From assembly GCA_026984045.1 (NCBI GenBank), contig JALSSV010000013.1:169339-233338 (forward strand): 64,000 nucleotides of DNA, read 5' to 3'. The position numbers and the translations under genes were made by a program. The notes beneath the pieces were generated by a model. It was not told the DNA's origin and did no database searches. It was given only the letters and a program-made list of their open reading frames with translations. Position 1 is the first letter of the stretch; every line of letters starts with the position of its first letter. The DNA comes from Chromatiales bacterium. Its GTDB lineage: Bacteria > Pseudomonadota > Gammaproteobacteria > UBA6429 > Thiohalophilaceae. Shown here in pieces: positions 1-64,000 of this stretch.

Positions 1-1
1 C

Positions 2-463
2 ACCGTGGTGATTCACCCGCTTACCGACCATCGCCGGGAACTGCCGCTGGAGAAGAAGGGCGAGCTGGTCAAGGCCCACCCCGACTTCCAGATCGTGATC
101 TCCTACAACCCCGGCTACCAGTCGATGATGAAGGATCTCAAGCAGTCGACCAAGCAGCGTTTCGGCGCCATGAGCTTCGACTATCCGGACACCGAGGTGG
201 AAGTGGAGATCATTGCCCACGAGGCGGGAGTGGAGAAGGCCACGGCCGAGAAACTGGTGCAGGTGGCCCAGCGTTCGCGCAACCTCAAGGGGCACGGTCT
301 CGACGAGGGCATGTCCACCCGCCTGCTGATCTACGCCGGCCAGCTCATCGCCAAGGGCATTCCGGCCAACGCCGCCTGCAAGATGGCGCTGGTGGAGCCG
401 ATTACCGACGATCCCGACATGCGCGACACCCTGGAAGCGGCCGTCAACACCTTCTTCGGCTGA
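2..463 (+). CDS. cbbQ: CbbQ, RuBisCO activase AAA+ ATPase (3' part only)
   Basis: C-terminal 153 residues of a MoxR-type AAA+ ATPase of the CbbQ/NirQ/NorQ family; the 5' end lies before the window and the frame is open from base 2. What remains is the end of the AAA+ core (a stretch with ISYNPGYQ, then KQRF where the arginine finger is expected) and the helical lid ending in NTFFG. In the family, CbbQ forms a ring with CbbO and uses ATP to strip inhibitory sugar phosphates from RuBisCO. It is followed after 50 bp by cbbO on the same strand, the usual pairing. RuBisCO genes are expected just upstream but are not in the window. Confidence 0.93.
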   Translation, partial: TVVIHPLTDHRRELPLEKKGELVKAHPDFQIVISYNPGYQSMMKDLKQSTKQRFGAMSFDYPDTEVEVEIIAHEAGVEKATAEKLVQVAQRSRNLKGHGLDEGMSTRLLIYAGQLIAKGIPANAACKMALVEPITDDPDMRDTLEAAVNTFFG

Positions 464-513
464 GACGGACGTTTCCCTGCCCGGCCACGGGCCATCGATG
501 TGAGGTCTGCAGC

Positions 514-2844
514 ATGAGCGTTTCCCTCGACGAGTATCGCGACGAGCTGATTGCCGCCGCCCCCGAGCTGGCCGACACCCTCGACGCCACCTTCCACGAG
601 GCGGCGCGGGTCATGTCGCCCCGGGGCCTGCAGGACTGGCTCAACGGGGCCAAGGGCATGGTCAGCCTGGGCAAGGGCCCGGCGCTGGTGGTCACCTGGC
701 TCGACGAGATGCCGGTGGTGGTCAAGGAGTGCGGCGAGGACATCCTGCGCGACACCGCCTCGGCGATCCTCAAGCTGGCCTCGATGGTCTCCGGCGAAGT
801 GCTGGTGCTCACCCTGCAGACCCTGCCCACCGTGGCCCGCCGCCTGGGCGACCCGGATCTGCTGCGCGCCTACCTGCAACTGCTGCACCGCCTGTCGGCG
901 CGGGCCCCGCGCGGCCTGCGGCCCATGCTGGGCGTGATCGACGAGCTGCTCTCCAAGCTCACACTCTCCGGCCTGCGCCGCTGGGTGGACTTCGGCGCCG
1001 ACGCCTACCGCCGCGATCTGCCCAGGCAGGCCGCCTATTTCGGCCTCGAAAGCGAGGACGCCAAGGCCGTTCTGCAGCAGGAGCGGCGCGGCACCCTGTT
1101 CATCGACAACCAGCGCAAGCTCAACTTCTACCTGCGCGCCTTCTGGGGCCGCGACTTCTTCCTGCGCCCCACCGCCGCCGACTTCGCCGGCTTCAAGCCC
1201 TTCATCGAGGGCCATGCCATGCACCTGCCCGACGCGGTGGACGATCTGGAAGACATCTCCGGCCTCGATCTGTACCGCGCCATGGCTGCGCACATGGCCG
1301 CGCACAGGGTCTACACCACCGAGCCGGTGAACGCCGAGGTCCTCTCCCCGGCCCAGCAGTACCTGATCGGCTTCTTCGAGGACGCCCGCGTGGAATACTG
1401 CGCGGTGAGCGATTTCCCTGGCATGCGCACCCTCTGGCGGCGCCTGATGACCGTGGGCGAGGAACGCCAGTATGAACACCCCGGCATGCAGTTGCTGGAG
1501 AAGGTGGCCCTGGCCCTGCTGGATCCACAAGCCCGGATCGGCGACGAGGCCCTCGACGCCATCGTGGAAAACTTTCACGCCAACATCGCCGCCAAGCGCG
1601 ACGACACGATGTTCAGCGTCAATCTGGGGCTGGATCTGTTCAACGTGCTTTCCGCCCGGCGCGAGATGCCCAGCCTGCGGATCCTCGAATCGCTGGCCAT
1701 CCCCTACCGCGACGACAACCGCTTCATCTGGTCGGCCGAGGAGTTCTCCTGGGATCAGGGCACGGCCTACCTGCCGGCCAGCCAGCGCCAGGTGCGCAAG
1801 CATGTTTCGCTCATGGAGTTCGTCAACGAGGTGGACGTGGAAACCGCCGGCGACGACGCCCAGGAAATCTGGGTGCTCTCCTCCGAGCTGTTTCCCTACG
1901 AGGACGAAGGCGTCTCCTACAACGAGATGGAAGGCAAGGAGCCCATCTCCGATCCCTTCCACTACCCGGAGTGGGACTACCAGGTGCAGCTCCACCGCCC
2001 CGCCTGGGTGACCGTGTTCGAACGCCGCCAGGGCCGCGGCGATCCCGAGATCATCGACAAGGTACTCACCGAGAACAAGGGGATCACCCATCGCATCAAG
2101 CAGATCATCGACCGCCTGCGGCCCCAGGGCGTGTCCCGCCAGCGCAAGCTGGAGGACGGCGACGAGCTGGACATCAACGCCGCGGTGGACGCCATGGTCA
2201 ACCTGCGCATCGGCCTGCAGCCCGACATGCGGATCACCATGCGCTCGGTGATCAACCGCCGGGACCTGGCGGTGCTGATCCTGCTCGATCTGTCCGAGTC
2301 CACCAACGAGACCGTGCGCGGTTCGGAGAAGACCGTACTGGAGCTGACCCGGGAAGCCTGCGCCCTGGTCTCCACCGCCATCCAGGGGATCGGCGATCCC
2401 TTCGCCGTGCACGGCTTCGCCTCCGACGGCCGCCACGACGTGCAGTACTACCGCTTCAAGGATTTCGACCAGCCGCTGGACGAAGACGTCAAGAGCCGCC
2501 TGGCCGGCATGAAGGGTGGCCTGTCCACCCGCATGGGCGCGGCCATGCGCCACGCCGGTCATCACCTCATGCAGCGCCCCGAAAAGCACAAGCTGCTGCT
2601 CATCGTCACCGACGGCGAGCCGGCCGACATCGACGAGCGCGATCCCCAGTACCTGCGCTGGGACGCGAAGAAGGCCGCCGAGGAACTGCAGCGCAACGGC
2701 ATCCTCAGCTATTGCCTGACCCTGGATCCGGAAGCGGATCGCTACGTGTCGCGGATCTTCGGCGCCAACCATTACACCATCATCGACAATGTGAACCGGC
2801 TGCCGGAAAAGCTGCCGACCCTGTTCGCCAGCCTCACGCGATGA
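514..2844 (+). CDS. cbbO: CbbO, vWA-domain partner of CbbQ in RuBisCO activation
   Basis: 776-residue protein of the CbbO/NorD family. The long N-terminal part has no motif I can name; the C-terminal ~200 residues form a von Willebrand factor A domain with an intact MIDAS motif DLSES at residues 592-596 and a later TDGEP. In characterised systems the MIDAS contacts RuBisCO and CbbO acts as the adaptor of the CbbQ hexamer. The ATG at 514 is preceded by a GAGG element and follows cbbQ closely, so the two are probably one operon. The length matches the family. A perfect inverted repeat follows about 90 bp after the stop. Confidence 0.93.
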   Translation: MSVSLDEYRDELIAAAPELADTLDATFHEAARVMSPRGLQDWLNGAKGMVSLGKGPALVVTWLDEMPVVVKECGEDILRDTASAILKLASMVSGEVLVLTLQTLPTVARRLGDPDLLRAYLQLLHRLSARAPRGLRPMLGVIDELLSKLTLSGLRRWVDFGADAYRRDLPRQAAYFGLESEDAKAVLQQERRGTLFIDNQRKLNFYLRAFWGRDFFLRPTAADFAGFKPFIEGHAMHLPDAVDDLEDISGLDLYRAMAAHMAAHRVYTTEPVNAEVLSPAQQYLIGFFEDARVEYCAVSDFPGMRTLWRRLMTVGEERQYEHPGMQLLEKVALALLDPQARIGDEALDAIVENFHANIAAKRDDTMFSVNLGLDLFNVLSARREMPSLRILESLAIPYRDDNRFIWSAEEFSWDQGTAYLPASQRQVRKHVSLMEFVNEVDVETAGDDAQEIWVLSSELFPYEDEGVSYNEMEGKEPISDPFHYPEWDYQVQLHRPAWVTVFERRQGRGDPEIIDKVLTENKGITHRIKQIIDRLRPQGVSRQRKLEDGDELDINAAVDAMVNLRIGLQPDMRITMRSVINRRDLAVLILLDLSESTNETVRGSEKTVLELTREACALVSTAIQGIGDPFAVHGFASDGRHDVQYYRFKDFDQPLDEDVKSRLAGMKGGLSTRMGAAMRHAGHHLMQRPEKHKLLLIVTDGEPADIDERDPQYLRWDAKKAAEELQRNGILSYCLTLDPEADRYVSRIFGANHYTIIDNVNRLPEKLPTLFASLTR

Positions 2845-2935
2845 TCCTGTCGAATCGGCAACGGTGGGCAGGCCGCACAGAGGGGGTAAAGGCTGCATGA
2901 ACGGTTCGCAATCGATGGCTGGCCAGGTGTTCGCT

Positions 2936-2962
2936 CGGATCCCGTAACAGGGCCGGGATCCG
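2936..2962. repeat. Perfect 9-bp inverted repeat after cbbO
   Basis: CGGATCCCG at 2936-2944 and its exact complement CGGGATCCG at 2954-2962 enclose a 9-nt loop. The hairpin sits in the 191-bp gap between cbbO and the next gene and has no T-run after it, so it is not a classical terminator; an mRNA-stability or processing hairpin is possible. Nothing else stands out in the gap. Confidence 0.5.
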
Positions 2963-3035
2963 GCCAGCGTGTTCGGCGAGGACGACTGAGCGCGCGGCGG
3001 ACACCGCAAGGGCGCCGCAAGCAAGAGGAGGGCAC

Positions 3036-3392
3036 ATGAGCCGGCTGGATGAAGTCCCGTACTATGCCCGGCGGGCCGATCGCCTCGATGCGCCCCTGTA
3101 CAACCTGTGGCGCCGGGCGCGCCTGCATCTGCGCCTGCCGATCCGCATCCCCCTGCCGGAACAGGCCGGGGTGGTGATGATCGTCGAGGCGCGTGCGCTG
3201 ATCTGCGCCAATGCGCGGCAGAACGATCTGCCGATCCTCGCCTGGGTGGAGTTCGAGGATCGGCATCGCACGGCCCTGCACACGCCGGTGCCCTGCAAGC
3301 TCAACTACTACCATTTCGCCGCCAGCCGCTATCGCGCCCGGGCCCTGACGGCGATGGCCGAGGAACTGGAACGCCGCCTCAGGGCAGGATGA
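3036..3392 (+). CDS. Uncharacterised protein in the cbb locus
   Basis: 118-residue soluble protein, rich in Arg and Leu, with no signal peptide or membrane segment. I do not recognise a family. It has a compact central part (VVMIVEARALICANARQ followed by WVEFEDRHR) and ends in an amphipathic helix rich in Arg and Glu. The start is well supported: an AGGAGG ribosome-binding site lies a few bases before the ATG. It lies between cbbO and the aldolase-like gene on the same strand, so a role connected to carbon fixation is possible, but that is context only. Confidence 0.7.
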   Translation: MSRLDEVPYYARRADRLDAPLYNLWRRARLHLRLPIRIPLPEQAGVVMIVEARALICANARQNDLPILAWVEFEDRHRTALHTPVPCKLNYYHFAASRYRARALTAMAEELERRLRAG

Positions 3393-3434
3393 TACGGACC
3401 AAATCGAAACACCGAACCACCACCGAACGAAGGG

Positions 3435-3474
3435 TCCCCTCTCCCCTGCGGGGAGAGGGACAGGGTGAGGGGAA
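3435..3474. repeat. REP-like palindrome (CCCTCTCCCC/GGGGAGAGGG)
   Basis: A 10-bp stem (3437-3446 with 3450-3459) around the loop TGC, followed by the direct echo GGTGAGGGG. This CCCTCTCCCC...GGGGAGAGGG type recurs between genes in many proteobacteria. It lies in the 180-bp gap before the aldolase-like gene and has no T-run. Confidence 0.6.
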
Positions 3475-3571
3475 AACAAATTCAGTCACGCACTGAACGT
3501 GGCCATTCCCTATTCGTACCAACAAACCCCGTTGTGCCCCGGCGCACGGATCACCACACGAGGAAGACACC

Positions 3572-4825
3572 ATGGCTCTGGTCGACATGCGGGACATGCT
3601 GTACCACGCCTACGAAAACAGCTACGCGGTCGGCGCCTTCGATCTGGTGAGCCTCGATTTTCTCGAGGCGGTGATCGAGGCGGCGGAGCAGTGCCGGGCG
3701 CCGGTGATCCTCTCCATCGCCGAACCCCACTTCGCCCACTACGACTTCGAGCTCATGCTGCCGGCGGTGGAAGCCGCGGCCCGGCGGGCCAGCGTGCCGG
3801 TGGCCGTGCAGCTCGATCACGGGCGCAGCCTCGATTCGGTGATCCGCGCCATCCGCCTCGGGGTCAACGGCGTGATGATCGACGCCAGCGATCTCAGCCT
3901 GCCCGACAACATCAAGGCCACCCGCGAGGCGGTGGCCATTGCCCATGCCTGCGGCCTGCCGGTGGTGGGCGAAGTGGGCTACGTGGGAGGCGAGGAAGGC
4001 GAAGGCGCCGAACAGCACCCGGGCGAAACCGCCCTCACCGTGCCTTCCGAGGCCAGGGTGTTCGTGGAACGCACCGGGGTGGACTTCCTGGCCGTGTCCA
4101 TCGGCACCGTGCAGGGCCGGGCGAAACAGCGCACGCGGCTCGACTTCCCCCGCCTCAAGCAGATCCGCAAGCTGGTGGACGTGCCCCTCGTGATCCATGG
4201 CGGCAGCGGCCTGAACGAAGATCAGTTCCGCCGCCTCACCGCCGCGGGCGTGGCCAAGATCAACTACTTCACCGCCCTCTCCGACGTGGCCGCCCAGACC
4301 ATGCGCGCGCGCATGAAGCAGGCCAGGGACGGCAGCTTCACCGATCTCAAGCGCGGCGTGAAGGATGCCATCCGCGAGGAAGTGATCCGCTGCCTGCGCC
4401 TGTGGGGCACCGCCGGGCGGGCCGCCGAAGTGCTCTCCCGCTGCCGCCCCCAGAGCCCCGTCGAATACCTGCTGCTGTTCGAGACCCCCGGTCTCGAGGC
4501 TGCCGAGCGCCGGGCCCTGCTGCTGCGCGCCCGCCAGGTGCTCGATGGCCTGCCGGGGGTGCGCGAGACCTTCGCCGGCGACATCGTGGAGGCGGCGGGG
4601 CGCTATCGCCATCTGCTGCGGGTGCGCTTCACCAGCGAGGCGGCGGCCGAATCCTTCCCCGAACATCCCGACTGGAAGGCCTTCCGCCGCCGCTATCTGC
4701 AGCCCCGGCTCGGCGAACAGCGGTCGGTGAACTGCCGCGCGATCGACGCGCCGCTGTCGGGCGAGCCGGAAGGCGGGCTGGCCCTGACCCTGCTCCCGGC
4801 CGGTGGAGAATCGCCAAGGTACTGA
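3572..4825 (+). CDS. Class II fructose-bisphosphate aldolase-like protein fused to a C-terminal Dabb domain
   Basis: 417 residues in two parts. Residues 1-285 look like a class II ketose-bisphosphate aldolase: the LDHG motif gives catalytic Asp82 and zinc ligand His83, GEVG follows at 133-136, and IHGGSG gives zinc ligand His209, with KINYFTALSD behind it. The third expected zinc ligand, the His of the GTxHG motif, is Gln181 here (GTVQGR). Residues about 296-392 match the Dabb (stress-responsive alpha/beta barrel) ferredoxin-like fold, which is not part of normal aldolases. Position beside cbbQO suggests a Calvin-cycle task, but the altered metal site makes aldolase activity uncertain. Start ATG 3572 has a GAGGAAG site before it. 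Confidence 0.82.
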   Translation: MALVDMRDMLYHAYENSYAVGAFDLVSLDFLEAVIEAAEQCRAPVILSIAEPHFAHYDFELMLPAVEAAARRASVPVAVQLDHGRSLDSVIRAIRLGVNGVMIDASDLSLPDNIKATREAVAIAHACGLPVVGEVGYVGGEEGEGAEQHPGETALTVPSEARVFVERTGVDFLAVSIGTVQGRAKQRTRLDFPRLKQIRKLVDVPLVIHGGSGLNEDQFRRLTAAGVAKINYFTALSDVAAQTMRARMKQARDGSFTDLKRGVKDAIREEVIRCLRLWGTAGRAAEVLSRCRPQSPVEYLLLFETPGLEAAERRALLLRARQVLDGLPGVRETFAGDIVEAAGRYRHLLRVRFTSEAAAESFPEHPDWKAFRRRYLQPRLGEQRSVNCRAIDAPLSGEPEGGLALTLLPAGGESPRY

Positions 4826-4964
4826 TTCGAAAGCGGGTTCTGGCACTCCCGGGGCTTGTCTGCCAGGCCCGATTGGTGTTTGATCGAAGTGGCCGATTCA
4901 AGTTCCCCCTGCGCGGGGACGATGATCCGGATCGGAGAAGACAGTCATCCCGGGAAGGTGCAAC

Positions 4965-5534
4965 ATGAGCGAAATCCTGGAACCGACCGGCGACGTGGCC
5001 CGGTGGCAGTCGCTGGTGGCCGAGGCGGAGAAACACGCCGGCGTGCGGCTCGACGAAGAGCTGGAGAGCTATCTGGTCTTCACCCTCATGCGCTGGCTGC
5101 GCCGGCCCGACATGGCCAGCCGCATCCTCGCCCTCGACTTCCTCGAATCCTTCCACCAGCAGGCCCGCCGGCGCAGCGAATCCCTGCGCGACGTGGGCGA
5201 TCAGTGCCTGCTCTACTCGGGCCTGTTCCCCGAACGGGCCGAACGGCGCCGGGTGCGGGTCAGCTACTACGTGGATCTGGGCCGCAGCGCCTACCACAGC
5301 CTGGCCGACGGCCTGAACGAACTGGCCCGCCTGTTCGAACGCCTGGCCGAGGAATTCGTCTCCGCCATGGACATCCTCCAGGCCATCCGCAGCGTCGGCG
5401 GCCAGCCCGTCGGCCTCACCCCCCTCCAGGCCCACGACCTCTGGACCGACACCGGCAGCCGCAGCGCCCGCGCCGAACTCGCCCGCCACACCACCGCCGA
5501 ACCCCTCTCCGGCAATCCCCGCCTGCGGCACTAA
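4965..5534 (+). CDS. Uncharacterised helical protein downstream of the aldolase-like gene
   Basis: 189-residue soluble protein predicted to be almost all helix, without signal peptide, membrane segment or motif known to me. Acidic and Arg-rich stretches alternate; a central segment (YYVDLGRSAYHSLADGLNEL) is probably the core, and the C-terminal 30 residues look disordered. A GGAAGG site precedes ATG 4965. It is the last gene of the cbb-linked run on this strand; a fold-back repeat begins 10 bp after its stop. Related proteins of unknown function probably occur in other gammaproteobacteria, but I cannot confirm this from sequence alone. Confidence 0.65.
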   Translation: MSEILEPTGDVARWQSLVAEAEKHAGVRLDEELESYLVFTLMRWLRRPDMASRILALDFLESFHQQARRRSESLRDVGDQCLLYSGLFPERAERRRVRVSYYVDLGRSAYHSLADGLNELARLFERLAEEFVSAMDILQAIRSVGGQPVGLTPLQAHDLWTDTGSRSARAELARHTTAEPLSGNPRLRH

Positions 5535-5543
5535 ATAGGCGGG

Positions 5544-5757
5544 GGTGGAAGGAACGCAGAGGGCGCTGAGACGCAGAGAACACGGAGAGTGAGTACGTTT
5601 GGCTGACGAAACAGATTTGTCACCATGGCCATAACATGAATCGTTGGTCTGAATCAGGAATGCAGAAAATTACAGACCAAACCTGTCACTAGCCGAAGTA
5701 CCAACAATTTTCTCCTCTGCGTTCTCTGCGTCTCTGCGCCCTCTGCGTTGTTTGCAG
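5544..5757. repeat. Fold-back repeat, family 1, copy 1 (CGCAGAG arms)
   Basis: Left arm 5544-5590 begins GGTGGAAGGAACGCAGAGGG; right arm 5711-5757 is its imperfect inverse. Each arm is a run of degenerate CGCAGAG units. The inner ~120 bp are also loosely self-complementary: a GTACGTTTGGCTGA stretch pairs with GTACTTCGGCTA read on the other strand. The element could fold into one long imperfect hairpin and has no coding capacity. Further copies or arms lie at 13438-13496 and 22780-22946. Confidence 0.75.
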
Positions 5758-5831
5758 TATCGCCCTGTCGAAGCCCCCCGATTATGGTATCCTGACCGGT
5801 CCCCAATCCCCTGAATTCCACCGGTTTTTCC

Positions 5832-6875
5832 ATGTCCGAACCGCGCAAGGCCATCGCCCTCATCTCCGGGGGGCTCGATTCCATGCTCGCCGCGAAGGTG
5901 ATCATGGAGCAGGGCGTGCACGTGGAAGGGATCAACTTCTTCACCGGCTTCTGCGTGGAGGGCCACACCCACGCCATCCGCAGCAAGGACCGGCAGCGGC
6001 CGAAGCGCAACAACGCCCTGTGGGTAGCCGAGCAGCTCGGCATCAGGCTGCACATCGTCGACGTGATCGAGGAGTACAAGGACGTGTTGCTCAACCCCAA
6101 ACACGGCTACGGCCAGAACATGAATCCCTGCCTCGACTGCAAGGGCTTCATGGTGCGCAAGGCCCACGAATGGATCCGGGAACACGGCTTCGACTTCATC
6201 ATCACCGGCGAGGTGGTCGGCCAGCGGCCCATGTCCCAGCGCAAGGACACCATGCCGGTGGTGGCCCGCGAATCGGGCGCGGGCGATCTGCTGCTGCGGC
6301 CGCTGTGCGCCAAGCATCTGCCGCCCACCCTGCCCGAGCGCGAGGGCTGGGTGGATCGGGACAAGCTCTACGACTTCTCCGGCCGCACCCGCAAGCCGCA
6401 GATGGCCCTGGCCGAGCAGTTCGGCTTTCGCGACTGGGCCACGCCCGCCGGCGGCTGCTGCTTCCTCACCGACAAGGCCTACTCCGACAAGCTGGTGGAC
6501 ATGTGGCAGCACCGCGCAAGCCGCGACTACGATCTGGACGACATCATGCTGCTCAAGGTGGGCCGCCACCTGCGCCCGCGGCCTCACTTCAAGCTGATCA
6601 TCGCCCGCGACGAGGGTGAGGGAAAGTTCCTGGAGGGCTACCGCAAGCAGTTCACCAGCTTGAAGACCGTCAGCCACGGCGGCCCCCTGGTCCTGATCGA
6701 CGGCGAGGTGAATGACGACGACATCGAACTGGCCGCCCGCATCGCCGCCCGCTATGGCCAGGGCCGCAGCGCCCCCCAAGTGGCGCTGGAAGTGACGCCC
6801 CCCGGCGGCGAGCCCCGCCGCCTCGAGGTGGAACCCCTGCATCCCAACGACATCGACCCGGCCTGGCACGTATGA
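5832..6875 (+). CDS. PP-loop ATPase of the MnmA/ThiI-like thiouridylase group
   Basis: 347-residue protein with an N-terminal adenine-nucleotide PP-loop SGGLDS (residues 12-17), a CxxC pair (Cys100, Cys103) and a CC pair (Cys209-210, in PAGGCC). The PP-loop plus redox-active Cys pattern is that of enzymes that adenylate a substrate and then transfer sulfur, as MnmA and ThiI do on tRNA. The C-terminal ~120 residues (from about 225) resemble the NFACT-R-like domain found in this subgroup. It is not a canonical MnmA (order and spacing differ). Its stop overlaps the tusA start by 4 bp, so TusA is the likely sulfur donor. The substrate is unknown; tRNA is a guess. Confidence 0.82.
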   Translation: MSEPRKAIALISGGLDSMLAAKVIMEQGVHVEGINFFTGFCVEGHTHAIRSKDRQRPKRNNALWVAEQLGIRLHIVDVIEEYKDVLLNPKHGYGQNMNPCLDCKGFMVRKAHEWIREHGFDFIITGEVVGQRPMSQRKDTMPVVARESGAGDLLLRPLCAKHLPPTLPEREGWVDRDKLYDFSGRTRKPQMALAEQFGFRDWATPAGGCCFLTDKAYSDKLVDMWQHRASRDYDLDDIMLLKVGRHLRPRPHFKLIIARDEGEGKFLEGYRKQFTSLKTVSHGGPLVLIDGEVNDDDIELAARIAARYGQGRSAPQVALEVTPPGGEPRRLEVEPLHPNDIDPAWHV

Positions 6876-7105
6876 GCGAAACCCGCGAACTCGACGCCCG
6901 CCGCCTCCTCTGCCCCCTGCCGGTGATCCGCACCCAGGACGCCGTCGAACAGATGCAGCCCGGCCAGCGCCTGCGCCTCATCGCCACCGATCCCGGCGTG
7001 AAGAACGACATTCCCGCCTGGTGCCGGATCAACGGCCACAGCGTCGAATCGATCGAGGAGCAGGGCGACGAGATCCTCATCACCATCACCGTCGGCGAGA
7101 CATGA
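6872..7105 (+). CDS. tusA: TusA-family sulfur carrier
   Basis: 77-residue TusA/SirA-family protein. The signature LCPLPVI contains the Cys-Pro-x-Pro motif whose Cys carries persulfide sulfur, and the rest (PGVKNDIPAWC) follows the family's two-layer fold. TusA proteins relay sulfur in tRNA thiolation and, in sulfur oxidisers, in dissimilatory cytoplasmic sulfur oxidation. The ATGA overlap with the PP-loop gene implies translational coupling and a shared pathway. Confidence 0.92.
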   Translation: MSETRELDARRLLCPLPVIRTQDAVEQMQPGQRLRLIATDPGVKNDIPAWCRINGHSVESIEEQGDEILITITVGET

Positions 7106-7136
7106 CCGGCCCCGAACCGGGGAAAGAAGAAAGCGC

Positions 7137-7162
7137 CCGCAGGAGCGGCGCAAGCCGCGAAA
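7137..7162. repeat. REP-like hairpin (AGGAGCGGC...GCCGCGA)
   Basis: GCGGC (7145-7149) and GCCGC (7154-7158) around GCAA, preceded by AGGA and followed by GAAA. It has the look of the common GTAGGAGCGGC...GCCGCGA type of intergenic REP. It sits in the 69-bp gap between tusA and the cation efflux gene. Confidence 0.5.
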
Positions 7163-7174
7163 ATCAATGATCAC

Positions 7175-8329
7175 ATGAACGATTCCCCCGAAAAAACCGC
7201 CCGCCAGCACCGCCACGACGAGACGGTGCGAATCACCGTCATCGGCGCGGTGGTGGACTTCCTGCTGGCCGTGGTGAAGATCGTGGTGGGCTTCCTGGCC
7301 CACTCCCAGTCGCTGATCGCCGACGGCATCCACTCCCTGTCGGATCTGGTCACCGACGCGGTGGTGCTGTATGCCGCCCGGCATGCCCACCAGGACGCCG
7401 ACGAGGATCACCCCTACGGCCACGGCCGCTTCGAGACCATCGCCACCGTGGCGCTGGGCATCGCCCTGATGGGCCTGGCGGTGGGCATCGCCCTGGACGC
7501 GGTTTACCGGCTGGTGGAAGGCGAGCCCCATGCCCTGCCGGGGACCGCGGCGCTGGTGGTGGCCGGCCTGTCGGTGCTGTCGAAGGAGATCCTCTACCGA
7601 TATACCGTGTTCGTGGCCGAACGCCACAACTCGCCCATGCTCAAGGCCAATGCCTGGCACCACCGTTCCGATGCCCTGTCCTCGGTGGTGGTGCTGTTTG
7701 GCGTCGGCGGCGCCATGGCCGGTTACTGGTACCTGGATGGCCTCGCGGCCATCGGCGTGGGCCTGATGATCGCGAAGATCGGCTGGGATCTGGCCTGGAA
7801 CGCGGTGCGCGAACTGGTGGACACGGCCCTGGAGCCGGAGCGGGTGGAGGCCATCCGCAAGGCGATCCTCGACGTGGACGGGGTCATCTCACTGCACATC
7901 CTGCGCACTCGGCGCATGGGCGGCGAGGCGCTGGTGGACGTGCACATCCAGGTCTCGCCCACCATCTCGGTCTCGGAGGGCCATTACGTCAGCGAGACGG
8001 TGCGCCGGCGGGTGATCGCCGAGATCGACGAGGTGACCGATGTCATGGTGCACATTGACCCGGAGGACGACGAAGCGGTACCCTCGCCCCCGGATCTGCC
8101 CCTGCGCAGCGAGCTGCTGGCGCGCCTGCAGCATCACTGGCAGGAGATCGAGGCAGCTCGGCAGATCCTGGACGTGACCCTGCACTATCTGGAGGGGCAC
8201 ATCCAGGTGGTTTTGCACCTGCCCGTGGACCTGCTGACACAGACCTCGGCCGAGGTGCTGGCACGGCAGTTCCGCGAGGCCGCGGCCCCGGAACGCTGTG
8301 TTTCGCGGGTGGATCTGTGCTTTCAATGA
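7175..8329 (+). CDS. Cation diffusion facilitator family metal efflux protein
   Basis: 384-residue inner-membrane transporter of the CDF family (FieF/ZitB/CzcD type), exchanging divalent metal for protons. The transmembrane part carries the metal-site motifs DGIHSLSDLVTD and WHHRSDALSS, and HPYGHGRFE links two helices. After about residue 215 comes the cytoplasmic ferredoxin-like domain (TRRMGGEALVDVHIQV), extended by some 80 extra residues that also occur in other proteobacterial CDF proteins. Likely metals are Fe(II), Zn or Mn; specificity cannot be read from sequence alone. Confidence 0.92.
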   Translation: MNDSPEKTARQHRHDETVRITVIGAVVDFLLAVVKIVVGFLAHSQSLIADGIHSLSDLVTDAVVLYAARHAHQDADEDHPYGHGRFETIATVALGIALMGLAVGIALDAVYRLVEGEPHALPGTAALVVAGLSVLSKEILYRYTVFVAERHNSPMLKANAWHHRSDALSSVVVLFGVGGAMAGYWYLDGLAAIGVGLMIAKIGWDLAWNAVRELVDTALEPERVEAIRKAILDVDGVISLHILRTRRMGGEALVDVHIQVSPTISVSEGHYVSETVRRRVIAEIDEVTDVMVHIDPEDDEAVPSPPDLPLRSELLARLQHHWQEIEAARQILDVTLHYLEGHIQVVLHLPVDLLTQTSAEVLARQFREAAAPERCVSRVDLCFQ

Positions 8330-8346
8330 AGCACTGTTTTGGTGCA
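8330..8346 (+). promoter_or_regulatory. NtrC-binding site upstream of glnA
   Basis: GCACTGTTTTGGTGCA at 8331-8346 matches the dyad GCAC-N6/7-GTGC of NtrC enhancers. A second, weaker half-conserved site (GGTGC at 8372-8376) lies exactly 31 bp downstream, about three helical turns, as in other glnA enhancers. The strong site is centred about 128 bp before the predicted sigma-54 start. Confidence 0.7.
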
Positions 8347-8439
8347 AACAATAACAGAGGCGTTCCATTCTGGTGCGCCAAGACCGTCAGTTTCGGGGGA
8401 ATGTCACGCTTTCCTTTTGAAAAACAATAGCTTGCCTTG

Positions 8440-8455
8440 TGGCATGTTTCGTGCA
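8440..8455 (+). promoter_or_regulatory. Sigma-54 promoter of glnA
   Basis: TGGCATGTTTCGTGCA has the invariant GG (8441-8442) and GC (8453-8454) separated by 10 bp, with one mismatch in the -12 TTGC block. Transcription should start near 8466, leaving a leader of about 50 nt before glnA. Together with the NtrC sites this predicts nitrogen-limited activation by NtrC. Confidence 0.75.
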
Positions 8456-8514
8456 CTTGGTGGGCAACGGTTTTTTCACGCTAGCCACACTTTTCAATCT
8501 CTGGAGAGGCTCAC

Positions 8515-9921
8515 ATGTCTGACAACGTTCTGAAGATGATCAAGGACAACGGAGTCAAGTTCGTCGACTTCCGTTTCACCGACACCAAGGGCAAGGAGCA
8601 GCACGTCTCGGTCCCGGCCCACACCGTGGACGCCGATCTGTTCACCGACGGCAAGATGTTCGACGGTTCCTCCATCGCCGGCTGGAAGGGCATCAACGAG
8701 TCGGACATGATCCTGATGCCCGATGCCGACACCGCCGTGATGGATCCCTTCACCGACGAGCCGACCCTGATCCTCACCTGTGACGTGATCGAGCCGGCCA
8801 CCGGTCAGGGCTACGAGCGCGATCCCCGCTCGCTGGCCAAGCGCGCCGAGGCCTACCTCAAGTCCACCGGCATCGCCGATACGGCCTACTTCGGTCCCGA
8901 GCCCGAATTCTTCGTCCTCGACGACGTGCGCTGGGGGGCCGACATGAGCGGCGCCTTCTACAAGGTGGATTCCGAAGAGGCCGACTGGAACTCCGAGAAG
9001 GTCTACGAAGACGGCAACATCGGTCACCGTCCCGGCCCCAAGGGCGGCTACTTCCCGGTCCCGCCGGTCGACTCCCTCAACGACATGCGCGCCGCCATGT
9101 GCCTGGCCATGGAAGAGATGGGCGTCGTCACCGAGGTACACCACCACGAAGTGGCCACCGCCGGCCAGTGCGAGATCGGCACCCAGTTCAACACCCTGGT
9201 GCGCCGCGCCGACTGGAACCAGATCCTCAAGTACTGCGTGCACAACGTCGCGCACATCTACGGCAAGACCGCCACCTTCATGCCCAAGCCGCTGGTGGGT
9301 GACAACGGCAACGGCATGCACGTGCACCAGTCGCTGGCCAAGGATGGGCAGAACCTGTTCTCGGGCGATCAGTACGGCGGCCTCTCCGAGCTGGCCCTGT
9401 ACTACATCGGCGGCATCATCAAGCACGCCAAGGCCCTCAACGCCCTGACCAACGCCTCCACCAACTCCTACAAGCGTCTGGTACCCGGCTTCGAGGCCCC
9501 CGTGCTGCTGGCCTACTCGGCCCGCAACCGCTCCGCCTCCATCCGCATTCCGTACGTGTCCAACCCGAAGGCCCGCCGCATCGAGGTGCGCTTCCCGGAT
9601 CCCACCGGCAACCCGTACCTGTCCTTCTCGGCCATGCTCATGGCCGGCCTCGACGGCATCCAGAACAAGATCCATCCCGGCGAGGCGTCCGACAAGGATC
9701 TCTACGAGCTGCCGCCGGAAGAGCTCAAGGACATCCCCACCGTGTGCGCCTCCCTGGAGGAAGCCCTGGAGAACCTCGACAAGGACCGCGCCTTCCTCAC
9801 CGCCGGCGGCGTGTTCACCGACGACATGATCGACGCCTACATCGAGCTCAAGATGGAAGAAGTCACGCGTCTGCGCATGACCACCCATCCGGTCGAGTTC
9901 GACATGTACTACTCGCTCTGA
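8515..9921 (+). CDS. glnA: Type I glutamine synthetase
   Basis: 468 residues, full length for a GSI-beta enzyme that makes glutamine from glutamate, ammonia and ATP in a cytoplasmic dodecamer. Visible signatures include [17 protein letters not shown] near the N-terminus, [13 protein letters not shown], the [14 protein letters not shown] metal-site region and [11 protein letters not shown]. The C-terminal NLDKDRAFL followed by the Tyr-containing adenylylation loop is the usual one. Upstream lie an NtrC enhancer and a sigma-54 promoter, downstream a strong terminator, so it is probably transcribed alone. ntrBC follow about 1 kb later. Confidence 0.97.
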
Positions 9922-9949
9922 GCAACGATCCGTCAGCGCAAGAGAAAAC

Positions 9950-9975
9950 GCCCCCGCATTTCGGGGGCATTTTCG
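9950..9975 (+). terminator. Rho-independent terminator after glnA
   Basis: A 7-bp GC stem, GCCCCCG (9950-9956) with CGGGGGC (9962-9968), loop CATTT, followed by ATTTTCGTTT. Confidence 0.85.
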
Positions 9976-10013
9976 TTTGGGAACGAAAAATCGCGGGATG
10001 CGCTTGCGAAGAG

Positions 10014-10050
10014 GCAGGCCGGTTCAAGCGCAGCGCAGCCGTCAATGCCC
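10014..10050. repeat. REP-like repeat with TCAAGCGCAGCG core, copy 1
   Basis: The block GGCCGGTTCAAGCGCAGCG followed by CAGCCGTCAATG is closely similar to a block at 32527-32560. Its arms can pair weakly around the AAGCGCAG loop. It lies in the leader of the DUF4124 gene. Confidence 0.5.
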
Positions 10051-10123
10051 ACATGTCGGTGTTCCGGAGCCGGCCATTCTCCTTTCGGTTGTCCTGCCGC
10101 AACGATTCGTCTATTCTCGGGGC

Positions 10124-10684
10124 ATGCGCTTCCTGATCCTGTTGCTGTCCCTCTGCCTTTCCCTGTCCCTTGCGGCGCAGGAGAAGGTCTACAAGAAGGT
10201 CTATCCCGACGGCAGCGTCGAATACAGCGACAAGCCCATCGAAGGCGGCTCCCTCATGAACGTGCCCAAAGGCACGGTCGTCACCATGCCCACGCCCACC
10301 GGCTTCAAGGCCGCGGAAACCACTGCCGAGCGCAAGGCCAAGGCTGGCAAGCAGGCCGAGGAACACGCCGCGGCCTATACCCGCTTCGAGATCCTGCGAC
10401 CCAAGGACGACGAGGCCATCCGCAGCAACGCCGGTGATCTGACCGCCCAGCTCGCCCTCGAGCCCGGCATCGTCGAAGGCGACCGGCTGCGCTGGAAGCT
10501 CGACGGCAATCCCGTCGAAGGGGCCGGCGGCCTGACCCTGATCCTGCGCAACGTGGATCGCGGCACCCACACCCTGCAGGCGGAAATCCTTGACGCCAAC
10601 GGCAAGGTGGTCAAGCGTACCCCCGTCGTCACCTTCCATCTCCTGCGCTACGCGGGCGGTTCCGCCCCCCTGCCCTCGCCCTGA
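10124..10684 (+). CDS. DUF4124-domain secreted protein
   Basis: 186 residues. The chosen ATG gives a clean signal peptide (RFLILLLSLCLSLSLAAQ), followed by the DUF4124 pattern YKKVYPDGSVEYSDKP, common in short periplasmic proteins of gammaproteobacteria. The remainder contains an immunoglobulin-like segment (EILRPKDDEAIRSNAGDLT to the C-terminus). No enzyme motif is seen. DUF4124 genes frequently sit between glnA and ntrB, as here, but no function in nitrogen metabolism is established. Starts further upstream are in frame but would bury the signal peptide behind about 50 residues. Confidence 0.82.
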   Translation: MRFLILLLSLCLSLSLAAQEKVYKKVYPDGSVEYSDKPIEGGSLMNVPKGTVVTMPTPTGFKAAETTAERKAKAGKQAEEHAAAYTRFEILRPKDDEAIRSNAGDLTAQLALEPGIVEGDRLRWKLDGNPVEGAGGLTLILRNVDRGTHTLQAEILDANGKVVKRTPVVTFHLLRYAGGSAPLPSP

Positions 10685-10709
10685 ACGCCGGTCGGCGTCG
10701 GCGGCCACA

Positions 10710-10757
10710 TGCACTAAAATGGTGCATTGCTCGCCGGAGCAGTGTAGACTCTGCACC
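10710..10757 (+). promoter_or_regulatory. NtrC sites upstream of ntrB
   Basis: TGCACTAAAATGGTGCA (10710-10726) is a perfect NtrC dyad. A second GCACC half-site occurs at 10753, 42 bp (four helical turns) away. Control of the ntrBC operon by NtrC itself is therefore likely. The rest of the 220-bp gap holds no clear -35/-10 pair. Confidence 0.7.
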
Positions 10758-10904
10758 ATTGCCTCGCTTGCCCTTTCTCCGGTCGTTACCGGACCGGTTC
10801 GTCATGAATTTCCCAACTTGCTGTAATACAAGACAATTTTCGCGTTTCGCGGAACGCAGGACGTACGTATCACGCGTTGGTTTGGTTCTTGCAGATGCTC
10901 TCGC

Positions 10905-11975
10905 ATGGTGCCGGTCGTGAGCGAAGACAAAGCCGTACAGACCCGTGTGCTCGACGGCATGGCCACCGCTTTGTTGCTGTTCGATGCGCGGCTTCGCCTG
11001 GAATACATCAATCCGGCCGGCGAGAACCTGTTTTCCGTCAGCGCCCGCCATCTGCTCGGGCAGCCGTTCCATGCCCTGATCGACGAAGAGGACGACCTGG
11101 CCCGACAGATGCAAAGCGTACTCGAGGAACAGCATCCCCTGACCCGTCACGAAGTGGCCCTGGGTCTGGGCAACCAGCCACGGGCCATGTTCGACATCAC
11201 CGCCCTGCCGCTGCTGGATCCGGGCCAGCCGCAGGAGCTGTTGCTGGAGCTGCATCCGGTCAACCGCCTGCTGCAGATCGCCCGCGAGGAAGGCAAGCTG
11301 GCCCAGGAACGCACCACCCGCGAGATCCTGCGCGGTCTGGCTCACGAGGTGAAGAACCCCCTCGGCGGCCTGCGAGGGGCGGCGCAACTGCTGGAGCGCC
11401 AGCTCGACAGCGAGGAACTGAAGGAATACACGCAGGTCATCATCGACGAGGCCGACCGCCTGCAGACCCTGATGGACCGCATGCTCGGTCCCGTGCGCCC
11501 GCCGCAGATGCAGCCCCTCAACATCCATGCCGTGCTGGAGCGGGTCCTGCGCCTGATGCAGGCCGAGGAGCGCGGCGGTGTGCGCCTCGCACGGGACTAT
11601 GATCCCAGCATTCCCGAGGTGCGCGGCGACGCCGATCAGCTGGTACAGGCGCTGCTCAACATCGTGCGCAACGCCCGCCAGGCGGTGGACGACGCTACCG
11701 GCCACATCATCCTGCGCACCCGGATCGAACGCATGTGCACCATCGGTCGACAGCGCCATGCCCTGGCGGCGCGCGTCGAGGTGATCGACAACGGCCCCGG
11801 CATCCCCGAAGAGATGCAGGAGCGGATCTTCTTCCCCATGGTCACCGGCCGGGCCGACGGCACCGGCCTCGGCCTGGCCATCGCCCAGAACATCGTGCAG
11901 CAGCACGAAGGGGTGATCACCCTGCACTCGGTGCCGGGGCGCACCGTATTCACCCTGCTGTTACCGATTCAATGA
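10905..11975 (+). CDS. ntrB: NtrB, nitrogen-regulation sensor kinase/phosphatase
   Basis: 356-residue soluble histidine kinase. Residues 10-120 form a PAS domain (LLLFDARLRLEYINPAGENLF), then the H-box with phospho-acceptor His147 in GLAHEVKNPLGG, and a GHKL ATPase with DNGPGIPEEMQ and GTGLGLAIAQNI. NtrB phosphorylates NtrC when nitrogen is short and dephosphorylates it when PII is unmodified. ntrC follows 16 bp after the stop. A GTG at 10917 is an alternative start. Confidence 0.95.
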   Translation: MVPVVSEDKAVQTRVLDGMATALLLFDARLRLEYINPAGENLFSVSARHLLGQPFHALIDEEDDLARQMQSVLEEQHPLTRHEVALGLGNQPRAMFDITALPLLDPGQPQELLLELHPVNRLLQIAREEGKLAQERTTREILRGLAHEVKNPLGGLRGAAQLLERQLDSEELKEYTQVIIDEADRLQTLMDRMLGPVRPPQMQPLNIHAVLERVLRLMQAEERGGVRLARDYDPSIPEVRGDADQLVQALLNIVRNARQAVDDATGHIILRTRIERMCTIGRQRHALAARVEVIDNGPGIPEEMQERIFFPMVTGRADGTGLGLAIAQNIVQQHEGVITLHSVPGRTVFTLLLPIQ

Positions 11976-11991
11976 AACAGGAACGCAAGTC

Positions 11992-13392
<1,401 letters not shown>

Positions 13393-13430
13393 AGCTCAAC
13401 AGCCTGCTAGCGCTATTGATAAAGCCCAAG

Positions 13431-14738
13431 TCACACATTCCCCTCCGTACTCTCCGTGCTCTCCGTGTCTCCGTGCCCTCCGTGTTCCTTCCACCGACCC
13501 TGAAGGAAACCATGCAGAATCGTCTCCCGATGCCCGAAGGGCTTCCATGAGGGGGCGATCACGTTGGGCATGTCGGAGCGCCGGAGGAGGGTGGCGGGGG
13601 CGAGCGTGAATTCGCCGTAGCGGGCATTGACGGCGTCCATCACGGCGTTGCCGGGGCCGTGGGCGGGGGCGTCGAAGAGGCCGAGCTGGCCGTCGGCAGG
13701 GCGGGGATCGAGGGCGCGGATCTGCACCTGGAAGAGGCCCTGGCCGCGCCACTGGTCGTCCAGCAGGCGGCGGGCGAGGCGGTAGATCCGCCGGCCGTCG
13801 TCGGTGGGGGTTGTGCAGCGATAGTGATCGGCCAGCCAGCCGTCGCGGGTGGCCAGGCCGACGAAGAAGACCTGCGCCAGCATGGCGTGGCAGCGCAGGC
13901 GCGCGCCCACCTTCTCGCTCATGTGCAGCAGGTAGACGCGGATCACCTGCGGATCGCGGGTGTCCGGCGGCATCACCTTGCCGTGGCCGATGCTCTTCGG
14001 CGGCGGCACGTCGGTGCGCACCGGTTCGCTGTCGAGCCCCTGGCACATCAGCCAGACCCGCCGCCCCGGATTGCCGAAGCGCCGCGCCAGCTCGCCGATG
14101 GGCAGGCGGGTCATGTCGCCGCAGGTGATCACGCCGCGGGCGGCGAGGAAGTCGCCGATTCCCCGGTTGATGCCGCACAGTTCGGTCACCGGCACCTCGC
14201 GCAGGGCGGCCCGGGCCTCCCAGGGCGGGATCACCGTGAAGCCGTCGGGCTTGTGCAGCTTGGCGGCGTACTTGGCGGTGGTCTTGTCGCCGGAGAGCCC
14301 CACCGAGCAGGGCACGCCGGAGGCGGCCACGGCCGCCGCCTTGAGCAGCCGGGCGATGCGCTCCGGCGTGCCGTGCAGCTTCTGGCAGCGGGTCACGTCC
14401 ACGAAGGCCTCGTCCACCGAGAAGATCTCCAGATCGGGACACACGCCGTGCAGGGCCTGCATGATGGCGCGGGACACCTCGGCATAGCGCTCGGGCCGGG
14501 CCGGGCGCTGGATCAGATCCGGACAGCGTTCGAGTGCCTCGCGCAGGCGCATGCCGGTATGCACGCCGCGCGCCCGTGCCTCGTAGGAGCAGGTGATGAT
14601 GCAGGTGCCGGTGGTGCCGTTGGTGACGGCCACGGGCCGGCCGCGCAGGGACGGATCGTCGCGCTGCTCGATGCCGGCGAAGAAGGCGTTCATGTCCAGC
14701 AGCACGATGGCGCGTTTCCAGAAACGGGACGAACTCAT
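13431..14738 (-). CDS. Y-family DNA polymerase (DinB/Pol IV-like)
   Basis: 435-residue translesion polymerase. Catalytic acids are Asp15 (LLDMNAFFA) and Asp109-Glu110 (SVDEAFVDVT); SYEARARGVHTGM and the SVGLSGDKTTAKYAAKLHKPDG segment are the usual Y-family palm/fingers blocks, and a helix-hairpin-helix and little finger follow. It differs from housekeeping DinB (for example DMN instead of DMD), so I do not assign dinB. The last ~20 residues (from about 415) are encoded by a family 1 repeat arm and look like a recent extension. A symmetric four-half-site operator lies before it, which would fit damage control. Confidence 0.87.
   Translation of the reverse strand: MSSSRFWKRAIVLLDMNAFFAGIEQRDDPSLRGRPVAVTNGTTGTCIITCSYEARARGVHTGMRLREALERCPDLIQRPARPERYAEVSRAIMQALHGVCPDLEIFSVDEAFVDVTRCQKLHGTPERIARLLKAAAVAASGVPCSVGLSGDKTTAKYAAKLHKPDGFTVIPPWEARAALREVPVTELCGINRGIGDFLAARGVITCGDMTRLPIGELARRFGNPGRRVWLMCQGLDSEPVRTDVPPPKSIGHGKVMPPDTRDPQVIRVYLLHMSEKVGARLRCHAMLAQVFFVGLATRDGWLADHYRCTTPTDDGRRIYRLARRLLDDQWRGQGLFQVQIRALDPRPADGQLGLFDAPAHGPGNAVMDAVNARYGEFTLAPATLLRRSDMPNVIAPSWKPFGHRETILHGFLQGRWKEHGGHGDTESTESTEGNV
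13438..13496. repeat. Family 1 repeat, single arm, read into the polymerase gene
   Basis: Read on the minus strand it begins GGTGGAAGGAACACGGAGGG, like the left arms at 5544 and 22780, and continues as degenerate ACGGAGAG units. No partner arm is nearby. It overlaps the 3' end of the Y-family polymerase gene and encodes its repetitive tail (GDTESTESTEG). Confidence 0.7.
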
Positions 14739-14798
14739 GGTTTCATAGGAATATCAGGTTGGTGAGTACTCGCATCGAAGAAAGGAGGCCATGAAATT

Positions 14799-14839
14799 GT
14801 TCTCCTTTTGTTCTCCAGAATAGAGAACCTTGAGAGAAC
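14799..14839. promoter_or_regulatory. Symmetric operator GTTC-N7-GTTC-N11-GAAC-N7-GAAC
   Basis: Four half-sites: GTTC at 14799 and 14810, GAAC at 14825 and 14836. Each pair is a GTTC-N7-GTTC direct repeat, one per strand, and the inner pair also makes the dyad GTTCTC-N7-GAGAAC. GTTC-N7-GTTC is the LexA box of alphaproteobacteria; gammaproteobacterial LexA normally uses CTGT-N8-ACAG. It lies between the divergent polymerase and cls genes, 60 bp and 48 bp from their starts. Confidence 0.6.
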
Positions 14840-14887
14840 GATCAAGCCGCTTGTGGCTGGCCGGTTTTGGCGCGATGATGGCCGCCC

Positions 14888-16342
14888 ATGACGGAACTGG
14901 ACTTCTATCTCGCCCAGCTTTCGCCGTTGCTCGCGGTACTGGTGACCGTGCTGCACCTCACCGGGCTGGTGATGGCGGTGGTGGCCCTGCTCAATGCGCG
15001 CACCCCCCAGGGGGCCATCGCCTGGTCGCTGTTCCTGGTGATGTTTCCGGTGCTGGGGCTGCCGGTGTATTTCGTCTTCGGCGAGCGCAAGTTCGTCGGC
15101 TACGTGCGCGCCCGCCGGGCCGGGCGCCAGCCCCTGCAGGCACTGGCCCAGTCGGTGGCGGCGCGGCACCTGCCGGCGCTGAAGGCGGAGTTCAGCAGCC
15201 GGGAGCGGGACTTTTCGGTGTTCGAGGAGCTGGCGGCCATGCCTTTCACGTCAGGCAACCGGAGCCGGCTGCTGATCGACGGCGAGGCGACCTTCGAGGC
15301 CATCTTCGCCGGCATCGAGGCGGCGCGGGACTACCTGCTGGTGCAGTTCTACATCGTTCACGACGACGAGATCGGCCGCGAACTGCAGGCGCGGCTGATC
15401 GCCCGGGCCCGGGCCGGGGTGCGGATCCACTTCATGTACGATGCCATCGGCAGTTTCGATCTGCCCGAGGCCTATCTGGCCCGCCTGCGCCAGGCGGGCA
15501 TCGCGGTGCAGGCCTTTCACGGCCGCACCCGGCGTCATCCCCACCGCTATCAGCTCAACTTCCGCAATCACCGCAAGATCGTGGTGGCCGACGGTCTGGC
15601 CGCCTGGGTGGGCGGCCACAACGTGGGCGACGAATACCTGGGCCGGGATCCCGAACTCAGCCCCTGGCGCGACACCCACGTGGAAATCCACGGCCCTGCC
15701 GTGCTGGGGATCCAGCTCGCCTTTCTGGAGGACTGGCATGCCATGACCGGGGAGATCCCGGCGCTGACCTGGGACGTGGCGCCCCGGGTGGAGAACCAGC
15801 GGGTGCTGGTGCTGCCCAGCGGTCCGGCCGACGCGCTGGAGACCTGCGGCCTGATGTTCACCGAGATCATCCACATGGCCCGCAAGCGCCTGTGGATCGT
15901 CAGCCCCTACTTCGTGCCCGACGACACCATCGTCAGCGCCCTGCAGCTCGCCGCCCTGCGCGGGGTGGACGTGCGCCTGATGATTCCCGAGAAGGCCGAT
16001 CACCGGCTGGTGCACATGGCGAGCTTCGCCTACCTGGAGGAAACCCTGCCGGTGGGGATCCGGATCTTCCGCTATCGCCGGGGCTTCCTGCATCAGAAGG
16101 TGTTCCTGATGGACGACACCCTGGCCGGCGTGGGCACGGCGAATCTCGACAACCGCTCGATCCGCCTCAACTTCGAGATCTTCCTGCTGTTCGCCGACGC
16201 CGCCTTCGTGCGCGACACGCAAGCCATGCTGGAAGCGGATTTCCGCCAGTGCCGTGAACTCGACATGCGCGAATTCGAACAACGCCCCTGGCTCTTCCGC
16301 CTTGGCGCCCGGGTGGCGAGGCTGTTTGCGCCCGTGCTGTGA
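14888..16342 (+). CDS. cls: Cardiolipin synthase
   Basis: 484 residues of the bacterial phospholipase-D type. Two N-terminal membrane helices (residues ~10-60) precede two HxKxxxxD catalytic motifs: NHRKIVVADG with His228 and HQKVFLMDD with His402. The enzyme condenses two phosphatidylglycerols to cardiolipin and glycerol at the inner membrane. Length and layout match ClsA. It diverges from the Y-family polymerase gene and shares the intergenic operator region with it. Confidence 0.94.
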   Translation: MTELDFYLAQLSPLLAVLVTVLHLTGLVMAVVALLNARTPQGAIAWSLFLVMFPVLGLPVYFVFGERKFVGYVRARRAGRQPLQALAQSVAARHLPALKAEFSSRERDFSVFEELAAMPFTSGNRSRLLIDGEATFEAIFAGIEAARDYLLVQFYIVHDDEIGRELQARLIARARAGVRIHFMYDAIGSFDLPEAYLARLRQAGIAVQAFHGRTRRHPHRYQLNFRNHRKIVVADGLAAWVGGHNVGDEYLGRDPELSPWRDTHVEIHGPAVLGIQLAFLEDWHAMTGEIPALTWDVAPRVENQRVLVLPSGPADALETCGLMFTEIIHMARKRLWIVSPYFVPDDTIVSALQLAALRGVDVRLMIPEKADHRLVHMASFAYLEETLPVGIRIFRYRRGFLHQKVFLMDDTLAGVGTANLDNRSIRLNFEIFLLFADAAFVRDTQAMLEADFRQCRELDMREFEQRPWLFRLGARVARLFAPVL

Positions 16343-16400
16343 GTGGCGGGTAGCTGGCAAGGCGATGTTGAGAGCACAGGCCGGCAATGACCATTGTCGC

Positions 16401-16533
16401 CGCATCAGGTATCGCCCTTGAGGACGGGGAGGGCGATTCGTGACACGCCGTGAATACATCCCTGTAGGCTCGACGGCCGCATCCCTGCGGCCGACGGTCA
16501 CGAATCGCCCTCCCCGTCCTCAAGGGCTCTGTG
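16401..16533. repeat. Long-stem fold-back element, copy A
   Basis: A perfect 31-bp inverted repeat (16414-16444 with 16497-16527) encloses a 52-nt core (16445-16496) that contains its own 8-bp hairpin CGGCCGCA/TGCGGCCG. The core is 51/52 identical to that of copy B at 63105-63216 in inverse orientation; outer flanks are also shared, but the middle of the stem differs. No T-run follows. The rest of the 419-bp gap between cls and the DUF6316 gene holds only a short tandem duplication. Confidence 0.9.
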
Positions 16534-16578
16534 CCCGGATTGAATCGTGACAGCAATCACGACAATCCGACATGCCGG

Positions 16579-16616
16579 CTTCACTGCGCGCGATGTGCTT
16601 CACTGCGCGCGATGTG
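16579..16616. repeat. Tandem duplication of a 19-bp unit
   Basis: CTTCACTGCGCGCGATGTG occurs twice without gap, about 50 bp from the stem of fold-back copy A. Copy B has a different short tandem duplication on the corresponding side. Confidence 0.85.
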
Positions 16617-16761
16617 CTTGAGGCGGTTTTTCTGCCGCCCGTTGCCCTGTAGTCCGGGTCCTACACCGCTTTCCGCCCGCGCCGACAGGCAGGCGCCGGG
16701 AGAGGGGCTATGCTGGAATCGAAGGAATGGCAGAAAAGACAAGGAAAGAGGAGGAACAGGC

Positions 16762-17007
16762 ATGAAGGGCAAAGACAGCCAGCCGGAAAACAATCCCCAC
16801 TATCCGCCGTTTCGGTCAGACCGGTTCCACTGCGAGAACGGGCAGTGGTATTTCGCCGTGCGGCGCGGTCCCGATCAGGGGCCCTTCGCCAGCCGGGAGG
16901 AGGCGGAAGTGGCGCTGGAGCGGTTTCTGACCGAGCAGCTCGAGGTCCAGCGGCAACGCCGGGAGCGCCGTTTCGGCCGTCACCCCGCCCTGGCCACGCG
17001 CTGGTGA
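16762..17007 (+). CDS. Small DUF6316-family protein
   Basis: 81 residues. The pattern RSDRFHCENGQWYFAVRRG, then GPFASREEAEVALERFL, is that of a family of small gammaproteobacterial proteins (DUF6316) of unknown role. No signal peptide or membrane helix; probably a small basic cytoplasmic protein. ATG 16762 is chosen because a strong AGGAGG site precedes it; starts further upstream would run through the repeat-rich intergenic DNA. Confidence 0.8.
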   Translation: MKGKDSQPENNPHYPPFRSDRFHCENGQWYFAVRRGPDQGPFASREEAEVALERFLTEQLEVQRQRRERRFGRHPALATRW

Positions 17008-17020
17008 GCCCGGGCGGCGA

Positions 17021-17587
17021 TCATTTCCCCCCGAGCAGCGCCTCGCGCAGATCCGCATCGGCCGGTGCCTCGCCCAGCCACACCGCCAGCAGCGCCCGGT
17101 TGAAGTCGGCCCCTTCGATGGTCCCGGCCAGCCGTTCGTTGATCCAGACCTGCGTGCCGCGCCCGGGCAGGTAGTCGAGATCGATCACGTCGCCCCGTTG
17201 CACGTCCGGAAACAGCTTGTTGAAGCGATCCAGTCGGGCGCGCAGCCTGGCCAGGGCCGCTTCCGTCTGGTTGGCCTCGAAACCCTCGTTCCAGCCCCGG
17301 ATCAGTTTCTCCCGCGGCACCTCGTCGTAGAGAAAGACCATCCGCACCCGCTTCGGCCCCGCCGCGGCGAACACCCCTTCGGCCGTTGACACCGTCCCGG
17401 GCAGATACAGCGCGCCCACGTAGATTTTGAAGAAGAACTTGTGCCGCACCCCGGCCCCGTTGAGCACCAGCGGCGTGGCGTCGCCGCGCAGCGTGACCGT
17501 TTCGGGCAACACAACCCCCGCCACCTCCCGCGCCTGTGACGGCAGGGCGAGCAGCAAGACGAACAGCAATGGCAAGCGGCGAATCAT
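17021..17587 (-). CDS. Chalcone isomerase-like secreted protein
   Basis: 188 residues with signal peptide (RLPLLFVLLLALPSQA) and a chalcone-isomerase-like fold: LRGDATPLVLNGAGVRHKFFFKIYVGALYLP near the N-terminus is typical of the bacterial periplasmic members. Catalytic function in bacteria is unknown; flavonoid chemistry is unlikely. It converges with the DUF6316 gene (13 bp between stops) and is divergent from the nucleotidyltransferase gene. Confidence 0.87.
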   Translation of the reverse strand: MIRRLPLLFVLLLALPSQAREVAGVVLPETVTLRGDATPLVLNGAGVRHKFFFKIYVGALYLPGTVSTAEGVFAAAGPKRVRMVFLYDEVPREKLIRGWNEGFEANQTEAALARLRARLDRFNKLFPDVQRGDVIDLDYLPGRGTQVWINERLAGTIEGADFNRALLAVWLGEAPADADLREALLGGK

Positions 17588-17615
17588 GGCGATCCCTCCG
17601 ATTGGTGGTAACGGC

Positions 17616-17659
17616 TTGTAGCTTACCCACTATGGGTACTATACTGCTCATTATGGGTA
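17616..17659 (+). promoter_or_regulatory. Promoter and likely operator of the nucleotidyltransferase/HEPN operon
   Basis: TTGTAG (17616-17621), 18 bp, TATACT (17640-17645). TACCC-ACTAT-GGGTA (17624-17638) overlaps the spacer, and the octamer TATGGGTA recurs 21 bp (two turns) later at 17652. This arrangement suggests repression by a dimeric DNA-binding protein, possibly the winged-helix domain of the first gene. Confidence 0.6.
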
Positions 17660-17724
17660 GTTTGTCAACAGCCAGGCACTCACGATCAACACGCCGCAAA
17701 GGGGCCGCAGACAACCCTGCGCCC

Positions 17725-18300
17725 ATGAGTCTGGCCGATGCCCTGTTTACCAAGACCCAGCAACGGGTCCTGGCACTGTTGTTCGGCGAGCCCGGGCGCA
17801 GTTTCTACACCTCCGAGCTGATCGACCGCATCGGCGCCGGTTCCGGCGCCGTCCAGCGCGAACTCAGGCGCCTTGCCGAGAGCGGCCTGGTGACCGTCAA
17901 GCGCATCGGCAATCAGAAGCACTACCAGGCCAACCCTGAATCGCCGGTGTTCAGGGAGTTGTGCGGCCTGGTGAGAAAGACCGTGGGCCTGGCCGAACCG
18001 ATCCGCGATGCCCTGGCGCCGTTGGCAGACCGCATCCGGTTTGCCACGATCTATGGCTCTGTCGCCAGGGGAGTGGATACGGCCGCCAGTGACATCGATC
18101 TGCTGATCGTTGCCGATGGTGTCACATTGGAGGAGGTGTACCATGTGCTTGCGCCCGTGGAGGAAGCCCTGGGCCGCAAGATCAACCCCACTCTGTATAC
18201 ATTGAACGAATTCGAAGACCGGAAAGAGCGCGGCAACCCGTTTCTTTGCCGTGTGCTGTCGGGTGACCATATCGTGCTGACAGGAGCCGAAAATGGGTGA
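17725..18300 (+). CDS. Winged-helix protein with MNT-type nucleotidyltransferase domain
   Basis: 191 residues. Residues 1-75 form a winged helix-turn-helix (ELIDRIGAGSGAVQRELRRLAESGLV); residues ~95-190 hold a minimal nucleotidyltransferase with the signature GS-x10-DxD in YGSVARGVDTAASDIDLL. It overlaps the HEPN gene by 8 bp. In MntA-HepT systems the nucleotidyltransferase is the antitoxin and AMPylates the HEPN toxin; here an added DNA-binding domain could make it the autorepressor. ATG 17653 would give an extra 24 residues but would leave almost no leader after the predicted promoter start. Confidence 0.85.
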   Translation: MSLADALFTKTQQRVLALLFGEPGRSFYTSELIDRIGAGSGAVQRELRRLAESGLVTVKRIGNQKHYQANPESPVFRELCGLVRKTVGLAEPIRDALAPLADRIRFATIYGSVARGVDTAASDIDLLIVADGVTLEEVYHVLAPVEEALGRKINPTLYTLNEFEDRKERGNPFLCRVLSGDHIVLTGAENG

Positions 18301-18712
18301 CCAGCAGCTCGAAAACCTGGTCCGTATCGGTCAGCTCAAGACCGAGCCGCCGGCAGAAGCTGAAATTCAGGGTCTTGTACATTCAGGCCTGCGTCGGCTG
18401 GACGACGCGGAACGTCCGGAACTCAGTCTCGAAAGCCCTTTCGATCTGGCCTACAACGCGGCCCATGCCCTGGCGCTTGCAGCGTTGCGATTTCGGGGCT
18501 TTCGTTCGGAGTCCCGTTACCTGGTGTTCCAGTGTCTCCAGCATACGGTGGATCTGCCTGTTGAACAGTGGCGCGTGCTCGATCAGGCTCACCGCAAGCG
18601 CAACCTGGCTGAATACGAAGGGTATATGGATGTGGACGAACAACTGGTCGCTGCCACCTTGCGTGTCGCTCGTCAGGTGGCAGCGCGGGTCAAGGCGCTT
18701 TCCGGTGATTGA
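18293..18712 (+). CDS. HEPN-domain protein, partner of the MNT protein
   Basis: 139-residue all-helical HEPN-type protein. The region of the R-x4-6-H ribonuclease motif reads RKRNLAEYEGY: the Arg-Asn is kept, but the expected His is Tyr. It may therefore be inactive as an RNase, or act by another route. It is translationally coupled to the nucleotidyltransferase gene, the normal order for MNT-HEPN pairs. Whether it is a true toxin cannot be told from sequence. Confidence 0.8.
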   Translation: MGDQQLENLVRIGQLKTEPPAEAEIQGLVHSGLRRLDDAERPELSLESPFDLAYNAAHALALAALRFRGFRSESRYLVFQCLQHTVDLPVEQWRVLDQAHRKRNLAEYEGYMDVDEQLVAATLRVARQVAARVKALSGD

Positions 18713-18790
18713 GCGGCCCATTGATGTGACAGGTTTGTTCCTGACAGTCTGTTAACACCCCTGCTGTCCGGGCGATCCTTTCCTGTCCGG

Positions 18791-20134
18791 TCAATGCAGG
18801 CAGCAGCGCTTGTATTTCTTCCCGCTGCCGCAGGGGCAGGGGTCATTGCGGCCGACCTTGGCGGTTTCGCGGACGTAGGGGGTCGCGGGCTGACCAACAC
18901 GCCTGGCGAAGTGCGCGAAAAGGCGTTGCACGTTCGGGCCGATCCGTTGTTGCCAGTTCTCGGCTTCATCCTGCCCCATGCTGTCCTGCGCCTTGCGTCC
19001 CTCTTCGGTGGTAAACAGCCAGATCGGCATCAGGCATTCCTCCAGTACGGCAAGATCGTCCCCGGTCTGTTTCGGCCACAGACGCAAGCCACGCACGAAG
19101 CCGATGCACCAGTCGTCCACGATGAAGCGGGGGCGTCCATCCTGCGTTTTCCTGATGAAGACTGGTGCGTACACCTCATCGTCAAGATCGCTGCTGAGCT
19201 TGTTGTAGAGCAATATGATGGCAGAGAAAAAAGCCCGGAGATCATCCTCGTCGTCCCATTCCGGGGCGAGATCTTCGCCGCCCCATATGTCCGCCAGCCA
19301 GGCTGATGGTGGCAGCATCTCCGGCATGCAGATCAGCGCGGCGAGAAAGCCGTCGAGTTCCGAGCTGTTCCGAATGGACATGCTGGTCCCGTATTTCGCC
19401 AGGTAGTCGTCCACCAGGGAACGAATATCCTCGCGGTCCGTTGCTTCAGGGGGAGGGCTGAGGCCAAGCAGGCGGGCATAGTCGGGCGGCGGCGTGTCCC
19501 GCTGCGTGCGCAGGCCGAGTTGCATCTCGACCTCTTCCAGATCGCCGGCGCAGGAGAGGTCCACGCAGTTCCGCGCGAAAAGTTGGCGAATGTCGTCGAT
19601 CAGTTCGACGGCGTTCAGATCGATGAGACGGCTCAGCAACAGGCCATTGAGCGTTGACGCCGTGGTATCCGGTTCGCGAAGGTAGTCGCGATAGATGGAC
19701 AGCACCCTGTCCCTGAGCGCGGGATGTTGTTTGGCCACTTCCGCCAGCGCATCGACGGCCATGATGCGTGCAAATTCTTCGTGACCAGGCTCCGCCAGAT
19801 AGGCGGCCAGGGGATCGAGGGCCGGCTCGCCGATCATGCCCAGCACCCGGTACAGTTCACTGAGTGCCCAGTCCTCGTCACACAGGGTGTCGAACAGGGC
19901 GATCAGTGGCCGCGCCGCATCGGGGGCGCGGAGCTGGCCGAGGGTGCGCCAGGCATGCACCGGCACCCACACGTCATTGGAATCGGGATCGGCGTTGTGC
20001 AGCGTCTGGTCAGCGGCCAGCGCCACCAGCGCAGGGACGTCGGCGGTGGTGAAGCCGTGGGCGAGGTAGTCGGGCCAGGTCCGATGATTTTCAGCCGGGC
20101 CGAGCCGGAACAGGATATCGGTCTTTGCGCTCAT
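18791..20134 (-). CDS. HEAT-repeat/UPF0149 (YecA-like) protein with SEC-C zinc motif
   Basis: 447 residues in three parts: HEAT-like helical repeats over residues ~1-170 ([20 protein letters not shown]), a UPF0149/YecA-like domain over ~245-420 ([21 protein letters not shown]), and a C-terminal SEC-C zinc knuckle ([16 protein letters not shown]). SEC-C motifs bind zinc in SecA and many accessory proteins. The function of this combination is unknown; a peptide- or ribosome-binding role is possible. It converges with the HEPN gene. Confidence 0.87.
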
Positions 20135-20242
20135 GGAAGGGGGGGCGGGGAGGCGTGATTGAGGGATGATGTCGAAATCGTTGGCTCGGGATTCTGACTC
20201 AGGCGTGAGATGACGACAAGTATAGTGAAGGCTTCACCAGGG

Positions 20243-20272
20243 TTGGCGAAAATATGACCATCCCCGTACAAT
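20243..20272 (+). promoter_or_regulatory. Sigma-70 promoter of mnmG
   Basis: TTGGCG (20243-20248), 18 bp, TACAAT (20267-20272), 34 bp before the mnmG ATG. The short palindrome GTGAAGGCTTCAC lies at 20225-20237. No cluster of DnaA boxes is visible in this gap. Confidence 0.6.
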
Positions 20273-20305
20273 ACCCGACCTTTCCCTCAAGGATTCCGCT
20301 GGCGC

Positions 20306-22204
20306 ATGATCTATCAGGATACCTTCGACGTCATCGTGGTCGGCGGCGGCCATGCCGGCACCGAGGCGGCCCTGGCCGCGGCCCGGAGCGGCGCGCGCAC
20401 GCTGCTTTTGACCCACAATCTCGACACCCTGGGGCAGATGAGCTGCAACCCGGCCATCGGCGGGATCGGCAAGGGGCATCTGGTGAAGGAGATCGACGCC
20501 CTCGGCGGGCTGATGGCGCGGGCCACCGACCGGGCCGGGATCCAGTTCCGGATCCTCAATGCCTCCAAGGGCCCGGCGGTGCGCGCCACCCGCGCCCAGG
20601 CCGATCGTCAGCTCTACCGCCAGGCGGTGCGCGAGGCGCTGGAGAGCGAGCCGAATCTCACGCTCTTCCAGCAGGCGGTGGAGGATCTGGCCGTGGAGAG
20701 GGAGCGGGTCACCGGCGTGATCACCCAGCTCGGGATCACCTTCCGGGCCCGGGCGGTGGTGCTCACCGTGGGCACCTTCCTCGGCGGGCGGATCCACGTG
20801 GGGCTGGCCTCTCACGAGGGCGGACGGGCCGGCGATCCGCCGGCCAACGCCCTGGCCGCGCGCCTGCGCGAGCTGCCCTTCCGGGTCGAACGGCTCAAGA
20901 CCGGCACGCCGCCGCGCCTCGACGGGGCCAGCATCGACTGGCGCAGGCTCGAGCCCCAGCCGGGCGACACGCCGGTGCCGGTTTTCTCCTTCCTCGGCTC
21001 GCCCGAGGAGCACCCGGAACAGGTGCCCTGCCACATCACCCACACCACCGCGCGCACCCACGAGATCATCCGCGCGGGCCTGGACCGCTCGCCCATGTAC
21101 AGCGGCGTGATCGAAGGCGTGGGCCCGCGCTACTGTCCCTCCATCGAGGACAAGGTGGTGCGCTTCGCCGAGCGCGAGTCGCACCAGATCTTCGTCGAGC
21201 CCGAAGGGCTGAACACCCGCGAGGTCTATCCCAACGGCATTTCCACCAGCCTGCCCTTCGACGTGCAGCTCGATTTCGTGCGCTCGATCCGCGGCTTCGA
21301 AAACGCCCACATCACCCGTCCCGGCTACGCCATCGAATACGACTTCTTCGACCCGCGGGATCTGAAGCCCTCGCTGGAGACGCGCCACCTGGCGGGCCTG
21401 TTCTTCGCCGGCCAGATCAACGGCACCACCGGCTACGAGGAGGCGGCCGCCCAGGGGCTCATCGCCGGCCTCAACGCGGCCCGCGCCGCCCGCGGCGAGG
21501 CCCCCTGGACGCCGGGGCGCGACGAGGCCTACATCGGCGTGCTGATCGATGACCTCATCACCCTCGGCACCAGCGAGCCCTATCGCATGTTCACCAGCCG
21601 TGCCGAATACCGCCTGCTGCTGCGCGAGGACAACGCCGATCTGCGTCTGACCGAAAAGGGCCGCGACCTGGGGCTGGTGGACGACGCCCGCTGGGCGGCC
21701 TTCAGCGACAAGCGCGAGGCCATCGAGCGGGAGCGCGCGCGCCTGGCCGCGACCCGCCTGCGCCCGGAGGACGTTCCGGCGGAGACGGCCACGGCGGTGC
21801 TCGGCCAGCCCCTGAGCCGCGAGGCCAGCCTGCTGGAGCTGCTGCGCCGGCCCGGCGTGGAGTACGCCGCGCTGATGGGCCTGCCCGGCGCCGGCGAGGC
21901 GGTGGCGGATGCGAAAGTTGCCGAACAGGTCGAGATCCAGGCCCGCTATGCGGGGTACATTGATCGTCAGCGGGAGGAGATCGAGCGCACCCGCCGCCAT
22001 GCCGAGACGCCGGTGCCCGAGGATTTCGACTTCGCCGGCGTCAGGGGCCTGTCTGCCGAGGTGCGCGAGAAGCTGCAGCGACGCCGTCCCGCCACCCTTG
22101 GCGAAGCCGCGCGTATTCCCGGCGTAACGCCGGCGGCCATCTCGCTGTTGCTGGTGCACCTGAAGAAGCATCGCGGACGGATGGAACAGAAACGCACCGG
22201 CTGA
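20306..22204 (+). CDS. mnmG: MnmG (GidA), tRNA U34 carboxymethylaminomethyl-modifying FAD protein
   Basis: 632 residues, full length. It opens with the FAD-binding [17 protein letters not shown], followed by the family signatures [19 protein letters not shown] and the central [19 protein letters not shown]. With MnmE it adds the carboxymethylaminomethyl group to U34 of certain tRNAs. It heads the conserved mnmG-rsmG-parA-parB-atp block, though the usual upstream neighbour mnmE is replaced by a YecA-like gene. Confidence 0.97.
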
Positions 22205-22310
22205 CGTCCATCGGGAAGCGGCAGCCGGTTTGCCGGTTGGTTTCGCTGCCCGGCACCGGTCGCCGCCAACCACAACGACAGTCCATCAACAAGAGCAAGG
22301 AGGTTCCATC

Positions 22311-22772
22311 ATGTCTCGTCTGTTCACCCTGATCGCAGTCCTTCTGTTTGGTTTCACCGCCGTGCATGCGGAAGAAGCCGTGGAAGGCCTGATCGTCAAG
22401 CGCAGCCCCTACAGCGTGAAAGTGACGCTGGATCGCCTGGAATCGGCGCTGAAGAAGAAGGGCATCACCATCGCCCTGCGCTGGGATCACGCCGCCAGGG
22501 CCCGCGCCGTCGGCATCGATCTGCGGCCCACCGAACTGCTGGTGTTCGGCAACCCGAAACTCGGCAGCCACTTCTTCACCTCGAAACAGACCGCCGGCAT
22601 CGACCTGCCCATGAAGGCCCTGGCCTGGCAGGACGAAAAGGGCCAGGTCTGGCTTGGCTACAACGATCCCGGTTACATCGCCAGGCGCCATGACATCGAA
22701 GACCGCGCCGCCATCGTGGCGAAGATGCGCGGCGCCCTCGACAAGCTGACCGACATTGCCGTCGGCAAATAG
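22311..22772 (+). CDS. DUF302-domain periplasmic protein
   Basis: 153 residues: signal peptide (RLFTLIAVLLFGFTAVHA) followed by a DUF302 domain (KRSPYSVKVTLDRLESALKKKGI to LVFGNPKLGS), a small alpha/beta fold widespread in sulfur- and metal-metabolising bacteria. Function unknown; haem or small-ligand binding has been proposed for the fold. ATG 22311 is set by the strong AAGGAGG before it. It interrupts the usual direct mnmG-rsmG adjacency, followed by a fold-back repeat. Confidence 0.88.
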   Translation: MSRLFTLIAVLLFGFTAVHAEEAVEGLIVKRSPYSVKVTLDRLESALKKKGITIALRWDHAARARAVGIDLRPTELLVFGNPKLGSHFFTSKQTAGIDLPMKALAWQDEKGQVWLGYNDPGYIARRHDIEDRAAIVAKMRGALDKLTDIAVGK

Positions 22773-22779
22773 CCGGGCC

Positions 22780-22946
22780 GGTGGAAGGAACGCAGAGGGC
22801 GCAGAGACGCAGAGAGCACGGAGAAGCTGGATGGTGGTCAGCATTTTTTGTGGCGATGAGGCGATCTGATTAAGGAGAAAGATGGCCGTAATCAACAGAA
22901 AAACTCGGCGTCCTCTGCGTCTCTGCGTCCTCTGCGTCATTTGCAG
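22780..22946. repeat. Fold-back repeat, family 1, copy 2
   Basis: Left arm 22780-22826 starts GGTGGAAGGAACGCAGAGGG and matches copy 1; right arm 22904-22946 is its inverse and ends TTTGCAG, as in copy 1. The inner ~75 bp are unlike those of copy 1 but loosely self-complementary around TTTTTTGTGGCGATG. It reaches to within 15 bp of the rsmG start. Confidence 0.75.
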
Positions 22947-22960
22947 TGGCGTCTGAACCC

Positions 22961-23593
22961 ATGCCCGAAAATCTTGCACAGAAGCTTGCTGACGGCCTCG
23001 CTGCCCTGCACCTGGACATCCCGCCGGATGTTCAGGCGGCACTGCTGGATTACGTGGCCCTGCTGGCGAAGTGGAACCGGGCCTACAACCTCACTGCGGT
23101 GCGCCAGCCGGCGCAGATGGTGGTGCGGCATCTGCTCGATTCGCTGGCGGTGCGGCCGTATCTGGTGGGCGAGCGGTTGCTGGACGTGGGCAGCGGGGCC
23201 GGCTTGCCGGGGATTCCGCTGGCCCTGGCGGAGCCGGGGCGTCATTTCACCCTGCTCGACAGCAACGGCAAGAAGGTGCGCTTCCTGACCCAGGCGGTGG
23301 CGGAACTTCGGCTGGAGAACGTGGATGTGGTACAGTGCAGAGTGGCGGATTTCCGGCCGGAGGAGCCGTTCGATTGCATCGTCAGCCGCGCCTTCTCCGG
23401 CATGGCCGAATTGATCGGGCAGGCTGCGCACCTGCTGGCCCCGGACGGGTGCTTCCTGTTCATGAAGGGCGTCTATCCGCAGGCGGAAGTCGCGGTCCTG
23501 CCGGCGGGCTGGACCATCGAGGCCGTGCACCGGCTCGAGATCCCGGGCCTGGACGCCGAGCGCCACCTGCTGGTGGTGCGGGCCGCAAGCTGA
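22961..23593 (+). CDS. rsmG: RsmG (GidB), 16S rRNA G527 N7-methyltransferase
   Basis: 210 residues, a usual length. The SAM-binding motif is [28 protein letters not shown] and the later [11 protein letters not shown] are family blocks. It methylates G527 of 16S rRNA, and its loss gives low-level streptomycin resistance. ATG 22961 is preferred over GTG 22946, which falls at the edge of the repeat. It is followed after 19 bp by parA. Confidence 0.95.
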
Positions 23594-23612
23594 CACGCAC
23601 GAGGACACGAAC

Positions 23613-24407
23613 ATGGGTCGCATCATCGCCATCGCCAACCAGAAGGGCGGGGTGGGCAAGACCACCACCTGTATCAACCTGGCGGCCTCCTTCGCGGCCA
23701 CGAAGCGCCGCGTGCTGCTGGTGGACATGGATCCCCAGGGCAACGCCACCATGGGCAGCGGGCTGGACAAGAACGCCCTGGAGCTGACCACCTGCGAGCT
23801 GCTGCTGGGCGAGGCCGACTTCGCCGCCGTGCGCCAGCGCCCGGAAGAGGCCGGCTTCGACGTGCTGCCGGCCAACGGCGAGCTGACCGCCGCCGAGGTG
23901 GCCCTGATGGATCTGCCGGATCGCCAGGATCGCCTGCGCCAGGCGCTGGCCCCGGTGCGCGAGGACTACGACTACATCCTGGTCGACTGCCCGCCCTCGC
24001 TTAACATGCTCACCGTCAATGCCCTGGTGGCGGCCCAGTCGGTGATGATCCCCATGCAGTGCGAATACTACGCCCTCGAGGGCCTTTCGGCGCTGCTCAA
24101 CACGGTGGAGCGGATCCGCAGCACCGTTAATCCCGAACTGCGGGTGGAGGGGGTGCTGCGCACCATGTTCGACCCGCGCAACAACCTGGCCAACGACGTC
24201 TCGGGCCAGCTCATCGTGCACTTCCCCGACAAGGTCTATCGCACCGTGATCCCGCGCAACGTACGCCTGGCCGAGGCGCCCAGCCACGGCATGCCGGTGA
24301 TCCGCTATGATCGCAAGTCCCGCGGGGCGCTCGCCTACCTGGCCCTGGCCGGCGAAATCCTGCGCAAGGACGAGGAATTCATCAATTTGGCAGGCGCCTC
24401 CGCCTGA
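23613..24407 (+). CDS. parA: ParA/Soj chromosome-partitioning ATPase
   Basis: 264 residues with the deviant Walker A KGGVGKTT at residues 11-18, Walker A' motif [10 protein letters not shown] and Walker [11 protein letters not shown]. This is the small chromosomal type without an N-terminal DNA-binding domain. It binds DNA nonspecifically as an ATP dimer and moves ParB-parS complexes during origin segregation. parB starts 19 bp after its stop. Confidence 0.97.
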
Positions 24408-24426
24408 TTCCGGGAGTCACGCATCC

Positions 24427-25302
24427 ATGGCAAGCAAGAAACGGGGTTTGGGCCGCGGCCTGGACCAGTTGCTCGGTATTCCGGCGGAAAAGGCCGGGGA
24501 AACGGCGTCGGAGTCGGCCGCCGAGGGGGATCTGCGCAACCTGCCGGTGGATCGGATCCGCAAGGGCCGCTTTCAGCCTCGCCACGAGATTGCCGAGGAG
24601 GCCCTGCAGGAGCTGGCCGACTCGATCCGTGCCCAGGGCGTGGTCCAGCCGGTGGTGGTGCGGCCCCTGCCCGAGGGCGGAGGCGAGTACGAGCTGATCG
24701 CCGGCGAGCGGCGCTGGCGCGCGGCCCAGCTCGCCGGCCTGCAGGAGATCCCGGCCGTGGTGCGCGATGTGCCGGATCAGGCCGCCATGGCCATGGGCCT
24801 GATCGAGAACATCCAGCGCGAGGAACTCAACCCCATCGAGGAAGCCGCGGCCCTGCACCGCCTGATCGAGGAGTTCGGCCTCACCCACCAGGAGACCGCC
24901 GAGGCCGTGGGCCGCTCCCGTGCCGCCGTCTCCAACCTGCTGCGCCTGCTCAGCCTGGAGCCGAAGGTCAAGCAGATGCTCGAGGAAGGCCGCCTGGAAA
25001 TGGGCCATGCCCGGGCCCTGCTGTCCCTCGAGGGACCGGCCCAGATCCGCGCCGCCGAAGATGTGGCGAAGCGCGGCCTGTCGGTGCGCGAAACCGAACA
25101 GCTGGTGCGGCGCCTGCTCAAGCCGGCGGAAAAAAAGTCGACGCCGAAAATCGATCCGGACATCCAGCGCTTCGCCGAGGATCTGTCGGAGAAGCTCGGC
25201 GCGAAGGTGCAGATCCAGCATTCGCCAAAGGGCAAGGGAAAACTGATCATCCAGTACAACAGCGTGGATGAGCTGGATGGCATCCTGCACCATATCAAGT
25301 AA
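24427..25302 (+). CDS. parB: ParB/Spo0J chromosome-partitioning CTPase
   Basis: 291 residues. The N-terminus RGLGRGLDQLLG is the ParA-contact motif; GERRWRAAQLAGLQEIPA belongs to the CTP-binding domain; a helix-turn-helix (HQETAEAVGRSRAAVSNLLRLL) reads parS; the C-terminus is the dimerisation domain. ATG 24427 is chosen by alignment with the family N-terminus. I saw no parS palindrome (TGTTTCACGTGAAACA) in the window, so the sites lie elsewhere. Confidence 0.96.
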   Translation: MASKKRGLGRGLDQLLGIPAEKAGETASESAAEGDLRNLPVDRIRKGRFQPRHEIAEEALQELADSIRAQGVVQPVVVRPLPEGGGEYELIAGERRWRAAQLAGLQEIPAVVRDVPDQAAMAMGLIENIQREELNPIEEAAALHRLIEEFGLTHQETAEAVGRSRAAVSNLLRLLSLEPKVKQMLEEGRLEMGHARALLSLEGPAQIRAAEDVAKRGLSVRETEQLVRRLLKPAEKKSTPKIDPDIQRFAEDLSEKLGAKVQIQHSPKGKGKLIIQYNSVDELDGILHHIK

Positions 25303-25383
25303 TTCCTAATATATTGATATTCCATTGATTCTGCCGGCATCTGCCATCTAAAATCGGTTAAAAATTCCTTTATGCCCTCATCA

Positions 25384-25412
25384 TTGACCCTGTAGGGTGG
25401 GGCCGCTATACT
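25384..25412 (+). promoter_or_regulatory. Sigma-70 promoter of the atp operon
   Basis: TTGACC (25384-25389), 17 bp, TATACT (25407-25412), 42 bp before atpI. The near-palindrome ACCCT-GT-AGGGT overlaps the -35 and spacer and could be an operator. The DNA just before it (25303-25380) is notably AT-rich for this window. Confidence 0.75.
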
Positions 25413-25454
25413 TCGCGCCCCTGCAATCGATGGGCCTGTGGGAGGGCTGCGTCC

Positions 25455-25865
25455 ATGTCCGCCAGCCGGAGTCTGCAAGACCTCGCCTTCCGTCGCACCC
25501 GCAACCGGTTGCTCCTGATTCAAGCGATCCTGGTGGCCCTCGCGGCCGGGGTCGCCTTCCCGCTGCAAGGGAACGATTTCGTGCTGGCGCTGCTGTATGG
25601 CGGCGCGGCCAGCCTGGCCGGAACCCTGGCCGCCGCCTGGCGGCTGCAGAGGGTCACCGGCCGGTCAGACGATGCCGCCCTGGCCCGTGGCGAGATGGCC
25701 GGTGCCGCCGGTTTCTACCAGAGCGCTGCCCTGCGTTTCGTCGTCGTCCTGGCCCTGCTGGTGCTGGGGCTGGGAATGTTGCGGCTGCACGGCCCGGCCC
25801 TGCTCATCGGTTTCGTGGTGGCCACGGCCGGCTTCGTCTTCGGTCGCCCGCAACGGGCCCGCTGA
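25455..25865 (+). CDS. atpI: ATP synthase subunit I
   Basis: 136 residues, four predicted membrane helices, of the AtpI family that aids c-ring assembly. FVLALLYGGAASLAGTLAAAW and GFYQSAALRFVVVLALLVLG are the helices most like other gammaproteobacterial AtpI. It heads the atp operon and follows a good sigma-70 promoter. Confidence 0.9.
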   Translation: MSASRSLQDLAFRRTRNRLLLIQAILVALAAGVAFPLQGNDFVLALLYGGAASLAGTLAAAWRLQRVTGRSDDAALARGEMAGAAGFYQSAALRFVVVLALLVLGLGMLRLHGPALLIGFVVATAGFVFGRPQRAR

Positions 25866-25900
25866 ACGGCACGACCCGAATTTCTGAAAATTTGGATTGA

Positions 25901-27076
<1,176 letters not shown>

Positions 27077-27119
27077 CCCGGAGAAACGTTTCACCCGAAC
27101 AACGTAGACAGGTTCGAGC

Positions 27120-27590
27120 ATGAATATCAACCTTACCCTGATTGGGCAGACGATCACTTTCATCGTGTTCGTGTGGTTCTGCATGAAGTTCGTGTGGCCG
27201 CCGATCATGAACGCGCTCGAAGAGCGCAAGAAGAAGATCGCCGACGGTCTCGCCGCCGCCGAGCGTGGCGAGCACGAGATGGAGCTCGCCCGCAAGCGCG
27301 CCACCGAGGAGCTGCACGAAGCCAAGCAGCAGGCCCAGGAGATCATCAACCTGGCCCACAAGCGGGCCGGCGAGATCGTCGACGAGGCCAAGGAACAGGC
27401 GCGGACCGAGAGCGAACGCATCCTGGCCGCGGCCAATGCCGAAATCGAACAGGAAGCCAACCGCGCGCGGGAACAGCTGCGCAAGGAAGTGGCGAGCCTG
27501 GCCGTGGCCGGCGCCAGCAAGCTCATCCGGAAAGAGATCGACGAAAAGGCCAACGAGGCACTGCTCAAAGATCTGGTTGCGCAACTGTAA
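27120..27590 (+). CDS. atpF: F1Fo ATP synthase subunit b
   Basis: 156 residues: one N-terminal membrane helix ([20 protein letters not shown]) and a long charged coiled coil forming the peripheral stalk. Only one b gene is present, as in heterotrophic and most chemolithotrophic proteobacteria. Confidence 0.96.
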
Positions 27591-27602
27591 GGGGCGGCAA
27601 GC

Positions 27603-28139
27603 ATGGCAGAAAAAAGCACCCTTGCCCGTCCCTATGCCAACGCCATCTTCCAGCTCGCCCGCGAACAGGGGGAGCTGGCGAAATGGTCCGGCATGCTGCA
27701 GCTCATCGCCGTGGTGGCGGAAGACCCTACCATGCGCCAGCTCATCGGCAACCCCGAGTTCGAGCGCAGCAGGCTCGAGGCGCTGTTTCTCGAGATCTGC
27801 GGTGACGGTCTCGATGAACAGGGGCGCAACCTCGTGCGCCTGCTGATCGAGAACAAGCGCCTGGAGGTGGCACCGCAGATCGCCGATCTGTACGAGGCCC
27901 GGCGCGCCGAGGCCGAGGGAACGGTGGACGTGGAAGTCGTCTCCGCCTTTCCCCTGGATGCGGATCTGCAGGCACAGCTGGCCGCCGCCCTCGAGCGGCG
28001 CCTGGGGCAGGAAGTGAACCTGCGCGTGAAGATCGACGAGTCGCTGATCGGCGGTGTGCTGGTGCGCGCCGGGGATCTGGTGATCGACGCCTCCATAACC
28101 GGTCGGCTCGAGCAGCTGGCGAATACGCTGATGCACTGA
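27603..28139 (+). CDS. atpH: F1Fo ATP synthase subunit delta
   Basis: 178 residues: N-terminal helical domain (RPYANAIFQLAREQGEL) that sits on top of F1 and a C-terminal part (LIGGVLVRAGDLVIDASI) that binds subunit b. It starts 12 bp after atpF. Confidence 0.96.
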   Translation: MAEKSTLARPYANAIFQLAREQGELAKWSGMLQLIAVVAEDPTMRQLIGNPEFERSRLEALFLEICGDGLDEQGRNLVRLLIENKRLEVAPQIADLYEARRAEAEGTVDVEVVSAFPLDADLQAQLAAALERRLGQEVNLRVKIDESLIGGVLVRAGDLVIDASITGRLEQLANTLMH

Positions 28140-28172
28140 GCGCAAGCGATCCAATTACAGGAATCGAAGACA

Positions 28173-29714
<1,542 letters not shown>

Positions 29715-29764
29715 GGGCTGACCGTCCCCGCCGCCGGCGGGGACGCAATCGAAGGTGAACAGAC

Positions 29765-30625
29765 ATGGCAAGCGGTAAAGAGATTCGCACGCAGATCAAG
29801 AGTATCAAGAATACCCAGAAGATCACGCGTGCCATGGAGATGGTGGCCGCCTCCAAGATGCGCAAGGCCCAGGATCGCATGTCGGCCTCGCGGCCCTATG
29901 CGCAGAAGATGCGCAACGTGATCCACCACCTGGCCCAGGCCCATCCCGAGTACAAGCATCCGTACCTGCTGGATCGCGAGCCGAAGCGCATCGGCTACAT
30001 CGTGATCTCCTCGGATCGCGGCCTGTGCGGCGGGCTGAACAACAACCTGTTCCGGGATCTGCTCAAGGACATCGGCCAGTGGCAGAGCCAGGGCGCCAGC
30101 ATCGCCCTGTGCACCATCGGTCAGAAGGCCACGGTGTTCTTCCGCAATCTCGGTTCGGTGAAGGCCCAGGCCACCCATCTCGGCGATGCCCCGGCGCTGA
30201 CCGATCTGATCGGCACCATCAAGGTGATGCTCGACGCCTACGATGCCGGCGAGCTGGACCGCCTGTACCTGGTGTACAACGAATTCGTCAACACCATGAC
30301 CCAGAAGCCGGTCATCGAACAGCTTCTGCCCATTCCCCACGAGGACTACGATGCCGAGCTGAAGCATCACTGGGACTACATCTACGAGCCCGATGCCAAG
30401 GCCGTGGTCGATGGGCTGATGATGCGCTTCATCGAGTCCCTGGTCTATCAGGGGGTGGTCGAGAACATCGCCTGTGAAATGGCCGCGCGCATGGTGGCCA
30501 TGAAGAGCGCCTCCGACAACGCGGGCAGCCTGATCGACGAACTGCAGCTGGCCTACAACAAGGCCCGCCAGGCAGCCATCACCCAGGAGCTGTCGGAAAT
30601 CGTCGCCGGCGCCGCCGCGGTCTGA
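29765..30625 (+). CDS. atpG: F1Fo ATP synthase subunit gamma
   Basis: 286 residues: the central rotor shaft, with the N-terminal coiled helix ([20 protein letters not shown]) and the C-terminal helix ending [16 protein letters not shown], both strongly conserved. Confidence 0.97.
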
Positions 30626-30651
30626 GCACCGCCCCGTACAGAATCGACTGA

Positions 30652-32046
<1,395 letters not shown>

Positions 32047-32067
32047 GCGGGCGAAGGAGACCCTATC

Positions 32068-32499
32068 ATGGCCATGACCATGCATCTGGACATCGTGAGT
32101 GCCGAGCAGGCGATCTTCTCCGGCACCGTCGAGGTCGTGATCGCCCCGGCGCAGATGGGCGAGGTGGGGATCCATCCCCGCCACACCCAGCTCCTCACGC
32201 CCCTCAAGCCCGGCGAGGTGCGCTTCGTGCGCGAGGGCAGTCAGGAAGAAGAGTCCATCTACGTCTCCGGCGGCATCCTCGAGGTCCAGCCCCACGTGGT
32301 GACCGTGCTCTCCGACACCGCCGTGCGTGCCCGGGATCTGGACGAAGCCGCCGCCCTGGAGGCCAAGAAGGCCGCCGAGGAAGCCCTGCAGGAACAGCTC
32401 AGCGAGGAAGAAGTCGCGGCCGCCCAGGCCAAGCTGGCCCAGGCCCTCGCCCAGCTCCGGGCCATCCAGAACCTGCGCAAGAAGAAGATCGCCCGCTGA
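32068..32499 (+). CDS. atpC: F1Fo ATP synthase subunit epsilon
   Basis: 143 residues: N-terminal beta sandwich ([28 protein letters not shown]) and C-terminal two-helix regulatory arm, Ala- and Glu-rich. A second in-frame ATG at 32074 is possible. It closes the atp operon. Confidence 0.96.
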
Positions 32500-32526
32500 C
32501 AGAAGGGCCGAGGGACGAGGCCTGCG

Positions 32527-32560
32527 TAGGCCGGCTCAAGCGCAGCGGAGCCGGCATCTC
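32527..32560. repeat. REP-like repeat with TCAAGCGCAGCG core, copy 2
   Basis: Stem GCCGGCTC (32530-32537) with GAGCCGGC (32548-32555), loop AAGCGCAGCG. The block resembles that at 10014-10050. Lying just after atpC it may double as a transcript end, but no T-run follows. Confidence 0.55.
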
Positions 32561-32590
32561 GGACCGTTCTTTGGTCATAGTGATTGCAGC

Positions 32591-32619
32591 AAGGGCAGTT
32601 GATATACTGCCCTTTCTTC
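32591..32619 (+). terminator. Hairpin with T-run in the slyD leader
   Basis: AAGGGCAGT (32591-32599) and ACTGCCCTT (32606-32614) around TGATAT, followed by TCTTCCTT. It lies 22 bp before the slyD-like start, so it may end atp transcripts or act as an attenuator for slyD. Confidence 0.5.
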
Positions 32620-32640
32620 CTTGCAGGACATGAAGCGCGC

Positions 32641-33126
32641 ATGAGCGAAAAGCGGGTCGAGAAGGACAAGGTCGTGACCCTGACCTACGTGATCCGGGAC
32701 GAATCGGGCCTGTGCGAGCAGTCCGACGTGCCGGTCAGCTACGTGCACGGCGCCGCCGACAGCCCCATGTTTCCCCGCATCGAGAAAGCCCTCGAAGGCA
32801 AGGGGATCGGCGACGAGGTGGAAGTCACCCTGCCGCCCGAGGAGGGCTTCGGCGAGCGCGACCCGGCCAAGACCTTCAGCGATCGGATCGAGAACGTCCC
32901 CCCGCAATACCGCCAGATCGGCGCCCAGGCCGTGTTCCACAACGATCGCGGCGAGTCCCTCACCATGACCGTGGTGCGGGTCGAGAATGGCCAGGTGCAC
33001 CTCGACGGCAACCATCCCTTCGCCGGCAAGACCCTCACCTACAAGGTGCGGATCCTCGACATCCGCGACGCCACGCCCATGGAACGGCTCGGCCTCGCCG
33101 AGGCCGGCAGCACGACCCTCAACTGA
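32641..33126 (+). CDS. SlyD-like FKBP-type peptidyl-prolyl isomerase without metal-binding tail
   Basis: 161 residues with FKBP and inserted-flap domains ([40 protein letters not shown]), as in SlyD. E. coli SlyD has a His/Cys-rich nickel-binding tail; this protein ends soon after the FKBP core ([10 protein letters not shown]), so a chaperone/isomerase role without metal storage is likely. Its stop is 4 bp before glmU. Confidence 0.9.
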
Positions 33127-33130
33127 TCCC

Positions 33131-34519
33131 GTGAGCACGGCCACCGCCCTCTCCATCGTGATCCTGGCCGCCGGCCAAGGCACGCGCATGAAATCGAAGC
33201 GGCCCAAGGTGCTGCATCCCCTGGCCGGCAAGCCCCTGCTGGCGCACGTGCTCGACACCGCGCGGACCCTGTCGCCGTCGCGCATCCTCGTGGTCTACGG
33301 CCACGGCGGGGAACAGGTGCCGAAGGCCCTGGCGGCCGACGACGTGCAGTGGGTGGAACAGGCCGAGCAACTCGGCACCGGCCACGCCGTGGAGCAGGCC
33401 ATGCCGGCCCTGCCCGACGCGGACCTCGTGCTGGTGCTCTACGGCGACGTGCCGCTGGTGCGCACCGAAACCCTCACCGATCTGGTCGCCCAGGCCGCGC
33501 ACACCGGCTTCGCCCTGCTCACCGTGCGCCTCAACGACCCCACCGGCTACGGGCGCATCGTGCGTGACGAGTCGGGCCGGGTGGCGCGGATCGTCGAGCA
33601 GAAGGACGCCAGCCCGGAAGAGCAGGCCATCGACGAGGTGAACACCGGTATCCTCTGCGCCCGCGCCGCGGATCTGCGCCGCTGGCTGGGCCGCCTCGAG
33701 AACGCCAACGCTCAGGGCGAGTTCTACCTGACCGACACCATCGCCATGGCCGTGGCCGAGGGCCTCGAGGTGGCCACCGCCATGCCCGATGACGCGTGCG
33801 AGGTGCTGGGGGTCAACAGCCGCCGGCAGCTCGCGGAACTGGAACGCCATTACCAGCGGCAACAGGCCGCGCGGCTGATGGACGGCGGCGTGACCCTGGC
33901 CGATCCCGCCCGCCTCGACGTGCGCGGCGAGGTGAGCGCCGATCAGGACGTGTTCATCGACGTCAACGTGATCCTCGAAGGCCGGGTGAAGATCGGCGCC
34001 GACGTGACCATCGGCGCCGGCTGCGTGATCCGCAATGCCGAGATCGGCCCCGGCACGCAGATCCGCCCCTATAGCGTCATCGAGGATGCGACCATCGGCC
34101 CGCAGGCCCAGATCGGCCCCTTCGCCCGCCTGCGGCCCGGCACCGATCTGGCGCGCGATGCGCGGATCGGCAACTTCGTGGAAGTGAAGAACAGCCGGAT
34201 CGGCGAGGGCAGCAAGGTCAACCACCTGAGCTACATCGGCGATACCGACATGGGCGCCGGCGTCAACATCGGTGCCGGCACCATCACCTGCAACTACGAC
34301 GGCGCCAACAAGCACCGCACCGTGATCGGCGACGGCGCCTTCATCGGCTCCGACACCCAGCTCGTCGCCCCCGTCACCGTCGGCGCGCACGCCACCCTTG
34401 GCGCCGGCACTACCCTGACGAACGACGCCCCGCCGGGCCAGCTCACCCTGAGCCGTGCCAAACAGAAGTCCATCCCGGGCTGGAAAAGACCACAGAAGCA
34501 GAGCAAAGAGAAAAAATGA
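33131..34519 (+). CDS. glmU: GlmU, bifunctional UDP-GlcNAc pyrophosphorylase/GlcN-1-P acetyltransferase
   Basis: 462 residues: N-terminal uridyltransferase with [24 protein letters not shown] and the C-terminal left-handed beta helix of hexapeptide repeats ([11 protein letters not shown] onwards) that forms the acetyltransferase. It makes UDP-GlcNAc for peptidoglycan and LPS. GTG 33131 is chosen because the N-terminus then aligns with the family and it lies 4 bp after the previous stop. Confidence 0.96.
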
Positions 34520-34545
34520 AAGCGACGCCCCTTTCCTCCCCTGAA

Positions 34546-34616
34546 AATTCCGTAGCTGGTCGGGAAGCACACCTGGCCACTTACCTCTTTCCTCTTTCCT
34601 CCTTCCTCTGCCTCTA
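34546..34616. repeat. Family 3 repeat arm forming the glmS leader
   Basis: Read on the minus strand: GCAGAGGAAGGAGGAAAGAG, a few more units, then a GCTTCCCG...CAGCTACG block. The same order occurs at 51235-51300 between trkH and trkA. The arm runs to within 3 bp of the glmS ATG, so the mRNA leader is a pyrimidine tract with no Shine-Dalgarno motif. Confidence 0.65.
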
Positions 34617-34618
34617 AA

Positions 34619-36448
34619 ATGTGCGGCATCGTCGGCGCCATCGCCAGAAAAGACGTCACCGCCATCCTGGTGGAGGGACTGCGGCGGCTGGAATACCGCG
34701 GTTACGACTCGGCCGGGGTGGCCGTGCTGGCGGACGACGGCACGATCCGGCGAGTGCGCACGCCGGGCAAGATCGCCGCGCTGCAAGCGGCGCTGGAACG
34801 GCAGCCGGCCGCCGGAACCATAGGCATCGCCCATACCCGCTGGGCCACCCACGGTGTGCCCAGCGAGGCCAATGCCCATCCCCACGTGTGCAACAATCGC
34901 GTGGCGGTGGTGCACAACGGCATCATCGAGAACTTCGAGGCCCTGAAGGCCGTCCAGCAGGACCGCTTCCGCTTCACCTCCGAGACCGACACGGAAGTGG
35001 TGGCGCACCAGATCTGTCATCACCTGGACGAATGTGACGATCTGCTGGAAGCGGTGCGCCGCACCGTGGCCGAGCTGGAAGGGGCCTACGCCCTCGGCGT
35101 GATCTGCCCGGCCGAGCCCCAGCGGCTGATCGCCGCCCGGCGCGGCAGTCCGTTGGTGATCGGCATCGGCGAGGACGGCCACTACCTCGCCTCCGACGTG
35201 GCCGCGCTGCTCAGCGAGACGAACCGTTTCGTGTTCCTGGAAGAAGGCGACATCGCCGAGCTGACCGTGGCCGGCCTGCGGATCTTGGACGCGGAAGGCC
35301 GCGAGGTGACGCGCCCGGTGAAGGAAAGCAGCCTCTCCGCCGATGCGGTGGAGCGGGGCGAATACCGCCACTACATGCTCAAGGAGATCCACGAGCAGCC
35401 GGCGGCCATCGCCGAGACCCTGGAAGGCCGCCTGGGCGAGAGCACGGTGCTGGAGGCGGCCTTCGGCCCCGGCGCGAGCGCGATCCTCGACCAGGTGCAG
35501 GCCATCCAGATCGTCGCCTGCGGCACCAGCTACCATGCCGGCCTGGTGGCGCGCTATGGCTTCGAGGCCCTGGCCGGGATCCCCTGCCAGGTGGAAGTGG
35601 CCTCCGAGTTCCGCTACCGCCAGCCGGTGGCCCTGCCCGACACCCTGTTTCTCACCATCTCCCAGTCCGGCGAGACGGCCGACACCCTGGCCGCCCTGCG
35701 GGCGGCGAAGGCCATGGGCTACGCTCACACCCTGGCCATCTGCAACGTGCCCGAAAGCTCGCTGGTGCGCGAATCGGATCTGGTGCTGATGACCCGCGCC
35801 GGCCCCGAGATCGGCGTGGCCTCCACCAAGGCCTTCACCACCCAGCTGGTGGCCCTGCTGCTGCTGATCACCGCCATGGGCCGCCGCCGGGGCATGTCGC
35901 CCGAGACCGAGGCCAACATCGTGCGCCAGTTGCGCGAACTGCCCGGCGCCATCGAGCGGGTGCTGGAGCTGGACGACGCGATTGCCGCCCTGGCCGCGCG
36001 CTTCGGGGATCGCCACAACGCCCTGTTCCTCGGCCGCGGCCCCCACTTCCCCGTGGCCCTGGAAGGCGCGCTCAAGCTCAAGGAGATCTCCTACATCCAC
36101 GCCGAGGGCTACCCGGCGGGCGAACTCAAGCACGGCCCCCTGGCCCTGGTGGACGAGAAGACCCCCATCGTGGCCGTGGCCCCCAACGACGAACTGCTGG
36201 ACAAGCTCAAGGGCAACCTGCAGGAAGTGCGCGCCCGCGGCGGCGAACTCTACGTGTTCGCCGACAGCGAATCGGGCATCGAACCGGCCGAGGGCATGAC
36301 CGTGCTGCCCATTGCCCCTACCGACAAGGCCGTCTCCCCCATCATCTACACCGTGCCCCTGCAACTGCTCGCCTACCACGTGGCCCTGATCAAGGGCACC
36401 GACGTGGATCAGCCCCGCAACCTGGCCAAGTCCGTGACCGTGGAGTAA
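34619..36448 (+). CDS. glmS: GlmS, glutamine-fructose-6-phosphate aminotransferase
   Basis: 609 residues, full length. The N-terminus MCGIVGAIA puts nucleophilic Cys at position 2 (first after Met removal), followed by the glutaminase domain (HTRWATHG) and two SIS domains (CGTSYHAG; SQSGETADT). It makes GlcN-6-P, two steps before GlmU. Unusually, the start codon follows a repeat-derived pyrimidine-rich leader with no visible ribosome-binding site. Confidence 0.97.
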   Translation: MCGIVGAIARKDVTAILVEGLRRLEYRGYDSAGVAVLADDGTIRRVRTPGKIAALQAALERQPAAGTIGIAHTRWATHGVPSEANAHPHVCNNRVAVVHNGIIENFEALKAVQQDRFRFTSETDTEVVAHQICHHLDECDDLLEAVRRTVAELEGAYALGVICPAEPQRLIAARRGSPLVIGIGEDGHYLASDVAALLSETNRFVFLEEGDIAELTVAGLRILDAEGREVTRPVKESSLSADAVERGEYRHYMLKEIHEQPAAIAETLEGRLGESTVLEAAFGPGASAILDQVQAIQIVACGTSYHAGLVARYGFEALAGIPCQVEVASEFRYRQPVALPDTLFLTISQSGETADTLAALRAAKAMGYAHTLAICNVPESSLVRESDLVLMTRAGPEIGVASTKAFTTQLVALLLLITAMGRRRGMSPETEANIVRQLRELPGAIERVLELDDAIAALAARFGDRHNALFLGRGPHFPVALEGALKLKEISYIHAEGYPAGELKHGPLALVDEKTPIVAVAPNDELLDKLKGNLQEVRARGGELYVFADSESGIEPAEGMTVLPIAPTDKAVSPIIYTVPLQLLAYHVALIKGTDVDQPRNLAKSVTVE

Positions 36449-36517
36449 ACCGCAGGCGTGTCATGTCTCCTTGTTTGGCGTAATTTTTCAGGAAGATGCG
36501 CGGGGAGGTGCACGGGC

Positions 36518-36555
36518 GGGCCAGGGACTAGTGGCCCGGTTTCCTCTGCTATAAT
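36518..36555 (+). promoter_or_regulatory. Probable promoter region of the aryl-polyene-type operon
   Basis: A perfect -10 TATAAT at 36550-36555 follows the inverted repeat GGGCCA-N8-TGGCCC (36518-36537), which occupies the place of a -35 box; no good -35 is visible. That arrangement suggests an activator-dependent or repressor-controlled promoter. The rest of the 192-bp gap after glmS shows nothing else. Confidence 0.5.
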
Positions 36556-36640
36556 CCCTTGCCCGTCCTCGGGGCGCAGGTGAAGGTCGCTGCACGGCAG
36601 ACGACGGGTGTTGACAACAGGCTGGTGGAAACGGAGCGGT

Positions 36641-36910
36641 ATGGCTGAATTGACGGAAGCACAGATCGAGGTGGCCGAACTGATCATCGAGGCACTGAAT
36701 CTGGACGATCTCACCCCCCAGGACATCGATCCCGATGCCGCCCTGTTCCGCGAGGGACTCGGCCTGGATTCGATCGATGCCCTGGAGCTGGCCATGGCCA
36801 TCTCCAGAAAATACGGCTTTCAGTTGCGTTCCGATGATCCGAACAATTCCACCATCTTTTCCTCGCTCAGGGCCCTGACCGCGTACATCGAGTCCCAGCG
36901 CATGACGTGA
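36641..36910 (+). CDS. Acyl carrier protein of the aryl-polyene-type cluster
   Basis: 89 residues, acidic four-helix ACP. The phosphopantetheine attachment site is Ser44 in GLDSID. It resembles the specialised ACPs of aryl polyene (APE) clusters rather than housekeeping AcpP. It is the only ACP in the cluster, whereas the best-known APE clusters carry two. Its stop overlaps the next start. Confidence 0.9.
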   Translation: MAELTEAQIEVAELIIEALNLDDLTPQDIDPDAALFREGLGLDSIDALELAMAISRKYGFQLRSDDPNNSTIFSSLRALTAYIESQRMT

Positions 36911-37536
36911 AGGACATGGGGGATAAACTGGCCACGGTCGCGATCATGTCCTATCCGCTGGTGTCCCATCTGGCCATCTGGAATCGCACACCGCTGTGGT
37001 TGGCCGTTTATCTGCTCGGCCTGGGCCTGCTGTTGCTCGGTCTGTCTCTGGTCGCGAAGACGCCCCGGCGTGCCTGGCCGGGCGGGACGCTGACCGGCAT
37101 CGGGGCGATTTTGCTGGGCTCTCCCGGGGATGGCGCCTGGCTGTTTTACCTGCCGCCGTTCCTGATCCTTGGCGGGCTCCTGTGGCTGTTCGGCGCCTCG
37201 TTGCGTCGGGGCCGGGTTCCGCTGATTACCCGTGTCGCCGAATTCATCGACGAGCTCCCCCTGTCTGCCGAGAAACGCCGCTACACCCGCCAGGTGACGG
37301 TCGTCTGGTGCGGGTTCTTCTTGGCGATGCTGCTGGAACTGCTGGCGCTGGCATGGTGGGCGCCGCTGGAGGTCTGGTCCTGGTTCGCCAATGTGTTCAA
37401 TTACGGCGCCATGTTCGGGTTGCTGGTGGGCGAATTCCTGCTCCGCCGTCATCGCTTTGGCCGGGCGCAAACCGGCACCCTGGCACGCTTTCTCAAGCGG
37501 TTGTCCCGGTGCCGGCACCTCTGGACGGTTTCCTGA
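36907..37536 (+). CDS. COG4648-type membrane protein of the cluster
   Basis: 209 residues with about five to six hydrophobic helices (LWLAVYLLGLGLLLLGLSLV; LFYLPPFLILGGLLWLFGA; VVWCGFFLAMLLELLALAWW). It belongs to the family of predicted membrane proteins found next to the ACP in APE-type clusters; role unknown, perhaps anchoring the assembly line at the membrane. GTG 36907 overlaps the ACP stop; ATG 36916 is the alternative. Confidence 0.85.
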   Translation: MKDMGDKLATVAIMSYPLVSHLAIWNRTPLWLAVYLLGLGLLLLGLSLVAKTPRRAWPGGTLTGIGAILLGSPGDGAWLFYLPPFLILGGLLWLFGASLRRGRVPLITRVAEFIDELPLSAEKRRYTRQVTVVWCGFFLAMLLELLALAWWAPLEVWSWFANVFNYGAMFGLLVGEFLLRRHRFGRAQTGTLARFLKRLSRCRHLWTVS

Positions 37537-37540
37537 CATC

Positions 37541-38893
37541 ATGAGCGTCCCGCACGAACCTGTCCTGTCACCCCGCGCGTTCGGAGGAAACATTGCGGTG
37601 TGGCAAGGCGTGCCCGTTTCCCGTGCCCGTTTCCGCGAGCACGTGGCCTGGGCCTGCGAGCGGCTGCCGCAACGGCCCGAGGCCATCCTGCTGTGCGAGG
37701 ATCGCTACCGCTTCCTGGTGGCCTTCACGGCCTGCCTGTTGCGGCAACAAGTGGTGCTGTTGCCACCGAACCGGTCCCCGGGCGAGATCGACAGCCTGTC
37801 GCAGCGCTACCCGGAAAGCTACCGGCTGGACGACAGCCTGCTCGACGGACTGGCGTCGGCAGGCAGCACGGACGTGACAGGGGATTGGCGACTGCCGGCC
37901 GATCGGCGCGTCGCGCTGGTGTTCACTTCGGGCAGCACCGGCGTTCCACGTGCCAATCCCAAGACCTGGGGCGAACTGGTCGCCGGGGCCCGGCGTGTCC
38001 GTGCCCGCCTGGGACTGGACAAGGGACCCGCTCGGCAGATGGTGGCCACGGTGCCGCCCCAGCACATGTTCGGGCTCGAGATGAGCATCCTGTTGCCCCT
38101 GCAGGCCGGGGTGACCGTTCACGCCGGCCGACCGTTCTTTCCCCAGGACATCCTGGACGCACTGAAGGAACTGGACGGGCCGCGGATCCTGGTGACCACG
38201 CCGCTGCATCTCAAGGCGCTGGCCGAGCCCGGGCTCGCGTGGCCGGCGCTGGAATTCATCCTTTCCGCCACCGCCCCGTTGTCCCGTGAACTGGCCTGCC
38301 AGGTGGTCGCGGCGAGCGGCGCGCCGGTGCGGGAGATCTTCGGCTGCAGCGAGGCCGGGGCCATGGCGACGCGGGAGATCGCCCGCGAGACGGCATGGAC
38401 CCTGCTCGGCGAGCATCGTTTGCGCGCGGGGGAGGACGGGTTCTATCTGTATCCGGAAGAGGGGAGCGATCCGATCCGCCTGGCGGATCGCTTTCGTTGT
38501 CTGGATGCGCGTCGTTTCGTGGTGCTCGGCCGCGATACCGACATGGTCAACATCGCCGGCAAGCGGGGTTCGCTGGGGGATCTGACGGGCAAGTTGCGGG
38601 CCATCCCCGGGGTCGAGGACGGGGTGTTCTTGCTGCCGGATCATTCGCCTGGCGGGCGCGAACCGCGCCTGGCCGCGCTGGTGGTGGCCCCGGATCTGGA
38701 TACGCGGAGCATTCTCAAGGCGCTGGCCAGGGAAATCGACGAAGTGTTCCTGCCGCGTCCGCTGAAACGGGTCGATCGCCTGCCCTACACCGAGACGGGC
38801 AAGTTGCCACGCGCGGCGCTGCTGGCCATGCTCGATGCGGAAGGGCCATCCGTTGCACCGGCCAGTGCCGCAGGAGGGCACGGTCGTGCCTGA
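37541..38893 (+). CDS. Acyl-AMP ligase (ANL superfamily)
   Basis: 450 residues. The nucleotide-binding motif is VFTSGSTGVPRANPKTW (128-144), and the C-terminal catalytic Lys is in YTETGKLPRAAL. The protein is shorter than standard acyl-CoA synthetases, as are the ApeH-type ligases thought to load the aromatic starter onto the cluster ACP. The starter acid itself cannot be deduced. It overlaps the next gene by 8 bp. Confidence 0.87.
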   Translation: MSVPHEPVLSPRAFGGNIAVWQGVPVSRARFREHVAWACERLPQRPEAILLCEDRYRFLVAFTACLLRQQVVLLPPNRSPGEIDSLSQRYPESYRLDDSLLDGLASAGSTDVTGDWRLPADRRVALVFTSGSTGVPRANPKTWGELVAGARRVRARLGLDKGPARQMVATVPPQHMFGLEMSILLPLQAGVTVHAGRPFFPQDILDALKELDGPRILVTTPLHLKALAEPGLAWPALEFILSATAPLSRELACQVVAASGAPVREIFGCSEAGAMATREIARETAWTLLGEHRLRAGEDGFYLYPEEGSDPIRLADRFRCLDARRFVVLGRDTDMVNIAGKRGSLGDLTGKLRAIPGVEDGVFLLPDHSPGGREPRLAALVVAPDLDTRSILKALAREIDEVFLPRPLKRVDRLPYTETGKLPRAALLAMLDAEGPSVAPASAAGGHGRA

Positions 38894-39167
38894 GTTCGCC
38901 ATTTCCGCCGATCATCCCGCCCTCCCGGGGCATTTCCCGGGCAACCCCGTGGTGCCCGGCGTGGTCATTCTCGAGCGGGTCATCGCCCTGTGGACAGCGG
39001 CGCCGGTGCGGGGACTCGATGGCGTGAAGTTCCATCATCCGCTGCAACCGGGCGAGACGGCCACGGTCCGTTTTCAGGATCCGGAAAAGGCCGCGGTGAA
39101 ATTTTCCGTGACGGTCAACGACCGGCAGCTGGTCACCGGCCGGCTGCTGTTCGAGCGTGGTCCCTGA
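38886..39167 (+). CDS. Small hotdog-fold protein (FabZ/ApeI-like)
   Basis: 93 residues of a single hotdog. The motif HFPGNPVVPGVVILE keeps the active-site His and Glu of FabZ-type dehydratases. GTG 38886 overlaps the ligase stop and gives the natural N-terminus. By position it matches ApeI, one of two dehydratase-like hotdogs of APE systems. Confidence 0.85.
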   Translation: MPEFAISADHPALPGHFPGNPVVPGVVILERVIALWTAAPVRGLDGVKFHHPLQPGETATVRFQDPEKAAVKFSVTVNDRQLVTGRLLFERGP

Positions 39168-40062
39168 ATTGAGTCGCGCCTGGATTTCGCAACGGGAAAG
39201 GAGCAATCCTTTCACCCTGAGACTGATCTGCTGGATCGCGTTGCATGTCGGGCGGCCTTTCGCCCGTTTCTGGCTGTATCCCATCACCCTCTATTTCTAC
39301 CTGACCTCGCCCGCCGTGCGGCGGGCGTCAAGAACCTATCTGAGCCGGGTCATGGGGCGTCGGGCGGGCACCTGGCAGGTGGCCCGGCACATCTTCCGCT
39401 TTTCCGCCACCGTGCTGGATCGGGTGTATTTCCTGACCGACCAGTTCGAGAAATTCGACATCCGCATCGAGAACCAGGCCCTGTTGAACGCTTATCAGGA
39501 AGAGGGCCGGGGTGTATTGCTGTTGGGCGCCCATTTCGGCAGTTTCGAGGTGCTGCGTTCTCTGGCGCTGGATCGATACCGGGTGCCGCTGAAGATCCTG
39601 ATGTACCGGGAACACAATCAGATGATCACCCGGATCCTGGAGTCGCTGAATCCGGCGGTTGCCGAGTCGGTGATCGATCTGAGCGATCCCAATGCCCTGT
39701 TGCGCGTGCACGAATGTCTGGAACGGGGCGAATTCGTCGGCGTGCTCGCCGATCGGGTGCTGGACGGGAACAAGGTGGCGCGTTGTCCGTTCCTGGGCCG
39801 GCCGGCCCTGTTTCCATCGGGTCCGATGCAGATGGCGCTGATGCTGGACGTGCCCGTCATCCTGTTTTACGGCATCTATGAGGGCGGCAACCGTTACACG
39901 ATCCGGTTCGAGAAACTGTTCGATGGCATGGCGATCCGGGATCGGCGTGAACGCCGGGCCGCGGGGGAACGGTGGGTCTGCGAATATGTGGCGGCGCTGG
40001 AAAAGCAGGTGCGGGCACACCCCTACAACTGGTTCAACTTCTATGATTTCTGGGCGGAGTGA
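39157..40062 (+). CDS. LpxL-like acyltransferase of the cluster
   Basis: 301 residues of the lysophospholipid/LpxL-type family. The HX4E catalytic motif is HFGSFE (His126, Glu131) after a hydrophobic N-terminal segment. In APE clusters such enzymes are thought to attach the polyene chain to a lipid at the inner membrane. GTG 39157 overlaps the hotdog gene by 11 bp. Confidence 0.87.
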   Translation: MVPELSRAWISQRERSNPFTLRLICWIALHVGRPFARFWLYPITLYFYLTSPAVRRASRTYLSRVMGRRAGTWQVARHIFRFSATVLDRVYFLTDQFEKFDIRIENQALLNAYQEEGRGVLLLGAHFGSFEVLRSLALDRYRVPLKILMYREHNQMITRILESLNPAVAESVIDLSDPNALLRVHECLERGEFVGVLADRVLDGNKVARCPFLGRPALFPSGPMQMALMLDVPVILFYGIYEGGNRYTIRFEKLFDGMAIRDRRERRAAGERWVCEYVAALEKQVRAHPYNWFNFYDFWAE

Positions 40063-40639
40063 GCGCGTCGGCGCACGGCTCGTGTTGCTGGCGATCCTGC
40101 TGGTGCCGCAGGCCGTGCTGGCACTGACCTGGCAAACGGTGGTCGCGGAGATCGCGGAGCAGGCCACCACGCCAGTGCGCTTCGAGGAGACCCAGTACCG
40201 CTTCTACCTGGACGAGCCCCTGGTGAGTCGTGGCCGGATGCGGTTCGAGCCGCCTGCCACGCTGATCCGGGAAATCGCCGATCCCGAGCCGATGGTGCTC
40301 ACCATCGAAGCCAACCGGCTGATCCGCCAGACGCCGGATGGGCGGCGGCGTGAAGTGGCGCTGTCCGAGCATCCGCTGATCGGCAATCTCGCGCACCTGT
40401 TGCTGGATCTGTTCAACGGGAATGTCGCGGATCTGGCGGATCGTTTCCGCGTCGGTTTCGCGTCCGGGCCGGGAGGCTGGTCGATGCGCCTGACGCCGCG
40501 CAGGGACCGCGTGCGGCAATGGATCAAGGTGATCCGTTTGCAAGGGAACGGCGGGTTCGTGACACGCATCGTCATCGTCGAGCGCAACGACGACAGGACG
40601 GAACTGCGGCTGCGGGCCGAGGGCGATGGGTCGCCGTAG
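40043..40639 (+). CDS. LolA-like periplasmic lipid-carrier protein
   Basis: 198 residues: hydrophobic signal region (LVLLAILLVPQAVLA) followed by a LolA-like fold (VRFEETQYRFYLDEPLVSRG, EPPATLIREI). It would carry the lipid product across the periplasm, as ApeL is thought to do. Overlaps both neighbours (20 bp and 14 bp). Confidence 0.85.
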   Translation: MISGRSERVGARLVLLAILLVPQAVLALTWQTVVAEIAEQATTPVRFEETQYRFYLDEPLVSRGRMRFEPPATLIREIADPEPMVLTIEANRLIRQTPDGRRREVALSEHPLIGNLAHLLLDLFNGNVADLADRFRVGFASGPGGWSMRLTPRRDRVRQWIKVIRLQGNGGFVTRIVIVERNDDRTELRLRAEGDGSP

Positions 40640-42974
40640 CCTCGTCTTCGGCCTGTGGCTGGCGGCGATGGTCGTCGCCGGCCTGTGGCTGCAGGCGCGG
40701 TTGATCATCGGCAGTGACCTGCGCCAGTTCCTTCCCCGCCAGACGGGCGAGGCCGCCCCCTGGCTGTCTCTGCTCACCCGAAACGAAAACGCCGGTCTGA
40801 TCTTGCTGGCCGTCGACGCCGGCGAGCGCGAGGCGACCATCCGCCTGAGCCGGCGCCTGCGTGAGCGCCTGTTGGCGAGCGGCCGGTTTTCACAGGTGCG
40901 CAATGGTGAACCGGTGGAGGACGAGACAGCCTTCGCCTCCCTGTTCGAGGCCCGTTATCTGCTCAGTCCCGACGTCCGATCCGAAGCGTTCACGGTCGCC
41001 GGCCTGCGACAAGCCTTGCAGGCCCGGCTGGCCGATCTGCGGGCGGGCATGGGGCCGCTGCTGCAACGGACCCTGTCGGCGGATCCGCACAATTTCTTTC
41101 TCGATTATCTCGAATCGGTCGCGGCCGGAACGCGGTCGGCCTCGGTCGGCGGCGTGTGGATGGATCGAGAAGGCCGGCGGGCGTTGCTGGTGCTGCAGAT
41201 CGGCGGCGAGGCGGTGGATGCCAGGCAGCAGCGCCGGGCCGTGGCCGCCCTGCGTGAGATGCTCGAATCGCTGTCCCGGGAACAGGCATTTCGCTGGCTG
41301 CTGTCGGGTCCGGCGGTGTTTGCAGACACGGTGCGAACGGCCATTCAACACACCACGGCGACGGTGAGCCTGGTGGCCGGGGCGTTGATGCTGTTCCTGT
41401 TCATGGGGGTGTACCGGCGGCCCCACTGGGTGTTACTGATGCTGGTGCCGCTGCTCTCCGCCGTGGTAGCCGGCCTGGTGGCGACCCAGGCCGTGTTCGG
41501 GCAGGTGCACGGCATCACCCTGGCCTACGGCATCACCACCCTGGGTGTCTGTGTCGACTACGGGATCCACCTGTTCAGCCACCTGGGCCGGGACGAGGAC
41601 GGCGTTCACGGCGTGCGTCGGATCTGGCCCACCCTGCGTCTCGGCGCGCTCACCACGGTAGCGGCCTACCTGGCCCTGCTGGGAACCGATTTCACCGGCC
41701 TGTCGCAGATGGCCGTGTTTTCCGCCTCGGGCATTCTGGCCGCTGCCCTGACGACCCGGTTCGTGGTGGCCGCACTGGTGAGGGGCCATCCGGGTGTGCG
41801 GGGCGAGACCCTGGTACGGCGGCTGCTGCGGGGGCTGGGGCGCCTGCCCGTGGGCGCGCGCCAGGGACTGGTGGTCGGTGGGCTGGTGATCGCGACCCTG
41901 CTGTCGGTGGTCTCCGACCGGGATTTCTGGGCAGACGACATCGCGGCGCTGAGCCCCGTACCGCCGGCGAGCCGGCACACCTATGCCGATCTCGCCCGGC
42001 AGATCGGGCTGCCGGACTTGAGTCACCTGTTCATCTGGCGGGGCGATGCTCCGGAGCAGGTGTTGCAGGCCAGCGCGTCTCTGGACGATCAGCTGCAGGA
42101 CTGGATCGGCACCGGGGTGATCGGCGGGTTTGCCTCGGCCAGCCGTCTTTTGCCCAGCCGGGCGCAACAGGCCCGACGGCAGGCCGCCCTGCCGGATCCG
42201 GCGCTGCTGAAGGAACGGCTGGCCCGGGCGCAAACGGGGCTGCCCTTCCGGGCCGGTTTCTTTGCGCCCTTTGTCGAGGGTGTGGCAGCATCCCGCACGC
42301 GGCCATGGGTGGAATGGGCGGATTTTCAGGATACGCCCCTGGCGCCGGTTCTCGCCTCGCGCCTCTATCGGGAAGGCGGCAAATGGTACGCGGTGACCCG
42401 CCTGGTGGATGTGCGCCAACCCGAGCGGTTGCGGCAATGGGCGCGCGCGCATCCGGAGGCTGGTCGGGCATACGTGAACCTGCGCCGGGCGGTATCGGCG
42501 CACCTGGCCGTGTTCCGGGAACGGGCGCTGCAGCGGTTGCTCTGGGGTGGGCTGGTGGTGGCGGGGATCCTGTGGCTGAGCGTGCGCAGCGCCTCGCGCA
42601 CGGGGCGGCTGGTGCTGCCCATCGCGCTGGGTCTGGCGCTGACGGTGCTGATTCTGGTGCTGGCCGGTGTGCGGCTGCACATGTTCCACCTGCTGGCGCT
42701 GGTGCTGGTGGCCGGTCTCGGGCTCGACTACAGCCTGTTTCTCGGGCGCGCCGCCCGGGCGGGCGGGATCCACTGGCGGGATCTCCATGGCGTTCTGGTC
42801 GGCGCCCTGACCACCGTGATGGCATTTGGTATATTGGGGCTTTCGGGGATCCCTGTTCTGCGTGCATTGGGCATGACCGTGGCCATCGGCGCCACGGCCT
42901 GTCTGCTGTCCTGTCTGCTGTTCGCGCAACCGCGGTCGGCATCCGCCCGCGGTGGGCCGGGATTGTCACATTGA
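40626..42974 (+). CDS. MMPL/RND-family lipid exporter of the cluster
   Basis: 782 residues with two repeats of a large periplasmic loop and membrane bundle; about 12 helices. LAYGITTLGVCVDYGIHLFSH and LVLVAGLGLDYSLFLGRAAR are the paired RND motifs carrying the proton-relay Asp. It matches ApeM-type exporters predicted to lift the aryl polyene lipid from the inner membrane. Confidence 0.9.
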   Translation: MGRRSLVFGLWLAAMVVAGLWLQARLIIGSDLRQFLPRQTGEAAPWLSLLTRNENAGLILLAVDAGEREATIRLSRRLRERLLASGRFSQVRNGEPVEDETAFASLFEARYLLSPDVRSEAFTVAGLRQALQARLADLRAGMGPLLQRTLSADPHNFFLDYLESVAAGTRSASVGGVWMDREGRRALLVLQIGGEAVDARQQRRAVAALREMLESLSREQAFRWLLSGPAVFADTVRTAIQHTTATVSLVAGALMLFLFMGVYRRPHWVLLMLVPLLSAVVAGLVATQAVFGQVHGITLAYGITTLGVCVDYGIHLFSHLGRDEDGVHGVRRIWPTLRLGALTTVAAYLALLGTDFTGLSQMAVFSASGILAAALTTRFVVAALVRGHPGVRGETLVRRLLRGLGRLPVGARQGLVVGGLVIATLLSVVSDRDFWADDIAALSPVPPASRHTYADLARQIGLPDLSHLFIWRGDAPEQVLQASASLDDQLQDWIGTGVIGGFASASRLLPSRAQQARRQAALPDPALLKERLARAQTGLPFRAGFFAPFVEGVAASRTRPWVEWADFQDTPLAPVLASRLYREGGKWYAVTRLVDVRQPERLRQWARAHPEAGRAYVNLRRAVSAHLAVFRERALQRLLWGGLVVAGILWLSVRSASRTGRLVLPIALGLALTVLILVLAGVRLHMFHLLALVLVAGLGLDYSLFLGRAARAGGIHWRDLHGVLVGALTTVMAFGILGLSGIPVLRALGMTVAIGATACLLSCLLFAQPRSASARGGPGLSH

Positions 42975-42984
42975 GTCGCCAACC

Positions 42985-44190
42985 ATGACGAAACGAGACA
43001 CCATGCTGCCCCTGGCCATCACGGCGAGCACCGTGGTCAGCGCCCTGGGGCGGGGCAAGGCGGAAAACTGGCAGGCCCTGCGCGAGGCGAGGAGTGGCCT
43101 GCAGCCGGTCGATCGGCAGGATTGCTTTCCCACCTGGTGGGGCGAGGTGGCGGGTCTCGATGATCTGGCCCTCACTGGCGCCTGGCAGGCCCATGAATGC
43201 CGCAACCATCGACTGGCCCGTCTGGCACTGAAGCTTGACGGGTTCGTCGAGCAGGTGCGCGCGGCGGTGGAGGCGTATGGCGGTGCGCGCGTGGGCCTGT
43301 TCGTCGGCACCAGCACCTCGGGGATCGCGGAAACGGAGCGGGCCTATGCCGCCAGTGCCCCGGATCTGGCCACCCTGCCCGAGGGGTTCGATCTGGACAA
43401 GACCCACAATATCGGCGCCCTGGCCGATTTCGTCCGGCGCTGGCTGGGCCTGTCCGGCCCGGCAGTGAGCCTGTCCACCGCCTGTTCCTCCAGTGCCAAG
43501 GTGTTCGCCTCGGCCGCGCGGGCGATTGGCGCGGGGTTGTGCGATGCTGCTGTCGTCGGCGGCGTGGACAGCCTGTGCCTGACCACCCTGTACGGGTTTC
43601 ATTCCCTGAATCTCGTGTCGCCCGAACCCTGTCGACCCTGGGATCGGGATCGCCAGGGAATCAACATCGGCGAGGCCGCCGGTTTCATGCTGCTGGAGCG
43701 GGAAGGGGGGCGGGCCGGCTCCCGTGTCGAGGCCCGTTTGCTGGGTTATGGCGAGAGTGCGGACGCCCATCACATGTCCACGCCCCATCCGCAGGGGCTG
43801 GGTGCGAGGAGCGCGATGCAGCAGGCCCTGGCGCGAGCCGGGATCGCCGCGCAGGAGATCGGCTACATCAATCTGCACGGCACGGCGACGCCGAGCAACG
43901 ATGCCGCAGAGGATGCGGCCGTGGCCGGGGTGTTCGGCCGCACCGTCGCCTGCAGTTCGACCAAGGGCTGGACCGGACATACGCTGGGCGCAGCGGGTAT
44001 CGTCGAAGCGGTGTTCACCACCCTGGTACTGCAGCATCAGTGGGTGCCGGGCACCCTGAACCTGCAGACGCCGGATCCGGCGCTGCAGGTTGCGGTGCGG
44101 CGTGAGGGCGGTGCGCAAGCGATCCGTCATGCCATGTCCAATTCGTTCGGTTTCGGCGGCAGCAATTGTTCCCTGGTGTTTGGCCTGTGA
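42985..44190 (+). CDS. Beta-ketoacyl-ACP synthase (elongating KS)
   Basis: 401 residues, KAS I/II type, with the complete Cys-His-His triad: Cys167 (STACSSS), His298 (NLHGTATPSND) and His332 (TKGWTGHTLGAAG). It should condense malonyl-ACP with the growing polyene. Together with the next gene it forms the KS/chain-length-factor pair of APE synthases. ATG 43003 is an alternative start. Confidence 0.9.
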   Translation: MTKRDTMLPLAITASTVVSALGRGKAENWQALREARSGLQPVDRQDCFPTWWGEVAGLDDLALTGAWQAHECRNHRLARLALKLDGFVEQVRAAVEAYGGARVGLFVGTSTSGIAETERAYAASAPDLATLPEGFDLDKTHNIGALADFVRRWLGLSGPAVSLSTACSSSAKVFASAARAIGAGLCDAAVVGGVDSLCLTTLYGFHSLNLVSPEPCRPWDRDRQGINIGEAAGFMLLEREGGRAGSRVEARLLGYGESADAHHMSTPHPQGLGARSAMQQALARAGIAAQEIGYINLHGTATPSNDAAEDAAVAGVFGRTVACSSTKGWTGHTLGAAGIVEAVFTTLVLQHQWVPGTLNLQTPDPALQVAVRREGGAQAIRHAMSNSFGFGGSNCSLVFGL

Positions 44191-44978
44191 AAGATCCGAC
44201 CTGTCGTGTCAAGGGTATCGGTGTGGTGGCTTCCGGCATGGCGGGCTGGGCGGCAGCACGTCCCGTCCTGCGTGGCGAGGTGCCGCTGGAAGCGGCGCCC
44301 GTCGCGCTGCCGCCGCCGGCCGCGCTGCCGGCCAACGAACGACGCCGCACCACCGAGATCATCCGTCTGGCCCTGGCGGTGGCCGAGGAGGCGCTGAGCG
44401 ACCAGACGGGCGATTTTGCCAGCGTGTTCGCCACCTCCGAGGGCGATCTGTATATCGTCGATCGTATCTGCCGGGCCTTGCTGATGCCGGAACGCCCGGT
44501 CTCGCCCACCCTGTTTCACAACTCGGTGCACAATGCCCCGGCGGGTTACCTGAGCATCGCACGCCACAACCCGGCCCCCTACAGCAGTCTCTCCGCGGTC
44601 GACGGCAGCGTGGCGGCCGGCCTGCTGGAGGCGGTGACCCAGGTGGTCACCGAAGGCACCGATGTGCTGCTGGTGGCCTATGACGGGCCACCCCCGGAAC
44701 CGCTGTACGGCAAACGGCCCATCGCCGGGGTCTTCGGTGCCGCCCTGTTGTTGACGCCCGACGGGGAGGGCGCAACGGGTGCCCGGCTGGGGATCGCCCC
44801 GGCCACCGGCGAAACGGAACCCACGCCCTGTTCGAGTCCGGCCCTGGAGAGGATGCGAACCGGGAATCCGGCGGCGCGGATCCTGCCACTGCTGAGCGCG
44901 TTGGCGGCCGAGGCGGCACAGACGATCATTCTTCCGGGGCTGGGGGGCAGCCGTTTGCGCGTGGAGGTGCAGCCATGA
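44187..44978 (+). CDS. KS-like chain-length-factor partner (ApeC-type)
   Basis: 263 residues, short beta-ketoacyl-synthase-like protein lacking the active-site Cys. FATSEGDLYIVDRIC and FHNSVHNAPAGYLSIA are typical of this group. In APE systems it dimerises with the active KS and sets chain length. GTG 44187 overlaps the KS stop. Confidence 0.87.
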   Translation: MKDPTCRVKGIGVVASGMAGWAAARPVLRGEVPLEAAPVALPPPAALPANERRRTTEIIRLALAVAEEALSDQTGDFASVFATSEGDLYIVDRICRALLMPERPVSPTLFHNSVHNAPAGYLSIARHNPAPYSSLSAVDGSVAAGLLEAVTQVVTEGTDVLLVAYDGPPPEPLYGKRPIAGVFGAALLLTPDGEGATGARLGIAPATGETEPTPCSSPALERMRTGNPAARILPLLSALAAEAAQTIILPGLGGSRLRVEVQP

Positions 44979-45412
44979 AAACCGCCGCCGAGCTTTGTGC
45001 CTTGCTGCCCCATGCGGGCCGCATGTGCCTGATCGACACCCTGGTGGAATGGGACGACACGCGCATCGTCTGTGAAAGCGAAAGCCATCGCCGTCCCGAC
45101 AATCCGCTGCGACACGAGAACCGGCTGGCGTGTGTCAACGCCATCGAATATGCGGCCCAGGCCATGGGGATCCATGGCGGCCTGCTGGCCAGGGCCGAAG
45201 GCCGGCAGGTGACGGGCGGTTTCCTGGGTGCGCTGCGCGACGTGGTGTTCACGGAGCAGGATCTGGCGGCCTGCCCCGGACCGCTGCGCATCAAGGCGGA
45301 ACGGCTGATGGCCCAGCCGGGGGGCTCGATTTACCGGTTTGCCGTGCACTGCGGTTCGGATCGCCTGATCCAGGGCCGGGCCACGGTGATTCTGCAGACC
45401 AGCGAGGAGTGA
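44975..45412 (+). CDS. Hotdog-fold 3-hydroxyacyl-ACP dehydratase (ApeP-type)
   Basis: 145 residues. LLPHAGRMCLIDTLVEWDD and the central IEYAAQAMGIHGGL identify the ApeP-type hotdog, thought to dehydrate 3-hydroxyacyl-ACP in each extension round. Overlaps the preceding gene by 4 bp. Confidence 0.88.
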   Translation: MKTAAELCALLPHAGRMCLIDTLVEWDDTRIVCESESHRRPDNPLRHENRLACVNAIEYAAQAMGIHGGLLARAEGRQVTGGFLGALRDVVFTEQDLAACPGPLRIKAERLMAQPGGSIYRFAVHCGSDRLIQGRATVILQTSEE

Positions 45413-45417
45413 GGATC

Positions 45418-46140
45418 ATGGCAAAGCGTGCTCTGGTGACCGGTGGCAGCGGCGATCTGGGGGCGGCGATCTGCCGGCGCCTGGCCGCCGACGGCCTGCA
45501 GGTGATCGTCCACGCCAACCGGCGCCCCGAACGGGCGGAGACGGTCGCATCGGCCATCCGCGAAGCGGGGGGTGATGCCCAGGTGGTGGTGTTCGATGTC
45601 ACCGACACGGCGGCGTGCGAGGCGGCCCTGACCGGCCTGCTCGAGAGCGGTCCGGTGCAGATACTGATCAACAACGCCGGTGTGCACGACGATGCCATCC
45701 TGGCCGGCATGCGGCCTGAGCAGTGGCGCCGGGTGGTGGACGTCAATCTCAACGGTTTCTACAACGTCACCCAACCCCTGCTGTTGCCGATGATGCAGAC
45801 CCGCTGGGGGCGCATCGTCAATCTTTCCTCGGTGGCGGGCGTCCTGGGCAACCGCGGACAGGCCAACTATGCGGCGGCCAAGGCGGGCCTGATCGGCGCG
45901 TCCAAAAGCCTGGCCCAGGAGATGGCTTCACGGGGGATCACCGTCAATGCCGTGGCGCCGGGCATCATTGCCGGTGAGATGACCGACGGCGTGTTCGATG
46001 CGGATCGGATCCGTCAGCTGGTGCCCATGCAACGGGCGGGCAAACCGGAGGAAGTCGCCGACCTGGTGGCGTTTCTGGTCTCGGATCGGGCCGCCTACGT
46101 TTCGGGGCAGGTGATCGGCATCAACGGCGCCATGGCCTGA
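45418..46140 (+). CDS. FabG-like 3-ketoacyl-ACP reductase
   Basis: 240-residue short-chain dehydrogenase: TGGSGDLGAAICRRLA binds NADPH, NNAGVHDD follows, and the catalytic residues are Ser, Tyr and Lys in NLSSVAGVLGN and YAAAKAG. It reduces the ketoacyl chain during polyene extension (ApeQ-type). It is the last gene of the operon. Confidence 0.93.
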   Translation: MAKRALVTGGSGDLGAAICRRLAADGLQVIVHANRRPERAETVASAIREAGGDAQVVVFDVTDTAACEAALTGLLESGPVQILINNAGVHDDAILAGMRPEQWRRVVDVNLNGFYNVTQPLLLPMMQTRWGRIVNLSSVAGVLGNRGQANYAAAKAGLIGASKSLAQEMASRGITVNAVAPGIIAGEMTDGVFDADRIRQLVPMQRAGKPEEVADLVAFLVSDRAAYVSGQVIGINGAMA

Positions 46141-46160
46141 CGACCTGCAGGCCGGTCGCA

Positions 46161-47549
46161 TCAGGTGATGCGCGCCAGCATCTTGTCGTTGCCGGTCCAG
46201 CGAGCGAACTGGCGCCCGGTGTGGTACCAGTGGAGCAGAAAGCCTTCCTTGAGCAGCCTGGCCAGCATGCCGGGCGTCATGGCCAGCGAGGGCTCGGCGG
46301 CACACAGGCGATGCGCAATGCCCAGACCGCGCGCCAGGGCGGCGCTGCGTGCCAGGTGATAGCGGTTGGAGATCAACAGGACATTGCCGCCATGGGCCTG
46401 GATGACCTTGCGGGCATTGCGCAGGTTTTCCAGGGTATTGCGGGATTCCTCTTCCACCTGAATCGCGTCTTCGCTGGCGCCCTGCCGGAGAAGATGCGCG
46501 CGTCCGGCAGCCGATTCGGAAACCTCGGCGGCACCGGTATAGCCGCCGAGGATCAGAACCCGGTTGCCGGGATCCCGCTTCAGGAAACGCCAGGCCTGGT
46601 CCAGGCGCAGGCGGTAGTCGGGCCCCGGTTTGCCGTTTTCCAGCCGCATGCCCGGCAACAGGGCCAGCGTCCCGTCCGGCAAGGCATGGGCGGTATCGCG
46701 TGCCGTCCGATAGACATGCCAGCAGGCACCCAGCCAGGTGAGTCCGCCACTGAGCAGGATCAGGAGTGTAGACAGGCCGAGCATGGCGTAACCATCGAGC
46801 CCCACCGCCGGCGAATCCGACAGCCGAGCCCCGAGGGTGCTGTGATAGAGACCGCGAAGGTTCATGCCGTGTCGCAGGAGCTGGCCGGCGACCATGCGGG
46901 TGATGCGCGCGATATCGCGCACCCCGTGGAAGTGACTGGGTCGGGCCGCCTGGTGATAGATGGCAGGGATGGGAACCGGACGGCTGTAGACACCTTGTTG
47001 TGCCGCCCGGATCAGGATTTCGCTTTCGAACACGAAACCCCGATCCGGGGTCACGGCAATCTCGATGCGTGACAGCAGGCTGGCCGGATAGATCCGGAAC
47101 CCGGACTGGCTGTCGGTAATGGGATAGCCGGCCGCCCAGGCAATCCAGAAATTGGCAACGCGGTTGGCATAGTAGCGCTTGGCCGGGATGGCGGCCTTGT
47201 CGGCGAGGCGGGCGCCGATGATGATGTCGTCGGGATGTTCGCGCCACGCGGCCTGGAGACGGGGGATGTCCTCGGGGCGGTGCTGGCCGTCGCCATCGAG
47301 CGTGATCACGGCGCGGGCGCCTTTGGCGATGGCGGCCTGCATCCCGGTCCAGAGGCTGGCCGCCTTGCCCTGGTTGTGTCCATGGCGCAGCAGGGTGATC
47401 GGCAGGTCTGCAAGCCGTTCCGCGGTGTCGTCCGTGGAGCCGTCGTCGACCACGATGACCTCGGGTACGACGGCCAGGCAACGGCGGACAATGTCCCGAA
47501 TGGTTGCGGCTTCGTTATAGGCGGGAATGACAACGGCGAAGTCGTTCAT
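46161..47549 (-). CDS. Glycosyltransferase family 2 fused to a DUF218 (ElyC/SanA/YdcF) domain
   Basis: 462 residues. Residues 1-225 are a GT-A glycosyltransferase with VVIPAYNEAATIRDIVRRCL, the DD pair at 35-36 and DGDGQH at 85-90. A membrane helix lies at about 255-275. Residues ~290-425 are a DUF218 domain with LLPGMRLENG, ILGGYTGAAEVSE and EEESRNTLENL. It converges with the aryl-polyene-type operon (20 bp between stops) and probably works with it, for example by glycosylating the lipid head group; this is inferred from position and from GT2 genes in known APE clusters. Either domain also exists alone elsewhere. Confidence 0.85.
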   Translation of the reverse strand: MNDFAVVIPAYNEAATIRDIVRRCLAVVPEVIVVDDGSTDDTAERLADLPITLLRHGHNQGKAASLWTGMQAAIAKGARAVITLDGDGQHRPEDIPRLQAAWREHPDDIIIGARLADKAAIPAKRYYANRVANFWIAWAAGYPITDSQSGFRIYPASLLSRIEIAVTPDRGFVFESEILIRAAQQGVYSRPVPIPAIYHQAARPSHFHGVRDIARITRMVAGQLLRHGMNLRGLYHSTLGARLSDSPAVGLDGYAMLGLSTLLILLSGGLTWLGACWHVYRTARDTAHALPDGTLALLPGMRLENGKPGPDYRLRLDQAWRFLKRDPGNRVLILGGYTGAAEVSESAAGRAHLLRQGASEDAIQVEEESRNTLENLRNARKVIQAHGGNVLLISNRYHLARSAALARGLGIAHRLCAAEPSLAMTPGMLARLLKEGFLLHWYHTGRQFARWTGNDKMLARIT

Positions 47550-47610
47550 GATGCGGAAGTTTAGCGCAGCGGACGGAAGACGGGAGAGCGATTGGCCGAA
47601 ATTCGTCCGA

Positions 47611-47638
47611 TTGTTTTTTTAGTTTGGTTGGGTATACT
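47611..47638 (+). promoter_or_regulatory. Sigma-70 promoter of the lipoprotein gene
   Basis: TTGTTT (47611-47616), 16 bp, TATACT (47633-47638), 42 bp before the chosen ATG. Confidence 0.6.
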
Positions 47639-47679
47639 TCGAGGCTCTGCATGGACTACCGTTTAATAAGGGGATGCTC

Positions 47680-48072
47680 ATGAAGCCAAAAAATATTCTG
47701 TATCTGCTGTTGGCCGCCGCGATCGCGGTGCTGGCTGCCGGCTGCCGAACGGCGCCCGTGATGGATATCGAAGAATCGCCGATCACTGTCAGCGGAAAAT
47801 ATACCCAGGATGACGTGCGCAAGGCCATTATTCGTGCCGGTGCCTCCCTGGGATGGCGAATGAAGGACATCAAGCCGGGACACATGGAAGCGACCTTGCT
47901 GATTCGCAAGCACATGGCCAAGGTAGACATTTTCTATAACAAGAGCAATTACAGCATCAAGTACAAGGACAGCTCCAACCTGAATTATGATGGGGCAAAC
48001 ATTCACAGCAACTACAATGGCTGGATTCAGAACCTAGATCGCGCCATTCAGGCTCAGTTGGCTGTTCTGTAA
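47680..48072 (+). CDS. Small lipoprotein of unknown function
   Basis: 130 residues with a lipoprotein signal: hydrophobic helix ILYLLLAAAIAVLA and lipobox LAAGC. The mature part contains DDVRKAIIRAGASLGWRM and KHMAKVDIFYNKSNYSIKY, seen in a family of small outer-membrane lipoproteins of unknown role. ATG 47680 is preferred over 47674 because AAGGGG is then 6 bp upstream. Its own promoter and terminator make it a single-gene unit. Codon use is less GC-rich than its neighbours. Confidence 0.8.
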   Translation: MKPKNILYLLLAAAIAVLAAGCRTAPVMDIEESPITVSGKYTQDDVRKAIIRAGASLGWRMKDIKPGHMEATLLIRKHMAKVDIFYNKSNYSIKYKDSSNLNYDGANIHSNYNGWIQNLDRAIQAQLAVL

Positions 48073-48097
48073 ACGGCGGGAAGCGCCATCCGAACAC

Positions 48098-48126
48098 GGG
48101 GGCGCTTGGCGCCCCCTTTTTGTTTT
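48098..48126 (+). terminator. Rho-independent terminator after the lipoprotein gene
   Basis: GGGGGCGC (48098-48105), loop TTG, GCGCCCCC (48109-48116), then a T-rich run. Confidence 0.9.
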
Positions 48127-48259
48127 GGGGCAGTGTCATTTTTGTGGTTGAATGGCCGTGTTCGAATTGGCCGGGTGTCGACAAAAGAATGGCTGCCAGT
48201 TTGTGTCCGGCCATATGTTCGGATTCATCCGCTGGCCGCATCCGTTTTACCCTCCATTT

Positions 48260-48308
48260 CAGCAATCCTTTGCGCGCTTCGCATCCTCTGCGCCTTTGTT
48301 TTGAAATC
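48260..48308. repeat. Possible partial CGCAGAGG-type repeat arm
   Basis: Read on the minus strand: a GGCGCAGAGGATGCG core with flanking GCGCGC and AAAGG, reminiscent of the family 1 arms but more diverged and without partner. It lies in the 3' untranslated region of the first trkH. Confidence 0.35.
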
Positions 48309-48319
48309 GCGTTCTCGTC

Positions 48320-49768
48320 TCAGGTTCGCCAGAATTCCGGCGTCAGCAGGACCAGCACGGTGAAGATCTCCAGGCGGCCCATGAGCATGGCCAGGGCCAG
48401 GAGCCATTTGGCGGTGTCGGAGATGCCCTGGAAGTTGCTGGCCACGGCGCCGAGGCCGGGGCCCATGTTGTTCATGCTGGTGGCCACGGCGGAGAAGGCG
48501 GTGATCTGATCGAGGCCGGTGGCCATCAGCAGCAGCATGATGACGGCGAAGGTGGCGATGTAGACGGAGAAGAAGCCCCACACCGCATCGATGACCCGTT
48601 CCGGCACCACGCGTCGGCCCAGTTTGAGGGGGCGAACCAGACGGGGGTGAACCAGTTGCAGGATCAGCCGCGGACTCTGCTTGAACATGAGGATGAAGCG
48701 GATCACTTTCATGCCGCCGGCGGTGGAGCCGGCGCAACCGCCGACGAAACTGAGAAAGAACAGCAGCACGGGGATGAAATCGGGCCAGCGTGAGAAGTCT
48801 TCGGTGACGAAGCCGGTGCTGGTGATGACCGAGACGGTCTGGAACAGACTGTAGCGCATGGCCGAGACGAAGTCGTCGTGATAATGACTGCGATAGAGTT
48901 CGCCGGCGATGAGCAGGGCGGCGATACTCATGTAGAGAAGGTAGGTGCGGACTTCGATGTCGGTGAAATAGGCCAGGGGCCGCCGGCGCAGCAGGGCGAT
49001 GAAGTGGATGCTGAAGTTGATGCCGCCCAGGGCCATGAAGAAGATGGCGACGGCTTCGACGAGTGGTGAGTCGAACCAGGCCAGGCTGGCATCGTGGGTG
49101 GAGAAGCCGCCGGTGGAAATGGTGCTGAGGCTGTGGGCGACGGCGTCGAACAGGCTCATGCCGGCCAGCCAGTAGGCCAGTGCACAGGCGATGGTCAGGC
49201 CCAGGTAGATGAGCCAGAAAGAGCGGGCGGTCTGGGCCAGTCGGGGAACGATCTTCTCTTCCTTGAAGGGCCCGGGGGTTTCCGCCTTGTAGAGTTGCAG
49301 GCCGCCGATGCCGAGCATGGGCAGGATGGCCACGGCCAGCACGATCACGCCCATGCCGCCGAACCACTGGAGTTGCTGGCGATAGAACAGGATCGAGGGA
49401 GGCAGGCTGTCGAGGCCGGTGATGACCGTGGCACCGGTCGTGGTGAACGCCGAGACCGACTCGAAGAAGGCATTGGTCAGGCTCAGGTGGGTGCCGATCT
49501 GGAAGGGCAGGGAGCTGAGCAGGGCGAGCACGAACCAGAACAGGGCTACGATGATGAAGCCGTCGCGGGTCTTCGGTTCGCGCCGGAATCGGCGCACCGG
49601 CCACCACAGCACGAAGCCGATAATGGCCGTGAGCGCCATGCACAGCAGAAAGGTGAGATGCGCCTGGTCACGGTACAGCAGCGAGAGCAGTAGCGGCGGC
49701 AGCAGGGTGAGACTGTAGAGCAGGGTAAACAGCCCGATCAGTCGCTGGATGAGGCGGAGGCGGCGCAT
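48320..49768 (-). CDS. trkH: TrkH-family potassium uptake protein (copy 1)
   Basis: 482 residues, channel-like membrane subunit of the Trk system. Four pore loops are visible: AFTTTGATVITG, STISTGGFSTHD, SVITSTGFVTED and TSMNNMGPGLG. TrkA gates it from the cytoplasm. It lies 4 bp after the second, related trkH in the same operon, an unusual tandem. Confidence 0.94.
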   Translation of the reverse strand: MRRLRLIQRLIGLFTLLYSLTLLPPLLLSLLYRDQAHLTFLLCMALTAIIGFVLWWPVRRFRREPKTRDGFIIVALFWFVLALLSSLPFQIGTHLSLTNAFFESVSAFTTTGATVITGLDSLPPSILFYRQQLQWFGGMGVIVLAVAILPMLGIGGLQLYKAETPGPFKEEKIVPRLAQTARSFWLIYLGLTIACALAYWLAGMSLFDAVAHSLSTISTGGFSTHDASLAWFDSPLVEAVAIFFMALGGINFSIHFIALLRRRPLAYFTDIEVRTYLLYMSIAALLIAGELYRSHYHDDFVSAMRYSLFQTVSVITSTGFVTEDFSRWPDFIPVLLFFLSFVGGCAGSTAGGMKVIRFILMFKQSPRLILQLVHPRLVRPLKLGRRVVPERVIDAVWGFFSVYIATFAVIMLLLMATGLDQITAFSAVATSMNNMGPGLGAVASNFQGISDTAKWLLALAMLMGRLEIFTVLVLLTPEFWRT

Positions 49769-49772
49769 GGGT

Positions 49773-51227
49773 TCAGGTCCGCCAGAAGGCGGGTGTCAGC
49801 AACACCAGCAGGGTGAAGATTTCCAGGCGACCAAGGAGCATGGCGAAACTCAGCAGGCCCTTGGCGAAATCGCTGATCCCGGCGTAGTTGTTGCCCACCT
49901 CGCCCAGGCCCGGCCCGAGGTTGTTCATGCAGGCGGCCACCGCCGAGAAGGCGGTGATTTGATCCATGCCGTCGAACATCAACAGCAGCAGCATGATCGA
50001 GAACAGGCCCACGTAGGCGGCGAAGAAGCCCCAGACCGCGTCCAGGATGCGATTGGAGACCGGATGGCCGCCGAGCTTGATGGGCACCACGGCATGGGGA
50101 TGGATGACCCGCATCACCTCGCGCCGCCCCTGCTTGAGCAGCATCACGAAGCGGATCACCTTCAGCCCCCCGGCAGTGGAGCCGGCGCAACCGCCGATGA
50201 AGCTGGTGAACAGCAGCAGGGCGGGCAGAAAACCGGGCCACAGATGATACTGATGGGTAGTGAAACCGGTCGTGGTGCCGATGGAAACGGTCTGGAAGAT
50301 GCTGTTGATCAGGGTCTGTCCCGGCGTGTCGAACACGCCCTGGTGATAGAGATAGACGGAGGTGATGAGGCCCACCACCAACAGGATGGAAACGTAGGCG
50401 CGGAACTCGGAATCGCTGAAATAGCCGCGCAGGCTGCGCTGCCGCCAGGCGATGAAGTGCAGTGAATAGTTGATGGCGGAAAGAAACATGAAGACGATGG
50501 CCACCACCTCGACGGCGGGTGTGGCGATAAAGTGACCCATGCTGGCGTCGTGGGTGGAATAGCCGCCGATGGCCACGGTGGAGAAGCTGTGCGCCAGGGC
50601 GTCGAACCAGTTCATGCCGGCGATCCGGTAGGCCAGCATGCAGGCCACGGTGAGGCTGAGATAGATGTACCACAGGGCCTTGGCCGATTCGGTGATCCGG
50701 GGGGTGAGCTTGGTGTCCTTCACCGGACCGGGGGTTTCGGCCTTGTAGAGCTGCATGCCGCCGATCCCGAGCATGGGCATGATGGCCACCGCCAGCACGA
50801 TGATGCCCATGCCGCCGAGCCACTGCAATTGCTGGCGATAGTAGAGAATGGCCTTGGGCAGGAAATCGATTCCGGTGAGCACGGTGGCACCGGTGGTAGT
50901 CAGGCCCGAGATGGATTCGAAGAAGGCGTCGATGGGGCGGATATCGAGCTGCTCGGAAAGCAGCAGGGGCAGGGCTCCGAAGCTGCCAAGCACCGTCCAG
51001 AACAGCACCACCACCAGAAAGCCGTCCCGCAGGCGCAGCTCCCGGCGCTGCGACTTGACCGGCAGCCACAGCACGATGCCGGTGATCAGGGTCACGGCAA
51101 AGGCCCAGAAGAACGGCTCCAGCGCGCCGTCGGCATAGAGGATCGATACCAGCATGGGCGGCACCATGGTGCTGCTGAAGATCATCAGCAGGATGCCGAG
51201 AATGCGCTGGATGACGAGGAGTTGCAT
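49773..51227 (-). CDS. trkH: TrkH-family potassium uptake protein (copy 2)
   Basis: 484 residues with pore loops GLTTTGATVLTG, STVAIGGYSTHD, SIGTTTGFTTHQ and ACMNNLGPGLG. The second loop differs from copy 1 (AIGG against STGG), so ion affinity may differ. It is nearest to trkA. The two paralogues are clearly diverged, so the duplication is old. Confidence 0.94.
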   Translation of the reverse strand: MQLLVIQRILGILLMIFSSTMVPPMLVSILYADGALEPFFWAFAVTLITGIVLWLPVKSQRRELRLRDGFLVVVLFWTVLGSFGALPLLLSEQLDIRPIDAFFESISGLTTTGATVLTGIDFLPKAILYYRQQLQWLGGMGIIVLAVAIMPMLGIGGMQLYKAETPGPVKDTKLTPRITESAKALWYIYLSLTVACMLAYRIAGMNWFDALAHSFSTVAIGGYSTHDASMGHFIATPAVEVVAIVFMFLSAINYSLHFIAWRQRSLRGYFSDSEFRAYVSILLVVGLITSVYLYHQGVFDTPGQTLINSIFQTVSIGTTTGFTTHQYHLWPGFLPALLLFTSFIGGCAGSTAGGLKVIRFVMLLKQGRREVMRVIHPHAVVPIKLGGHPVSNRILDAVWGFFAAYVGLFSIMLLLLMFDGMDQITAFSAVAACMNNLGPGLGEVGNNYAGISDFAKGLLSFAMLLGRLEIFTLLVLLTPAFWRT

Positions 51228-51234
51228 TTGTGGT

Positions 51235-51351
51235 CAGAGGAAAGGGGCAAGAGGAAAGAGGAAAGGAATACCCGCTTCCCGGCAGCTACCGCGTAGTGGG
51301 GAGAGGGCGTTGCGCCGATCCTTTTCTCTTTTCACTTTCCTCTGCCTTTCA
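51235..51351. repeat. Fold-back repeat, family 3, between trkH and trkA
   Basis: Left arm 51235-51268 (CAGAGGAAAGGGGCAAGAGG onwards) and right arm 51319-51350 (CTTTTCTC to CTGCCTTTC) are imperfect inverses. The following block GCTTCCCGGCAGCTACCG is shared with the glmS leader arm at 34546-34616. It fills the whole space between the trkA stop and trkH start. Confidence 0.65.
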
Positions 51352-52722
51352 GATAAACGTGATTCCCACCTGGAACAGCTTTTCCACCTCGCGGATCCTC
51401 GACTTGTCCACCAGGAACAGGATCACGTGATCCTCCGGTTCGATGACGGTGTCGTGGTGGGCGATGATCACGTCCTTGCCGCGGACGATGGCGCCGATGG
51501 TGGTGCCCGGCGGCAGCTTGAGTTCCTCGATGCGGCGGCCGACCACCTTGGAGGTGTTGCGATCCCCGTGGGCGATGGCCTCGATGGCCTCGGCGGCACC
51601 ACGGCGCAGGGAGTAGACCTTGACCACGTCGCCGCGGCGGATGTGGGTGAGCAGGCTGCCGATGGTGGCCTGCTGTGGCGAGATGGCGATGTCGATGTCG
51701 CCACTTTCGATCAGATCCACGTAGGCGGCACGGTTGATCAGGCTCATGACCTTGCGCGCGCCGAGCCGCTTGGCGAGCATGGCCGAGAGGATGTTGGCCT
51801 CGTCGTCGTTGGTCAGGGCGCAGAACACGTCGGTCTTGTCGATGTTTTCCTCGAGCAGCAGTTCCTCGTCGGCGGCGTCGCCGTACAGGACGATGGTGCG
51901 ATCCAGCTCGTTGGACAGGGCCCGGGTGCGTTCGAGGTTGTGGTCGATGAGCTTGACCTGGTAGCGCTGCTCCAGGGCCCGTGCCACCCGCTTGCCGATG
52001 TTGCCGCCACCGACGATCAGGATCCGGCGATAGGGTTTGTCGAGTCGGCGCAGTTCGGCCATCACCTTCATGATGTCGCGGCTGGCGGCGATGAAGAATA
52101 CCTCGTCGCCCGGTTCGATGACCGTGTGGCCCTCGGGGATGATGGCCCGGTCGCGCCGGTAGATGGCGGCCACCCGCATGTCCACGCCGGGGATGTGCTC
52201 GCGCAGGGCGCGCAGCTCGTGGCCCACCAGCGGGCCGCCGTAATAGGCCTTCACGCCCACCAGTTGCACGCGGCCGTCGGCGAAGTCGAGCACCTGCAGG
52301 GCGCCAGGATGTTCGATCAGGCGCTGAATGTATTCGGTGATGATCTGCTCGGGGCTGATCAGGAAGTCGATGGGCAGAGCCTCGGGGGCGAACAGCTTGT
52401 CGTAGTTGAGGTATTCGACGGCCCGCACCCGGGCGATCTTGGTGGGGGTGTGGAAGATGGTGTAGGCCACCTGGCAGGCGACCATGTTGGTCTCGTCCGA
52501 GTCGGTGACCGCCACCAGCATGTCGGCGTCTTCGGCACCGGCGGCGCGCAGGACGTCGGGATGGGAGCCGCGCCCGGCGATGGTGCGCAGATCCAGGCGT
52601 TCGCGGAGCTGGGCCAGTACCTGCTCGTTGCGATCGACGATGGTGATGTCGTTGGCCTCGGAGGCCAGGTTCTCGGCCAGGGAACTGCCCACCTGGCCGG
52701 CACCGAGGATCAGGATTTTCAT
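51349..52722 (-). CDS. trkA: TrkA, NAD-binding regulator of Trk potassium uptake
   Basis: 457 residues with two RCK-N/RCK-C pairs: [13 protein letters not shown] at the N-terminus and a second [13 protein letters not shown] near residue 235. It binds NAD(H)/ATP and controls TrkH. It heads the potassium genes and follows ntrX on the minus strand. Confidence 0.96.
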
Positions 52723-52763
52723 GGCTGCTGTCCGCCGCGGGTCATGGCGCGGAGTATATACTA

Positions 52764-52803
52764 GGTAGCGGGTGGCCGGGGGCGGGTCGCTGCCCGCTAT
52801 CCG
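52764..52803. repeat. Inverted repeat GGTAGCGG...CCGCTACC after ntrX
   Basis: GGTAGCGGGTGGCC is mirrored by a CTATCCGCTACC block, with GGGCGGG and CCCGC as the inner pairing around TCGCTG. It separates ntrX from trkA and could work as a bidirectional hairpin terminator. Confidence 0.55.
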
Positions 52804-54222
52804 CTACCCCAGGTTCTTGGGATCGATCCCCAGATTGCGCAGCTTGCGGTAGAGGTGGGTGCGTTCCAGGCCGATGATCTTGGCCACCTTGCCCACCGAT
52901 CCGCCGTTCTCGCGTAGCTGGTGAACGAGGTAGTCGCGTTCGAACTGTTCGCGGGCCTCGCGCAGGGGCAGCTCGTAGTGGATGCGGCCCTCGCCGGCCG
53001 GGGCCGGGCTGGCCGGCTGGCTGCTGCCGAGGGCCGCTTCCACTTCCTCGAGGCTGATCTCGTCGCCGCTGCCGACGATCAGCAGGCGCTGCACCAGGTT
53101 CATCAGCTCGCGCAGGTTGCCGGGCCAGTGGTGGTTGCGCAGGCGGTTCTGGGCGGCGGTGCTGAAGCGGCGGTAGGGGAGGTTTTCGTGTTCCACGTAC
53201 TGGTTGGTGAACCAGGTGAGCAGTTCCGGCACGTCCTCGCGGTGTTCGCGCAGGGGCGGCAGGGGTACCGGCACCACGTTGAGCAGGAAATAGAGATCCT
53301 TGCGGAAACGCCCCTCGTCCACGCAGGCGGCCAGGTCGTGATGGGAGCCGGCGATGATCCGCATGCGCAGGTTGACGGTGGTGTCGGAGCCGGTGCGCTG
53401 GAAGCTGCCCGAGTTGAGGGCCGAGAACAGCTTGCCCTGGGTGGCCAGATCCATGTCGGCCACGTCGTGCAGCAGCAGGGTGCCGCCGTTGGCCTGTTCC
53501 AGCAGACCGTAATGGATCTGCTCGCCGTCCTCGTAACCGAACAGTTCCCGGGCCGAGGTCTCGGGGGTCAGGGCCGCCACGTTGACCTCGATGAAGGGGC
53601 GATCCTTCTGGGCGCTGTGGGCGTGCAGGTAGCGGGCCGCCACGTCGATGGCACAGCCGGGCTCGGAGGTCAGCAGCACCCAGCTGTCGTGTTCCGCGAT
53701 CCGCTTGAGCTGTTCGCGCAGGCGCTGCATGGTGGCGCTGCGTCCCGGCGGCTCGCCGGGCACGATATGGTGCCGGCGCAGTCCCAGGTTCTCGCGCTGC
53801 AGGCGATCGGCTTCCAGGGCGTGTTCGATGGTCAGGAGCAGCTTGGCCAGAGAGAGGGGCTTCTCGATGTAGTCGTAGGCCCCCAGGCGCGTGGCCTCCA
53901 CGGCCGTCTCTACCGTGCCGTGGCCGGACATCATGATCACCGGCATCGGCAGATCGCCGTTCTCGGCCCATTCCTTGAGCAGGGTGATGCCGTCCACGTC
54001 GGGCATCCAGATGTCCAGCAGCACCAGATCGGGGCGCCGGGCCCGGTGGGCGCGGCGGGCGGCCTCGCCGTTCTCGGCCACGGTCACCTCGTAGCCCTCG
54101 TCCTCGAGGATCTCCTTGAGCAGACTGCGAATGTCCGGCTCGTCATCCACCACCAGCAGGTAGGGCGCGCTGGCCAGTGGCAGTTTGTCGGCGGATTCAG
54201 GCTGCGGCATGGTCGTCATCAT
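52804..54222 (-). CDS. ntrX: NtrX-like response regulator with degenerate AAA+ domain
   Basis: 472 residues from ATG 54222 (ATG 54273 adds 17). The receiver domain is intact (VVDDEPD; phospho-acceptor Asp70 in LVLLDIWMPDVDG), and the C-terminal Fis-type HTH is normal (GGSVGKVAKIIGLERTHLYRKL). The central AAA+ domain is recognisable (ELFGYEDGEQ, GGTLLLHDVAD, WPGNLRELMNL) but has no Walker A GxxxxGK (SEPGCAIDV instead), no GAFTGA loop, an altered Walker B (HD for DE) and FLLNVV where an arginine finger (YRLNVV) is expected. It should bind DNA and be phosphorylated but not activate sigma-54. ntrY lies immediately upstream and overlaps it. Confidence 0.9.
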   Translation of the reverse strand: MMTTMPQPESADKLPLASAPYLLVVDDEPDIRSLLKEILEDEGYEVTVAENGEAARRAHRARRPDLVLLDIWMPDVDGITLLKEWAENGDLPMPVIMMSGHGTVETAVEATRLGAYDYIEKPLSLAKLLLTIEHALEADRLQRENLGLRRHHIVPGEPPGRSATMQRLREQLKRIAEHDSWVLLTSEPGCAIDVAARYLHAHSAQKDRPFIEVNVAALTPETSARELFGYEDGEQIHYGLLEQANGGTLLLHDVADMDLATQGKLFSALNSGSFQRTGSDTTVNLRMRIIAGSHHDLAACVDEGRFRKDLYFLLNVVPVPLPPLREHREDVPELLTWFTNQYVEHENLPYRRFSTAAQNRLRNHHWPGNLRELMNLVQRLLIVGSGDEISLEEVEAALGSSQPASPAPAGEGRIHYELPLREAREQFERDYLVHQLRENGGSVGKVAKIIGLERTHLYRKLRNLGIDPKNLG

Positions 54223-56428
54223 CACGGGTTTCTCGGGATGGCTTGGGGTCGGTTTCGGGGATCGTGGCGGCACCGATCACCGGCAGACGGATCAGGATGC
54301 AGGCGCCACCTTCGGGCCGGTTGCGGGCCAGCAGCATGCCCCCGTGTTCCTCGACGATCTTCTTCACGATGGCGAGTCCCAGGCCGGAGCCCCGGGGTTT
54401 GCTGGTGACATAGGGCTCGAAGAGCTGGGTCAGCATCTCGTCGGGGATGCCGGGGCCGTTGTCCTCCACTTTCAGTTCCACGTAGCGGCAGGCGTGTTCC
54501 TCCGCGCAGCGGGTGTGGATGGTGATCTCGCCCTCGCCATAATCCATGGCTTCCAGGGCGTTTTTCAGCAGGTTGGTCAGCAACTGGCGCAGGCGGCCCA
54601 CGTCGGCCTCGATATGGGGGGCGGCCTCGTCCAGTTCCAGACGGATGCGGGTGCGCATGTCACCGCCCCGGTACAGTTCGCGCACTTCCCGGATCAGGGC
54701 GTTGAGATCCACCTCCTCGAGCTGCAGGGCCGGCATGCGCGCATAGTCGGAGAAGGCCTTGACCATGCCCTTGAGGGTCTCCACCTGCTGCACGATGGTA
54801 TGGGTGGCGCGGTCCAGCACGCCGGCATCCTCCGGGGCCATCTTGTGCAGGTACTTGTGGCGCAGGCGTTCGGCGGAGAGCTGGATGGGCGTGAGCGGAT
54901 TCTTGATCTCGTGGGCCAGGCGCCGAGCCACTTCGCCCCAGGCGGCGTTGCGCTGGGCCTGGATCAGGGCGGTGATGTCGTCGAATACCACCACGTGGCC
55001 GGCCTGATCGGGCAGGGCGGTGATCCGGCACATGAGCACCTGCCGCCCGCCTGCACCGAACAGGGTGATCTCCTCCTGCCAGTCGGCGAAGGGTTCCTGC
55101 AGGGCTTCCTCGAGGCCCTCGACCAGCGGTTGCAGACGCGGCTGGGCCCCGCCCAGGGTGGCGAGGGGCTGGCCCTGGTAGCGATTCAGATCGAGATCGA
55201 GGATCTGGCTGGCGGCGCGGTTGCAGGTGCGCACCCGCTGTCCGGCATCGAGGGTGATCACCCCCGAGGAGAGGTTGGCCAGCACGGTTTCCAGGTAGGC
55301 GTGCTGGGACTCGGCGCGCTGCTGGCTGGCGCGGGCCTGGTTGCGGGCCTGGGCGATGCGGTGGGTCATCTCGTTGAAGGAGCGCACCAGGAAGCCCAGT
55401 TCGTCGCGCCCCGGCAGGGGCAGGCGCTTTTCGTAGTCGCCGGCGGCCACCGCGCGGGTGCCTTCCACCAGATCCGAGATGGGTGCCACCAGCCGGCGGG
55501 CGGCGAAGAAGGCAGCCCAGATGGCCACCAGGATCGACAGCAGCAGCACCAGCGACAGGGTGAGGATGAAGCTGTACTTGAGCGGCACCCGCAGGTAGGC
55601 CACTTCGCGATAGCGGCCGAAGGCCGACTGCACCGAGGCGGCCAGTTCGTTGAGGCGCGCCGGCACCGGATACAGCGCCTGCAGGATGCGTACCTGGCCG
55701 TCGGGCACCCCGGCCGGCACCGGCACTGCCACCCGGATGAACAGGCCGGCGCCCTGTACCGGCACCAGTTCCACGTCGGTCTTGCCCTGGCGCACCAGCA
55801 TCTGGCTGACGGTGTCCAGGCGCATGGGCAACAGGCGTTCGGCCTCGCCGGAGCTGGCGGCGACGATCTCGCCCTTGAGGGTGAACAGGGTCAGCTCGTA
55901 GGCCTTGCTCTGGGTGCGCAGATCGTTGAGGGTGAGGGCGGCCAGCTCGCCGTCCACCTCGCGCAGAGCCGGGGCCATGGCCCGGGTGTCCCGCAGCAGC
56001 TCGTTCATGCGCACGCCAAGGGAGGCCTGGCTCAGTTCCAGGGCGTCGTTGAGGGCGTTCTCCACCCGCACGTCGAACCAGGAATCGATGCCGCGCTTGA
56101 TGAAATCGAGCGAGAACAGATAGACCGCCGAGACCGGCGTGACCGACAGGATCACGAACATCACCACCAGTCGTGCGGTGAGGCGCGAGCCGGCCACCTG
56201 GCGACGGTATTGCAGCAGCAGCTGCCAGACGCTGCGGCCGATGAGCACGATGAACAGGGCAATGGCCAGCAGGTTGACACCCAGCAGCAGGGTGTAGAGC
56301 TGGCCGAACAGGGCCGAGTTGTGGGTGGCGTCACTCATCAGCCACAGGGAGACGAGCAGCAGCACGAACAGCGCGACGATGGGCGCGCTGCCGGTGAACA
56401 GGCGACGAATCAGCGGGTGAGCGGCCAT
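54197..56428 (-). CDS. ntrY: NtrY-like membrane sensor histidine kinase
   Basis: 743 residues: N-terminal membrane helices (about 15-65, 85-105), a periplasmic part, a third hydrophobic segment at ~285-308, HAMP (ISDLVEGTRAVAAGDYEKRL), PAS, and a kinase core with His506 in RRLAHEIKNPLTPIQLSAERL and ATP site DNGPGIPDEM/GSGLGLAIVKKI. In NtrYX systems it senses redox or nitrogen state and phosphorylates NtrX. It overlaps the DUF4390 gene by 19 bp. Confidence 0.95.
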   Translation of the reverse strand: MAAHPLIRRLFTGSAPIVALFVLLLVSLWLMSDATHNSALFGQLYTLLLGVNLLAIALFIVLIGRSVWQLLLQYRRQVAGSRLTARLVVMFVILSVTPVSAVYLFSLDFIKRGIDSWFDVRVENALNDALELSQASLGVRMNELLRDTRAMAPALREVDGELAALTLNDLRTQSKAYELTLFTLKGEIVAASSGEAERLLPMRLDTVSQMLVRQGKTDVELVPVQGAGLFIRVAVPVPAGVPDGQVRILQALYPVPARLNELAASVQSAFGRYREVAYLRVPLKYSFILTLSLVLLLSILVAIWAAFFAARRLVAPISDLVEGTRAVAAGDYEKRLPLPGRDELGFLVRSFNEMTHRIAQARNQARASQQRAESQHAYLETVLANLSSGVITLDAGQRVRTCNRAASQILDLDLNRYQGQPLATLGGAQPRLQPLVEGLEEALQEPFADWQEEITLFGAGGRQVLMCRITALPDQAGHVVVFDDITALIQAQRNAAWGEVARRLAHEIKNPLTPIQLSAERLRHKYLHKMAPEDAGVLDRATHTIVQQVETLKGMVKAFSDYARMPALQLEEVDLNALIREVRELYRGGDMRTRIRLELDEAAPHIEADVGRLRQLLTNLLKNALEAMDYGEGEITIHTRCAEEHACRYVELKVEDNGPGIPDEMLTQLFEPYVTSKPRGSGLGLAIVKKIVEEHGGMLLARNRPEGGACILIRLPVIGAATIPETDPKPSRETRDDDDHAAA

Positions 56429-56991
56429 GTGTACCAGCCCGAGTCCAGATCCCAGTCGGCGGAAATGTAGGCCATGGGCCGCATCGGCGCCGGCAGGGAT
56501 TCGATGTCCAGATGGGCGCGCAGGCGCACCGCGTAGTCCTTGTCCGGCGCCAGCAGCTTGGCGTCGATCAGCGGCAGGTTGCGCACGTGGCCCAGGGCCT
56601 CGAGGGCCGTGTCGAGGTTGCGGTAGTGATCCTGGGTGCCGCTGTTGAGATTGTGGATGATGAAGGTGCCCGAGAGGGCGTGATACAGCAGCAGGTAGCC
56701 CTGTTGCAGCTCGGCCAGGGTCCGGTCCCAGTACCAGCGCTGTTCGCGCACCTGGATGTCGAGCTGGATCAGCAGTGGCACGCCGTTCCTGAGGGCATTC
56801 AGGGCCGCCTCGGAGAAGCGGTAGTCGATGCGGGCGTTGAGGCGATAGACGCCGTCCTCGAGGGCGGTCTCGATGGATTTGATCACGAAGTCGTGTTCCG
56901 CCGCCCGGGCCGGGAGGGCCAGGCAGCCGAACAGCAGCAGCGCCGCCCAGAAGCGGCGGCGATCAGGCAGCCGGCTTGCGCAGGCAGGCAT
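56410..56991 (-). CDS. DUF4390-domain secreted protein
   Basis: 193 residues: signal sequence (FWAALLLFGCLALPARA) and the DUF4390 domain (NGVPLLIQLDIQVREQRWYWD; YHALSGTFIIHNLNSGTQD). Genes of this type regularly lie between rsmB and ntrY in gammaproteobacteria, here overlapping both (29 bp and 19 bp). Function unknown; a part in NtrY signalling is possible. Confidence 0.9.
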   Translation of the reverse strand: MPACASRLPDRRRFWAALLLFGCLALPARAAEHDFVIKSIETALEDGVYRLNARIDYRFSEAALNALRNGVPLLIQLDIQVREQRWYWDRTLAELQQGYLLLYHALSGTFIIHNLNSGTQDHYRNLDTALEALGHVRNLPLIDAKLLAPDKDYAVRLRAHLDIESLPAPMRPMAYISADWDLDSGWYTWPLTR

Positions 56992-58264
56992 AGTAGAAAC
57001 CGTCCATATCGTCGTCTCCCGGCAGGATCTGACGGCCGGCCGGGCGGGGTCGGCCCCAGTCCGCGTGGATGGGGGCTTCCCGTGCGCCGGGCGTGCGCTC
57101 GAGGAAGCCGGCGAGCTGCCGGTCGTTCTCGTCGGGCAGGACCGAACAGGTCGCATAAAGCAGGATACCGCCTGGCCGCAGCAGGGGCCAGAGGGCGTCG
57201 AGCAGCCGGGCCTGGGTGACGGCCAGGGCCGGGATGTCCGTGTCGCGCCGCAGCAGGCGGATGTCGGGATGGCGGCGGATCACCCCGCTGGCCGAGCAGG
57301 GGGCATCGAGCAGGATGCGGTCGAAGGGGCGGCCGTCCCACCAGCGGCTCGGTTCGGCGGCGTCACCGGCGAGGCAGGTGGCCTGGCGTCCGGCACGCGC
57401 CAGGTTTTCCCGGACCCTGGCGAGGCGTTCGGGATCGGCGTCCAGCGCCACCAGCTCGCGCACTTGCGGCTGGTGTTCGAGCAGGTGCAGGGTCTTGCCG
57501 CCGGGGGCGGCACAGGCATCCAGCACCCGCTCGCCCGGCTGCGGATCGAGCAGCGGCGCGGCCAGCTGGGCGGCGGCATCCTGTACCGAGACCAGGCCGC
57601 GATCGAAGCCGGGCAGGGCCGTCACCTCGACCGGCTCGGCAAGGATCAGGCCGTGGGCGGCATGCGGGGCCGGGCGCGCGGCAAGACCCGCGGCAGCGAG
57701 CTGCTCGCGGTATTCCTCGCGGGTCAGGCGGCTGCCGTCCACCCGCAGGGTCATGGGGGCCTGGCGCAGATTGGCCGCCATCACTTCCCCGCAGTCTTCC
57801 GACCAGGCCGAGCACAGGCGCTCGCGCAGCCAGGCCGGATGGCCGCTGACGACGTTCGGATCCTTCTCCACCCGGGCCAGCAATGCCGTCCGTTCGCGCA
57901 GGAAGCGCCGCAGGAGGGCGTTGAGCAGGCCCCGCGCCCAGGGTTTGCCGAGCCTGCCGGCCAGGCGCACGGTCTCGTCCACCGCCGCGTGGTCGGGCAC
58001 CCGCATGGCCAGGATCTGGTGCAGGCCGGTGAGCAGCGCCGCCCGCACGTCGGCCTCCTTCGCCCGCAGCGGCTTGTCCAGCAGCGTTTCGGCCAGGGCC
58101 TGCAGGCGGTACCAGTCGCGAACCACCCCATAGGCCAGCGCCTGGGCCAGCGCCCGCTCCCGCGGTTCGGTGACCGGGGCGAGCGAGACGGCCAGCGCGT
58201 CGGTGAGACTGCGCCGTTCGCGGATCAGCAGGCTAAGCGCCTTGACGGCGGCGAGACGGGACAT
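56963..58264 (-). CDS. rsmB: RsmB, 16S rRNA C967 5-methyltransferase
   Basis: 433 residues: N-terminal NusB-like domain and C-terminal SAM methyltransferase with CAAPGGKTLHL, DAPCSASGVIRRHPDIR and the catalytic Cys motif YATCSVLPDEN. Elsewhere it usually follows def-fmt; here a haem gene cluster precedes it. Confidence 0.95.
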   Translation of the reverse strand: MSRLAAVKALSLLIRERRSLTDALAVSLAPVTEPRERALAQALAYGVVRDWYRLQALAETLLDKPLRAKEADVRAALLTGLHQILAMRVPDHAAVDETVRLAGRLGKPWARGLLNALLRRFLRERTALLARVEKDPNVVSGHPAWLRERLCSAWSEDCGEVMAANLRQAPMTLRVDGSRLTREEYREQLAAAGLAARPAPHAAHGLILAEPVEVTALPGFDRGLVSVQDAAAQLAAPLLDPQPGERVLDACAAPGGKTLHLLEHQPQVRELVALDADPERLARVRENLARAGRQATCLAGDAAEPSRWWDGRPFDRILLDAPCSASGVIRRHPDIRLLRRDTDIPALAVTQARLLDALWPLLRPGGILLYATCSVLPDENDRQLAGFLERTPGAREAPIHADWGRPRPAGRQILPGDDDMDGFYYACLRKPAA

Positions 58265-58389
58265 GGCGGGGGCGATTTCACAAGTGAATGGGATCTGGGG
58301 ATGGTGCCAGAAAAATCAATATCTTGCCTTGATTTCCCGGGCCGGGCAGCCTTGTTTCGAACCGGTGAGGCTGTCGCAGTGGGAGTGAT

Positions 58390-59625
58390 TCATGAAGCAA
58401 GGCGGGCCGGCAGCGCAGGGGCGGTGGCCGCCTCGCCGGATTCGCCGCCGGTGGCCAGCAGCAGCCCCTGTTTGAAGGCCTCGGCCGCCGCCTCGGGTTC
58501 GTCCAGGCGCTCCAGCAACAGGCCCAGTTCGCGCCAGGTCTCGGGCAGGGGCTGGCTGCCGAGGCTGGCCTCCAGATAGCTGCGGGCCTTGCCCCAGAGC
58601 TGGTTGCGCAGGCAGATCCGGCCCAGGGTGAGCAGCAGCACGGCGTTGTTCTCGTGGCCCTTGAGCCATTCCTCGGCCACCGCCAGTTGCCGCTCGGGGT
58701 GCTGGGTGTGCAGCTCCCCGTAGAGGCGCACCCATTCGGGATCCCAGTGCTGGCGCAGGGCTTCGCGCAGCAGGGGCTCGGCGCTGTCGTCCTCGCCCAG
58801 TTTCATCAGGGCGCGGATGTAGTCGGTCAGCAGTTGCCGGTCGCCGCGCAGCTCCTTCGGCACGGTCTTCCAGAAGGCCTGCAGGGCGGTACCGTCGCCG
58901 GACGCGGCCTGGCGGGCCAGCAGGGCGCGCCAGGTGCGCACGGCCAGGTCATGCCAGTCCTTCTCGTCGAGCACCTTGTGCTTGCGCAGCAGGGGCAGCA
59001 GATCGCGCAGGTCTTCCCAGCTCTGCAGGCGCTCGTGGACCTGGGCGAGCAGCAGCAGCACATGGGCGTGGTTGGGCACTATGGAGCGCAGGTGCTCGAG
59101 GGTGGCCAGGGCCTGTTCGAGCTGGCCGTGGGCCAGTTGCAGCTCGGCCTGGGTCAGCTCCACCGCCACGTCGGCGTCGGGCATGGACTTGAGGGCCTCG
59201 GCCAGGTAGTGATCGCGGCGTTCCGGGGCATCCTGTTTCTGCGCGGCGCGGGCGGCAGAGAGATAATTGAGCAGCGGCGTGCCGCTGTCGCGGGCGTGGC
59301 GTACCAGGATCCGCTCGGCCTTGCGCCAGTGGCCTTCGGCCAGTTCGATGAGCCCCTGGCGCAGGCTGCGCCGGGCCCGCCGGCGGCGACGTTCGGCGCG
59401 CCAGTGGCGCAGGCGCTCGGGCAGCGTCCAGGTGCGCACGATCAGCCGCACCAGGGCGTAACCGGCGACGAAAGCCACCAGCAGCAGCACGATGAACAGC
59501 GAGAGGGTGGTTTCGATGGTCAGGTGGCCACGGCCGATGAGCACGTAGCCCGGATCCTCGTAGGCCAGCAGGCCGGCCACCACGCCCACCAGCAGCACCG
59601 CCAGGAAGCCGAACAGCAGTCTCAC
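58390..59625 (-). CDS. hemY: HemY-like haem-cluster TPR membrane protein
   Basis: 411 residues: two N-terminal membrane helices (LFGFLAVLLVGVVAGLLAYE; TLSLFIVLLLVAFVAGYALV) and TPR-like repeats to the end. It is of the proteobacterial HemY type, distinct from the Bacillus oxidase, and lies last in hemCDXY; its exact role in porphyrin synthesis is unclear. Confidence 0.93.
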   Translation of the reverse strand: MRLLFGFLAVLLVGVVAGLLAYEDPGYVLIGRGHLTIETTLSLFIVLLLVAFVAGYALVRLIVRTWTLPERLRHWRAERRRRRARRSLRQGLIELAEGHWRKAERILVRHARDSGTPLLNYLSAARAAQKQDAPERRDHYLAEALKSMPDADVAVELTQAELQLAHGQLEQALATLEHLRSIVPNHAHVLLLLAQVHERLQSWEDLRDLLPLLRKHKVLDEKDWHDLAVRTWRALLARQAASGDGTALQAFWKTVPKELRGDRQLLTDYIRALMKLGEDDSAEPLLREALRQHWDPEWVRLYGELHTQHPERQLAVAEEWLKGHENNAVLLLTLGRICLRNQLWGKARSYLEASLGSQPLPETWRELGLLLERLDEPEAAAEAFKQGLLLATGGESGEAATAPALPARLAS

Positions 59626-60761
59626 GAGCCCGCCCCGTCGGGCTGCGCGGCCTCGGGTGTGCCGTGTTCGGCCAGGTAGCGGCTGATCGCCTCGTGGCTG
59701 CGAGCGGGGGTCGGCAGTTCGGGGGCGATGTCAATGCCGGCCAGTTCGCGCAGCGCACCCTCGAGGTGGGCGGTGGCCGGGTCGGCCTGGTCGAACCAGG
59801 CCTCGAGCCACTGGCGGGCGGTGTCGAGGCTGTCGCGCCACAGATCGGCGTTACCCTGCAGCAGGGCCAGGCGGGCCTGCTCCAGTTGCAGCTTCAGGTT
59901 CTGCACCAGGAAGAAGTGCTGCTCGGGCGTCAGCAATGGCCTGACGGGGCCTTCGTGGTGGCGAATCACGATCAGTTTCTGCATCTCGCGCCACAGGGCG
60001 GCGGGCATCTCGCGCCAGTCCTGAACCGGCGTCTTGGCCTCGCCGGCCTTGTCCGGCTTCTCCTTCTGTTCCTCGCGCACCCGCAGCAGCTTGAGGTGAT
60101 CCACGTCGCGGATCAGGGCGCCGAGGCGCAGGGCCAGGCCGGTGACATCGGGCATGGGCACCTTTTGCAGGGCGTCGATGTCCTCGGCCAGGGCCTTGCG
60201 TACCGGCAGGATGGCCGGATCGGCCACCCCTTTCAGGCGCGCGTCGGCGGCTTTCAGGGCAGCGATGGCGGTGGCGGGATCCCGCGCCAGGGCCAGGCGC
60301 TGGCCGGCCAGGCGGATGAGGTAACGGGCCTCGGCCACCAGCCAGGTCTGCTGCAGGTGGGTGTTGCGGCGCAGCAGCTCTTGCAGGGTCCCGGCCAGAT
60401 CCTGCTGTTCCCGGCCCAGGCTGGCCAGTCGCTCCTCGATGCGGGCATTCTGCTCGCGCAGGCCGTCGAGGTTCGCTTTCAGTGCCGTCAGATCGCCCGC
60501 GGTGCGACTCTCCACCCCGGCCAGGCGCGCATCCAGCGCCTGCTGCTGGCGGTACAGCTGCCAGGCGCCACCGAGGCCGCCCAGCGCCACCAGCAGGGCC
60601 AGGCTGCCGACGAGCAGGGCCGGACGCGTGCCGCCGGGCCGCCCGGTGCCGGCCGGCTTCTCTGTTGGGGTGTCCGGGGGGGTGTCGGGCACGGGGGCGG
60701 CGGTTTCGGCGCTCGTGTCCGTTTCCTCCGGGGCCGGGTTTTCGGCGGGCGTCTCGCTCAT
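59622..60761 (-). CDS. hemX: HemX-like membrane protein
   Basis: 379 residues: Pro/Glu/Thr-rich N-terminus, one membrane helix (ALLVGSLALLVALGGLGGAW), a coiled-coil part, and the HemX domain (RYLIRLAGQRLALARDP, VDHLKLLRVREEQ). It has been called an uroporphyrinogen methyltransferase, but methyltransferase motifs are absent; a scaffold role is more likely. An ATG at 60770 is in frame. Overlaps hemY by 4 bp. Confidence 0.92.
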   Translation of the reverse strand: MSETPAENPAPEETDTSAETAAPVPDTPPDTPTEKPAGTGRPGGTRPALLVGSLALLVALGGLGGAWQLYRQQQALDARLAGVESRTAGDLTALKANLDGLREQNARIEERLASLGREQQDLAGTLQELLRRNTHLQQTWLVAEARYLIRLAGQRLALARDPATAIAALKAADARLKGVADPAILPVRKALAEDIDALQKVPMPDVTGLALRLGALIRDVDHLKLLRVREEQKEKPDKAGEAKTPVQDWREMPAALWREMQKLIVIRHHEGPVRPLLTPEQHFFLVQNLKLQLEQARLALLQGNADLWRDSLDTARQWLEAWFDQADPATAHLEGALRELAGIDIAPELPTPARSHEAISRYLAEHGTPEAAQPDGAGS

Positions 60762-61504
60762 GGGGCGCATTCCAGGCGTTGCAGGGCCTCAATGATAGCC
60801 TCATCGCTGCCCGAGGTGGCGGAAATGATGCGCCTGAAGCCCAGATTTTGCGCCAGGGCCGCCTGGCGGGGGTGGATCACCACGAGGGGCAGGGCCAGCA
60901 GGCGGTCGCGCCGGGCTTCACCGGCCTGGTCCGCCAGGGCTTCGAGGATCTCCCCGGAGGTGATCAGCACCGCGTCGAGGGCGTTCGCGTCGAGCAGGCG
61001 CGCCAGCTCGGCGGAAACCGTGTTCCGCCGTCGTTCGTAGACTTCCAGGTAGTCCACCCGGGCGCCCCGTTCGCGCAGGCCCGTGGCCAGCTCCTCTCGG
61101 CCGCCCCGGCCGCGCACGATGAGCACGGGCTGCCCGGCCACCGCCTGCAGGGCCGGTTCGGCCAGCAGCCCGGCCGAGTCGAAGCGGCTGGCCGGCAGGA
61201 TGTCGGGGGGGCGGCCAAGGGCCGCCTCGATGGCTCGCGCCGTGCCCCGGCCGATGGCGGCCAGTCGCACGCCTTCCGCAAGGGGCAGGAGGCGGGGCAG
61301 GCCGTGGCGCACGGCGCTGGGGCTGACGAAGATCAGCAGGGTGTCCGGGATCAGTGCAGGAATCGGCGTATCCAGGGGGCGGATCTCGAGCAGGGGCAGG
61401 CACACGGGCCGGTGCCCGGCCTCGCGCAGCCTGCGGGCGAGGGGGGCGGCCAGCTCGGCGGGCCGGGTCACCAGCAGGCGGCAGCCTGCCGGCTCATTCG
61501 GCAT
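60758..61504 (-). CDS. hemD: HemD, uroporphyrinogen-III synthase
   Basis: 248 residues, usual length. The family is weakly conserved, but [46 protein letters not shown] and [11 protein letters not shown] fit well. It closes hydroxymethylbilane to uroporphyrinogen III. Overlaps hemC by 11 bp and hemX by 4 bp. Confidence 0.93.
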
Positions 61505-62420
61505 GCAGCGCCTCCAGCAGGCGGTCGGCGCCGCGGGAGAGCAGATCCTCGGCCAGCACCCGGCCCAGGTATTCGGCGTCCTCGGGCGGGCCGGCAATCT
61601 CGCCGTGCACCAGTTCCGAGCCGTCCACGGCACCCACCATGCCCCGCAGCAGGATCACGCCGTGTTCGAGGATGGCGTAGCCGCCGATGGGCACCTGGCA
61701 GCCGCCCTGCAGACGGTGGTTGAAGGCCCGCTCGGCCCGCACGCACAGGGCGGTGTCGGGATCGGCCAGGGGCGCGATGATTTCGTGTACCCAGTCGTCG
61801 TCCTCGCGGCATTCGATGCCCACCGCGCCCTGGCCGATGGCCGGCAGGCAGACTTCGGGGGCCAGGTATTCGCGGATCCGATCGGCGAACTCCAGGCGGA
61901 TGAGGCCCGCGGCGGCGAGGATGATGGCATCGTAGTCATTGTCGTCGAGCTTCTGCAGGCGGGTGTTGACGTTGCCGCGCAGGCTGACGATCTCGAGATC
62001 GGGGCGCAGGGCGGCGAGCTGGCACTGGCGGCGCAGGCTGGAGGTGCCCAGGCGTGCCCCCTGGGGCAGATCCGCCAGGCTCTCGTATTGATTGGAGACG
62101 AAGGCGTCCCGCGGATCCTCCCGCGGGCAGATCACGGCCAGGTGCAGGCCCTTGGGCAGCTCCACCGGAACGTCCTTCATGGAATGCACGGCGATGTCGG
62201 CCTCGCCGCGCAGCATGGCGCTCTCCAGCTCCTTGACGAACAGGCCCTTGCCGCCCACCTTGGCCAGGGGGGTGTCGAGGATCTTGTCGCCCTGGGTGGT
62301 GAAGGTGACCAGCTCCACTTCCAGATCGGGGTGCAGCTCGATGAGCCGGGCCCGGACGTATTCGGCCTGCCACAGGGCGAGTTGGCTCTTGCGGGTGGCG
62401 ATGCGCAGGGTGTCGGTCAT
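61494..62420 (-). CDS. hemC: HemC, porphobilinogen deaminase
   Basis: 308 residues. [32 protein letters not shown] and the dipyrromethane cofactor Cys in [12 protein letters not shown] are all present. It joins four porphobilinogens. ATG 62420 gives the family N-terminus [12 protein letters not shown]. Confidence 0.96.
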
Positions 62421-62486
62421 GGTGTTCGGGCCGCCGGAGAAGGTGGGAATAAAGGGGAACCACCGGGCGTCCCCCGTATCGAAGGC

Positions 62487-62492
62487 TATAAT
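62487..62492 (+). promoter_or_regulatory. -10 box between hemC and the thioredoxin-like gene
   Basis: A perfect TATAAT 30 bp before the thioredoxin-like start on the plus strand; the reverse complement also offers a weak -10 for hemC. No convincing -35 is seen. Confidence 0.45.
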
Positions 62493-62521
62493 ACACCAAT
62501 TCGGAGCCACCCCTCGTCGCC

Positions 62522-63019
62522 ATGATTCGTCACCTCTTCGCCCTTGCCCTGCTGCTGCCGAGCCTGCCCCTGCAGGCGGCCGAGCTGCCCCCCGTTCGCC
62601 TGTCCCAGGCCACGGATCTGCAGGCCCTGGGCGACCAGGCCCGGGCACGTGATCTGCCCTTGCTGGTGATGTTCTCCTCGGCCCACTGCCCCTACTGCAT
62701 GATCGTGCGCGAGGAGTTCCTCAAGCCCATGCTGCGCTCGGGCGACTATGCCGACAAGGTGATCATGGCCGAGGTGGAAGCCGACGAGACCCCCATCACC
62801 GACTTCGACGGCCGCACCCGCAGCGCCCTCGACGTGGCCCAGCGCTACGACGCCACCCTCTCCCCCACCGTGGTGTTCCTCGACCCCGACGGCCACGAAC
62901 TGGCGCCCCGCCTGGTGGGCATCACCACCGTGGACTTCTACGGCGGCTACCTCGACGAGGCCATCGACCAGGCCCGCAGCCGCCTGCGCAAGCTCGCCTT
63001 CCAGGATCCGGCCCGGTAG
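62522..63019 (+). CDS. Periplasmic thioredoxin-fold protein (CPYC)
   Basis: 165 residues with signal peptide ([15 protein letters not shown]) and a thioredoxin fold. The active site is Cys56-Pro-Tyr-Cys59 ([13 protein letters not shown]); the cis-Pro lies in LSPTVVFLD. It resembles SoxW-type or DsbD-gamma-like reductants of sulfur-metabolising bacteria. The partner is unknown. Confidence 0.87.
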
Positions 63020-63055
63020 GCGCGGCGCCTCGCCGCGACAAAATGGGCGCTCCGA

Positions 63056-63089
63056 ATTCCATGGCATGAGTTATTCCATGGCATGAGTT
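63056..63089. repeat. Tandem duplication of a 17-bp unit
   Basis: ATTCCATGGCATGAGTT occurs twice without gap, 15 bp before the stem of fold-back copy B. Confidence 0.85.
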
Positions 63090-63090
63090 T

Positions 63091-63229
63091 GGTGCAAGCA
63101 CAGAGCCCTTGGGTTGGGGAAACCGTTTCGTGACCGTCGGCCGCAGGGATGCGGCCGTCGAGCCTACAGGGAGGTATTCACGGCGTGTCACGAAACGGTT
63201 TCCCCAACCCAAGGGCGTGCCAGATGCTG
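63091..63229. repeat. Long-stem fold-back element, copy B
   Basis: A perfect 30-bp inverted repeat (63105-63134 with 63187-63216) around a 52-nt core (63135-63186). It is the inverse of copy A at 16401-16533: core 51/52 identical and outer flanks conserved, but the middle 17 bp of the stem are unrelated to those of copy A. It accounts for most of the 362-bp gap between the thioredoxin-like gene and the permease gene. Confidence 0.9.
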
Positions 63230-63330
63230 GGCCAAGAGCCACAAAAGCGTTCGGGGATTCGGAGAGGCTGTTCGGGAGATGCGTGGGGAAAATTCACTGT
63301 TTTGTTACGGCCACCCGCCACTCCCGACTC

Positions 63331-63339
63331 TGCTATAGT
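63331..63339 (+). promoter_or_regulatory. Extended -10 promoter of the MlaE-type gene
   Basis: TGC-TATAGT, an extended -10, 42 bp before the chosen TTG start; no -35 at the normal distance. Confidence 0.5.
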
Positions 63340-63381
63340 CGATCCCGTTGCGGCCTGCGGGCCGCCGGACGGGGATACCGC

Positions 63382-64000
63382 TTGACCGCAGTACGCGTAG
63401 AGAGCGCCGGGGAGGCCGTCGAACTGCAGCTCGACGGCGACTGGAGCGTGGAGCGGGCCGCCCAGATGGAGGCGGCCCTGGCCGGACTGTCCCTGCCGCC
63501 GGGGCGGCCGGTGGTGATCCGCCCCGGGCGCCTGGGCCGGCTCGATCTCACCGGCGCCTGGTTGCTGCGGGATCTGCAGGCCCGTCTGGAGGCCGCCGGC
63601 CACGCGGTGGAACTGCGCGGCTTTCGAACCCGCCACTTCCGTTTCCTCGCAGCGCTGCCGCCCGAGACCCCGCCTCCGCCGCCATCGGCCGAACCCCTGC
63701 TGCGGCGCTTTCTGCTGCTGCTGGGGCGCACGGTGGTGGGCGAGCGTCGCCAGGTCCAGGCCACCCTGGCCTATCTCGGCCGCCTGGTGGTGAACCTGCT
63801 GCAAGTGCTGTTGCAGCCACGCCGTCTGCGCATCCGGGACATCTCCCACCACATGTATGAGACGGGGATCCTGGCCATTCCCATCGTGGCCCTCATCGCC
63901 TTTCTGATCAGCATCGTCCTGGCCTACCAGGGCGCTTCCCAGCTCGCCCGCTTCGGCGCCACCGTGTATACGGTGGATCTGGTGGCCATCTCCCAGTTGC
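63382..64000 (+). CDS. MlaE-type ABC transporter permease with N-terminal STAS-like domain (5' part)
   Basis: First 206 residues; the gene runs out of the window. Residues 1-95 look like a STAS domain (VELQLDGDWSVERAAQMEAA, DLTGAWLLRDLQARLEAAG). From about residue 110 the MlaE family begins (LLLLLGRTVVGERRQVQATLAYLGRL; HHMYETGILAIPIVALIAFL; VLAYQGASQLARFGA). Such permeases move phospholipids between the membranes with an ATPase and an MCE protein, which should follow. The TTG start with GGGGAT before it is the best choice; no ATG or GTG fits. Confidence 0.85.
   Translation, partial: MTAVRVESAGEAVELQLDGDWSVERAAQMEAALAGLSLPPGRPVVIRPGRLGRLDLTGAWLLRDLQARLEAAGHAVELRGFRTRHFRFLAALPPETPPPPPSAEPLLRRFLLLLGRTVVGERRQVQATLAYLGRLVVNLLQVLLQPRRLRIRDISHHMYETGILAIPIVALIAFLISIVLAYQGASQLARFGATVYTVDLVAISQL

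Follow-up and report, generated by a model that had tools for sequence, protein, structure and literature searches.

Two fold-back sequences in the window, the whole 64,000-nt stretch of DNA analysed here from a Chromatiales bacterium, belong to a gammaproteobacterial repeat family that is likely to be mobile, and for the transcript of their GGA-bearing strand a fold is predicted in which a clamp stem encloses two hairpin loops that would bind one dimer of CsrA/RsmA. We put the probability of this reading at roughly 60%.

The two copies have the conserved core and the perfect stems that the first-pass annotation had ascribed to them. Their arms form inverted repeats of 31 bp in copy 1 (minus strand; 5' arm 16497-16527, 3' arm 16414-16444) and 30 bp in copy 2 (plus strand; 5' arm 63105-63134, 3' arm 63187-63216), each 100% matched around a spacer of 52 nt, with strand and arm order given for the GGA strand. 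Read on that strand, the order is P1 5' arm, P2 hairpin, GAGC, P3 hairpin and P1 3' arm, where P1 of a typical copy is a clamp of about 30 bp whose sequence is free and which encloses P2 and P3. In copy 1 the P2 hairpin (GCCGC-AGGGAU-GCGGC, loop CANGGANG) lies at 16476-16491 and the P3 hairpin (GCC-UAC-AGGGAU-GUA-UUCAC-GGC, its ANGGAN loop closed by a C-G pair) at 16447-16469; in copy 2 they lie at 63140-63155 and 63162-63184, the latter with the loop AGGGAG. The 52-nt cores are identical at 51 positions, and their sole difference falls on the free N that follows GGA in the P3 loop. The window contains a 20-nt core pattern two times, where 100 shuffles lead one to expect 0.00, both copies fold on each strand with z-scores of -10.1 to -12.1 relative to shuffled sequence, and R1, a covariance model derived from 51 copies, matches copy 1 at 16427-16514 with 104.9 bits and copy 2 at 63117-63204 with 102.1 bits.

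The genome-wide core search that the first-pass annotation had proposed returned 57 copies in this genome (2,982,687 bases in 104 contigs) at up to three mismatches, against none for the reversed pattern used as a control at the same tolerance. At the threshold of the script, a P1 stem is present in 55 of these 57, with 1623 Watson-Crick cells, 15 G·U and 18 others. The claim that each stem is perfect and specific to its copy stands for the window pair and fails across the genome, in which stem and flank divide the copies into subfamilies, the P1 arms of two copies (L066 and L080) do not differ at any of the 28 pairs compared, and some stems are imperfect. Among 51 copies that align without internal gaps, 94.7% of cells pair, with two-sided changes in 539 cells as against 150.6 (sd 10.0) in shuffles; these changes affect all 18 P1 and all nine P2 positions. 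The covariation score, a further check that had been suggested, is 0.809; shuffles score 0.156 (sd 0.010), and no slid version exceeds 0.152. It should be noted that 50 of the 51 rows were picked for an intact P1 of one geometry, the exception being a window copy, so that the 98.1% pairing of P1 is partly selected; the 86.7% of P2 is not, and includes one of nine positions that is unpaired in 42 of the 51 rows. P3 barely varies: only the pair beside the bulge changes (C-G, G-C, U-A or A-U, and unpaired in 10 of 51 rows), although, because P3, as UAC-ANGGAN-GUA, lies mostly within the search patterns, its conservation is partly imposed.

Covariation of this kind could reflect selection on a structure or rewriting of one arm from the other, the two possibilities that the first-pass annotation had put forward, and the data support both. 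The first is addressed by the defects that P1 stems tolerate. Strand-symmetric mutation gives G·T and A·C at equal rates, while selection on RNA tolerates G·U, so that an excess of G·U counted on the GGA strand, with both defects penalised alike, marks RNA of that strand. Across 96 copies from named loci there were 112 G·U and 22 A·C pairs, with 52 copies favouring the former, 10 the latter and 34 tied (p=5.7e-8). In 48 copies from Methylotuvimicrobium buryatense, a non-random sample picked from matches listed with the plus strand first, the counts were 93 and 13 (40 copies against 3, p=3e-9), and in 41 copies from relatives they were 20 and 8 (14 against 4, p=0.031). Thirteen copies from other loci gave 7 and 2 (p=0.12), and the 53 copies from this genome gave 9 and 5 (8 copies against 4), which is not significant (p=0.39). 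Purine-purine mismatches likewise exceeded pyrimidine-pyrimidine ones, by 68:18 in the named loci and 58:10 in M. buryatense; P2 stems had no wobble asymmetry (G·U 4, A·C 4). These counts cover copies with a stem (the stemless ones set aside numbered 1 in this genome, 5 in relatives, 29 in named loci, 19 in M. buryatense and 12 elsewhere), with sufficient flanks and with non-duplicate sequence; Yersinia, where P1 reaches the threshold in none of 13 copies, is therefore absent from the test. With the excess recurring in copies of numerous genera, the GGA strand is thus likely to be the selected RNA. Transcription-linked mutation bias could add to the asymmetry, and it too needs transcription of the GGA strand.

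The second possibility finds its evidence in the way that closely related stems of this genome differ. In 37 nearest-copy pairs with no more than six changed P1 pairs, among which individual copies recur, we counted 100 two-sided Watson-Crick changes and 18 one-sided changes (9 G·U, 4 A·C, 5 other). Compensation by way of G·U would make transitions dominate, and yet the two-sided changes comprise 46 transitions and 54 transversions, a ratio close to that of the unpaired flanks (64 and 59, p=0.42), which suggests that a mutation in one arm was copied to the other. These numbers point to fold-back arm copying in this genome, with gene conversion between copies as the remaining alternative for the origin of two-sided changes. 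The series G-C, G·U, A-U is also found at one pair in L070 (by eye), L058 and L069. M. buryatense follows a slow pattern, with 12 two-sided changes (9:3) and 52 one-sided ones (25 G·U, 8 A·C, 19 other), and genome G007 had no close copy pairs for this comparison. Fold-back arm rewriting is usually studied with engineered quasi-palindromes.

It might be argued that fold-back correction alone accounts for the family, that is, that the repeat is a pure DNA palindrome of REP or MITE type whose hairpin serves transposition or forms a cruciform and which has no function as RNA. The one-event-like compensation seen in this genome would agree with such an account, as would the terminal inverted repeats and the near-random orientation to genes in most sets that are described below. 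However, a strand-blind process predicts equal numbers of G·U and A·C pairs, where 112:22 and 93:13 were found, and it leaves unexplained why the loops should be A(N)GGA with a C-G closing pair and a free N. We consider this account unlikely, the strand asymmetry having already weakened it.

We return to the reading in which the repeat RNA is a ligand of CsrA, and to the CsrA-type loops, which the first-pass annotation had not remarked on. According to passages of a review (PMC7652899), the CsrA site selected by SELEX is RUACARGGAUGU, mostly presented in a loop of six bases, its AC being paired with its GU; RsmE structures contain an ANGGAN loop; and one CsrA dimer bridges sites 10-63 nt apart. 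The RsmE consensus is given as A/UCANGGANGU/A in portions of two further papers (PMC6849547; PMC5864733). Both P2 and P3 loops fit the published CsrA/RsmE site, being ANGGAN or AGGAN closed by C-G, and their GGA motifs, at positions 31 and 54 of the 88-mer, are separated by 23 nt, within the published bridging range. None of the 51 aligned rows departs from A, GG and A in the P2 loop, and 49 of them keep C-G as its closing pair, while the pairs beneath vary. A hairpin with a CA(N)GGANG loop precedes P3 in 157 of 189 stem-bearing copies (50 of 53 in this genome, 107 of 136 elsewhere), as scored by a script that examined GGA hairpins only, with P2 forming part of no search pattern; of the remaining stem-bearing copies, 17 have GGA in another loop and 15 lack a GGA hairpin. 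There are in addition long forms, in which two inner hairpins replace the P2 loop. In this genome 12 of 14 inner loops (seven long forms parsed) are GGA loops, mostly CAGGANG, a type that is repeated in CsrB according to the same review (PMC7652899). Over 28 long forms, the inner hairpins comprised 31 with GGA, 13 with UCC and 22 with neither, and 8 of the 13 UCC loops were in Methylotuvimicrobium or Methylomicrobium loci. Long forms from Methylococcales and a few others (L145, L165, L173, L185, L280, L291 and L292) have inner hairpins whose loops, on the GGA strand, read TCC in place of GGA, as if the block had been inverted.

The distribution of the protein bears on the same question. Two CsrA matches exceed the cut-off in this genome, and a match was found in 71 of the 76 repeat-bearing genomes, four of the other five being less than 90% complete; the fifth (G227) is 98% complete, and its best CsrA score is 15.9 bits against a cut-off of 27. 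High-quality genomes carry the repeat in 62 of 280 cases with CsrA and in 1 of 34 without (Fisher p=0.0056, with co-occurrence matched by eye and with kinship and genome size ignored). Several observations count against the CsrA reading: the genome without CsrA just mentioned, the UCC loops of some long forms, an Rfam model on the opposite strand (discussed below), a G·U excess that falls short of significance within this genome alone, P2 stems with no wobble asymmetry, and an orientation to genes that is near random in most sets. By counts that rest on rough gene calls, the upstream gene and the GGA strand point the same way in 26 of 52 cases in this genome, 39 of 75 in a diverse set and 28 of 57 in M. 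buryatense, most sets being unbiased, and in 14 of 19 in Yersinia similis. The review also holds, in the part cited, that very stable hairpins may hinder CsrA binding (PMC7652899), and given this caveat the many P2 stems of more than four pairs likewise weigh against. Even so, judged from sequence, the case for a repeat that would bind CsrA is strong.

An RNA of the GGA strand need not be a CsrA ligand, and it could for instance be a 3'-UTR hairpin that alters mRNA decay, as proposed for the YPAL repeat of Yersinia, which passages of PMC2229807 describe as cotranscribed with upstream genes and perhaps acting on RNA stability. P1 would indeed make a very stable clamp. But stability needs no pair of conserved GGA loops whose free positions fit a CsrA site, and in this genome, the diverse set and M. 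buryatense the repeat has no preference for lying behind co-directional genes, so this, too, strikes us as an improbable alternative to CsrA binding.

Several features suggest that the family moves. In this genome, the copies with recognisable ends on both sides show the repeat to be part of a unit, which spans 214-217 bp in five short copies and 265-268 bp in two long ones. The unit runs from CTAAAT to ATTTAG and has terminal inverted repeats of about 22 bp, for example CTAAATGAAAGTTCCAAATACC. The repeat shares with MITEs a short unit, terminal inverted repeats and many copies whose ends are sharp. Copy 2 of the window has likely remnants of the left (63041-63060, plus strand; family form by eye CTAAATRRNNGTTCCRAATNCC) and right (63253-63269, plus strand) terminal repeats. 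Between the left remnant and P1, ATTCCATGGCATGAGTT is tandemly duplicated at 63056-63089. At the site of L070 a genome of the same genus (G001) has both flanking regions without the element; the BLAST match ends 7-8 nt short of the element end, though by eye the similarity reaches it, and the boundary falls at the apparent stop codon of the upstream gene, where the intergenic sequence has diverged. Near position 1960 of L070 the element end seemingly supplies that stop (ATC-TAA, compared by eye with ATC-TGA in G001). Inspection by eye of the seven copies that retain both ends revealed no clear duplication of the target. Taken together, a unit with terminal inverted repeats and a same-genus relative without a copy at one site make it likely that the repeat family is mobile.

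Another dispersed repeat, whose units resemble GGTGGAAGGAACGCAGAGGGCGCTGAGACGCAGAGAACACGGAG and lie in either orientation, occurs in the window at 5544-5590, 5712-5756, 13449-13500, 22775-22826 and 22904-22950, and by eye the intergenic gap of G001 at the L070 site contains a stretch that resembles it.

Movement could in principle be that of a REP-type element carried by a RAYT (Y1 transposase) recognising GTAG beside a hairpin. The TCC strand does have TGTAG ahead of the hairpin, and a search for Y1_Tnp, the only transposase domain sought, gave one match in this genome (C98:16243). This match is unflanked by copies, however, the nearest found on the contig being at 8240 and 38559, and the element is larger than REPs and has long terminal inverted repeats at its ends, which leaves a RAYT origin highly improbable. 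The GTAG/CGTC REPs treated in sections of PMC3733652 resemble the family in being palindromic, multicopy and intergenic with compensated stem changes, but they are single hairpins of 20-40 bp, whereas here a three-way structure sits within a unit of 214-217 bp.

The first-pass annotation had also called a conserved core with an interchangeable stem atypical of REP, MITE or terminator repeats. Taken as a claim that no known repeat fits, this is partly wrong, the Yersinia branch of the family having been published before: on sequence comparison that branch is the YPAL/RU-2 repeat, filed in Rfam as the sRNA Ysr224. RU-2 and YPAL are one and the same, the Yersinia palindromic sequences (De Gregorio 2006; Delihas 2007). 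The Y. pestis RU-2 contains the module GAGCCTACATGGATGTATTTACGGCG preceded by a GGA hairpin (PMC2759123, Table 1b, a part of that paper; by eye against the Y. similis copy L169), and this genome's element has the core module GAGCNTACANGGANGTATTYACNGCG with a GGA hairpin. Both YPAL/RU-2 and the wider family are dispersed and intergenic with internal inverted repeats, but the Yersinia element is 167-168 bp long and runs from TGACAAA to TTTGTCA (by eye), and neither this length nor these ends are found in the unit described here. For YPAL, passages of PMC2229807 report inverted repeats inside the element, duplications that span 3-26 bp, insertion near dyad symmetry and the existence of empty sites; in the portions of PMC2759123 and PMC2229807 that treat YPAL, a wider family, interchangeable stems and a CsrA site are all absent. 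As far as searches of the open-licence literature show, the family was already known from its Yersinia branch only, and in that literature no description was found of the wider family or of a link between the repeat and CsrA.

The Rfam model for Ysr224 (RF02770), a Yersinia model, scores 126.5 bits on L169 and overlaps the element weakly in five of six other loci (L161, L174, L157, L133 and L127; E 0.0014 to 4); at the gathering cut-off no Rfam family, Ysr224 included, matches in the window. The model represents the TCC strand, opposite to the GGA strand of the family, and one may ask whether the functional RNA is that of the TCC strand, its UCC loops perhaps acting on Shine-Dalgarno sequences. 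Beside the strand of RF02770, the UCC loops of some long forms favour this, as does a report that in Y. ruckeri several Ysr224 copies are expressed, and to differing degrees (excerpts of PMC12112432). Against it, the strand that tolerates wobbles is the GGA strand (in the named loci, 52 copies against 10), and three conserved bases make a short match for antisense pairing; we regard a functional TCC strand as quite improbable.

The predicted GGA-strand RNA has a likeness to sRNAs of the CsrB/RsmZ type, which carry GGA in hairpin loops, and the long forms have CAGGANG loops like the CsrB repeats. But CsrB/RsmZ RNAs come from one or a few dedicated genes, whereas the family is dispersed, often with tens to hundreds of copies in a genome, and unlike theirs its hairpins are enclosed by a long clamp stem. 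We also considered whether CsrR1 of Alcanivorax dieselolei, a CsrA-related sRNA that comes from the hfq 5'UTR (described in passages of PMC9788540), might be an expressed copy. This was unsupported, the core at up to two substitutions being found in none of 29 hfq loci from 30 genomes of the taxonomic family of L122.

Under strict filters R1 has hits in 76 of the 369 genomes sampled from the class, and these, this genome among them, represent 68 of 272 genera. A sample of the phylum had 28 positives among 398 genomes, all of them this genome or members of the same class, the share of the sample outside the class being unspecified. Of 40 genomes searched, 11 match, this one included, and the other 10 have 1 to 93 matches each; pattern counts in eight further genomes ranged from 6 to 508, the highest being that of M. 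buryatense 5G. An exact-pattern scan of genome contigs gave at least 119 stretches. Among the matches listed (80 titles), all are from organisms that we take to be gammaproteobacterial, including Stenotrophomonas, Marinobacter, Microbulbifer, Rheinheimera, Methylotuvimicrobium and Yersinia. The repeat is present in 5 of 5426 E. coli genomes, and the Y. similis element in 27 plasmid records from Pantoea, Klebsiella, Escherichia, Citrobacter and Shigella. For the core, plasmids gave two weak full-length matches (78.6%, E 0.09) on the conjugative NZ_KU922118.1 and NZ_KU922121.1 of Ancylobacter and Xanthobacter, hosts that would presumably fall outside the Gammaproteobacteria; phages gave one short match and viral contigs 5 stretches. 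In Y. similis (G040) nearly all listed matches share one core, TACATGGATGTATTTACGGCG, which suggests a recent burst; cores are diverse in other genomes.

The mechanism that we propose for this genome has two parts. RNA would be made from the GGA strand, and CsrA would bind it, one dimer across the two loops, with the effect of titrating CsrA or of tethering it to neighbouring transcripts. In the DNA, one arm would be recopied from the other by template switching, a form of quasi-palindrome correction, such that a point mutation would become a compensated pair in a single step and stems would stay near perfect while their sequence drifts. A bolder form of this proposal, which we advance tentatively and at somewhat below even odds, is that the family is a transposable sponge for CsrA: a mobile two-site RNA cassette that, at a few to about 500 copies per genome, resets the pool of free regulator, with stems drifting by fold-back copying.

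If the main reading is correct, mobile repeats would be a direct input to the Csr/Rsm system, which governs metabolism, motility and biofilm in Gammaproteobacteria, and repeats regarded as genomic clutter would gain a testable function. YPAL and the sRNA Ysr224 are joined in one family with hitherto unnamed repeats from many other genera, and the closely related copies in this genome form a natural record of apparent fold-back arm rewriting. Should the predicted binding of CsrA be true, the repeat could be a dispersed control device.
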